Shown here piece by piece: positions 1 to 37,514 of a stretch of 37,514 bases of DNA (positions within the stretch are counted from its first letter, which is position 1; each line of letters opens with the position of its first letter). Origin of the DNA: a virus; the IMG/VR virus record IMGVR_UViG_3300031595_000041, positions 1 through 37,514 of that record. One strand, given 5' to 3'. Under the pieces are notes generated by a model, which was not told the DNA's origin, ran no database searches, and saw only the letters and a program-made list of their open reading frames with translations. The translations under genes and the position numbers were made by a program.

Positions 1-1
1 A

Positions 2-445
2 CTATCAACTGGTGATCAAAAACGAGTATCACAGCAAACGTTGTATCGATCATTAGGATTAGAGTATGATGAAGAGCGTCGCAAGATGAAGAAAGAGGAT
101 ATCCAAGAAGCCGTGAGAAAGAAAGAACTTCTTTCCTTGGAATCAATGGCATTGAATGAATTGAGAGCCCTTGATGAGGAGTCTGATATACCAGAAGTTG
201 CTCCAGCAGCGTTGCCTGGTCAATCTCCTTACGCGGATGCGGCTGGGCAACAACCAGGTGCAGAAGCAGGCGGATCATCATTGCCTCCACTTCCGGGTAT
301 GGGATCAGGTGGCGGTGGAGGAGGCGGAGCAATGCCACCTCCACCAACAGAAGGATTACCTCCACCTGCACCGTCTGGCGGAACTCCAGCACCGACTGGA
401 GGCGGTGGAGGAACAACCTCACCACCGTCAACTCCGCCAAAATAA
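2..445 (+). CDS. Probable portal protein, C-terminal end (partial)
   Basis: The reading frame is open from the first bases of the window, so this is the 3' end of a gene that begins upstream. The TTG at 41 is not a credible start. The visible part begins with a charged helical stretch (QQTLYRSLGLEYDEERRKM, then many K, E and R). It ends in about 80 residues of low-complexity Pro/Gly/Ala sequence with runs of Gly and Pro. The 'tLYRSLGLdYeeE' style of helix is what I recall from C-termini of large-phage portal proteins. The position upstream of a protease/scaffold/capsid module fits a portal. The portal assignment rests on this short motif and on synteny, so another head-vertex protein remains possible. 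Confidence 0.55.
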   Translation, partial: LSTGDQKRVSQQTLYRSLGLEYDEERRKMKKEDIQEAVRKKELLSLESMALNELRALDEESDIPEVAPAALPGQSPYADAAGQQPGAEAGGSSLPPLPGMGSGGGGGGGAMPPPPTEGLPPPAPSGGTPAPTGGGGGTTSPPSTPPK

Positions 446-552
446 TCGTAATTTTGCTAAACATGTTCTCGGGACATGCCATCACCAGCAGGCAAAATAG
501 CTACATCCCCTAATAATCTCACATATTATTGAACTATATCTAGGAGATATAA
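446..552 (+). promoter_or_regulatory. Leader between portal-like gene and next gene
   Basis: This 107-base gap has no credible gene. It ends in a strong ribosome binding site (TAGGAG, 6 bases before the ATG at 553). It contains CCCCTAATAATCTCACATAT at 507-526, which recurs at 21770-21789 with one mismatch, also just before a head-region gene. No terminator hairpin is visible. The role as promoter or leader is inferred from position only. Confidence 0.35.
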
Positions 553-1767
553 ATGGATAAGAATGCACAAGAACGTGGACTTTTAAATAAACTTCGTGAA
601 CATGCTAATATAACAAGCAAACTATTAGAAAGCATAAATCCCAAGTTTAAAAAAATGATGGATGATCTTCGAAAAACTGATGAGAAGATCCGTGGCTACT
701 CCGAACAATCAAAAGATTTAATCAAATCAGCAAAATCATTAGTTAATCGCCGAGACTATCTTTCTGCTGCATCAACTATGTCTTCATTCCACGAGAAGTG
801 TAGATATATTGCTGCCGAACTAGATAAGTTCATAAAAAATGTAGATATGGATAGTTTTTCCGTTCTACTAGATCAGTTTGATGATGAACAAAAAGAACGC
901 ATATTCGGTTATGATCCAAATAAAGAATTAAATTTAAATGAAGTATCATTCGTAAATGATATGGAAGTAATGGCTTCGTTGAAAAAACAAGCAGGTCTTT
1001 CTGATTGGTGGCACAATCTTACTAATGAACGTGCAACGGCTATGCGTCAATTAGAAAAACGATTTTCAATATCTTTCCTAAAAGACTTAAAAACTAACTC
1101 AATAAATATTTTCAACGATAGTCAAAGATTTTTACAATTTTTGTTAGCAACATTTAAAAAATTGGCAACTGCATTAGCAAGAGGCAAACCAAGTATATAT
1201 ATAAGTGTTGCAAAAAGTTTTATGTCTAAGTTTGATCAATACCATAAATCATTCGTTAAGTTTTATGAAAAAAATATAATTCCATTAAAACAACAACATG
1301 AAAAAATGGTTGCCGATAAAAAACAAGCAGAAGAACTAGATAGACAGAAATATAAAGATTTATTGAATCAGCCTGGTGCGATGAAACTTAATCCACAAAC
1401 AACACAGGCTCCAATGCAACAAGGACCTTCTGCTCAAATGGGACCAGATCAGCCAATAAATCTCACCAATATTGCTCCATCAACCAAACAAAAATCATTA
1501 GATGTTCTTGATGAATTAAATAAACCAAAACCCGGCGAAGAGCCATACAATAATATTCAAGATAAAAATAAACAATTACCACAGATACTATCAAAACAGT
1601 TCATTACCAAAATAGAAAAAATAGCATCAGATAATCACCCAAGATCGTTAATGCTTGCTATTTTGAAATATTCTGCTGAGCTTGAAGATATAAATCCAGA
1701 AGCAAGTCTAAAACTACTTGCTATTGCAGAAGGAATTAAAGAAGATATAAACTTCAATATAGAATAA
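553..1767 (+). CDS. Unknown virion-region protein, helical, 404 aa
   Basis: Not recognised as a named family. The protein is mostly helical and highly charged, with coiled-coil-like stretches over about residues 1-130 and 195-275. A Gln/Pro-rich linker follows around 270-320. The C-terminal helical segment (FITKIEKIASDNHPRSLMLA, then LEDINPEASLKLLAIAEG) resembles short helical modules found in other head-region proteins of this window. There is no signal peptide or transmembrane segment. The start is supported by TAGGAG six bases upstream. It lies directly after the portal-like gene and runs into the transglycosylase gene with a one-base gap, so the two are probably translated from one message. 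An internal head or neck protein is a reasonable guess, but only a guess. Confidence 0.75.
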   Translation: MDKNAQERGLLNKLREHANITSKLLESINPKFKKMMDDLRKTDEKIRGYSEQSKDLIKSAKSLVNRRDYLSAASTMSSFHEKCRYIAAELDKFIKNVDMDSFSVLLDQFDDEQKERIFGYDPNKELNLNEVSFVNDMEVMASLKKQAGLSDWWHNLTNERATAMRQLEKRFSISFLKDLKTNSINIFNDSQRFLQFLLATFKKLATALARGKPSIYISVAKSFMSKFDQYHKSFVKFYEKNIIPLKQQHEKMVADKKQAEELDRQKYKDLLNQPGAMKLNPQTTQAPMQQGPSAQMGPDQPINLTNIAPSTKQKSLDVLDELNKPKPGEEPYNNIQDKNKQLPQILSKQFITKIEKIASDNHPRSLMLAILKYSAELEDINPEASLKLLAIAEGIKEDINFNIE

Positions 1768-1768
1768 T

Positions 1769-2833
1769 ATGATATCATCATCTTTCTCCAATAAACTTAA
1801 TGACATTAGCCAAGAGCTTGGAATGAATCCGAGAGATCTTTTATTAGTAATGTATCTTGAGTCTGGGGCAAATCCAGCCGCTAGAAATCCCAATGGTGGT
1901 GCAACCGGTCTAATTCAGTTTATGCCATCAACATTAAAAGGAATGGGGTTATCAAACCAGGAAATAAAAACATTCGGACAAAAAACAGCAGAAGACCAAT
2001 TAGATTATGTTAAAAAATACGTTCAAGCTCATAAAGGATTGATTGGTGGAAAGTCGTTCACATCAGCAACCCAATATTATGTTGCTAATTTTTTTCCTAT
2101 AGCATTAAAAAAATGGAATGGAGACAATCCAATTAAAAATGCTAATGTTGTAGTTGTAGATAGTAATTCACCAAATCAGGGTGAAAGAGCGGCGTATAAA
2201 GCTAATCCGTTATTAGATTATAATAAAGATGGTAAGATCACCGTTGGTGATCTAACTAATGTATTAATGAGTATGGAAAAATCTTCTGGGTTCCAAAAAA
2301 TGCTTTCTCAATTTAATAGAGTTGCCGGTAATGGAGATGTATCTGAAAAATCAAAAGGCGTTCCACAACCACCAACACAAATGTTAGCAGAAAAAAATAT
2401 ACCATTGATGAATCAAATAAATAGTTTCTTAGATAGTTTTGCTGGAAAACAAGATTCAGATATAACTAAATATAGTTCATACCTAATATCAATTAGTTCA
2501 GATAATGATTTTACTTCTAAATTAGAATATGCAAGAATACTATCATCAGCATTAAAAGAAGAGTTAAATATAAAATCTAATATATTTACGAATGGTAAGG
2601 ATGTTCAAATACAATGTAATTTAGATTTAGATAGTAAAAAAAGTGAATTAGTACTAAAAGAGTTGTGTTCAGCAATATCAGATGTGTTTTCATATGCAAC
2701 TAAAAAAATAGGTAGTCTAAAAATAGATACAAAAATTATACAAAACGGCACTCCAACATATCAAGAATTAGATATAAAATTAGCGGAAATAAATTATAGG
2801 AAGTTTCATCTTAAATTCGCAATAGGGAAATAA
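1769..2833 (+). CDS. SLT-family lytic transglycosylase with EF-hand-like loop
   Basis: The N-terminal half is a soluble lytic transglycosylase domain, which cleaves the glycan strands of peptidoglycan. The catalytic Glu motif is YLESG (E31), followed by GATGLIQFMP (about 44-53) and the Y-Y-V-A-N-F-F segment near 103-109. These match the usual E-S-G / GLxQ / Y motifs of the family. Residues 150-161 (DYNKDGKITVGD) fit a 12-residue calcium-binding EF-hand loop. The C-terminal 190 residues are not recognised. There is no signal peptide or holin neighbour, and the gene lies among head genes. This suggests a virion-associated enzyme for genome entry rather than the endolysin. The stop overlaps the next start (TAATG). 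Confidence 0.85.
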   Translation: MISSSFSNKLNDISQELGMNPRDLLLVMYLESGANPAARNPNGGATGLIQFMPSTLKGMGLSNQEIKTFGQKTAEDQLDYVKKYVQAHKGLIGGKSFTSATQYYVANFFPIALKKWNGDNPIKNANVVVVDSNSPNQGERAAYKANPLLDYNKDGKITVGDLTNVLMSMEKSSGFQKMLSQFNRVAGNGDVSEKSKGVPQPPTQMLAEKNIPLMNQINSFLDSFAGKQDSDITKYSSYLISISSDNDFTSKLEYARILSSALKEELNIKSNIFTNGKDVQIQCNLDLDSKKSELVLKELCSAISDVFSYATKKIGSLKIDTKIIQNGTPTYQELDIKLAEINYRKFHLKFAIGK

Positions 2834-3234
2834 TGAGCGATACACAGCAAATCGAAAATCCATTCGAATCATATAATGTATTGAGTGGTGATTTAAGAAA
2901 GTTTTCCGATGAACTTCTTATTAAGTTTAAAGGAAAGGTATTAGAAATATATATTGGTGATCAAAGTGAGACAATAAATTATGATGATTATTCAGTTCCA
3001 AAAAATTGTAGTATATTCGGAAAATTAATTGATGTATTAGATCGGTTCGTTATTTTTGATTGTTATTATATTGATCCAAAAACAAAAACATTAAGATCAG
3101 AAAATTATGTATATATAAATCTTTTTCAAATTAGGGCAATGACAGAAGTAAATGGCAAAGGTTCGCTTGGAGATATCTTTTTGAGCGTTGATGACTCAAA
3201 GGCAATAAGAAAACTAATTTTAGCGAGCCAATAA
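2833..3234 (+). CDS. Unknown small protein, 133 aa
   Basis: No family recognised. It is an acidic, mixed alpha/beta protein with no Cys cluster, signal peptide or membrane segment. The central part (LLIKFKGKVLEIYIGDQ, then FVIFDCYYIDPKTKT) alternates hydrophobic residues as in a beta-barrel or sandwich. A regulatory, chaperone or small structural role cannot be told apart. AGGG lies upstream of the ATG at the right distance. Both ends overlap neighbours as TAATG, so it is part of a translationally coupled chain with the transglycosylase and the 3234 gene. Confidence 0.7.
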   Translation: MSDTQQIENPFESYNVLSGDLRKFSDELLIKFKGKVLEIYIGDQSETINYDDYSVPKNCSIFGKLIDVLDRFVIFDCYYIDPKTKTLRSENYVYINLFQIRAMTEVNGKGSLGDIFLSVDDSKAIRKLILASQ

Positions 3235-3932
3235 TGTCAATTACTAATGTATCCAAAATTGCTATATATGCACAAGAGTTTGAGGGCTTTTGTAATGATA
3301 CATTAGTCAAAGTTGCTTACATTAAAAAAAGAGACGGTAAGTGGGTGATACTATCAGAAAAAGGTAAAGTATTGGGGACATATGATACAAAAGTAGAAGC
3401 CGTTGAGAGATTGCGTCAAATTGAGTATTTTAAGAACCATAAGAAAAAGAAAGCCTCAAAAGAAGACAGCTACTCAAGTATTATGAGAGATTTACGAAAA
3501 TCTTCAGATGAAGATACAATAAAATGTTTTCAGGAGGAATTTAAGAAAGCGTTTGATCAAGCAGTCATAGATGGCGATGAAGAACCAGAAAAAATTGCAT
3601 TAGAAAAAGCAAAAGAAAATATAAGAGATGAAAGTGAGTTGATGGAGAAAGCTGCGTCCGCAATTAACCTTGGTGATGCTGAAACTGCTGGAAAATATCT
3701 TGCTGATTTATTAAAGTTTGTTTTAAGGCGTATATCAGAAAACAAGCGACCGCGTGCTATTGAAGGGCTAAAAAGAAAAGTATATTATATAAATGAATAT
3801 CAAATTGCGGGAAAAAAAGTCCCAGCATCATCAGCAATTGGTCAGAGCATATCATTATTAAAAAACATATTATTAGAACACGAACCCCAATATATTAGAG
3901 GTGTTTTAAATTCAATAGTAAAGAATCTATGA
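3234..3932 (+). CDS. Unknown protein with 'GKW.. SEKGK.LGTYDT' module, 232 aa
   Basis: Residues about 25-65 carry the motif YIKKRDGKWVILSEKGK followed by LGTYDTKVEAVERLRQIEYF. I recall this as a small module in many phage proteins, probably a compact beta-beta-beta-alpha fold of unknown function. After a Lys-rich linker (HKKKKASK) the remainder is helical and charged. No catalytic motif is visible. The start overlaps the previous stop (TAATG) and the stop overlaps the phosphatase start (ATGA), so coupled translation is likely. A head or tail assembly role is suggested only by context. Confidence 0.7.
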   Translation: MSITNVSKIAIYAQEFEGFCNDTLVKVAYIKKRDGKWVILSEKGKVLGTYDTKVEAVERLRQIEYFKNHKKKKASKEDSYSSIMRDLRKSSDEDTIKCFQEEFKKAFDQAVIDGDEEPEKIALEKAKENIRDESELMEKAASAINLGDAETAGKYLADLLKFVLRRISENKRPRAIEGLKRKVYYINEYQIAGKKVPASSAIGQSISLLKNILLEHEPQYIRGVLNSIVKNL

Positions 3933-4696
3933 TATCTAATTTTAGAAAAGTAGATACTAATTTATATGCCGGTGCCGCCCCGTCAATAAAAGATGTGGCA
4001 TGGCTCAAACATAAATATGGAATAACTAAAATTGTTTCATTAGATGAAAATGCTGGGAAAAAAATTGATAGAGCAACCAAATTGCTTGGTATTAAGCATA
4101 TTATGCTACCAATAGATATTGGTAAGAAATCATCATTAATGAGATTCTTACATCATAATATAATAAAACTATTAGATGGTGAAAAAACTTATATCCATTG
4201 TCAATGGGGGCGCGACAGAACAGGTCTTGCAATTGCTATGTATCGTTGTGAACATGACGGTTGGTCTTGTGGTAAAGCATTGAAAGAAGCGAAAAAATAT
4301 GGGTTTGGCATTGGTGTTGATCCAAAAGTAGTTCATTTATATAAAAAATTAATAGCGCAGTCATGTGGGTGTAAAGATAAAGATATAAACTCGGCATATG
4401 ATATTGTTAGTAATGAAAGAGAATATCCAACAAACTATAATGATTACTCATTAGATGTTTGGCAACAAGGTAGCTGGAGCCCATATGAAGATTACCGTGT
4501 TCGAGAGTTTCCTTATGCTGATACATATCCTGATGCTGGCACTCAATATCCATCACGAATAGATCGTGGATTAGATGATAGCGATGCATTAAATGTAGAA
4601 AATATTGATGTCCCCCAGGTTGGTCAGTTCGACCAGAATACGCAGGGTATATCAGGTGCCGGTCCAAGTATGATTGGATCTGGCACTATTATTTAG
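3929..4696 (+). CDS. Dual-specificity-type protein phosphatase
   Basis: Residues 1-150 match the cysteine-based protein tyrosine/dual-specificity phosphatase fold. The P-loop signature HCxxGxxRTG is complete as HCQWGRDRTG, with nucleophile C91 and phosphate-binding R97. D63 in LPIDIGKK sits where the general acid is expected. Such enzymes remove phosphate from Tyr, Ser or Thr, and some act on RNA 5' ends or lipids, so the substrate is open. The C-terminal 110 residues are separate low-complexity sequence rich in Tyr, Asp and Pro, ending in a Gly/Ser-rich tail. The gene is translationally coupled to its upstream neighbour by ATGA overlap. An enzyme of this kind inside a portal-to-protease gene block is unusual. 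Confidence 0.85.
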   Translation: MISNFRKVDTNLYAGAAPSIKDVAWLKHKYGITKIVSLDENAGKKIDRATKLLGIKHIMLPIDIGKKSSLMRFLHHNIIKLLDGEKTYIHCQWGRDRTGLAIAMYRCEHDGWSCGKALKEAKKYGFGIGVDPKVVHLYKKLIAQSCGCKDKDINSAYDIVSNEREYPTNYNDYSLDVWQQGSWSPYEDYRVREFPYADTYPDAGTQYPSRIDRGLDDSDALNVENIDVPQVGQFDQNTQGISGAGPSMIGSGTII

Positions 4697-4706
4697 GTAT
4701 AAAATT

Positions 4707-5327
4707 ATGGTGAATAAGCGCAAAATATATGCAGTTGATCTAACTTATGAGGTACCAAATGCCGAAAAAGACAAGGCTACTAAAATAGTTATGCATTTAG
4801 ATCATCTATTAAAAATGCTTAAAGCATGCGAAGAACATCTCAATTTAATATATACTCCATTTAAAGATAATCAAAGCATATCAACTGAACAAATATTTTC
4901 CGCAAGAGCCGCATTGAGACGATATAGAGATAAGGCTGTTAGTAATTTTAATGATTTTAAACGACAAGCATTTAAGTGTTTCGTTCTTATGCAGCCGTTT
5001 TCATTCGACTCTCAAATGGTAAAATTAAGTAAATCATTCGTTCTTGCAATATCAGATATAGAAAAACAAGTAAACAGGTTTGCCGATGTATTTTCTAATT
5101 TAGAATCCAAAGATTTTGGATCAACAATAGTAAAATCAATAGATAATATAAAAAAAGAATTAGCGCAAATAAATCAAATTATTGAAGATAGAATGAAAGA
5201 TCATATACAAAATAATATATTGGCAAGAAGTTGGGTAGATACGGTTAGTGATGAATTACAGGAAAAAGTAGAAAAAAGAATACCGCTATCAGTTCAACTG
5301 GTAGAACAAAGAAATAAAGGTAAATAA
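4707..5327 (+). CDS. Unknown helical protein, 206 aa
   Basis: I chose the ATG at 4707 (MVNKRKIYAVD). It has TAGG upstream and lies just beyond the phosphatase stop. An in-frame ATG at 4674 lies inside the phosphatase gene and lacks a ribosome binding site. The protein is nearly all helical, with long amphipathic stretches over residues about 20-60, 100-150 and 150-190. No enzymatic motif, Cys pairs or membrane span is seen. The family is not recognised. The arrangement fits a small head-assembly, chaperone or internal protein. Confidence 0.75.
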   Translation: MVNKRKIYAVDLTYEVPNAEKDKATKIVMHLDHLLKMLKACEEHLNLIYTPFKDNQSISTEQIFSARAALRRYRDKAVSNFNDFKRQAFKCFVLMQPFSFDSQMVKLSKSFVLAISDIEKQVNRFADVFSNLESKDFGSTIVKSIDNIKKELAQINQIIEDRMKDHIQNNILARSWVDTVSDELQEKVEKRIPLSVQLVEQRNKGK

Positions 5328-5329
5328 TA

Positions 5330-5710
5330 ATGACAACTCATAATATGACCTCCATTATAAACTGTAATACTTGTGGTGGATATCAATCTGGTGCAATAAA
5401 TATGAGTTGTACTGTGCCTATAAAATTATGTTCTTGTTCTAATTATTATTCTAATTGTAGACAGGGCTGGATATGTTCAAGGTGCAATAAGAGCCTATCT
5501 CCTGATACAAAAGAATGCGATTGCTCACAAGAGCAAGGGTGTTATCAGTTCATACCGTATGTTCCATGGTATCCGTATACGCCGGTAAATCCTTGGCAAC
5601 CATTCACACCTATCAACCCATCATACCCGTTTATACCCGTTTACACCTATAATCCGTTGCAACACTGGGATATGACAATAACTTGTTCTACATATACCAT
5701 AAATTCATAG
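5330..5710 (+). CDS. Cys-rich zinc-ribbon-like protein with Pro/Tyr/Trp-rich tail
   Basis: A 126-residue protein with 12 cysteines. Early pairs are CNTC (12-15) and CSC (34-36). A zinc-ribbon-like set follows: WICSRC (C49, C52) plus CDC (C63, C65) around SPDTKE. From about residue 72 it becomes a run of Pro, Tyr, Trp and Phe (VPWYPYTPVNPWQPFTPINP). This resembles an extended polyproline region or a short aromatic repeat. There is no signal peptide. AAAGG upstream supports the start. The family is not recognised. A metal-binding structural or adaptor protein is plausible. Confidence 0.7.
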   Translation: MTTHNMTSIINCNTCGGYQSGAINMSCTVPIKLCSCSNYYSNCRQGWICSRCNKSLSPDTKECDCSQEQGCYQFIPYVPWYPYTPVNPWQPFTPINPSYPFIPVYTYNPLQHWDMTITCSTYTINS

Positions 5711-5721
5711 GAATAATTTTA

Positions 5722-5729
5722 CATAAATA
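5722..5729 (+). promoter_or_regulatory. CATAAATA, T4-late-promoter-like octamer
   Basis: This octamer in the 58-base gap before the 5769 gene differs by one base from TATAAATA, the consensus of T4-type late promoters. It is 40 bases upstream of the ATG. Similar octamers are found in other gaps here, but also inside genes, so chance is possible. Confidence 0.25.
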
Positions 5730-5768
5730 TGCGCATAATAAGTTATTTAATTTAGACATAGGAATAAA

Positions 5769-5918
5769 ATGTTTATAAAAAACGGTGATCTACAGCCTAT
5801 ATCAATTGTTGAACCGTCAAAGATTGACGAGAAGAATGCTAAACAACAATTGAAAAAAGTATTAAGTGAAATAGAAAAAGAAGAATTGGAAAATAACTCA
5901 AAAGAAAGTAAAAAATAA
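5769..5918 (+). CDS. Small unknown protein, 49 aa
   Basis: The frame runs ATG to TAA with AGGA about seven bases upstream of the start. It ends exactly one base before the ATG of the protease gene, so the two are almost certainly co-translated. The product begins MFIKNGDLQPISIVEP and then becomes a charged, Lys/Glu-rich helix. No family is recognised. The good ribosome binding site and tight fit in the chain make it a real gene that is easily missed because of its size. Confidence 0.65.
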   Translation: MFIKNGDLQPISIVEPSKIDEKNAKQQLKKVLSEIEKEELENNSKESKK

Positions 5919-8900
5919 ATGTTTACTAAAATCGGAGAGTTGTCATCATTAGATGGTTCTAGCATTCAATCAGAAGAATCAGTGTTTGCAGATCCGTCAG
6001 TTGATGAAAGATTTAAAAAGTTTGCTACCGAGCTTCGAAGAGTTGCTCCGAAGGCAAATGATTTTCTTTATTTTTCAGCAGTTATGCTACATAGCGCTGA
6101 AGCTGCATTAGTCAACGCAGATGGAACAGCAAAACTTAATTCTCGTGGTGAACAAGTAAAAGCTCACTGGGAGAAAAAAGGTGATAGTTGGAAATGGGTA
6201 TGTTCAGACGCGCACGTACGCCCACTGAAAAACTCGAATGGTGATATCTTTCCAGAAGAAGAATTGCTTAAAGCTTATAAATTATGGATTGGTAAACCAC
6301 TATGTGTTGATCATAAATCAAGTCAAGTAGATGCAATTCGTGGAGTAATTTTAGATACATATTACGATCGTACATTTAAACGAGTGATCGGGTTATGTGC
6401 ATTAGATAAAATATCATATCCTGAATTAGCTCGCGGCGTATCAACTGGATATAAAACAAGTGTATCAATGGGTACCGCAGTAGGTAAAGCTATATGTACT
6501 GATTGTGGAACCGTTGCTCGTACTGAACACGATTTTTGTTCACATATGCGCTCGAAGTCTTGTTATGGTGAAATTAACGTTGATTTACAACCGATTGAGC
6601 TTTCCATTGTAGTTAATGGAGCAGATCCGCAAGCAAAGATACGTACTATTCTTGCTCATGCACAAGAAATTAATAATGCTCTTGACGAAAGCGGAAAAAA
6701 AATAAATCAAATGATCAATGAAGAAATTGATCCTGCTAATAAAATTAATCAAATGATTGGTGAAGAAATTAGCAAACCAGCGTTAAAAGCAAAATTAGAC
6801 AAACTTATGGCAGAACATCACAAATTAAAGTTAGAAATTGCCGAACTTGAGAAGATGTATGCTCAAGCGCCAGATACAAATACAGCAACAGATCATCAAT
6901 CATGCGGAACGGAATCTAGCCCAAGCGATGAAACAAATCAAGAATCTTTTGGATTAAATTTACCAGAACGATTCGCATCTAATAATAATACATTATTAGA
7001 TCAGGTAAAGAATTTAATGTCTTCGGTAGAAGGAAGACTTAACAATATGGAAACTGCACTACATACATTAACTAACAAAGAGGATACTATGTCAAAGGAT
7101 GCAATGAATAAAAAAGAAGCTTATTACCAAGGTGCCGGTGGCGTTAACGAACCAACCCCAGGTCAAAAGAAATATCCTGTTGATCCAGCGAATGAGAAAC
7201 TTCGTATGGAAGATAAGCATATGCAAGGCGAATCTCCATTCCCAGAAGTTGGCGCCATTGATGGACTTCATCCTTCCCCAGAGTCAGCTGATCAAAAAGA
7301 TGAGCTCGAACGCAAAAAAATGTTAGCTCGTGCAGAACGACGCAACGCTGCCCTACAAAAGGCTAAGGAGAATGTTATGAAAACAAAAGAGGCTTATTGG
7401 AATGGTGGCGGTGGCGTTAACGAACCAACACCAGGTAAACAAAAATATCCCGTTGATAACCTTGAATACGAACTTCGTGAAAAAGAAGATAAGCAAATGG
7501 TTGGACAAAAACCATTCCCAGGAGTTGGCGATGTAGAAGGTCTACATCCATCACCTCTATCAGCTGATCAAAAAGACGAACTTGCTCGTAAAAAGCTTCT
7601 ACAACGTGCATCGCTAAAGGCTCGTTTCGTTCGCACTGCTAAAACAGATGGAACAAATGATCTTGGTAATAGTGCATGGCAGGTGTTCGCAAAGAACGAA
7701 GACGGTGAAAAACTAGTTTTCACAGCATCAGTTAATGAAATAACTGGGGGTCGCAGTGATGTTCTTTTTGATATGGTTGCAACAAAAGAATTCGGCACAA
7801 AAATGCTAGAAAAAATCAGAACAGTTGGTTTTGAACAAGCAAATGCAATTTACAAAAAAGGTCAAGCAGTAGCAGCACCAGGTGGTGCTCCAGGTGCAGC
7901 AGATGCCGGTGGTGCAGGTGCAGCTCCAGCAATGCCAGATATGGGTGCTCCAGCTGCTCCAGCAGATGCGGCTCCAGCAGGTGATGATGCTAAACCAGAA
8001 GATCAAGGTGGTAAAGGTGATCCAAAAGATACAGCTATGAAATTAGCTGAAAAAGTTCGCGATTACGCTTCTGATTTACTTGAAGCAGTTCGTTCACTAA
8101 CAGGTGAGCAATCACAAATGGGTGATATGGAACAAGGTTTAGAGGCTATGCCAAAAGCAGCAAGTCAAGTTCTTGCTCCAATGTACAAATCACGTCGTGA
8201 ATTAAATTCTGGTCTTCTTTCAGGTGCAAAGAAATCTCTTGCAGAACTAAAAGATCATCACGATGAACTAAAACTAATCGCAAGCATTGTTGAAAATCTA
8301 TCAGAAGCAAATAAAGATTACGCTAATACAGTTGTAGAAGATGCTTTTGCAGATGCAAAGAAAGCATGCAATGATGCAGAAGTACTTCTAAAATCATTCT
8401 CTTCATACGTAAAAGGTGTTGCTGGTCTTAATAAACGAGCTGAAGAAGCAAAACAAGCATCAATGTTCTCTTTTGCAGAAGACGAGGATATGAATGATGC
8501 TCGTAAAAAGGCAAAGAAAGACAAAGAAGAAAAAGCCTCTAAGGAAAAAGCTTCTAAAGAAAAAGCCGAAAAAGAAGACAAGGCTGAAAAAGAAGAAGAG
8601 GAAGAAGACGAAGATAAGTCTGATGCAGATGATACCAATGCATTCATGGGTGATACGTTTGAACAAGCTGATAAACTTGATAAAACACAACCAGGTGATG
8701 AGTCTTGGGAAATTCCAGGTCGTGGTGATAAAAATGACCACATGGATCATCCAGAGCATGATGACGGCGAACTTGGTTTAGAAGATCTAGATCTTCCAAC
8801 AGATGGTGATGATGGTGAAGAGCATGAAGATGCAGATAAGCCAGTCTTCGATATGGACGCAGACGATCAAAATGATACAATGGTTGACCTTCCAGCTGGA

Positions 8901-9701
8901 GCGCCAGTTCCAAATGGAGCAAAAGCAGTGGAGACAAAGATGGCATTCGATTTAACAACAAAAGAAGGTCGTACAGCTTACCGAGCAAAATTAGCTGCTG
9001 ATGCAACTGGTAAAGAAGATGATGGTGAGATTCAATCCGTCGAATCTATGAAGCATAGTGATATGCTAGATGAAGCCAACAAACTAACCGATGGTCAGAC
9101 ACAACTTGATGTCAAACCTTCAGATAGTCTTGGTCTAGTTGAAACAAAGCCAGAACAACAAAAAGCAGATCTAGAAGTAGCACGCGCAGAACCAAAAGTT
9201 CGCAAAGAAGCTGAACGTCTAAATCAACTAATCTCTGAAGGCAAAGTTAAAGTTGCAGAACTTGATTCACTAATTGCACAAGGTCTAGATTCAGAGGTTG
9301 TTAAATACTGGAAACAATACTGGGGTCAAGCTGGCAAAGAAGGTTCAGAGTTTGCTAAGCTTCTAACAACCGAAACAATGAAAGCAAAAGCACAAGAAGA
9401 AATTGCTGCTCACAAAGTCAAGCTAGGTCGTGCATATGAACTAGCAAACGAAATGGTTCGTCGTGGTCTATGTGAAGATGAACGAACCGCTATCGCAGGT
9501 CAAGTTGATCAAATCATGACATGGAACGATGAGGGTTTTGAAAGCATGAAACGAGTTATTGCAAAACATGCACCAAAATCATTGAAAAAACAAGCCATGC
9601 CAGTAGTTGGTCTCAAATCAGAAGAAATGTTCTCTGAACAAGCAACAGAGTCAGGTCTTCAAGATGAACTAGAAAACGCATTCTCAGGCAGAAAATACTA
9701 A
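5919..9701 (+). CDS. Prohead protease-like / scaffold-like fusion protein, 1260 aa
   Basis: Residues 1-240 resemble the prohead maturation proteases of large tailed phages (T4 gp21/herpes assemblin-type serine proteases). H132 in CVDHKSS and S181 or S183 in KTSVSMG are candidate catalytic residues. A zinc-knuckle-like set follows (C193, C196, C207, H209). Residues 400-470 and 491-562 are two copies of a module with GGVNEPTPG, YPVD, PFP.VG, GLHPSP and SADQKDEL. A conserved-looking domain follows (SAWQVFAKNEDGEKLVF; about 585-650). Next come an Ala/Pro/Gly linker (about 650-690), helices, a Lys/Glu/Asp block (about 860-905), and a C-terminal helical region. The acidic, helical, linker-rich remainder looks like a scaffold or core protein. 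Strong internal ribosome binding sites precede in-frame ATGs at 7089 and 7377, so shorter products are possible. The start at 5919 abuts the upstream stop. Confidence 0.75.
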   Translation: MFTKIGELSSLDGSSIQSEESVFADPSVDERFKKFATELRRVAPKANDFLYFSAVMLHSAEAALVNADGTAKLNSRGEQVKAHWEKKGDSWKWVCSDAHVRPLKNSNGDIFPEEELLKAYKLWIGKPLCVDHKSSQVDAIRGVILDTYYDRTFKRVIGLCALDKISYPELARGVSTGYKTSVSMGTAVGKAICTDCGTVARTEHDFCSHMRSKSCYGEINVDLQPIELSIVVNGADPQAKIRTILAHAQEINNALDESGKKINQMINEEIDPANKINQMIGEEISKPALKAKLDKLMAEHHKLKLEIAELEKMYAQAPDTNTATDHQSCGTESSPSDETNQESFGLNLPERFASNNNTLLDQVKNLMSSVEGRLNNMETALHTLTNKEDTMSKDAMNKKEAYYQGAGGVNEPTPGQKKYPVDPANEKLRMEDKHMQGESPFPEVGAIDGLHPSPESADQKDELERKKMLARAERRNAALQKAKENVMKTKEAYWNGGGGVNEPTPGKQKYPVDNLEYELREKEDKQMVGQKPFPGVGDVEGLHPSPLSADQKDELARKKLLQRASLKARFVRTAKTDGTNDLGNSAWQVFAKNEDGEKLVFTASVNEITGGRSDVLFDMVATKEFGTKMLEKIRTVGFEQANAIYKKGQAVAAPGGAPGAADAGGAGAAPAMPDMGAPAAPADAAPAGDDAKPEDQGGKGDPKDTAMKLAEKVRDYASDLLEAVRSLTGEQSQMGDMEQGLEAMPKAASQVLAPMYKSRRELNSGLLSGAKKSLAELKDHHDELKLIASIVENLSEANKDYANTVVEDAFADAKKACNDAEVLLKSFSSYVKGVAGLNKRAEEAKQASMFSFAEDEDMNDARKKAKKDKEEKASKEKASKEKAEKEDKAEKEEEEEDEDKSDADDTNAFMGDTFEQADKLDKTQPGDESWEIPGRGDKNDHMDHPEHDDGELGLEDLDLPTDGDDGEEHEDADKPVFDMDADDQNDTMVDLPAGAPVPNGAKAVETKMAFDLTTKEGRTAYRAKLAADATGKEDDGEIQSVESMKHSDMLDEANKLTDGQTQLDVKPSDSLGLVETKPEQQKADLEVARAEPKVRKEAERLNQLISEGKVKVAELDSLIAQGLDSEVVKYWKQYWGQAGKEGSEFAKLLTTETMKAKAQEEIAAHKVKLGRAYELANEMVRRGLCEDERTAIAGQVDQIMTWNDEGFESMKRVIAKHAPKSLKKQAMPVVGLKSEEMFSEQATESGLQDELENAFSGRKY
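7080..7091 (+). promoter_or_regulatory. Internal ribosome binding site and in-frame start (codon 391)
   Basis: GAGG at 7080-7083 is followed after five bases by ATG at 7089, in frame with the 5919 gene at codon 391. The predicted product, 870 residues starting MSKDAMNKKEAYYQG, would lack the protease domain. Several phages encode the scaffold as an in-frame 3' product of the protease gene (lambda C/Nu3 is the classic case). The site itself is plainly visible. Its use is inferred. Confidence 0.5.
7116..7611 (+). repeat. Two tandem protein-module repeats inside the protease/scaffold gene
   Basis: Copy one begins at 7116 (EAYYQGAGGVNEPTPG) and copy two at 7389 (EAYWNGGGGVNEPTPG). The spacing is 273 bases, or 91 codons. 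Both copies carry, in order, GGVNEPTPG, KYPVD, ED K-M-G, PFP-VG, GLHPSP and SADQKDEL, and end in a basic helix. Each copy is preceded by its own ribosome binding site and ATG, which suggests duplication of a once-separate small gene. Confidence 0.8.
7366..7379 (+). promoter_or_regulatory. Second internal ribosome binding site and in-frame start (codon 487)
   Basis: AGGAG at 7366-7370 is followed after six bases by ATG at 7377, in frame at codon 487 (MKTKEAYWNGGGG). This is among the best Shine-Dalgarno matches in the window although it lies inside a gene. It sits at the beginning of the second module copy, just as the 7089 site sits at the first. Confidence 0.45.
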
Positions 9702-9721
9702 ACGGTAAAAAGGATAAACAA

Positions 9722-10237
9722 ATGAAAAACGTAGATCTATCTAATAGTATTGCTGCCGATATGGATAAAGTATTAAATAGTGATGAGAATAAGCAGTTAT
9801 TCTCATCCGCCTCAGTACTAGAAAAACTGGCATTCAAAAAAGTATCCGAAGACGATAAAACAACTGAAGTTGAAGTTGAGCTTGAAAATGCTCTAACAAA
9901 GAACGCTTCAGCAGAAGTTGACGAAGTTGTATCAGAAGATGATGTAGTTGCTATGCTATTACAAGCATCAGAAGATCTTGATACTCTTGGTTTTGACAAA
10001 TTAGCTTCGTACAGCGCGCTTATAGCTGACAAACTAATGGTCGAAGCAAAAGCAAAGGCTAAAACAAAGTCTGATAAAAAATCAGACAAGAAATCAGATA
10101 AGAAATCTGATAAAGCCAAATCTGATAAAAAAATGGATATGAAAGATCGCATGAAGAAAATGCGTGAAATGCAAGGTAAAGGAAAGAAAGATTCCAAAAA
10201 AGAAGATAAAAAAGATTCAAAGAAATCCTCTAAATAA
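9722..10237 (+). CDS. Head-region protein with Lys-rich tail, 171 aa
   Basis: Not a named family. The N-terminal 110 residues are acidic and helical, including LLQASEDLDTLGFDKLASYS. The last 60 residues are a Lys/Ser/Asp repeat tract (SDKKSDKK units) ending in poly-Lys/Ser. The charge layout, an acidic helix followed by a basic tail, is typical of scaffold, core or DNA-associated internal head proteins. AAGGA precedes the ATG. It follows the protease/scaffold gene by 20 bases and shares a short helical motif (D-LGFDKLA / FDKLGMNKEA) with the next gene. This suggests the two are related. Confidence 0.7.
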   Translation: MKNVDLSNSIAADMDKVLNSDENKQLFSSASVLEKLAFKKVSEDDKTTEVEVELENALTKNASAEVDEVVSEDDVVAMLLQASEDLDTLGFDKLASYSALIADKLMVEAKAKAKTKSDKKSDKKSDKKSDKAKSDKKMDMKDRMKKMREMQGKGKKDSKKEDKKDSKKSSK

Positions 10238-10246
10238 TCGGAACAC

Positions 10247-11068
10247 ATGTTCAATAAAAAAGATATATCATCAGAGTTAGCTGAATCAATGGCAAGTCAT
10301 CTCGTTGGTAATACCATCGAGAAACGTGCAGAAGATTTAAATAAGTTTGCGACTGCAATTGATCATATCAGTGATGCAGCAGAAACGTTTGATAAACTTG
10401 GAATGAACAAAGAAGCTGAAGCACTAACTACATTACTAGAAATAATAGCAGGTAAAAAATCAAAGAAAAAATCTAAACCAAGTAAATCCAAAAAGAAGCC
10501 ATCAAAATCAAAGAAAACTGATTCGGCAACAAAAGGATTAACCGGTGAAAAAATGGTTGATAACCTAAAACACAAAGGTTGGGTTTTCAATGCTGATGAT
10601 CAAAATAATGGAAATGACCATACAGATGGTTGTATGTGCAGTATGTGTATGGATGTAAATGATGTTCGTCATGGTGATGATTGCGTATGTTCAATATGTA
10701 TGAAAGATGACGAGAATGATGTAAAGCATCATAATAAATCTGAGAATAAAAATCATTATTGGGACGGGCACTCTCGTGATGAGTGCGAAGAATGGTCTAC
10801 ATGCCCACAACATCGTAATCAGTCTAATACAAAAGAAGATGAGTGGTATCGACACTGGGCAGATAAAGATGATAAAAACGATCACTTCGATACAGAAGAA
10901 GATGCTGGATCTCATATAAATAGAGATGATAATTGTCATATAGATATAGAAGAAAGCGAACCATTCGATTTTAGTGATACTTCAATAGATAGAAATCATA
11001 GCGATGATGATGTGAATTATGCAGAAATGTTCAAGCAATTTAATAATGATTTTGAAGATGAAGTATAA
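10247..11068 (+). CDS. Cys/His/Asp-rich protein of unknown function, 273 aa
   Basis: Three regions can be seen. A helical N-terminus (1-70) resembles the preceding gene product. A Lys/Ser/Pro basic block covers about 70-92. The long C-terminus is very acidic, Asn/Asp/His-rich, and contains two CxCxxC clusters (C129, C131, C134 and C146, C148, C151), plus C180 and C186 among many His. Such clusters suggest metal binding. The acidic tail recalls DNA-mimic or scaffold tails, but neither is proven. It ends just before a strong terminator, so it is the last gene of the protease/scaffold transcription unit. Confidence 0.7.
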   Translation: MFNKKDISSELAESMASHLVGNTIEKRAEDLNKFATAIDHISDAAETFDKLGMNKEAEALTTLLEIIAGKKSKKKSKPSKSKKKPSKSKKTDSATKGLTGEKMVDNLKHKGWVFNADDQNNGNDHTDGCMCSMCMDVNDVRHGDDCVCSICMKDDENDVKHHNKSENKNHYWDGHSRDECEEWSTCPQHRNQSNTKEDEWYRHWADKDDKNDHFDTEEDAGSHINRDDNCHIDIEESEPFDFSDTSIDRNHSDDDVNYAEMFKQFNNDFEDEV

Positions 11069-11093
11069 AAATTAAGGGAGTAAAGATATGGAG

Positions 11094-11125
11094 AGCGAGG
11101 AAATTTTATGGTTTCCTCGCTTTTT
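11094..11125 (+). terminator. Intrinsic terminator after protease/scaffold unit
   Basis: A perfect 10-base inverted repeat, AGCGAGGAAA (11094-11103) and TTTCCTCGCT (11112-11121), has an 8-base loop and is followed by four more T. It lies 26 bases after the stop at 11068, so it closes the 5769-11068 block. Confidence 0.9.
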
Positions 11126-11178
11126 GCTATTTAGAGTTTTATTTTTGGTGATATATAGTTATTGAAAGGAACAGAAAT

Positions 11179-11871
11179 ATGTTTAGATTAGTTCAAGAAA
11201 GCAATCAACTTCCTTATAGCTGGCAGGTTGATCCATCAGCAGAGTTTGAAGCTGGAATGATAGCTCAACTAACAGTTATTGGTAATCAGGTAATGGCAAC
11301 AGTTAGTAATGGTAGCGCCCCCATTGGTATTATAGATGACCAGAAAACAAAAGCATTTACCAGTAATGCTTGGGATGAATCCATAGTTATTCCAACGACC
11401 GGTGTAGCCGGGCCTAATAATACAATCGTTACACCGGTTGATATAAAATGGGAACTCAATAATCCAAATGTTGTTCCAAATAGTTTTATATCTATTCCGG
11501 TTGAGGTTCAATTGATTCCAAGAAACGGCGTAATAGTATTCCCAGCCGGTACATTATTGAATTATGATTTATTAGGAACAGGTGAACCTAATGCAATTAA
11601 AACAAATGTTAGATATGCATATCAGATTCCGAATATAATTGGAGATGATAGCACATTCGCATCACAGCGTATAACGGTTTGGTTCGGTCGTTTGATTGGC
11701 GAAACAAATATGTTTGAGGTAAATCAGATATATGAAGTTAACGCTAATTTATTCGTTAGTGAGTTGGGGTTGTTAACAACCAGACAACCAGCTCCTAATT
11801 ATCCAGCTATGGCTATAGTTACAGCTCCTCCTACCCCAATGTCATCAACTCTTCAGTTCTTATGGCTATAA
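11179..11871 (+). CDS. Probable virion structural protein (decoration-like), 230 aa
   Basis: The protein is beta-rich, with few Lys and many Pro, Gly, Asn and Val. The N-terminal part (EFEAGMIAQLTVIGNQVMAT, then APIGIIDDQKTKAF) resembles a small beta-barrel module seen in phage capsid-associated or decoration proteins. No enzyme motif or coiled coil is present. AAAGGAA precedes the ATG. It is the first gene after a terminator, so it must have its own promoter in the 53-base gap. TTATTGAAAGG there resembles leader sequences of other structural genes. Decoration, head-stabilising or tail-tube roles are all possible. Confidence 0.65.
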   Translation: MFRLVQESNQLPYSWQVDPSAEFEAGMIAQLTVIGNQVMATVSNGSAPIGIIDDQKTKAFTSNAWDESIVIPTTGVAGPNNTIVTPVDIKWELNNPNVVPNSFISIPVEVQLIPRNGVIVFPAGTLLNYDLLGTGEPNAIKTNVRYAYQIPNIIGDDSTFASQRITVWFGRLIGETNMFEVNQIYEVNANLFVSELGLLTTRQPAPNYPAMAIVTAPPTPMSSTLQFLWL

Positions 11872-11933
11872 TAAATAATTGATATCTACCATTATTTTCT
11901 CATATTATTAGCCTACACCATCGGAGCAGATAT

Positions 11934-13052
11934 ATGGTATATACATTAAAAGATATAAAACATTTAGAAACTATTGCCAATCTTCAATCCAAAGAAGTAG
12001 AGCAATCAAAACCTATTTTTGTACAAGCTGAAGATACTTCGCTTACAGCTACAATATTAAAATTATGCAATAAACTTCGTGCTGAAGGTCATAATAAATA
12101 CGCGGAGTCAGTAGAAAATAAGTTTGTTAATTACAAAACTGCTGGTGTTCACTTATATCAAGCACACAAAGAAACTGGTGAAGATTTAGTTGATCAAGCA
12201 CATCCAGATGGTGATAATAAAATAGTTTCAGATGTATCAGATAATAATGGTGATGTTGAAACTATTGTATCTAAACATAAAAAAATTGTTGATATTGTTA
12301 ATAAACAACCAACTGGAAAATTAGCATCATATGTTGAGCAATGTAAAATTGCACTTGGTCAATCCATCACTATGCCAAAAACAATAGATACAATGAATAT
12401 TCGAGAGTTAATAAATTCTGCCAATGAAGATATACAAAAAATATATAATATGATTGTTAAATCAGGAGGAATAAGTTCTATAAGATTATCTGATATAAGA
12501 GATAGAATGTCTTTAATATCTAACTTAGTCAATACGCCTATTAAAGATATGTCAGCTGATGAAATCAATAAAGCCGTATCCGGAGTATCTGCCATATCAC
12601 AATGGCTACATCCAAATTTACTTCATAATTATTTACCAGATTTAATAAATAAAGGAGTTAGCACTGATGAATTATGGGATAAAATATCTGGAATTTTAAA
12701 TGGTGCAACTTCAAAATTAAAATCAGCTATATCTAAATTAGTTGATGAACAATATAAGGATGAGCCAAAAGATAATGTATCAGTAAAACAAAATCCACAA
12801 GCTGATAGCATAACAGAAAATTTTCAATCAATGATGGCGTTAATAACTCAGTTAGAAAGCCAAGTTAATAATGGTAAGTCTACTAATAAAGCTGCGCAAT
12901 TAGCTTGGTTAGATCAGATGAATCAAGCTGTTGGTGATAAGATGGCTCAATATTCATCTATTCAAAATAAAGAACCTGTTGCAAAAGAATATACAGATTT
13001 ATTGGGTCAAGTTAAACAAAGATTAGATGCTTTCAAATCAAAACTCGGTTAA
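11934..13052 (+). CDS. Unknown phage structural-region protein, 372 aa
   Basis: A mainly helical protein. Residues about 40-105 (LCNKLRAEGHNKYAESVENK, then AGVHLYQAHKETGEDLVDQA and HPDGD) form a pattern I have seen in uncharacterised proteins next to capsid genes of large phages. The function is unknown to me. The rest contains several amphipathic helices and no membrane span or Cys pair. CGGAG seven bases before the ATG supports the start. It opens a chain of closely spaced genes (13055, 14157, 15282, 16327), so these are probably one translational unit of virion or injection proteins. Confidence 0.7.
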   Translation: MVYTLKDIKHLETIANLQSKEVEQSKPIFVQAEDTSLTATILKLCNKLRAEGHNKYAESVENKFVNYKTAGVHLYQAHKETGEDLVDQAHPDGDNKIVSDVSDNNGDVETIVSKHKKIVDIVNKQPTGKLASYVEQCKIALGQSITMPKTIDTMNIRELINSANEDIQKIYNMIVKSGGISSIRLSDIRDRMSLISNLVNTPIKDMSADEINKAVSGVSAISQWLHPNLLHNYLPDLINKGVSTDELWDKISGILNGATSKLKSAISKLVDEQYKDEPKDNVSVKQNPQADSITENFQSMMALITQLESQVNNGKSTNKAAQLAWLDQMNQAVGDKMAQYSSIQNKEPVAKEYTDLLGQVKQRLDAFKSKLG

Positions 13053-13054
13053 TT

Positions 13055-14155
13055 ATGAAAAATAAAATTAATAAAATAGCACAAAATACTCCTCAAAATA
13101 TTCCAGATTATTTTGAAGGAACTAAGCCGTCAGAAGTACCAGCAGATTTTGTTGGACCAACTCAACAAGGACAAGCAGCACCAGCAGCTACTCCTGCCCC
13201 CGCTACACAATCTACTTCACAATATCCTCGTTCACAGTCAATTCAAGAAATGCAAACTGCTCTTCAAAGTCTCTATGGTGCATTCAAGAATTACCCAATG
13301 TTTAATAAAAAGCCAGACTATCGTGAACAAGACAAAGGTCAACGCGGCGCGGAGTACGGAGAAAACTACGAACATGGTAGCGATTCATTTTTGACAACTA
13401 TGATGAACCGACATGTAAATAAATCAGATATGGTTGGCACGGCAGATATGTCAGTGCAAGGTGCTCAAGCAGGTAAATCAGCAGATTTAATAAAACTATT
13501 AGAATCACTAAAGACATTCGGCAAAGGGCTTAATAAGCCAGATGGTGCTTGGGGACCGTATACAAATAATGCATTAAAAAATCTATATGCTATAACAAAA
13601 GCGATGTTAGAAATGTTAGCTAACCTGCATGTAAAACAAGACGTTTATACAAATAAAGATTTAGAAGAATTAAAATCTAGTATACCAGAAGATCCAAAAC
13701 AAAATCAAAATCCAGATGAATCTGCTACAACTATAACAAAAAATATAGCTAAAGTAAAAATGCTACTTGGAAGTTTCGTAAATGGAACTACTGGTGAAAA
13801 TAGCCAACTTGCTCCATATATAAATCAACAAAAAGCTTTTGAGACATCATTCAATAAGAAGCCAGTTAATTCAAGAGCATTAGTTGGATATAACGTTGCT
13901 CAATCACAAGTTCCAGTTCTAAATATACAGGTTCCAAAAGATCCAATGCATCCCGAACAAGGAACAGTTCCACTAGTATTAGGAAATCTTGCAACAGCAC
14001 AAGATTTTAAAGAGTTTGTTGATAGCTCTGGTATTATGGTTGATCATAAAAAACCAACAGATAAAGAGTCTATGAATAAGATAATTGAAACAATAGAAAA
14101 TAAAATAAAAGCGGTTAACACTAAAACCCCAGCAACAAATGAGCCCGGATACTAA
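13055..14155 (+). CDS. Unknown virion-region protein with PG-binding-like segment, 366 aa
   Basis: The N-terminal 60 residues are a Pro/Gln/Ala/Thr linker. Residues about 143-180 (ADLIKLLESLKTFGKGLNKP then DGAWGPYTNNALKNL) resemble the peptidoglycan-binding domain type 1, whose hallmark is D-G-x-W/F-G-x-x-T-x-x-A-L. The resemblance is partial, so cell-wall binding is only suggested. The remainder is mixed, with short conserved-looking stretches (VPVLNIQVPKDPMHPEQGTV). The gene starts two bases after the previous stop with only a weak ribosome binding site, so translation is probably coupled. Confidence 0.65.
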   Translation: MKNKINKIAQNTPQNIPDYFEGTKPSEVPADFVGPTQQGQAAPAATPAPATQSTSQYPRSQSIQEMQTALQSLYGAFKNYPMFNKKPDYREQDKGQRGAEYGENYEHGSDSFLTTMMNRHVNKSDMVGTADMSVQGAQAGKSADLIKLLESLKTFGKGLNKPDGAWGPYTNNALKNLYAITKAMLEMLANLHVKQDVYTNKDLEELKSSIPEDPKQNQNPDESATTITKNIAKVKMLLGSFVNGTTGENSQLAPYINQQKAFETSFNKKPVNSRALVGYNVAQSQVPVLNIQVPKDPMHPEQGTVPLVLGNLATAQDFKEFVDSSGIMVDHKKPTDKESMNKIIETIENKIKAVNTKTPATNEPGY

Positions 14156-14156
14156 T

Positions 14157-15281
14157 ATGACTTTTTTATATGATGAACAGATACTAAAAGAGTTCTCTAA
14201 ATTATTAGAGCCAAAGATTGCGCAACAAGCACCGCAACAAGCTTTTACGCCTGCTCAAATGCAAGATGTTGCATTAAAATTGTTAAATAACATCAAAACA
14301 AGCTATTCACCAATAGAAGTTCCAGAAGGCGCTCAGTTATTCTCAAGAAACGCACAAAACCTTAATGAACTAACAATGTGGATGCTCAATAATAAGGTTA
14401 AGTATAATAACCACCCAATTGTATTACATGATAAGTTTCAATTAGATAAGTCGGTTCAATATACAGAATTTAATAATGCATACGTGTGGAAGGATGGATT
14501 AGTAGAGTTCCTAAAAGATTTACAAAATCAAGCAAAAGATAGTAATAATAATTTATTTATGCAACATGTTAATGGATTAATATCTGATGCAAATAAAGAT
14601 TTACAAGCAGGATTAGCAACAGAAGAAGATGCTAAATCAACAGGCGAAACAAAACAAAATCAACCAACACAACAAGGTCAACCAACAGCTCAACAAGATC
14701 AATCTGAACAAGGTCAATCTCAACAAGGTCAGGGTTCAGCAGTACAAAAAGCCGTATATGAAACACAACAAGTACTGAAACAAAATACTGGTTCTGATAG
14801 TTTCGAATTACCATTCGATGTTGATACTAATGATGTAGATATTAAACGAATGAATAATTTTGCTCGTCAAATAGGTTTTACGTTTCAAACGGCAATTGAT
14901 CAAAGTAAATGGGGAATTATGAACTCACAAGTAGAACAGGTACTAAGTTCTATCTCTAAATGGTATATAGTCGCAACGCCAGAAGCAAAACAAGGTGGGT
15001 TCCAGCTCAGTATAAATACAAATATAGATTCTTTCGTAAATACATATGCTGATAAAGATTATACTAAAGCATTAGCAATGTTGAATAATTTAATACCATT
15101 ATTACAGGTAACTCATAATTTATTAAATACATTACTAGCAAGTAAAACATATGTACAACTTTCTAATGGTGCGGGAAATTTAACCAATCAAGCATCAAGG
15201 GCACAAGAAATGATTACTTGGGCTCAACACTGGATATCACGAATAGAAGATATTTTACGAAACAATGCCGTTAGGAAATAA
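14157..15281 (+). CDS. Unknown protein with Gln-rich linker, 374 aa
   Basis: I chose the ATG at 14157, next to the previous stop (TAATATG). The ATG at 14139 lies inside the upstream gene without a ribosome binding site. Residues 1-155 are mixed. About 165-200 is a Gln/Gly/Thr/Ser linker (QPTQQGQPTAQQDQSEQ). The C-terminal half is helical, with W-rich turns (QSKWGIMNSQ, SKWYIVATP, WAQHWISRIED). The DNA of the linker is a low-complexity CAA repeat that could vary in length by slippage. No family is recognised. The position suggests a virion or injected protein. It ends exactly where the next gene begins. Confidence 0.65.
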   Translation: MTFLYDEQILKEFSKLLEPKIAQQAPQQAFTPAQMQDVALKLLNNIKTSYSPIEVPEGAQLFSRNAQNLNELTMWMLNNKVKYNNHPIVLHDKFQLDKSVQYTEFNNAYVWKDGLVEFLKDLQNQAKDSNNNLFMQHVNGLISDANKDLQAGLATEEDAKSTGETKQNQPTQQGQPTAQQDQSEQGQSQQGQGSAVQKAVYETQQVLKQNTGSDSFELPFDVDTNDVDIKRMNNFARQIGFTFQTAIDQSKWGIMNSQVEQVLSSISKWYIVATPEAKQGGFQLSINTNIDSFVNTYADKDYTKALAMLNNLIPLLQVTHNLLNTLLASKTYVQLSNGAGNLTNQASRAQEMITWAQHWISRIEDILRNNAVRK

Positions 15282-16301
15282 ATGCGCCCCCAACTGCAAT
15301 ATATAGCCGATACTATTTTGATAGAGTCTTTAACAAAAGAAGATGGTAAAATTGCCATTGCTCAAGATAGTTCTGCTTCATCACCAGTTAGCAGTTTGAA
15401 ATCATATGTATCATCAATTTTTAATAAAGATAAACCTACTATATCTGGTGTCATGTCTCTTTTTACTGATGGTCTTATATTTAGTCTTGGTGGCACCAAA
15501 TTAAAAATACTATATGCTCTTGCTAAAGCGTTTGGATTTAATTGGCAAGGATTTTGGCATACAGTTGGAACAGATGTTGTGGATTTTGTAAAAGATATAT
15601 TGTCATCTGGTAAAAAAGCAGACCCTAATACAACCGCTACAAAAGCCAATGATATTGCAGCAAATGCAGTTAATGCTAATTTTACTGGAACCGTAGATCA
15701 ATCTAAAATAAAAGAGATGTTAGGTCAAGGTTTGCTAAAATCTTTTAGTATTGAATACAACTCAAACTTAGTTAAAACTGCCAGTATAACAAGTAAAATA
15801 GCAGGAGTTTTAATTAGGATAGTTGGGTGGTTAATAATAACAGTTATAGGTATGATAGGTCTTTCAGAAATCGGTAAATTGGTTTCTGGTAAGGGTTCTG
15901 AAAAAGAAGAAACATCACAGAATACAGGTAAGCTAATTCAGATATCGCCAGATGCACCGTCAGATTTATTTTCTATGCATAGAAACAATATGTCATCAAT
16001 ATGGATTGAACACGGTAATATAGAAGATATTGAAAACATATTAAAAAATTGGATATTTTCTGCGTACCCTCAATTGAAAAAATATGAAAATTTATTAACA
16101 ACTTCTCCTGCTTTTCAGTCAATGTTAGATAAGTTTGAAGAAAGAAATAAACTTGCAAACGGATTAGGGTTTATATCAGTGCCTAGACCATATCAAAGAA
16201 AAATAGATATAGTTTCTATGATAGTTGGATCTTTTCTACGAGCAGCCGGCGTTAAAGAAAACTCAAGTATAGGAACAGACAGCAGGGCTATAACTGCATA
16301 A
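15282..16301 (+). CDS. Membrane-segment protein, possible injected virion protein, 339 aa
   Basis: The start at 15282 immediately follows the previous stop, with AGGAA upstream. A clear hydrophobic span lies at about 173-194 (IAGVLIRIVGWLIITVIGMI). A weaker amphipathic hydrophobic region lies at 52-107 (SGVMSLFTDGLIFSLGG, ILYALAKAFGFNWQGFW). No signal peptide is present. The C-terminal 140 residues are soluble and charged. A transmembrane protein inside a head or neck gene cluster suggests an ejected protein that enters the host membrane during infection. It could instead be a holin-like or other host-membrane protein, although it is longer than a typical holin. Confidence 0.65.
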   Translation: MRPQLQYIADTILIESLTKEDGKIAIAQDSSASSPVSSLKSYVSSIFNKDKPTISGVMSLFTDGLIFSLGGTKLKILYALAKAFGFNWQGFWHTVGTDVVDFVKDILSSGKKADPNTTATKANDIAANAVNANFTGTVDQSKIKEMLGQGLLKSFSIEYNSNLVKTASITSKIAGVLIRIVGWLIITVIGMIGLSEIGKLVSGKGSEKEETSQNTGKLIQISPDAPSDLFSMHRNNMSSIWIEHGNIEDIENILKNWIFSAYPQLKKYENLLTTSPAFQSMLDKFEERNKLANGLGFISVPRPYQRKIDIVSMIVGSFLRAAGVKENSSIGTDSRAITA

Positions 16302-16326
16302 TTAGCAATATATTATAGGAATAAAT

Positions 16327-17637
16327 ATGCGACATAGTGATATTTTTGATAGTTATGCCAAAATTGCAGAAGAGCAGGGATTAGTCTCTCTTTCAGAGGA
16401 TGAGGTAAAAACCCCATCGGATAAGCCAAAAGAATCTGCAAAAATGAAGCGATACAAAAAAAGTCCCGCTCCACGAATGGGTTCAGATACTATTGAAGTA
16501 ATTGAAGCATTGTATGGTGTTAAACCAGATAATTCCATTGAATATGAAAATAATATAATGGAAGCCGCGCATAAAACTCCAGTTGTAATTGCTCCAGCAT
16601 ATGATAGACTAAATGCTCTTGTAGAAAATAACAATGAACAAAACAATATAATGTGTAATATTGTTATGAAACAAAATGATAGTATTCAATCAATGCATCG
16701 ATATGCTGAAAAAGAATTGCTACTACAATTAGTTCGTGTTGCAAATGATATGGATAATTGTGGTAATGAAGATATACGCGTGCTTGCAGACGCGTGCATA
16801 GAAAAACTAGCATTAAAAAAAAATGCTGATTTTTGGGATGAAGTAAAAAATAAAGCCAAAGACTGGTTCGGTGTTGGCGAAGGCGCCGTAACAGGGGCAA
16901 CAGTAGGCGGAATTGTTGGTGGAATTATTGGTGCGTTTTTTGGTAGTCCGTTAGTTGGCGCAAAGATTGGTGCCTGGGCTGGCGGAGGAATTGCTGGATT
17001 AGTAGCATCCGTAGAAAAAACAGCTCCTCATGTAGTTAGCATATCAGCTAACGCCAAAGATACAGTAGAACAATTAAATGATCTAATAAGCAAAATACCA
17101 ACAGCAAAACAAGAACGAACATTTTTAGTTAGTTTTCAGGGCATATTGAAATATCTATCAGTAGCTGCTGATAAATATAGTGGAATGATCGCTGGTATTG
17201 GTAAAGACAATAATAAAGATACCGAAGAGTCTCATAAAATAACAGATGACTTAATCAAACTAACAGATGAAACAGAAGAATATATTGAAAAATTTAATCA
17301 GAACGTAAAACAAAGTTTATATAATGAATATGATCAACATAATAAAATTGTCGACCCAATTTATTCAATAATTGGAACAGATATTGAGGATGTTCAAAAA
17401 TCAATTCAATCATTAGAAACAACTATAAAGCAGTTTGATGAAGTTGTTGGGCACGTCAGACAAGCGGCAGCTCCAGCAGTTGCGCAAGCTCAACAAAGTC
17501 CAGCTCCACAGGCTACTAATCCTGAATCGGAAGATGATGAACGCGCAAAACAATTAAAGAAAATGGTTCAAGAAATTGGCGCTCCAGCAGGTAAAGAAGA
17601 ACAGATGGCAGAAAATATTAAACAGTGGATAAAATAA
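16327..17637 (+). CDS. Glycine-zipper protein, possible membrane-inserting virion protein, 436 aa
   Basis: The middle (about 183-228) is a glycine-zipper region, rich in G-x-x-x-G (GGIVGGIIGAFFGSPLVGAK, IGAWAGGGIAGLVAS). Such segments insert in or associate with membranes. Long charged helices lie on both sides, and a Pro/Ala/Gln linker precedes the C-terminal helix. The start is supported by AGGAA. Together with the upstream 15282 gene it forms a pair of hydrophobic proteins within the structural operon, which fits injection-channel or inner-membrane-contact proteins. The family is not recognised and the role is inferred from these features only. Confidence 0.65.
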   Translation: MRHSDIFDSYAKIAEEQGLVSLSEDEVKTPSDKPKESAKMKRYKKSPAPRMGSDTIEVIEALYGVKPDNSIEYENNIMEAAHKTPVVIAPAYDRLNALVENNNEQNNIMCNIVMKQNDSIQSMHRYAEKELLLQLVRVANDMDNCGNEDIRVLADACIEKLALKKNADFWDEVKNKAKDWFGVGEGAVTGATVGGIVGGIIGAFFGSPLVGAKIGAWAGGGIAGLVASVEKTAPHVVSISANAKDTVEQLNDLISKIPTAKQERTFLVSFQGILKYLSVAADKYSGMIAGIGKDNNKDTEESHKITDDLIKLTDETEEYIEKFNQNVKQSLYNEYDQHNKIVDPIYSIIGTDIEDVQKSIQSLETTIKQFDEVVGHVRQAAAPAVAQAQQSPAPQATNPESEDDERAKQLKKMVQEIGAPAGKEEQMAENIKQWIK

Positions 17638-17661
17638 TTTAGATTTATAGTAATAATATAG

Positions 17662-17690
17662 TATTGAAATAAGAACTTTTGTAAGATCAA
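17662..17690 (+). promoter_or_regulatory. Recurring leader element TATTGA ... GATCAA
   Basis: TATTGA (17662-17667) and GTAAGATCAA (17681-17690) occur in the 107-base gap before the 17745 gene. The GATCAA part returns in the leaders of five other structural genes (near 19465, 23248, 25490, 26313 and 27599). I take it as a shared regulatory element. The nature is unknown. Confidence 0.4.
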
Positions 17691-17744
17691 GATGAAAGAC
17701 ACGCTATATCGTATAACGAATAGCAGATTAACAAGGAAAATAAA

Positions 17745-18452
17745 ATGGCTCTTATATTACACAATCCTGGGGCAAACCCCTTAGGGCAATTTGACGGTTA
17801 TTTTGGCGAAACACTAAACTTCAAGGGCGGCGAAGTCTGCACTTGGGCAGGCATGGCATTCCCAGCTGCTGGCGCAGTTGACGTTGATGCTGACGGTTAT
17901 GTCATTACATCAATGGGTAAAGCAGTTCCAGGCGTTTCACGCGCTCTTCTAACTGCAACCAGCAAACCACTCTTCCTATCGGATGATGGTATTACTGGTT
18001 ACGGCACACTATTCGGCGCAGTAGTTGGTGGTCTACTTGGTCAACAAGTAAATGGTCCATATTCTTACACTGGCGCAGTTCTCGGTCCACACACCGCAAC
18101 TGCTTCAGGCAAAGTAACAGTATGGGACAAACCAGGTCTCTACGGAACAACTCTTGATGCAGTTGATACAGCTGCAACCGGTCTAGTTCCAACTAACTTC
18201 ACCCTATCAGTTGGTGCAGCTCTAACATACACAGCAACTGGTCTTCTAACTCCAGTTGGCAGTGCAAATGCTCTAGCTGGTGCATCAGTTGTCGCACGTC
18301 TAGCATCATTCGAAAATAACGGTTCACTCGTAACTACACCAAGCTCACTAGTGTCAGCTCTAAACAGCCCATCTGGTAGCGTATCCAGCCTACAACAACT
18401 TCGTTTTACACAAGCTGTTTACTGGTACAACGGAGCTGGTGGTAACGCATAA
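17745..18452 (+). CDS. Probable abundant virion structural protein, 235 aa
   Basis: A Gly/Ala/Thr/Leu-rich, almost Lys-free beta protein. The N-terminus (ILHNPGANPLGQFDGYFGET, then GGEVCTWAGMAFPAAGAVDV) and the C-terminus are typical of self-assembling virion subunits. Synonymous codon choice (CTT, CTA, GGC, CGT, TTC, AAC) differs from most neighbours and matches the major capsid gene, a sign of selection for high expression. It has its own long leader and a terminator directly downstream, so it is expressed as a single-gene unit or as the end of one. AAGGA precedes the ATG. A decoration, head-fibre or tail-tube subunit is likely. I cannot name the family. Confidence 0.65.
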   Translation: MALILHNPGANPLGQFDGYFGETLNFKGGEVCTWAGMAFPAAGAVDVDADGYVITSMGKAVPGVSRALLTATSKPLFLSDDGITGYGTLFGAVVGGLLGQQVNGPYSYTGAVLGPHTATASGKVTVWDKPGLYGTTLDAVDTAATGLVPTNFTLSVGAALTYTATGLLTPVGSANALAGASVVARLASFENNGSLVTTPSSLVSALNSPSGSVSSLQQLRFTQAVYWYNGAGGNA

Positions 18453-18487
18453 TAGTAACTAACTAGAAATAGTTGTTAGATAGTTTC

Positions 18488-18523
18488 AAAAAGCCTGGCG
18501 GAAATGCTGGGCTTTTTGTTTTT
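18488..18523 (+). terminator. Intrinsic terminator after the 17745 gene
   Basis: AAAAAGCCTGGC (18488-18499) pairs with GCTGGGCTTTTT (18506-18517) as a 12-base stem with two G-U pairs and a 6-base loop, followed by GTTTTT. It lies 35 bases after the stop codon. Confidence 0.9.
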
Positions 18524-18533
18524 AATAATAAAT

Positions 18534-18541
18534 TATAAATA
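18534..18541 (+). promoter_or_regulatory. TATAAATA, T4-late-promoter-like octamer
   Basis: A perfect TATAAATA lies between the terminator at 18488-18523 and the gene at 18622, where a new promoter is needed. TATAAATA is the T4 late promoter consensus. The octamer also occurs inside coding sequence here (for example 15011), so the call rests on position. Confidence 0.35.
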
Positions 18542-18621
18542 ATAAGTAATCAACAATGCACAATGTTGTATTCGGTTAGAAGATGAATGTAAGTAAACAA
18601 TCTAACTAAGGATATAATACA

Positions 18622-19362
18622 ATGACAAATTATAGAAATCCAAATGTTGGTGGTATTCCCGTAATACTACCACAATCATACTGGGATGAACAACAAAGAC
18701 TCATAGATCATGCAAACGGATATGATTATACTACTAACCCTACTAACAACAATCCTGTTAATAATACTGTAAATGGGCGCACATTTAATCGTACATTTGA
18801 TGGTCGCAGGAATAATTTTGGTTTTAGAGACGGCTATCATGATGGCTACGGTTTTAGAGACGGCTATCAAGACGGTTACGGTTTTAACAATGGCTATGGG
18901 GACGGCTATGGTAACAGAAACTGGGACGGCAGCAATAATTGGAATGGAAACGTAGACGCTAATGGCAATTGGAATGGAAACGTAGATGCTAATGGTAATT
19001 GGAATGGTAATGTAGACGGTAGTGGTAGACCACACGGTCAATTTGCTGGTCGTTCACCAACAGACGGTTCTACTGGAATGGAATGGTACTTGCCTCAAAA
19101 TCAAGGAGTTATTCCACAACAACAACGATTACATATGAATACATGGAATCAATTTGGTCGTTATAATACTAGGTTTGTAAATAGTTCAAGCAATCCATCA
19201 TATAATAACAATCCTTACAATAATGTTCCATATAACAACGGTCCAACAAATAATAACCCATACAACAATGGTAGATTTAATAATGGTCCGTACAACAACG
19301 GTCCAAATAATAATCAATTCGGTAATCCTAATAACAGGTTTGCACGTCGTCGTATGTTCTAA
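18622..19362 (+). CDS. Asn/Gly-rich low-complexity repeat protein, 246 aa
   Basis: Not a recognised family. After about 50 ordinary residues it is built of short repeats. First come FRDGY-x-DGYG units (about 73-100), then NWNGNVDANG units three times (about 107-135). After a spacer with MEWYLPQNQG comes a run of PYNNGP-type units to the end (about 190-236). The composition (Asn, Gly, Tyr, Arg, almost no aliphatic residues) is that of a prion-like or phase-separating low-complexity chain. AAGGA precedes the start, and strong terminators lie on both sides, so it is a single-gene transcription unit between two probable highly expressed capsid genes. Collagen-like, fibre-like or glue-like virion roles are possible. 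Confidence 0.75.
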   Translation: MTNYRNPNVGGIPVILPQSYWDEQQRLIDHANGYDYTTNPTNNNPVNNTVNGRTFNRTFDGRRNNFGFRDGYHDGYGFRDGYQDGYGFNNGYGDGYGNRNWDGSNNWNGNVDANGNWNGNVDANGNWNGNVDGSGRPHGQFAGRSPTDGSTGMEWYLPQNQGVIPQQQRLHMNTWNQFGRYNTRFVNSSSNPSYNNNPYNNVPYNNGPTNNNPYNNGRFNNGPYNNGPNNNQFGNPNNRFARRRMF

Positions 19363-19383
19363 TAAGTAGATTATATACTATAG

Positions 19384-19418
19384 AATGCTGAGTAGCTTAA
19401 GTGCTATTCGGCATTTTT
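19384..19418 (+). terminator. Intrinsic terminator after the Asn/Gly-rich gene
   Basis: AATGCTGAGTAGC (19384-19396) pairs with GCTATTCGGCATT (19403-19415) as a 13-base stem with two G-U pairs and a 6-base loop, followed by TTT. It separates the 18622 gene from the capsid gene. Confidence 0.88.
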
Positions 19419-19451
19419 AGTTTAAATAATTTATTTTTATAAACATAGTAA

Positions 19452-19470
19452 TATTGAAACATAAGATCAA
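19452..19470 (+). promoter_or_regulatory. Recurring leader element before the capsid gene
   Basis: TATTGA (19452-19457) followed by ATAAGATCAA (19461-19470) lies in the leader of the major capsid gene, 61 bases before its ATG. It matches the pattern at 17662-17690 and 23234-23253. Confidence 0.4.
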
Positions 19471-19531
19471 AGGAATATTTTATTCCAGCTGGGAAACTGG
19501 CAACAAACTCAACAATAATCGGAGAAAATAC

Positions 19532-20548
19532 ATGTCTAATTCAATGTTCGATTCAAAAGGCGAAATTAACGCCTCTAACGTAAAAGAAGCTTTTGCACTT
19601 ATTGCAAAATTCGCACAGACAATGGAGTCAGGTGCACCAACAAATACTGGTCTAACATCACCATCAGTATCAGATAACAAACGTGATGAACTTATTTCTC
19701 GCGCGATTTTAACTAATGAAGGTAAACTAGCTCTTGCACAAGCAATGGCAAATCCAATTCGTAGGAATTTAGACTATCACGGAATTGCGCGACGCGCATT
19801 AGTCGTTGATCCTTTGCCACAAGGTGCACTACCAACATACGATCGAGATATCGATGTTGCAGCAGTCGTAATCTCATCCAACGGTACCGGTCCAGAATCA
19901 CGCGTATTCGGTGACCGCGTAACAGTTCCAGAATTCGAAGTCTATTCGAATCCAACTGTTCGTATCGCAGAAGTTAAACGACGCCGCTTCAACGTAATCG
20001 ACCGTGCTGTTCAAAAGGCACGTCAAGAAATCATGGCACAAGAAGACACGAACGTTTTCGCAGCCATCGATTCAGCAGCATCAGTTGAAAACACTGTAAT
20101 GGATATCAGCGATGCTGGTCTTCTAAAGCGTGACCTTCGTGAAATCAAAGTTCAAATTGATCGTTGGGACTTAGTAACAACCAAGTTCTTCATGAACATC
20201 AATGAGTTCAATGATATCCTCGGTTGGGGTTCCGGCGGTGGACAAGGCGTTGGCGGTGGTGAAGTTGACCCCGTTACACAACGTGAAATTCTACAAACAG
20301 GTCTATACGCACACATTTGGGGTGCAGACATTCTCGTGTCGAAGATTGTTCCTGCTGGTACAGTCTACGGCTGCAGCGACCCTGAGTTCGTGGGCGTAAT
20401 GCCAATCAGGCAGGATATCGAAGTTCTTCCAGCCGATGAACCAAAACAACTAAAGTTGGGCTGGGTTGTCAATGAAATAATAGGGATCGGCATTGTGAAT
20501 CCACGTGCCGTTGCAAAAGGCAATAAATCAGTAATAATCGGAGCCTAG
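19532..20548 (+). CDS. Major capsid protein (HK97-type fold)
   Basis: I chose the ATG at 19532 (MSNSMFDSKG), seven bases after GGAG. The longer frame from 19454 would add 26 residues from the untranslated leader. The 338-residue protein has the layout of major capsid proteins of large tailed phages. A helical N-terminal arm precedes GALPTYDRDIDVAAVV and an extended loop, then a long charged spine helix region (RRRFNVIDRAVQKARQEIMA). The C-terminal segment MPIRQDIEVLPADEPKQLKL is followed by GWVVNEIIGIGIVNP. Codon choice is strongly biased compared with neighbours, consistent with very high expression. A terminator follows 33 bases after the stop. Cleavage of the N-terminal arm by the 5919 protease is likely by analogy, but no site is proven here. 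Confidence 0.88.
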   Translation: MSNSMFDSKGEINASNVKEAFALIAKFAQTMESGAPTNTGLTSPSVSDNKRDELISRAILTNEGKLALAQAMANPIRRNLDYHGIARRALVVDPLPQGALPTYDRDIDVAAVVISSNGTGPESRVFGDRVTVPEFEVYSNPTVRIAEVKRRRFNVIDRAVQKARQEIMAQEDTNVFAAIDSAASVENTVMDISDAGLLKRDLREIKVQIDRWDLVTTKFFMNINEFNDILGWGSGGGQGVGGGEVDPVTQREILQTGLYAHIWGADILVSKIVPAGTVYGCSDPEFVGVMPIRQDIEVLPADEPKQLKLGWVVNEIIGIGIVNPRAVAKGNKSVIIGA

Positions 20549-20580
20549 TAGTTTTCTTCGATAAATCAAGTAGTTAGCTT

Positions 20581-20618
20581 AACGGCATCGAAATAAAAAC
20601 TCGATGCCGTTTCTTTTT
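20581..20618 (+). terminator. Intrinsic terminator after major capsid gene
   Basis: A perfect 11-base stem, AACGGCATCGA (20581-20591) and TCGATGCCGTT (20601-20611), with a 9-base A-rich loop, is followed by TCTTTTT. It ends the capsid unit and isolates the endonuclease downstream. Confidence 0.93.
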
Positions 20619-20663
20619 GTCTCTGCATATCTGCCTATTATGTCATTTACTTGCTACCCGCAC

Positions 20664-20691
20664 TTGACAAACTCGTACAGGTGCTTATATT
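20664..20691 (+). promoter_or_regulatory. Sigma70-type promoter for the LAGLIDADG gene
   Basis: A perfect -35 box TTGACA (20664-20669) and a -10 box TATATT (20686-20691) are separated by 16 bases. They lie between the capsid terminator and the endonuclease start. This is the clearest host-type promoter in the window, which suggests that the endonuclease gene brought its own, possibly early, expression signal. Confidence 0.65.
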
Positions 20692-20713
20692 GTAAGGAGA
20701 AATGGAGATCGTC

Positions 20714-21763
20714 ATGGCAAAAAATCAGGGCAAACTGACAGGAAAAGAAGATCAAATAATCAAAGATTATATCTCAGGTGATGGATCAGAAATTCTTGCA
20801 CAAAGATACGGAGTAAGTGGAAGCTCGATTCTCAAATTTTTGAAGAAGCATAATGTTCCAATTCGTCCACGTAAAATCACACCAAAAGATATGAAAGAGC
20901 GTTGTATTGAAAGATATAAATCAGGTCTCTCATTAGAAGCCTCGGGAGAGCCAGACGGATTAAGTGCAGCTGCCGTTCTCATGTACATGGAAGAGTATAA
21001 TGTTCCAACACGAAGTGCCGAAGAAGCACATAGAAAATATCCTATCAATGAAGATTTTTTTGACAAAATAGATACCGAGGAGAAGGCTTATTTTCTTGGC
21101 TTCCTATATGCTGATGGATGTAATCAGATGGCTAATTATTGGGCAACTGTAATATCATTAGATGTTATTGATGTTGATATTTTATACCGTTTTTCGAAGA
21201 TGATATACAAAGATGAAAATACCGCGAAAGAACAGATAAAATTTAGCAATAGGGAACACGAAGGTAAAAGAATAGAAGCTCGTCTATCAATCAATAGTAA
21301 ATATATATGCCAGCAAATGCAAAAATTAGGCTGCGTATCACGAAAGACATTCATATTAGAATATCCTAAATGGATGCCAGAACATCTACATCGTCATTTT
21401 ATTCGCGGATATTTTGATGGTGATGGAACTATCAACAATGAAACTAAAACCCTCTCTGGATGTAAGATTGTGTCAACTCTACAGTTTTTGGAAGGATTGA
21501 AAAAGGTTGTTGGAATAGATTCTAGTATTGGTAAACACGACCCAACTAATAATAAAAATACCTATCTTTTATATTATTCTGGTAATCGAAATCAATGGTT
21601 ATTCCTACACTGGATCTATTCAGGATCTACAATATATCTTCAACGCAAGTACGATGCCTACATGCGTTTCGCAGAAAAGATGCGCGTAATAGACGAAAAA
21701 ACATCTGCCGGAACACAAGGATATAAAAAATCTAATCTACTAAAAACATCATCACTAAAATAA
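20714..21763 (+). CDS. LAGLIDADG homing endonuclease, free-standing
   Basis: Two LAGLIDADG motifs are present: LGFLYADGC (about 128-136) and FIRGYFDGDGTI (about 229-240), each with its acidic catalytic Asp. This makes a single-chain double-motif enzyme that cuts long DNA targets and copies its gene by repair. The N-terminus has two helix-turn-helix-like units with the same ending (KKHNVPIRPRK and EEYNVPTRSAEE). They are probably DNA-binding. I prefer the ATG at 20714, six bases after GGAG. The ATG at 20702 is only two bases from the upstream AGGAG. It lies just downstream of the capsid gene, has its own promoter and is not inside an intron. Confidence 0.88.
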   Translation: MAKNQGKLTGKEDQIIKDYISGDGSEILAQRYGVSGSSILKFLKKHNVPIRPRKITPKDMKERCIERYKSGLSLEASGEPDGLSAAAVLMYMEEYNVPTRSAEEAHRKYPINEDFFDKIDTEEKAYFLGFLYADGCNQMANYWATVISLDVIDVDILYRFSKMIYKDENTAKEQIKFSNREHEGKRIEARLSINSKYICQQMQKLGCVSRKTFILEYPKWMPEHLHRHFIRGYFDGDGTINNETKTLSGCKIVSTLQFLEGLKKVVGIDSSIGKHDPTNNKNTYLLYYSGNRNQWLFLHWIYSGSTIYLQRKYDAYMRFAEKMRVIDEKTSAGTQGYKKSNLLKTSSLK

Positions 21764-21769
21764 CAACTA

Positions 21770-21789
21770 CCCCCAATAATCTCACATAT
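21770..21789 (+). repeat. Direct repeat copy 2 (copy 1 at 507-526)
   Basis: CCCCCAATAATCTCACATAT matches 507-526 in 19 of 20 bases. Both copies lie in an intergenic gap 8-27 bases before a start codon. It may be a leader or promoter element, or a relic of rearrangement. Confidence 0.5.
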
Positions 21790-21796
21790 ATACATA

Positions 21797-22528
21797 ATGA
21801 ACAACAACATCTTCAAGCTAATTCTAAACAACGTAAAACAAGTACACTCTTCAATAGAAGATCGCGTTGATGCACAAGAGCTACGTGTTAGTGCGTTGAA
21901 AAATCTCGCTCAACCAATAGTAAAAAATGCTTTCGACACACGTAGGATAAATCAAGATACGGATTTTAATCCACGCAGAAATCTTCAACATTACCATAGA
22001 AGTGAGCCATTTATTACTAAGGATGCTGCCGAACAAATAAAAACATTTTTCAAACTAAAGACAGCTGTTGATTCTATAAAAGAAGATTTTCTTGGAGATT
22101 CAGATTGGTTAGATAGTTATGCAAGAATACTTAGTACAGCGTTAGACAGGACACTTCGCGTTGAGCAAAAAGATATGGATTTTTTTCAACCACAGATGGA
22201 TTATTTAAATGAAATGCTATATCTAAGATACAGAATCAAAGATGATGATATTTCTAAAATGAGTGAAACAGAATTAAAAAGCATCATACTCAATAGAGAT
22301 GAAAAATTATTTCATAAACAGATTTTTGCTAAATATAAAAATAATGAAATAAAAAAAGAAACAGCTGAACAACCAGTAAATAATATTAAAAAAGAAACAG
22401 CTCAACAATCTAATGATATAGTAACTGGGCAACAGCAAGAGTCAAAAATTATTAGTAATAATAATTCTAACTCTCTTCGTAGTAAAGATGGTGATAAAGA
22501 AATTAATATCACAATCAATGTATCATAG
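21797..22528 (+). CDS. Unknown protein after capsid, 243 aa
   Basis: Family not recognised. Residues 1-165 are helical and mixed charge, with a possible conserved core (DFFQPQMDYLNEMLYLRYRI). The C-terminal 70 residues are a low-complexity Lys/Glu/Gln/Asn/Ser linker ending in NITINVS. A near-repeat NIKKETAEQP / NIKKETAQQS is visible in the tail. No good ribosome binding site precedes the ATG, where CACATATATACATA is present. This is unusual here and may mean the start is wrong or that a leader element drives it. The position after the capsid gene suits a head-completion or neck protein, by inference only. Confidence 0.65.
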   Translation: MNNNIFKLILNNVKQVHSSIEDRVDAQELRVSALKNLAQPIVKNAFDTRRINQDTDFNPRRNLQHYHRSEPFITKDAAEQIKTFFKLKTAVDSIKEDFLGDSDWLDSYARILSTALDRTLRVEQKDMDFFQPQMDYLNEMLYLRYRIKDDDISKMSETELKSIILNRDEKLFHKQIFAKYKNNEIKKETAEQPVNNIKKETAQQSNDIVTGQQQESKIISNNNSNSLRSKDGDKEINITINVS

Positions 22529-22537
22529 GATAATATA

Positions 22538-23203
22538 ATGGGAATGGATAGTTTTGCGCCAGGGTCTAGAAATCCAAACTGCTTCGTAGTGCAGAATATC
22601 ACTCATCCTAAAAAATTAATTCATATATTCCACTATCCAATACATCATGGTCGTACTCGAGATCTGCTTAAGATCCCTGGTGTAGCGGAAGATGATATTA
22701 GAGCATCGCTATTAAAAGGAGAAATAAAACATAAAATATTATGTCGTGATATAATTGTTTTATGTAGTGATATTGATCTATTGCAATTTAATGCAACGCA
22801 AAAGGCATTTCTTCAATCAGCTGGAATAGTAAATGGTCTTAGTGTAGATTTTCCAGAATTAACACAGGAAGTAGTGGACGCCATAAATGCTGGTGGCGGC
22901 GGGGGTGACGGATATATTACTTACTTATTTAGACAGCGCCAAACATTAGTTGGTGCGATAAATGGTACTAATAGAGTTTTTACAACTCCTAATTCTGATA
23001 AGTTTATTGATGGTATTTATAATAATAATGAGTTTCATATTTATGTTACACATAATGGGCATGGCATGAAATACGGGATTGATTATTTAATATCCGAATC
23101 TGGTGGTGCAGGAACAGGATATGATACTATAACATTCATAAGTTTTACGCCTATACATAATAGAAGTATTATTGAAGCTACCTATGTAATTAAATCTCCA
23201 TAA
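22538..23203 (+). CDS. Unknown virion-region protein, 221 aa
   Basis: Residues 1-105 (HYPIHHGRTRDLLKIPGVAE, DIRASLLKGEIKHKILCRDI, LLQFNATQKAFLQSAGI) look like a conserved module that I recall from structural clusters of large phages, function unknown. A Gly-rich hinge (GGGGGDG, about 117-123) leads into a beta-rich C-terminal domain (about 130-221). Such a domain may take part in subunit packing or adhesion. AGGATA precedes the ATG. The neighbours are a post-capsid unknown gene upstream and a fibre-like protein downstream, so it is probably part of the neck, tail or head-fibre apparatus. Confidence 0.65.
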   Translation: MGMDSFAPGSRNPNCFVVQNITHPKKLIHIFHYPIHHGRTRDLLKIPGVAEDDIRASLLKGEIKHKILCRDIIVLCSDIDLLQFNATQKAFLQSAGIVNGLSVDFPELTQEVVDAINAGGGGGDGYITYLFRQRQTLVGAINGTNRVFTTPNSDKFIDGIYNNNEFHIYVTHNGHGMKYGIDYLISESGGAGTGYDTITFISFTPIHNRSIIEATYVIKSP

Positions 23204-23233
23204 TTATTTTTATATCTATGGGTAATAATTTGA

Positions 23234-23253
23234 TATTGAGTAAGAAAGATCAT
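23234..23253 (+). promoter_or_regulatory. Recurring leader element before the 23282 gene
   Basis: TATTGA (23234-23239) is followed by GATCAT (23248-23253), 28 bases before the start at 23282. It matches elements at 17662 and 19452, with GTAATAAT upstream as in the 17662 copy. Confidence 0.35.
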
Positions 23254-23281
23254 ATCAATTTTATAATCAACAAGGAAAGCA

Positions 23282-24784
23282 ATGGCTTCATATAGACTTA
23301 ATGCACTTGACCAAGCTTTAGATATAGCTGGTTCGTTATTTCAAACATCAAATATGGTACTTGCCGATGAGTCCAATTTTCTTGGCGTTGGCATATTTGC
23401 ACAATCTGGTTCGGCTGCCAGTATCACTACTGTGAGCGCCGGGGATGCAACTATTACTGGTCTAAGTGGTATGACAGCCACATCGGTTGGACATTTTCTA
23501 ACAATATCCGGTGCAGCAAGCTCCGGAAACAACGGAACATTCCTAATTGATTCTTTTATATCAGGCACATCGGTCACAGTATCAAATCCAAATGCCGTAG
23601 CAGGAGATGCAAATAACGGAGCAATAACCTGGACAGAACGAAATCCATACAGTCTACAAGATGATCTTAACTACGAACGTACAGACCGCGCTGCAATCAA
23701 GGGTGTTGGTTACGATGCACCAATCCCAACATATCAACGACCAACAGCTGTTGGCACTAACGTTCCAGCAAATCTATCAAACATTGCAACAAAAACTACA
23801 GATGCCGTTGCATATAACGTAAATCGTGGAATATTTGGTGTTGCCGTTCAAGATGGTTATACACAAGTAACTCTCACATCTGCTGGCAATTTCAAACATG
23901 CAGATACTGTAAATCAAACTGGTGTTCCATGTTTTGATGCTGCACCATTTACTGGTGATTGGGCATCATGCTATGTACACATAGTTGACGGTTATAATAC
24001 CGGTGATGAGATGGTTGTTCTTTCTGGAGCTCATGCTGGCGAAAGAATCTTCGGTGTTACATATGCTGGCGCGTCTACTTCACCAAATTCGGTTGAAGTT
24101 CACTTCTATTCATCTCCATTCCCAGATAGTTTCGTAACAACGAACACACCATACACTTGGGAATCTGGTCAATCATTAACAGTAAATATGTTATATGGTT
24201 ATAGTGAACGACTTGATCTTCTAGATGTAAATGCATTTAGAACTGTACCTGCTCTTGGTATTTTAACAGATGCTTCAAATCTAAATGAGATTAATGACCT
24301 CGTAAGTGCAACTGGTATTCCAGATGGCTATAACAGTCTTGCTGGGTTAGTAAACAATACTTCTCAATACTTCCCATTTTACTTCTTGCCAAATGCAACT
24401 CCAACAGTTGTTCAGGCACTCAATACACTAAATAGTCAAATTGGTAATGAGACATATACCGGACCAATTCTAACAAGCGGTCAAACAATAACGGCATCAT
24501 TACAGGCGCTATCAAATGCAATTTCTGCAAGTACAATAACTCGTACTATTGAGTTGCTTGGAGCCGATCTATCACCAGGAACGCCACACACGCTTCCAGG
24601 TGGATTAACATATGTATTAGATGGAACTAACAATGGTCGTGGCTTGTATTTATACACTCGTGGAGTGCTTCGTCATCCAGGACTTATAACTCAAAGTGCT
24701 GATTATACTGAAACATCAACCACATCGGTAACATTCTTCGCTACACAAAGATCTGGTGATATTATAGACTATTTCATAGTCTAA
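23282..24784 (+). CDS. Probable tail or fibre structural protein, 500 aa
   Basis: A beta-rich, Gly/Ala/Thr/Ser-rich protein. The N-terminus (RLNALDQALDIAGSLFQTSN) is followed by a repeat-like beta module about 45-120 (SVSAGDATITGLSGMTATSV..., SSGNNGTFLIDSFISG, TSVTVSNP, AITWTERNPYSLQDDLNY) familiar from phage tail-associated proteins. A middle region follows (AYNVNRGIFGVAVQDGYTQV), and the C-terminal domain ends LITQSADYTETST with a beta hairpin. Codon use is moderately biased toward high expression. A terminator with a GAAA loop follows. The assignment to fibre, baseplate or head-fibre rests on composition and context. Confidence 0.65.
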   Translation: MASYRLNALDQALDIAGSLFQTSNMVLADESNFLGVGIFAQSGSAASITTVSAGDATITGLSGMTATSVGHFLTISGAASSGNNGTFLIDSFISGTSVTVSNPNAVAGDANNGAITWTERNPYSLQDDLNYERTDRAAIKGVGYDAPIPTYQRPTAVGTNVPANLSNIATKTTDAVAYNVNRGIFGVAVQDGYTQVTLTSAGNFKHADTVNQTGVPCFDAAPFTGDWASCYVHIVDGYNTGDEMVVLSGAHAGERIFGVTYAGASTSPNSVEVHFYSSPFPDSFVTTNTPYTWESGQSLTVNMLYGYSERLDLLDVNAFRTVPALGILTDASNLNEINDLVSATGIPDGYNSLAGLVNNTSQYFPFYFLPNATPTVVQALNTLNSQIGNETYTGPILTSGQTITASLQALSNAISASTITRTIELLGADLSPGTPHTLPGGLTYVLDGTNNGRGLYLYTRGVLRHPGLITQSADYTETSTTSVTFFATQRSGDIIDYFIV

Positions 24785-24806
24785 AAATAAATAAGTTCTG
24801 ATATAT

Positions 24807-24840
24807 AAAAGAGAATAGAGAAATCTATTCTCTTTTTATT
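24807..24840 (+). terminator. Intrinsic terminator with GAAA tetraloop
   Basis: GAGAATAGA (24811-24819) pairs with TCTATTCTC (24824-24832) across a GAAA loop. It is extended by A:T pairs and followed by TTTTT (24833-24837). It lies 23 bases after the stop of the 23282 gene. Confidence 0.92.
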
Positions 24841-24851
24841 TTAAGGAATAT

Positions 24852-25082
24852 ATGAAAGCAGATTTAACATATAGAGAAATTCCAGCACCGTTTAATCATT
24901 GGTGTTCGTCTGGGCATAAAGCTCCAAAAATGTTCCGTCGTAATGGACCAGACTTACCAGAAGAACCAACTAAATTTTATATTGTTAGTGGTAGTGATAT
25001 AGATAATTTAGTAGTGTGTGAGCCTTGCTTGATAGTAGCGCAACATATTGCACAAGAAAAAAAGAAAGGAAATATAATATGA
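24852..25082 (+). CDS. Small zinc-binding-like protein, 76 aa
   Basis: The sequence has Cys/His pairs in an arrangement like a small zinc ribbon: C18 with H22 (WCSSGHKAP) and C56 with C59 (VVCEPCLIV). Family not recognised. AAGGA precedes the ATG. The stop overlaps the next gene's start (ATGA), so the two are translationally coupled. It comes directly after a terminator, so a promoter must lie in or near the terminator hairpin, or readthrough must supply it. The role is unknown. Confidence 0.65.
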   Translation: MKADLTYREIPAPFNHWCSSGHKAPKMFRRNGPDLPEEPTKFYIVSGSDIDNLVVCEPCLIVAQHIAQEKKKGNII

Positions 25083-25453
25083 GTTATGGAGAAGAGATTC
25101 TAAAATTACGAAAACGCGTTGCAGATGCTGTATCGCATAGTGTTTTTAATACAGACAATAAAGATATAATTGAAGCATTATTAATTCAAGTTATGAATGA
25201 TGCCGAACGAAATAGACAACAGTGTGTTTCTCAAGCTGAAAATCTAAGGAAACAAGCATCAACATTAGACGGTCAAGCAGGTGCATTCGCCTCAATGGGA
25301 AGCATTGTGTATAATGTTATTAATGGTTTTGTTATGAAAGCAGAACACTCTCAAAAGGAGAAGGAAGAATTGGATCAAGATAAGAATCCTGAGATTCTTG
25401 GGGTTGTCGCTGAGGAGACAGCAACTAAAACAAAATCAAAAAAGAAGAAGTAG
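25079..25453 (+). CDS. Small helical protein, 124 aa
   Basis: I chose the ATG at 25079, which overlaps the previous stop as ATGA and has AAAGG upstream. An upstream TTG at 25025 lies inside the previous gene and is unlikely. The product is helical and charged (EEILKLRKRVADAVSHSVFN, NDAERNRQQCVSQAENLRKQ), with one Gly/Ala-rich hydrophobic stretch at about 75-95 and a Lys-rich tail. No catalytic motif or clear membrane span is visible. Small helical proteins of this kind may be chaperones or tail assembly factors, but no function is assigned. Confidence 0.65.
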   Translation: MSYGEEILKLRKRVADAVSHSVFNTDNKDIIEALLIQVMNDAERNRQQCVSQAENLRKQASTLDGQAGAFASMGSIVYNVINGFVMKAEHSQKEKEELDQDKNPEILGVVAEETATKTKSKKKK

Positions 25454-25483
25454 TTTCAGTTCCAATGTCAATAAAATCATATT

Positions 25484-25495
25484 TTAGTAGATCAA
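25484..25495 (+). promoter_or_regulatory. Recurring leader element TTAGTAGATCAA
   Basis: TTAGTAGATCAA lies 37 bases before the ATG at 25533 and is identical to 27593-27604, 22 bases before the fibre gene at 27627. The shared GATCAA core links it to the other leader elements. Confidence 0.45.
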
Positions 25496-25532
25496 ATGGC
25501 TACTATCATATATTTATTGATGCAGGATAATA

Positions 25533-26282
25533 ATGCCTATTAGGAAAAGTGATATATTTCGTTCAGATATAATATCACCTCAGGAGCTTTTTTCTGATGG
25601 TTATTCTGTATATCTAAGTTCCGTTGCAAGCGCTGGCACAACCTCAGGGACTAAAACTGTTGTAATAAATACGATCTCGGATGGTGAAGGGCTTTTACTA
25701 CCATCATTTGATCATCCCGCACAAGCTGGAGATATTGCTTATATTTTTGGCTCATCAGGAGCAGATGGTTATTATACTATTGCTAGTATAGTAAGTGATA
25801 CTGTTTTTACAGTTGTTGAATCAATAAATAATTCAACTGGTGGGTATGTAGATTTTATGTTTCCAGTAGGAGCTGGATTAGTAGGTTTTAATCCAACCGG
25901 TTTAACAATTACTGATGCTACCAATGTTCAAGGGGCGATTAAAGATATTGATCAAAATGCTGTACAGCCAACAAGTCACGAAACACTACGGCAGTTAATC
26001 CATTTTATTAGTGAAGGTCCAGGCGATTTATTCGCAGTTAATGCGTATAAAGAAGTAACCCCATTTGCTAATCCGTTTCCAACTAATATAGTTTGGTATA
26101 ATGATAATACAAAAACTAAAAAGATTATTGAAAAAATAATTACTTGGAGTATCCCATTTCCAATAAATATAACTTGGAATATGTATGGAACAGATGGTGT
26201 GACAATTATAGAAAGTTTAACAGATACTATAGTCTATAGCGGTCCATTCGAAACTTCTCGTACAAGACATATTAATTTATAA
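25533..26282 (+). CDS. Probable tail structural protein, 249 aa
   Basis: Beta-rich. Residues about 1-30 (KSDIFRSDIISPQELFSDGY) form the N-terminal arm. A middle beta module (about 70-125) contains GSSGADGYYTIASIVSDT. A conserved-looking C-terminal region (about 148-249) holds LRQLIHFISEGPGDLFAV, EVTPFANPFPTNIVWYND and TKTKKIIEKIITW. I recall the last as a phage tail-associated pattern of unknown role. CAGGATA supports the start. It stands ahead of the two fibre genes, consistent with a baseplate or fibre-attachment protein. Another virion position is possible. Confidence 0.65.
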   Translation: MPIRKSDIFRSDIISPQELFSDGYSVYLSSVASAGTTSGTKTVVINTISDGEGLLLPSFDHPAQAGDIAYIFGSSGADGYYTIASIVSDTVFTVVESINNSTGGYVDFMFPVGAGLVGFNPTGLTITDATNVQGAIKDIDQNAVQPTSHETLRQLIHFISEGPGDLFAVNAYKEVTPFANPFPTNIVWYNDNTKTKKIIEKIITWSIPFPINITWNMYGTDGVTIIESLTDTIVYSGPFETSRTRHINL

Positions 26283-26308
26283 AATATGTAATATTATTGT
26301 ATATAATT

Positions 26309-26318
26309 GTAAGACCAA
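26309..26318 (+). promoter_or_regulatory. Recurring leader element, variant GTAAGACCAA
   Basis: GTAAGACCAA lies 31 bases before the start at 26350. It is a one-base variant of GTAAGATCAA at 17681-17690, in a comparable gap. Confidence 0.3.
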
Positions 26319-26349
26319 CAAATAACAATGATCTACCGAAAGGTCTAAC

Positions 26350-27477
26350 ATGTCTTCAGAATCACCAGCGTCAATAATTTATTCATCGTTGGGCGTTGAG
26401 ATTAGCGCCCCTAACGGATCCTCAGTAGGGTCTACTCAACCAGGTTTACTAATTGATGGGTATAATTACTCAACTGGATTAGCACAACTTGTTGCAGTTA
26501 ACAATGTTGGCGACTTGTTAGTCGCTGGCTCAGGTACTGCCGGTTCAGCAGCATCTGGTGTTGTAAGCATTCAAGGTATCGCAGGTATGACTTCGGTGCT
26601 AGTAAATACATCAAGCGGTAATTTCAATAACGGTGCGATTTCCAATACTGGCGCTTCTCCTCCAGCACAAGCAACATATATGGGAGCAAGCGTAACAACT
26701 GCCGCTCCAACTTATACAACTGGTCAGATGGATCCTCTTTCACTAACAACATCTGGTCTTCTCCGTGTAGACGGTGTTTACCCAGTAAACGCAACTACTC
26801 CAACAAGCGATGCGGTATTCGTTGCTGGTGCAGTAACAACTGCGGCTCCTGCTTATACAACCGGTCAGATGAGTGCTCTATCACTTACAACAGCTGGTCT
26901 GTTACGCGTTGATGGAACAGGCGGTACATTCAATAGTAGTGCTACTTCTGCAACCGCAGCTACTACTCCTTCTACTGCAAGTCTAATGGGTGGTGCAGTA
27001 ACAACCGCTGCTCCAACTTATACAACTGGTCAAATGGATCCTCTTTCATTGACTACAGCTGGTGCATTACGTGTTGATGGATCAGGTGTTACACAACCAG
27101 TAACTGGAACGGGTACAGCGGGTACCCCAGCAACTGGTGTAGTTACTATTCAAGGTATTACAGGAGGTACTGCTATACCGGTATCAGGAACGTTGACAAT
27201 TGATAAATCAACTGTTGGTACAATGACATCGGTTGCGGCATCTGTTACAAGCGTAAGCGTTTTAGCATCAAATGCAAATAGAATTAGCGCTGCATTTTAT
27301 AATGACAGCTCTTCTGTATGTTTCCTTGCTCTTTCTGCAACCGCTGCATCTAACACAGCATTTACAATTAGATTGCTTCCAAACTCATTTACTGACCTTA
27401 ATATTGCTTATACTGGTCAATGTAATGCGATTTGGACAACTGCTGCAGGTTCATTAAGAGTTACCGAGTGGACATAG
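26350..27477 (+). CDS. Tail-fibre-like protein with triplicated module, 375 aa
   Basis: The N-terminus (MSSESPASIIYSSLGVEISA) is nearly shared with the next gene (MSSESPAAELYSSDGFELSA), so they are paralogous fibres with a common attachment end. A module VTTAAPTYTTGQMDPLSL-TT-LLRVDG occurs three times (about 117-145, 158-187 and 216-245) with variable linkers between. The whole chain is Thr/Ala/Ser/Gly-rich and beta-prone, with essentially no charged patches. A second shared element (GTAGTPATGVVTIQGITGGT) also recurs at about 57-80. The C-terminal domain ends NLNIAYTGQCNAIWTTAAG. AAAGG precedes the ATG. The role is host-surface adhesion by inference. Confidence 0.75.
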   Translation: MSSESPASIIYSSLGVEISAPNGSSVGSTQPGLLIDGYNYSTGLAQLVAVNNVGDLLVAGSGTAGSAASGVVSIQGIAGMTSVLVNTSSGNFNNGAISNTGASPPAQATYMGASVTTAAPTYTTGQMDPLSLTTSGLLRVDGVYPVNATTPTSDAVFVAGAVTTAAPAYTTGQMSALSLTTAGLLRVDGTGGTFNSSATSATAATTPSTASLMGGAVTTAAPTYTTGQMDPLSLTTAGALRVDGSGVTQPVTGTGTAGTPATGVVTIQGITGGTAIPVSGTLTIDKSTVGTMTSVAASVTSVSVLASNANRISAAFYNDSSSVCFLALSATAASNTAFTIRLLPNSFTDLNIAYTGQCNAIWTTAAGSLRVTEWT

Positions 27478-27510
27478 TCATAGAACTAATATCCTAATAA
27501 TATAAATTTG

Positions 27511-27546
27511 AAAATCCTACAACTAAAAACTGTAGGATTTTTATTT
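27511..27546 (+). terminator. Intrinsic terminator between the two fibre genes
   Basis: AAAATCCTACA (27511-27521) pairs perfectly with TGTAGGATTTT (27531-27541) over a 9-base loop, then T and A/T-rich sequence. It lies 34 bases after the stop codon of the shorter fibre gene. Confidence 0.88.
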
Positions 27547-27565
27547 AATACTAATGTAGTTAAAA

Positions 27566-27604
27566 CATAAATAGGCATCAATCGACATTTATTTAGTAGA
27601 TCAA
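27566..27604 (+). promoter_or_regulatory. Leader of large fibre gene: CATAAATA and TTAGTAGATCAA
   Basis: The gap after the terminator contains CATAAATA (27566-27573), close to the T4 late octamer. Downstream is TTAGTAGATCAA (27593-27604), identical to 25484-25495. A new promoter is needed here because of the terminator upstream. Which of the two elements supplies it cannot be decided from the sequence. Confidence 0.35.
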
Positions 27605-27626
27605 TCAAGCAACTAAAATAGGAAAT

Positions 27627-30600
27627 ATGTCATCAGAATCTCCCGCCGCAGAACTGTATTCAAGTGATGGATTTGAGCTAAGCGCCCAAAATGCAACGTC
27701 TATACCAGTTGGTACACGTGGATTATTATCCATGGGTTCTGATGGAACTAATTCTCATTTCATAAAAGTAGATGCTTCCGGAAACGTTATAGTTGTTGGT
27801 GCGGGTGTGGCAGGTACTCCTGCTGGTGGCGTTATAACTATACAAGGCGTTACAAGCGGAACAGCGGTAACGGTTGCTGGTACTGTAACTGGAAATCAAG
27901 GAACGGCAAACACAACAGCAAATGCTTGGCCAATTAAAGTTACAGATGGTACTAATACTTCAGCAGTAAAAGCTGCTTCAACTGCTGCCGTTGCAACCGA
28001 TCCATCATTGGTTGTTGCATTTTCTCCAAACTCTCCATTACCAACCGGCACTAATTCAATCGGTACAGTAAATCAAGGAACTGCTAACGTATTAGCTAAT
28101 GCTTGGTCTCAAAAAATTACTGATGGTACTAACGGACCGGTAGCTGTTAAAGCTCCAAGTACTGCTGCAGTTGCAGCTGATCCTGCATTAGTTGTTACAT
28201 TATCTCCAAACAGTATTGCTCAATCAAATGCAACTGGTTCTGGAACTGTTGCAGCTTTAAATGGCAATGTTGTTGCTACAGCGGCTGGGTATGGTTCAAT
28301 AATTTTTGATATAACTGGAACTTGGGCAGGAACATTAACAACTCAAGCTACTAATGGAGATGGTACATGGATCAATGTTGCCGCCCTTTCTAATCAGTCA
28401 GGTTTAATTACACAATCCGTTACTATTAACGGAACTGTAGAAATGAATGCTGCCGGTTGGACTCAAGCAAGATTAATTGCAACTGCCTGGACTTCTGGTA
28501 CCGCAACTGTTACTTGGAGTGCTGGACAAGGCAGTCACGTGATGATTGCCTATCAAGGTAATGGTATTAATCTTCAAACTAATACTGCGCTAGTTGATTC
28601 TAATCAAAATTTTCTAGGCGTAACGTTAGCAAGTACCGCAGCTACCGCTTCTCAGGAAGCGTTAGTTGTTGGATTATCTCCTAACTCTCCATTACCAACC
28701 GGTACTAATTCAATTGGTACGGTAAATCAAGGAACCGCTAACACGTTAGCAAATGCTTGGTCACAAAAAATTACTGATGGTACTAACGGACCGGTAGCAG
28801 TTAAAGCTCCAAGTACTGCTGCAGTTGCAACTGATCCTGCGTTAGTTGTAGCGATAAGCCCAAATAACTCTTTAGCATTCACAACTAATGATTCAACTAG
28901 TACAGGCACATTAGGTGCGTTAAACGCTACCGTACAATTAGCAGTAGCAGGTGAAAAAACTGCTGGTATGCAACTAGTTGCTGGCACACTGATTGGTACT
29001 ATAGTACCTGAAATATCTATGGATGGTGGTACTACTTGGGTACAAACATTTTTTGATGATCCATCAACTAGTAATATTATGACTAGCGTAGTATTTGCAT
29101 CTTCTAATACTGCTACTACTAAATCAATTATTGGTGCTGGTGGTTCATCGCATGTGCGTGTTAGAGTATCTGCTTATACATCTGGTACTGCTACTTGTAA
29201 TTTAAGAGGAGTTCAATTAGAAGATCCTTCAATTATATTTGGTGGTGCTGCAGGTTCAGCTTTACCACCAGTAGTTGCACAAGATGGTGGTTCCGTAACA
29301 ACTTCGGCTCCAACATATTCAACTGGTACGCTCAATCCTCTTTCGCTAAATACGACTGGTGATTTGCGTGTCACTGGTAAAGTTACAGATGGGACAAATA
29401 CTGCAGCGGTAAAAGCAGCTTCTACTCCGGCAGTTGCAGCTGATCCGGCATTAGTGGTTACACTGTCCCCTAACTCTAATCAGTCAACAAATAATTCATA
29501 TCCAAATCCAATAGAATATACAACTAGTACGAATAGTGAAACAATCGATTTATATGGTAATTTGCAAACACGCGGACCAGTATTTACCGATGAAGGATCT
29601 TTTAGAGATGACTTTTCTGGTAGTGCACTTACTACAACATTAACCGGAACATTAACATTTACTAATGGCTCAACCAATGTTACTGGTAGCGGGACCTCCT
29701 TTCTTACTGCTATCAAGCAGTTACAGTATATTAAGCAGTCATCTGACTCTGAAACATTATACATCCAAGTTTTTAGTGTTCAGTCCAATACTCAATTGAC
29801 ATTATTGTCACCGTACGCTGGAACGACAACCAGCGGTGCTACTGCTGTAATAAGCAATTGGCAAACGACTACTGGATCTGGTGGATCTATTTCTGTTTCC
29901 GGATCTGTTGTCACTATAGCTTCTGGTACTACTGTTGCTGCTGCCACTCAAATTAAGAGCTTAGGTGATTACGGTCCATATAGCGGATTATTTTATTGCC
30001 AAATCTCCCAGCGTATCGCCAATCAGACAGCTTATATAGGGTTCCAAGACCCGTCTGGCACTCGTTTGGCCATGATGCAATTTACTGGAACTAATAACAC
30101 TCAAGCTTTGTTTGTTACTAGTTACAGCGGAGCTGAAATACAAGCAACCACGGTCACGCTTCCCAATGGTGGCACTACTGCAACTTACCATCAATATAAA
30201 ATTGATATCTCTGCTACGCAAGTTACTTGTTCTATCGATGGTATTATTGTTGGAGTTAATGCTCTCCATATCCCTGGACCTTATGATTTATTATTTTCTG
30301 TTATTGGAATAAATAACAGCTCTCCTGCTCCTGCTAGTAGTACAACTATTCAAACAGATTATTTTTTCTACGAGGATGTCGATCGTGTTCAAGTACTAAG
30401 CAGTTTCCCTGGCGAGCCATTACCTGCTAGACTTACAGATGGTACCAATGTTGTTGCTGTCAAAGCCGGGTCCACTCTTCCTGTTGCTACAGATCCTGCG
30501 TTGGTAGTGACCTTATCACCTAATAACGGTATCTTTGTGGTAGACAAAGCTTCGATGACGCCAGGCGTACAAGCCGGACAACCCACTATTGGTCAGTCAT

Positions 30601-31838
30601 CAATGGTTGGTAGAATACCAAGATTAAATAGATTGGGACATACCGTTCCTGGTGATCAAACGCTGATGGCATACGATCCTATTGAAGGAACTACTGTCAA
30701 TAGCTGGTTATGGGCTAGTAGTACAGCTACAATGACTATTGCGCAAACCACTGGATTATTGATACTAAATAATAACTCTACTACAACAACAACCACTGAT
30801 GCTATAATAACTTCTAACATTCAATTTTCAATTTTGAATGAGACACCCATAGAATGCTCATTTCGAGCCCTTGCTACACAAACTACTAATTCAACTATCG
30901 AGTTAGGCTTCGGTGCTCCGACAGGAACCACTGCCATTATCAATAATGGGGCTTTCTTTCGTATTCAAAATAGCGGACAAATCAAATGTGTTACCAGTTT
31001 TAATGGAACTGAAACGGTATCAGCTGTTTTAGCTACGCTCACTACAACTAGTTATTATTTATTCATAGTTACAATGGAAGATGATGGTTCAAGATTTATT
31101 GTCGAAGATGCCAATGGAATACCTCTTGTTGACACATATAGAGCATTACCGGTAGCCACAGCAAGTAATACAGCAACTTCACATATACCAGCATTTGCTA
31201 GAGTATATAATTCCGGTGCCGCTGGTGCAGCCGCGCAATTAAAAATATCTTCATTCCAAGCTTGGAGATTTGATATTTCTTGTACCAAACCATGGGCTCA
31301 TCAATTAGCTGGTGCTGGTAAATCATCCGGTATTGATCCTACCACATTTACACAAACTGGACAGATTTTTACCACAGCACCTTCTGCTGCCGTTCTTACG
31401 ACATCCGGTGTAAATTATACTACATTAGGTGGAGATTTTGATATTGGTCAAGCGGGTGGAAATGAAAATACATACGGCATTTTTGGATATCAAGTACCAT
31501 CACCATATTCTTTATATGTTACTGATATTTATATGCCACAACCATTCGTTACGACACAATTAGGCGGTACTTTAAATATTCAAGAGTGGAGTTTTATGAT
31601 AGCCAACTCTAATAATCCAACCACGGCTACTGGATATAGATATTCATTGGGAATATTCACTGCGCCAGTGAATGCAGCTGTAGGTACTATTTACACAGGC
31701 ACTCCGATTACACAAACATTTACTACGCCATTATTAGTTCAACCGGGCCAGTATTTTCTAATAATTTGTAAACATCTTTACGGAACTACTACTGGAGTCA
31801 CCAGGGGAACAATACTCGTTAATGGGTATTTTGAATAA
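27627..31838 (+). CDS. Large tail fibre protein, 1403 aa
   Basis: The N-terminus is shared with the 26350 protein. Residues about 50-1000 carry five spaced modules of the form TDGTN--AVKA-ST-AVA-DPALVV-LSPN, two of them inside a longer near-identical DNA repeat (28023-28195 and 28677-28849). The module VTTSAPTYSTGTLNPLSL also appears, as in the shorter fibre. A domain at about 655-960 begins DDFSGSALTTTLTGTLTFTN and contains the VTGSGTSFL pattern and a lectin-like beta region (YSGLFYCQISQRIANQTAYI). A second lectin-like beta region lies at about 1040-1210 (NSTTTTTTDA, IELGFGAPTGTTA). The C-terminal part ends QPGQYFLIICKHLYGTTTGV. AGGAAAT supports the start. This is probably the host-recognition fibre; no enzymatic motif is seen. 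Confidence 0.8.
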   Translation: MSSESPAAELYSSDGFELSAQNATSIPVGTRGLLSMGSDGTNSHFIKVDASGNVIVVGAGVAGTPAGGVITIQGVTSGTAVTVAGTVTGNQGTANTTANAWPIKVTDGTNTSAVKAASTAAVATDPSLVVAFSPNSPLPTGTNSIGTVNQGTANVLANAWSQKITDGTNGPVAVKAPSTAAVAADPALVVTLSPNSIAQSNATGSGTVAALNGNVVATAAGYGSIIFDITGTWAGTLTTQATNGDGTWINVAALSNQSGLITQSVTINGTVEMNAAGWTQARLIATAWTSGTATVTWSAGQGSHVMIAYQGNGINLQTNTALVDSNQNFLGVTLASTAATASQEALVVGLSPNSPLPTGTNSIGTVNQGTANTLANAWSQKITDGTNGPVAVKAPSTAAVATDPALVVAISPNNSLAFTTNDSTSTGTLGALNATVQLAVAGEKTAGMQLVAGTLIGTIVPEISMDGGTTWVQTFFDDPSTSNIMTSVVFASSNTATTKSIIGAGGSSHVRVRVSAYTSGTATCNLRGVQLEDPSIIFGGAAGSALPPVVAQDGGSVTTSAPTYSTGTLNPLSLNTTGDLRVTGKVTDGTNTAAVKAASTPAVAADPALVVTLSPNSNQSTNNSYPNPIEYTTSTNSETIDLYGNLQTRGPVFTDEGSFRDDFSGSALTTTLTGTLTFTNGSTNVTGSGTSFLTAIKQLQYIKQSSDSETLYIQVFSVQSNTQLTLLSPYAGTTTSGATAVISNWQTTTGSGGSISVSGSVVTIASGTTVAAATQIKSLGDYGPYSGLFYCQISQRIANQTAYIGFQDPSGTRLAMMQFTGTNNTQALFVTSYSGAEIQATTVTLPNGGTTATYHQYKIDISATQVTCSIDGIIVGVNALHIPGPYDLLFSVIGINNSSPAPASSTTIQTDYFFYEDVDRVQVLSSFPGEPLPARLTDGTNVVAVKAGSTLPVATDPALVVTLSPNNGIFVVDKASMTPGVQAGQPTIGQSSMVGRIPRLNRLGHTVPGDQTLMAYDPIEGTTVNSWLWASSTATMTIAQTTGLLILNNNSTTTTTTDAIITSNIQFSILNETPIECSFRALATQTTNSTIELGFGAPTGTTAIINNGAFFRIQNSGQIKCVTSFNGTETVSAVLATLTTTSYYLFIVTMEDDGSRFIVEDANGIPLVDTYRALPVATASNTATSHIPAFARVYNSGAAGAAAQLKISSFQAWRFDISCTKPWAHQLAGAGKSSGIDPTTFTQTGQIFTTAPSAAVLTTSGVNYTTLGGDFDIGQAGGNENTYGIFGYQVPSPYSLYVTDIYMPQPFVTTQLGGTLNIQEWSFMIANSNNPTTATGYRYSLGIFTAPVNAAVGTIYTGTPITQTFTTPLLVQPGQYFLIICKHLYGTTTGVTRGTILVNGYFE
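28023..28195 (+). repeat. Long direct repeat in fibre gene, copy 1
   Basis: This stretch (encoding SPNSPLPTGTNSIGTVNQGT, then ANAWSQKITDGTNGPVAVKA) is nearly identical in DNA to 28677-28849. The offset of 654 bases is exactly 218 codons, so recombination between copies would keep the frame. Confidence 0.85.
28677..28849 (+). repeat. Long direct repeat in fibre gene, copy 2
   Basis: Second copy of the repeat at 28023-28195, differing at scattered, mostly third-codon positions. The region between the copies encodes one beta domain, so loss or gain of this domain by recombination is possible. Confidence 0.85.
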
Positions 31839-31859
31839 TAAACAATATAGGAGAATATT

Positions 31860-32297
31860 ATGTCAGATCTAAAAAATAAAGTAGTTACAGCAATTCAAGG
31901 AAACGCAGTATCACCAAATAGACCAACCGACGGTCAATGGTTAATTTATGATGCTAGCACAAAAGAATATGCGCCTGGTGGTTCAACTTTAAATGGTCCT
32001 ATTTACATAAATAGTGGATCATTAAACGCTTCTAGTATTGTGTCATCGTCCATAACAAATAATGGGGCTATCACCATATCTTCTTCCGTTGCAGGCGGAG
32101 AAACTATAATATCTGCCGGAGCAACTGGCCAATATTCAATAACCGTTGACAGTTCATCTGGTAATTTGCTTGTGAATGGATTTCCTGTTACAACGACTGC
32201 GCCGTCAGCAGGTGCTGCCGATCCATTACCAGCTACTCCAGCCGGCTACTTACAAATCAAAATAAATGGTACAGTACAGTTCATCCCATACTACTAA
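31860..32297 (+). CDS. Small fibre-associated protein, 145 aa
   Basis: The N-terminal 40 residues (NKVVTAIQGNAVSPNRPTDG followed by QWLIYDASTKEYAP) match the pattern IQGN-V---P-DGQ-L-WDAS---W-P of the 36290 protein and of many phage fibre proteins. The rest is Ser/Gly/Thr/Ala-rich beta sequence ending QIKINGTVQFIPYY, like a short distal or connector fibre. AGGAG precedes the ATG, 21 bases after the large fibre stop. It is probably a fibre accessory or joint protein. Confidence 0.7.
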   Translation: MSDLKNKVVTAIQGNAVSPNRPTDGQWLIYDASTKEYAPGGSTLNGPIYINSGSLNASSIVSSSITNNGAITISSSVAGGETIISAGATGQYSITVDSSSGNLLVNGFPVTTTAPSAGAADPLPATPAGYLQIKINGTVQFIPYY

Positions 32298-32313
32298 ATA
32301 ATTCAGGACGGCA

Positions 32314-33294
32314 ATGTCATATAATCAGCAAATACAGTTCAATAGTCCAGCCGTAGTTTCTCTAAAATGGTTAGACTTCAAACAAATAATCATCAACAAA
32401 AGTCTTGCCGTTCAATATGTTGTTGGAGTGGATGGATATTGTGTATTTTCTTTTGATCAAAATATAGCCTACAAGACACAGCTCGTTTTTTCAACTATGT
32501 CTACTGGTTATCAATTTGATCCAGATTACTCGCAAACACAAAACGATCTTGATACTACCGATTTTTTGACCAATTATATGTCAACAGCCAACTCATCAAT
32601 CATTCCTCGCTCTTCCGATGGTAGATTGAATACTCTACCAACACTATTCCCATCAACCGTGCAGATGACAATAATTGGTGCCGGTGATGATCCGACTCTT
32701 GGTAATGGAAAAGGTACTCCGTTTTACTATACAAGTGATGATGGATATACAACAACTACAACTATTACTTGGCAACATAATGACTATCTTTATTTGGCTG
32801 GCGGACAGATTTCTTATAGTGGAGCTATTATAGGGGATATGATAGATTATTTCATTAACGCTCCAGCTACAACTGTTACAACAGTTAGTGGAACCGGCAA
32901 TGTCAATTTAACAGGACCGGGCAATGTTCTAATTATTCCTGGAGCAAATACAAATTCTTCAGTCAATCTTGCTACCGCTGTACCAGTACCAAATCTAACA
33001 GGAACTGGATTTTGGGACTGGGCTAATGCATCTAATGGAATAGGTTATGGAACAATAACAGCAAATCCTGGTAGACAGGGTTGGTATGACTTATATACAA
33101 TTCCTATACCACTATCACATCCCGTTACATCATTGCAGATGTTTGGTAATCGTTCACTTGATTTAGTTATACCGGCATTGATACCACGAAAAGTTTTACC
33201 ACAGTGGCAACATGAAGTTATTGTAACTAACTCCGGACACACTGGATTAGATATCGGGTGGATTTTAACTATTGCCCGCGCACATAATACTTAA
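32314..33294 (+). CDS. Probable fibre or receptor-binding structural protein, 326 aa
   Basis: A beta-rich, aromatic and Asn/Thr/Gly-rich protein. Two parts can be seen. An N-terminal region (FNSPAVVSLKWLDFKQIIIN) is followed by a C-terminal region with short hydrophobic strands, an NVNLTGPGNVLIIPGANTN stretch, and the ending HTGLDIGWILTIARAHNT. No repeats or enzyme motifs occur. CAGGACGG precedes the ATG, 16 bases after the previous stop. The neighbours are fibre proteins upstream and the first patatin gene downstream. A fibre tip, chaperone or receptor-binding role is possible; the family is not recognised. Confidence 0.65.
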   Translation: MSYNQQIQFNSPAVVSLKWLDFKQIIINKSLAVQYVVGVDGYCVFSFDQNIAYKTQLVFSTMSTGYQFDPDYSQTQNDLDTTDFLTNYMSTANSSIIPRSSDGRLNTLPTLFPSTVQMTIIGAGDDPTLGNGKGTPFYYTSDDGYTTTTTITWQHNDYLYLAGGQISYSGAIIGDMIDYFINAPATTVTTVSGTGNVNLTGPGNVLIIPGANTNSSVNLATAVPVPNLTGTGFWDWANASNGIGYGTITANPGRQGWYDLYTIPIPLSHPVTSLQMFGNRSLDLVIPALIPRKVLPQWQHEVIVTNSGHTGLDIGWILTIARAHNT

Positions 33295-33366
33295 CCACAA
33301 TACGCATAAGTTTATATATAGTGTAGTGGACGCGCATAATAAAATGATATTATACTAGGAGTACAT

Positions 33367-34224
33367 ATGCGAGCATTAGTACATAGCGGGGGCGGAAGTG
33401 CTGGTTCTTGGGGTGCAGGAGTTCTGAAATATCTTATGGAAGATCTTGGAAAAACTTATGATATTTTTGCAGGCGTTAGCGTTGGTGCGCTAAATACTTC
33501 TTGGTTAGCGCAGTACGCGCCAACTGATCAAAAGCTAGGGTATCAGGCTCTTTATAATTTATGGTACAATATTCAAGATTCAACAGTAAAGAAAAATTGG
33601 TGTCCATTCAGAGAAGCATCTGCAATTTGGAAAGATAGTGTGTACAATAGTCAGCCTCTAATAGATTTAGTTCATAGTCAGGTTAATCTTGAAAAAATAC
33701 GCTCTTCTGGTAATAAGATTGCTGTTAGTGCTGTACAGGCTGCAACCGGAAAATATGTTACATTTACGCAAAATGATGATTGTTTTTTAGATGGCGTTCT
33801 AGCAAGTAGTGCATTTCCTGCTGCGTTATGTCCAATAACTATTGATGGGTATAAATATGTGGATGGCGGAGCACGACATTCATTACCACTAAATGAAGCC
33901 ATTCAGTTGGGAGCAACAGATTTAGATGTTATTATATGTGGACCCAAAATGCCAACAAATCCATTTGATGATGCTAACGCACTCACATTAGGTATACGAT
34001 CTTTTGATTACGCAACAAGTCAAATGGTAGAATCAGATCTAAAAATAGCGTATCTATATAATAAATTAGTATCTGCCGGGCTTGCGCCAGGTAAAAGGAT
34101 GCTTAATATAAAAGTTATACGCCCGCGAGTAGATCTTGCTGGTAGCACATTAACATTTGATAACCCTACAATGCGGGCTCATTTGGTGCAAGGGTACGAA
34201 GATGCAAAAAATCAGTATATGTAA
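33367..34224 (+). CDS. Patatin-like phospholipase 1
   Basis: The whole 285-residue chain fits a patatin-like (PNPLA-type) acyl hydrolase, which cleaves acyl chains from lipids with a Ser/Asp dyad. The oxyanion-hole motif is SGGGSAGSWGAG (7-18). The nucleophile elbow is GVSVG (G36-G40, Ser38). The catalytic Asp lies in the DGG motif YVDGGARHSLP (D166). No signal peptide or membrane segment is visible. AGGAG precedes the ATG. The gene stands after the fibre cluster and is closely related to 35077, with catalytic residues at the same numbers. Possible roles are virion-carried lipase, membrane disruption at lysis, or attack on host defence or signalling lipids. Confidence 0.88.
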   Translation: MRALVHSGGGSAGSWGAGVLKYLMEDLGKTYDIFAGVSVGALNTSWLAQYAPTDQKLGYQALYNLWYNIQDSTVKKNWCPFREASAIWKDSVYNSQPLIDLVHSQVNLEKIRSSGNKIAVSAVQAATGKYVTFTQNDDCFLDGVLASSAFPAALCPITIDGYKYVDGGARHSLPLNEAIQLGATDLDVIICGPKMPTNPFDDANALTLGIRSFDYATSQMVESDLKIAYLYNKLVSAGLAPGKRMLNIKVIRPRVDLAGSTLTFDNPTMRAHLVQGYEDAKNQYM

Positions 34225-34258
34225 TTCCATACAGTGATATATAGTTGTTAGGTGAAGT

Positions 34259-35050
34259 ATGGCAAAAACACGAGTAAATATATTATATCTATTAACAAAT
34301 ATAGTAAATGGTAAAATTTATATTGGGCAGACATGGCAGTCTCTAAAAAGACGATTCCATGGTGGTGCGGGATATAAACGTTGTGTACATCTGAATCATG
34401 CTATAGAAAAATACGGTAAAGATAATTTTTATTATACAAATTTAGATTTTGCTTTTACACAAGCACAAGCTAATATATTGGAAGATTTTTATATTGACAA
34501 ATATGATAGTACTAATCCAGATATAGGATATAATATAAAAAAGGGCGGTACCCACGGTAGTCATTCTGATGAAACAAAGAAAAAACTATCAGACGCAAAT
34601 AAAGGTAAAAAGCAATCAGAAGAGACAAAAGCATTAAGATCTAAAATAATGATGGGTAATAAACATGGAGTTGGTAATAAAAATCATTCGGGACATAAAC
34701 ACTCAGATGAATCAAAAAAGAAAATGTCAGATTCATTGATGGGTCGGGAGGCATGGAATAAAGGAATACCGATGTCAGAAGAATCAAAAGTTATTTTGTC
34801 TAATTCGTTAAAAGGCAGAGAAGTTTGGAACAAAGGCAAGCCTGGTCCTAAGGGAGAGGATCATCCTGGATGCAAATTAAATAATGAAATGGTATTAGAA
34901 ATTAGAAAAGATTTTGCAAATGTATCTGCTAATTTTGTTAGAGGTGATGGACAAAAACAAAATTTTTGTAAAGAAATTGCTAAAAAACTTGGAATGCATT
35001 ATATGATAATAGCAAGAGTTATTGATAGAAAAACTTGGACGCACATATAA
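34259..35050 (+). CDS. GIY-YIG homing endonuclease with NUMOD3 repeats
   Basis: Residues about 6-95 form a GIY-YIG nuclease domain. The first motif is degenerate (ILYLLTN), while KIYIGQT (19-25), R31 in SLKRRF and E75 in ILEDFYID are retained. Residues about 101-200 hold four NUMOD3-like repeats (SDETKKKLSDANKG, SEETKALRSKIMMG, SDESKKKMSDSLMG and SEESKVILSNSLKG), known DNA-binding modules of homing endonucleases. The C-terminus is helix-turn-helix-like (CKEIAKKLGMHYMIIARVI). AGGTGAAG precedes the start. The gene is free-standing and sits exactly between the two patatin genes, so it probably entered there or moved with one of them. Homing activity is inferred. Confidence 0.88.
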   Translation: MAKTRVNILYLLTNIVNGKIYIGQTWQSLKRRFHGGAGYKRCVHLNHAIEKYGKDNFYYTNLDFAFTQAQANILEDFYIDKYDSTNPDIGYNIKKGGTHGSHSDETKKKLSDANKGKKQSEETKALRSKIMMGNKHGVGNKNHSGHKHSDESKKKMSDSLMGREAWNKGIPMSEESKVILSNSLKGREVWNKGKPGPKGEDHPGCKLNNEMVLEIRKDFANVSANFVRGDGQKQNFCKEIAKKLGMHYMIIARVIDRKTWTHI

Positions 35051-35076
35051 TACTCCGAATAAATAAGCATTAATGT

Positions 35077-35940
35077 ATGCGTGCATTGATACTCGGTGGC
35101 GGCGGAAGCAAGGGAAGCTGGGCCGTCGGCGTATTGCGTCATTTACTAGGTGATCTAGAAAAAAAATATGACCTCGTGGTCGGCGTGAGCTCAGGTGCTA
35201 TCAATGCTTCATTCTTAAGTCAATATCCTCTCGGACAAGAAAAACTCGCTATCAATACTCTTTCTGATATGTGGCTATCACTAAACAATAGTATAATATA
35301 TAAAAAATGGAAGCCGTTTGGAAAACTGCATATTGCATGGAAGTTGGGGTTTTTTGATAGTACTCCTATGAAGTTGCTATTGCAAAATAGTATATCAGTA
35401 CAAAAAATACGCGATGCTAATAGACATGTTATTGTTGGGGCAGTCTCCTTCACAACCGGTAAATACAGTAATTTTGATCAATCATCAGATGATTTTATTA
35501 GTGCTGTTGGTGCCAGCGCGTCTTTTCCAATTCTTTTTGAGCCGGTAAAAATTGGAGATCAATTATGGGGAGATGGTGGTATAAAATCAATATCACCAAT
35601 TCATACGGCTATTGATTTTGGTGCAACTGAAATAGATGCCATTGTAACATCACCAGAAACTCGTGATAAAAAGTTTATGCTTAAGCCAAATATAATAGAT
35701 ATATTAAAAAGATCATTTGATTTATATACAGAAAAGATCATGTCTAATGATATTGAAAAAGCATTAATATATAATCAATTAGCTAAATCAGGATTAACTA
35801 ATAAGAAAGAAATAAAACTAAATATCATTCGTCCAAAGTTTAATCTAATTGAAGATTTATTAGATTTCTCGCCATCTAAAATCAAAACTATGATGGATAT
35901 TGGATATCGCGATGCCTTGTCTGCTAATTTTATATTATAA
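35077..35940 (+). CDS. Patatin-like phospholipase 2
   Basis: Paralogue of the 33367 product with the same layout. The oxyanion-hole motif is GGGGSKGSW (7-15), the nucleophile elbow is GVSSG (Ser38), and the catalytic Asp lies in GDGGIKSISP (D166). Length (287) and motif positions match closely. The pair most likely arose by duplication, or by acquisition from two related phages. No clear ribosome binding site is visible before the ATG; TAAGCATTAATGT lies there, and an out-of-frame ATG begins at 35073. The first 130 bases are notably richer in G and C than the rest of the gene. The gene follows the endonuclease by 26 bases, and the tail gene cluster resumes after it. Confidence 0.85.
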   Translation: MRALILGGGGSKGSWAVGVLRHLLGDLEKKYDLVVGVSSGAINASFLSQYPLGQEKLAINTLSDMWLSLNNSIIYKKWKPFGKLHIAWKLGFFDSTPMKLLLQNSISVQKIRDANRHVIVGAVSFTTGKYSNFDQSSDDFISAVGASASFPILFEPVKIGDQLWGDGGIKSISPIHTAIDFGATEIDAIVTSPETRDKKFMLKPNIIDILKRSFDLYTEKIMSNDIEKALIYNQLAKSGLTNKKEIKLNIIRPKFNLIEDLLDFSPSKIKTMMDIGYRDALSANFIL

Positions 35941-35955
35941 AGTTAGGGAGTTATT

Positions 35956-36282
35956 ATGGCTAATGGTATTGGTATGGGCGCAATAACTTATGGATTTGAC
36001 CATAATTTTTTCCAAAAGATTTCTGTTGTAGCAACAAGTTTCAATAACAATGCTGATTTGTTCATCCCATTTGTGACGCAAGGCATTATGATGTTGAATT
36101 TAGGTACCGGCGTAGTTGAGATTTCTCTAAATGGTCAGACTGTACATATGGAGTTGAATAGCGCTAATGCATCGGCAGGGTTAACATTTGACAATCGAGT
36201 CGTTAGTAAAATGTGGTTTCGAGTTCAATCCGGTAGTTCTGGACCAATTGTCGTGTCGGTAAACGCTTGGGATCGTCAGTAA
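35956..36282 (+). CDS. Small structural protein, 108 aa
   Basis: A compact beta-sandwich-like protein without Cys. Alternating strands (QKISVVATSF, DLFIPFVTQGIMMLNL, VVEISLNGQTVHMEL, MWFRVQSGSSGPIVVSVNAW) resemble single-domain decoration or fibre-knob proteins. TTAGGGAG precedes the ATG at 35956. It ends seven bases before the next gene. A decoration, fibre-base or tail-associated subunit is likely by size and context. No named family is recognised. Confidence 0.65.
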   Translation: MANGIGMGAITYGFDHNFFQKISVVATSFNNNADLFIPFVTQGIMMLNLGTGVVEISLNGQTVHMELNSANASAGLTFDNRVVSKMWFRVQSGSSGPIVVSVNAWDRQ

Positions 36283-36289
36283 AGAATAA

Positions 36290-36853
36290 ATGAGCGGATT
36301 CCTTGGAGGTCAAACTGGTGGCGGAAGCGGTGGTGGTTCGCTTGGTGGAGACGCTAGTGGAACTACTAGTAATGTCACCGTTACTAAAATACAAGGTAAC
36401 TCTATATCAAGTACAGCACCAAGTGATGGTCAAGTACTCACATGGGATGCTTCATCGAGTCAATGGAAGCCTAAGCCGGCAACAGGCGGAACTAGTCTTA
36501 GCGTAGATGGGTATGGTAATTATACATGTTTGTCATCTGTTGCTGTTGGTAATGTTGTGTATCTTTCTGGATCTAATACCGTTGGGCTGGCGAATGCAAC
36601 TGATTCAACTAAATTGGCAATCGGTATAGTGTTGTCGAAGGGCTCATCGACGCAGTGCGTTGTTCAACTGGAAGGAGAAAATAGTTCATTCTCTGGATTG
36701 ACTGTTGGAGCAGTATATTACTTGGGTTTAACCGATGGGACAATGACAACGATAGCGCCAACAATAGGAGGAAATATAGTTCAAAAACTAGGGTTCGCAA
36801 AAAACTCAACAACGCTAGTTATTGAAATTGATGAGAGTTTTGTTCAGCTGTAA
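36290..36853 (+). CDS. Fibre-type protein, 187 aa
   Basis: The Gly/Ser/Thr-rich N-terminus (GGQTGGGSGGGSLGGDASGT) leads to the motif KIQGNSISSTAPSDGQVLTW and DASSSQWKPKP, a common fibre-joint pattern shared with the 31860 protein. The C-terminal region (about 75-187) is a beta domain (CLSSVAVGNVVYLSGSN, GIVLSKGSSTQCVVQLEGEN, GAVYYLGLTDG) like those found in phage fibre or decoration proteins. A ribosome binding site is weak (AAAGAAT). No enzyme motif is seen. It probably makes a short fibre or a fibre-attached knob. Confidence 0.7.
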   Translation: MSGFLGGQTGGGSGGGSLGGDASGTTSNVTVTKIQGNSISSTAPSDGQVLTWDASSSQWKPKPATGGTSLSVDGYGNYTCLSSVAVGNVVYLSGSNTVGLANATDSTKLAIGIVLSKGSSTQCVVQLEGENSSFSGLTVGAVYYLGLTDGTMTTIAPTIGGNIVQKLGFAKNSTTLVIEIDESFVQL

Positions 36854-36885
36854 TTTTTTCTAAAATAAATAGGAATAGTTCAATA

Positions 36886-36893
36886 TATAAATA
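36886..36893 (+). promoter_or_regulatory. TATAAATA, T4-late-promoter-like octamer
   Basis: A perfect TATAAATA followed by GGGAAGAC lies in the 78-base gap before the 36932 gene. The related AATAAATAGG lies at 36864-36873. It may be a late promoter. Background occurrence inside genes reduces confidence. Confidence 0.35.
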
Positions 36894-36931
36894 GGGAAGA
36901 CTAACAACAATTCTTTCAATAGGAGATTAGT

Positions 36932-37162
36932 ATGAGCAGGTTCAAATATTTGGGCGAAATCCCACCACATGGACGTTGTGTTCACACACAAGGACCATGC
37001 ACACAAATAAATGTTCCACTAAAAAATGGTGGGCATCAAGTAATAATGGCATCAGATCAGGTTCATGGTTTTACCATTGGTGCCGATATTGGTGTAGATA
37101 TAATGGATTCTCGTGCAATTCGTGTTCTTCAATCAGATGTAAGGTTTGCTCAAATTTCGTAA
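36932..37162 (+). CDS. Small unknown protein, 76 aa
   Basis: A compact protein (FKYLGEIPPHGRCVHTQGPC, then LKNGGHQVIMASDQVHGFTI) with two Cys and three His in the first half and a beta-type second half (AIRVLQSDVRFAQIS). AGGAG precedes the ATG. Family not recognised. The separate leader and compact size are consistent with a small virion component, but function is open. Confidence 0.65.
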   Translation: MSRFKYLGEIPPHGRCVHTQGPCTQINVPLKNGGHQVIMASDQVHGFTIGADIGVDIMDSRAIRVLQSDVRFAQIS

Positions 37163-37214
37163 GACTTTCAATAAACAATAACAACTTTCAACAATCAACT
37201 AAATAGGAAAAACA

Positions 37215-37514
37215 ATGTCAGGTTCTCAATTTCGCGCTCTAACAATTCAATCAGGCGTTACAACTCAGATTCAACCAACAAATCAGCTTTTAGTTGGTAA
37301 TGGTATCGATGCAGATGTAACTGGCTCTCTAACAATTGGTACAACTACTGCTACAAGCGTAGTTCTTGGTGGTACCGCTACAACGGATGTATCAGTAAAT
37401 GGTGCTGCTACATTTGAAACCGGTTCAGGTGCAGTATCACTAATGGGTAATACCACAGTTACAACCGGCAAAACATTTACAGTTACAAACGGTCTAACAA
37501 CATTAGGTGCAGGC
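37215..37514 (+). CDS. Beta-repeat virion protein, N-terminal part (partial)
   Basis: Begins with ATG at 37215 after TAGGAAAAA and runs off the window. The 100 visible residues start MSGSQFRALTIQSGVTTQIQ and continue in Thr/Gly/Val repeats of about 8-12 residues (GSLTIGTTTATSVVLGGTAT, TGKTFTVTNGL). These resemble turns of a beta-helix in phage fibres or tailspikes. The full length and C-terminal domain are outside the window. Confidence 0.65.
   Translation, partial: MSGSQFRALTIQSGVTTQIQPTNQLLVGNGIDADVTGSLTIGTTTATSVVLGGTATTDVSVNGAATFETGSGAVSLMGNTTVTTGKTFTVTNGLTTLGAG

Follow-up and report, generated by a model that had tools for sequence, protein, structure and literature searches.

Patatin-like phospholipases with a conserved place among the structural genes of uncultured jumbo phages: an old two-line family with a possible virion-associated role

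The 37,514-nt virus record IMGVR_UViG_3300031595_000041 (IMG/VR), analysed here over positions 1-37,514 and called the window in what follows, carries two genes for patatin-like proteins, patA and patB, with a homing endonuclease gene between them (Table 1). The question raised by this locus is what role a pair of predicted lipid-cutting enzymes would have among the genes that build a phage particle. To our knowledge, lipid-cutting enzymes are no recognised component of tailed-phage particles; very large phages have a host envelope to cross and a large genome to move. Our search for literature on phage-encoded phospholipases found almost none, but patatins have already been reported in phages (phage WO and Mar_Mega_1) and the kind is therefore known. 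Wolbachia phage WO, like the window, has a patatin gene in a structural module: gp45 lies at the end of the tail module and, in the part of the report available to us, has a suggested role in entry or exit (PMC3173496). WO differs in being a temperate phage of an intracellular bacterium, and the same part of that report describes no tandem pair; no WO record was matched by the window patatins in tblastn searches at E 0.01. The marine megaphage Mar_Mega_1 resembles our case in that its very large genome carries a patatin; the accessible sections of its description class this patatin-like phospholipase as an auxiliary metabolic gene, one that might increase the virulence of the host, call it the first in a phage, and describe neither structural synteny nor a pair (PMC9723777). 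A distant relative in an isolated phage, Rm378p022 of Rhodothermus phage RM378, is about 25% identical and differs in its place, next to a DNA polymerase gene rather than in a fibre cluster.

Table 1. Genes of the patatin locus and structural landmarks of the window.
Feature	Position	Strand	Basis
patA, patatin-like protein, 285 aa; Ser38, Asp166; loop GGGSAG	33367..34224	+	Pfam 2.2e-25
GIY-YIG/NUMOD3 free-standing homing endonuclease, 263 aa, between patA and patB	34259..35050	+	Pfam, phrog_314
patB, patatin-like protein, 287 aa; Ser38, Asp166; loop GGGSKG	35077..35940	+	Pfam 1.8e-30
c3, conserved small protein, ~110 aa, directly 3' of patatin	35956..36282	+	family n=29 members
Fibre-like protein 5' of patA, 326 aa	32314..33294	+	synteny with L003 and L004
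Large repetitive fibre-like protein (cluster c1), 1403 aa	27627..31838	+	neighbour clustering
Major capsid protein, lineage marker	19532..20548	+	phrog_2522 1e-77

The arrangement described in an earlier note on this DNA, two patatins flanking a GIY-YIG homing endonuclease, is borne out by three open reading frames on the same strand, each with its Pfam match. PatA and PatB score 90.4 and 107 bits, respectively, against the Pfam Patatin profile (PF01734, cut-off 27.7), with the profile covered from 1 to 191 of 191, and their alignment places Ser38 (GxSxG) and Asp166 (DGG) at identical positions, as the earlier note had read them. In the family alignment, Ser38 is kept in 88 of 88 alignable rows and Asp166 in 89 of 89. 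Structure prediction likewise gave the expected patatin fold: the AlphaFold models are confident (pLDDT 92.8 for PatA and 92.3 for PatB), and their best matches are known patatins, including PlpD, plant patatin, CapE and CapV. PlpD is the top Foldseek match of the PatA model (E 1.4e-14), and the PatB model has Z scores of 26.7 with CapE, 26.6 with patatin and 26.5 with PlpD. This last protein, from Pseudomonas aeruginosa (PlpD; 5fya, 5fqu), shares the core fold and is the closest solved relative by profile (5.9e-23); it differs in having an outer-membrane domain of its own, through which it is secreted, whereas the phage proteins are single patatin domains. By 19-residue means, neither PatA nor PatB contains a region hydrophobic enough for a typical signal peptide or membrane segment; the highest values, 1.54 and 1.23, lie below the typical transmembrane value and agree with the previously noted lack of a signal peptide. 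Among the window genes and their closest relatives (L003 and L004), dN/dS ratios are 0.08-0.09 for patB and 0.09-0.25 for patA, indicating that selection on both is purifying. Bacterial remnants or dead copies are excluded by the invariant Ser and Asp in the relatives and by purifying selection in the closest of them. These observations support the prediction that the family consists of lipid acyl hydrolases of the phospholipase A/lysophospholipase type.

The oxyanion loop is where the two proteins part. Both copies had been thought to keep the complete Gly-rich loop, which is true of PatB (GGGSKG, with a basic residue), but in PatA (GGGSAG) only the glycines are kept and the basic residue has given way to Ala. 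Lys or Arg stands at this position in 78 of the 89 aligned rows, and the basic residue is missing, besides PatA, from 12 rows at most. The replacement is seen in PatA of the window, L003 and L004; PatA of L014, L015 and L023 retains Lys. We infer that the position is equivalent to Arg200 of cytosolic PLA2, whose reported role is to stabilise the phosphate of the substrate (PMC5539244). To call both copies catalytically complete is therefore an overstatement, and PatA, having lost this basic residue, may differ in activity or in the substrate it takes.

Scans of viral contigs with each protein alone returned zero relatives for PatA and two for PatB, and a joint alignment search recovered 80 loci; the joint pattern requires an MRALVLSGG-type start and biases the sample to such an N-terminus, a bias that touches neither Ser38, Asp166 nor gene order. 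In the tree of these 80 rows, PatA falls in a clade of six and PatB in a clade of 19, each with support of 100/99, values that are rough since the bootstrap was not fully settled. Together with the 36% identity between PatA and PatB, these old, separate and well-supported clades rule out a recent duplication, and PatA and PatB appear from the tree to be two ancient branches of a patatin family that belongs to phages. The pair occurs in five contigs (the window, L003, L004, L015 and L023), always with A before B, and pair-carrying records include jumbo sizes of 406 and 481 kb. Two of these contigs hold close relatives of the window genes: L003 (133-kb record), with the order patA, a different GIY-YIG endonuclease, patB, and L004 (406-kb record), where patA adjoins patB with no endonuclease and the whole record holds just these two patatins. 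The flanking fibre-like genes and c3 are common to all three. Synteny in related phages thus upholds the order of the pair and does not extend to the endonuclease, which is absent or replaced. In the window, PatB shares about 90% identity with its relatives and PatA only 67%; the identity of PatA to its L004 counterpart is uneven, with one stretch of 20/20 identical residues among blocks of 10-17, and looks like mosaic descent. Either line is also found singly, PatA in L014, whose 181-kb record has one patatin, and PatB as the sole patatin in many records, which makes an obligate form of the heterodimer once suggested for the pair unlikely. A match labelled "Acinetobacter phage MD-2021a" (L010, CAKLQH020000002.1) was dropped for its bacterial housekeeping neighbours secA, fadJ and gcd; it is probably a bacterial chromosome mislabelled as phage. 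Long patatin ORFs in L048, L075 and L086 were rejected as fusions, their extra parts looking like out-of-frame or artefactual extensions, and none of the patatins in the family loci proved to be joined to a structural domain.

The endonuclease between the copies matches NUMOD3 (4e-18) and GIY-YIG (3e-6) in Pfam and phrog_314 (2e-35). It resembles the free-standing GIY-YIG endonucleases of phages (phrog_314, T4 Seg type) in combining GIY-YIG with NUMOD3 and in lying between conserved genes, and differs from them in that such genes are here placed repeatedly at the patatin start codon. Its site is empty in the close relative L004, and the L003 endonuclease at the same place is only 32% identical to that of the window, which argues for separate insertion of a mobile gene. 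A reading of the endonuclease and the patatins as one unit finds no support; with the former missing or swapped in the closest relatives, it is a later-arriving mobile element with no part in the enzymatic function of the patatins. The leader 5' of the L003 endonuclease matches the L004 leader 5' of patB, and the stop codon of this endonuclease overlaps the patB start codon (TAATG). The same overlap with a patatin occurs in L018, L021, L029 and L071, some of them from other patatin clades, and the endonucleases at patatin starts are just 27-32% identical to that of the window. There are 14 distinct endonucleases in the family loci, seven of them directly 5' of a patatin, a placement to which no probability is attached because sampling was centred on patatins. 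It can be inferred that the patatin gene start is a recurrent docking site for homing endonucleases, perhaps owing to conserved sequence there. A second homing endonuclease of the window's structural region, of LAGLIDADG type (PF14528 4e-9, phrog_4645), lies at 20702-21763, directly 3' of the major capsid gene.

Since homing endonucleases adjoin patatin genes in several contigs, the patatins might be accidental cargo, host genes that were picked up and are carried along by the endonuclease. We regard this as extremely improbable and largely refuted by the pairs without an endonuclease in L004, L015 and L023, by the deep phage clades, fixed place and purifying selection of the patatins, and by the nature of the lone close bacterial-labelled match. 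This match, L177 (JAAUSR010000190.1), is 56% identical, the next one 34%; it is a 3-kb contig in a Thioploca MAG that carries a patatin, c3 and an HNH gene, and is a fragment from the same phage group, probably placed there by a binning error. Thioploca was accordingly discarded as a clue to the host.

Neighbouring genes were clustered over all loci and counted on 72 distinct contigs. A fibre-type cluster lies at most three genes 5' of the patatin in 36/72 contigs, the three 5' genes all share the strand of the patatin in 62/72, c3 lies at most three genes 3' in 23/72, and neck/sheath-type genes (phrog_211, phrog_23) lie at most seven genes 3' in 7/72. The earlier placement of the window's patatins inside a fibre region holds as far as composition and clustering with relatives' genes go, these being the source of the fibre identity of their neighbours; no family match in Pfam or PHROGs names any of these neighbours as a fibre, the 326-aa protein having neither a Pfam nor a PHROG match and the 1403-aa protein no Pfam match. 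Searches with c3 matched nothing in the PDB and nothing convincing in PHROGs. A relationship of c8, as a neck protein, to c24 found no support (hhalign probability 1.9), and a search for a T4-like late promoter motif 5' of the genes found nothing systematic.

With the major capsid protein as lineage marker, 31 records were searched for patatins, and ten patatin-negative ones with less than 12 kb 3' of the capsid gene were left out as uninformative. Sixteen of the 21 informative relatives have a patatin at a distance of 3-22 kb from the capsid gene (on the opposite strand in one), in keeping with the proposed position inside a phage structural cluster, and this place is constant across patatins just ~35% identical. 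The other five gave no patatin match. The capsid protein of the window is 54% identical to gp27 of Bacillus phage G, and no patatin was matched in phage G, Rctr197k, LR745208, Tunturi_5 or PaBG. The patatin-negative relatives and these five genomes indicate that a patatin is not required by every such phage; judged from these genomes, the gene is common and fixed in place, yet dispensable across the group.

Several other genes were observed in the surroundings. Among the head genes of the window is one, at 3929-4696, for a protein that resembles tyrosine/dual-specificity phosphatases (PF03162 9e-7) and contains the motif HCQWGRDRTG; a protein with a transglycosylase (SLT) or tail-lysozyme domain that resembles baseplate hub families is encoded at 1769-2833. 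The stretch about 2-3 kb 3' of the patatin in L003, L004 and relatives repeatedly encodes c7, a cold-shock-domain protein, and c10, a small HNH protein. A glycosyltransferase-containing cluster, c12, lies directly 3' of the patatin in L030, L036 and L053, which suggests modification of fibres or of host surface sugars. The c15 family, found a few kb 3' of the patatin in 14 loci (L015:11797-12081 and L023:12100-12411, both on the minus strand, and relatives), consists of small opposite-strand proteins that combine a coiled coil with a hydrophobic segment at a terminus and could, judged by eye, be holin-like.

The explanation that we tentatively prefer, as a possibility short of a firm expectation, is that the patatins are late lipolytic enzymes associated with the virion of jumbo phages. 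PatA and PatB would be made late, together with fibre and tail proteins, would exit with the particle, held in its fibre, neck or tail region, and at entry would cleave acyl chains off host membrane lipids, with Ser38 as the presumed nucleophile and Asp166 as its base. PatB would be the ordinary enzyme of the pair, and the PatA subgroup that evolves faster and lacks a basic residue in its loop has probably changed its activity or its substrate. We prefer packaging since patatins only ~35% identical still keep a fixed position among structural genes, and since phage WO has a patatin in its tail module. We also count in its favour the proximity to the capsid gene, the invariant Ser38 and Asp166, the fold and the lack of a signal-peptide-like stretch, and against it that half of the contigs have no recognised fibre cluster beside the patatin, that no structural-domain fusion was found and that some relatives miss the gene. 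A neighbourhood of genes is no demonstration of packaging, and a cytosolic enzyme without a signal peptide suits lysis from within about as well.

It is indeed conceivable, if somewhat unlikely, that the patatins remain inside the infected cell and, at a late stage, cleave phospholipids of the inner membrane from its cytoplasmic face, aiding holin and endolysin in breaking the envelope in the manner of the membrane-degrading CapV effector or, as a lipolytic lysis aid, of mycobacteriophage LysB. CapV and ExoU, which have the fold in common with PatA and PatB, act inside cells. The missing signal-peptide-like or membrane segment and the c15 protein also fit such a lysis helper; however, no recognised endolysin or holin adjoins the patatin, the transglycosylase of the window lies 30 kb off and resembles a tail lysozyme or hub, and a lipase acting on the inner membrane without control would risk lysing the cell too soon, with no regulator recognised. 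On sequence evidence, a virion-associated role seems more likely than a lysis helper.

An enzyme of lipid metabolism or of an infection compartment, which would remodel or recycle host lipids (releasing fatty acids for energy, changing membranes or opening infection vesicles) with neither packaging nor lysis, we consider unlikely. In giant viruses and other very large phages, patatins usually count as metabolic genes in the available portions of two reports (PMC9723777, PMC9469726), and presence in many but not all relatives would suit such a role; yet the gene sits among structural, not metabolic, genes even where patatins are only ~35% identical.

The resemblance of the fold to CapV and CapE, and the matches of 64/64 members scanned to PADLOC phospholipase effector models, might instead point to counter-defence, in which the patatins would bind a defence signal or disturb CBASS-type phospholipase effectors, for instance as decoys. 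Such a function appears very improbable, as PADLOC-type matches are what any patatin gives and as a pure decoy would have no need of the strictly kept catalytic residues. CapV and CapE (8zr9, 9iom) share the fold, with Z of 24-27 with PatB, and differ in being cyclic-nucleotide-activated proteins of bacterial defence. PatB reaches 47.8 bits against the NCBIfam CBASS_lipase cut-off of 200, far under that of CapV, and no SMODS-type CD-NTase (PF18144) was matched in eight large relatives, so that identity as a CBASS effector was rejected and the link to CapV drawn in the earlier note finds no support.

As far as the literature shows, what is new here is the conserved place of a patatin among the structural genes of a jumbo-phage lineage, together with the two ancient lines of the family, the changed oxyanion loop of PatA and the proposed docking site for endonucleases. 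PHROGs has no matching family for 62 of the 64 patatin members scanned, so that standard phage annotation misses the family or labels it metabolic. That a widespread lineage of uncultured jumbo phages packs a phospholipase into its particle, and that one branch carries PatB with a loop-altered PatA for different lipids at entry, is as a whole a doubtful proposition that we put forward as rather unlikely in its full form. Our analysis nevertheless places one or two patatins, predicted to cut membrane lipids, among the particle-building genes of uncultured giant phages, and the conserved catalytic residues and structural place of these proteins in many uncultured jumbo phages suggest that such phages may use a lipolytic step in entry or exit.
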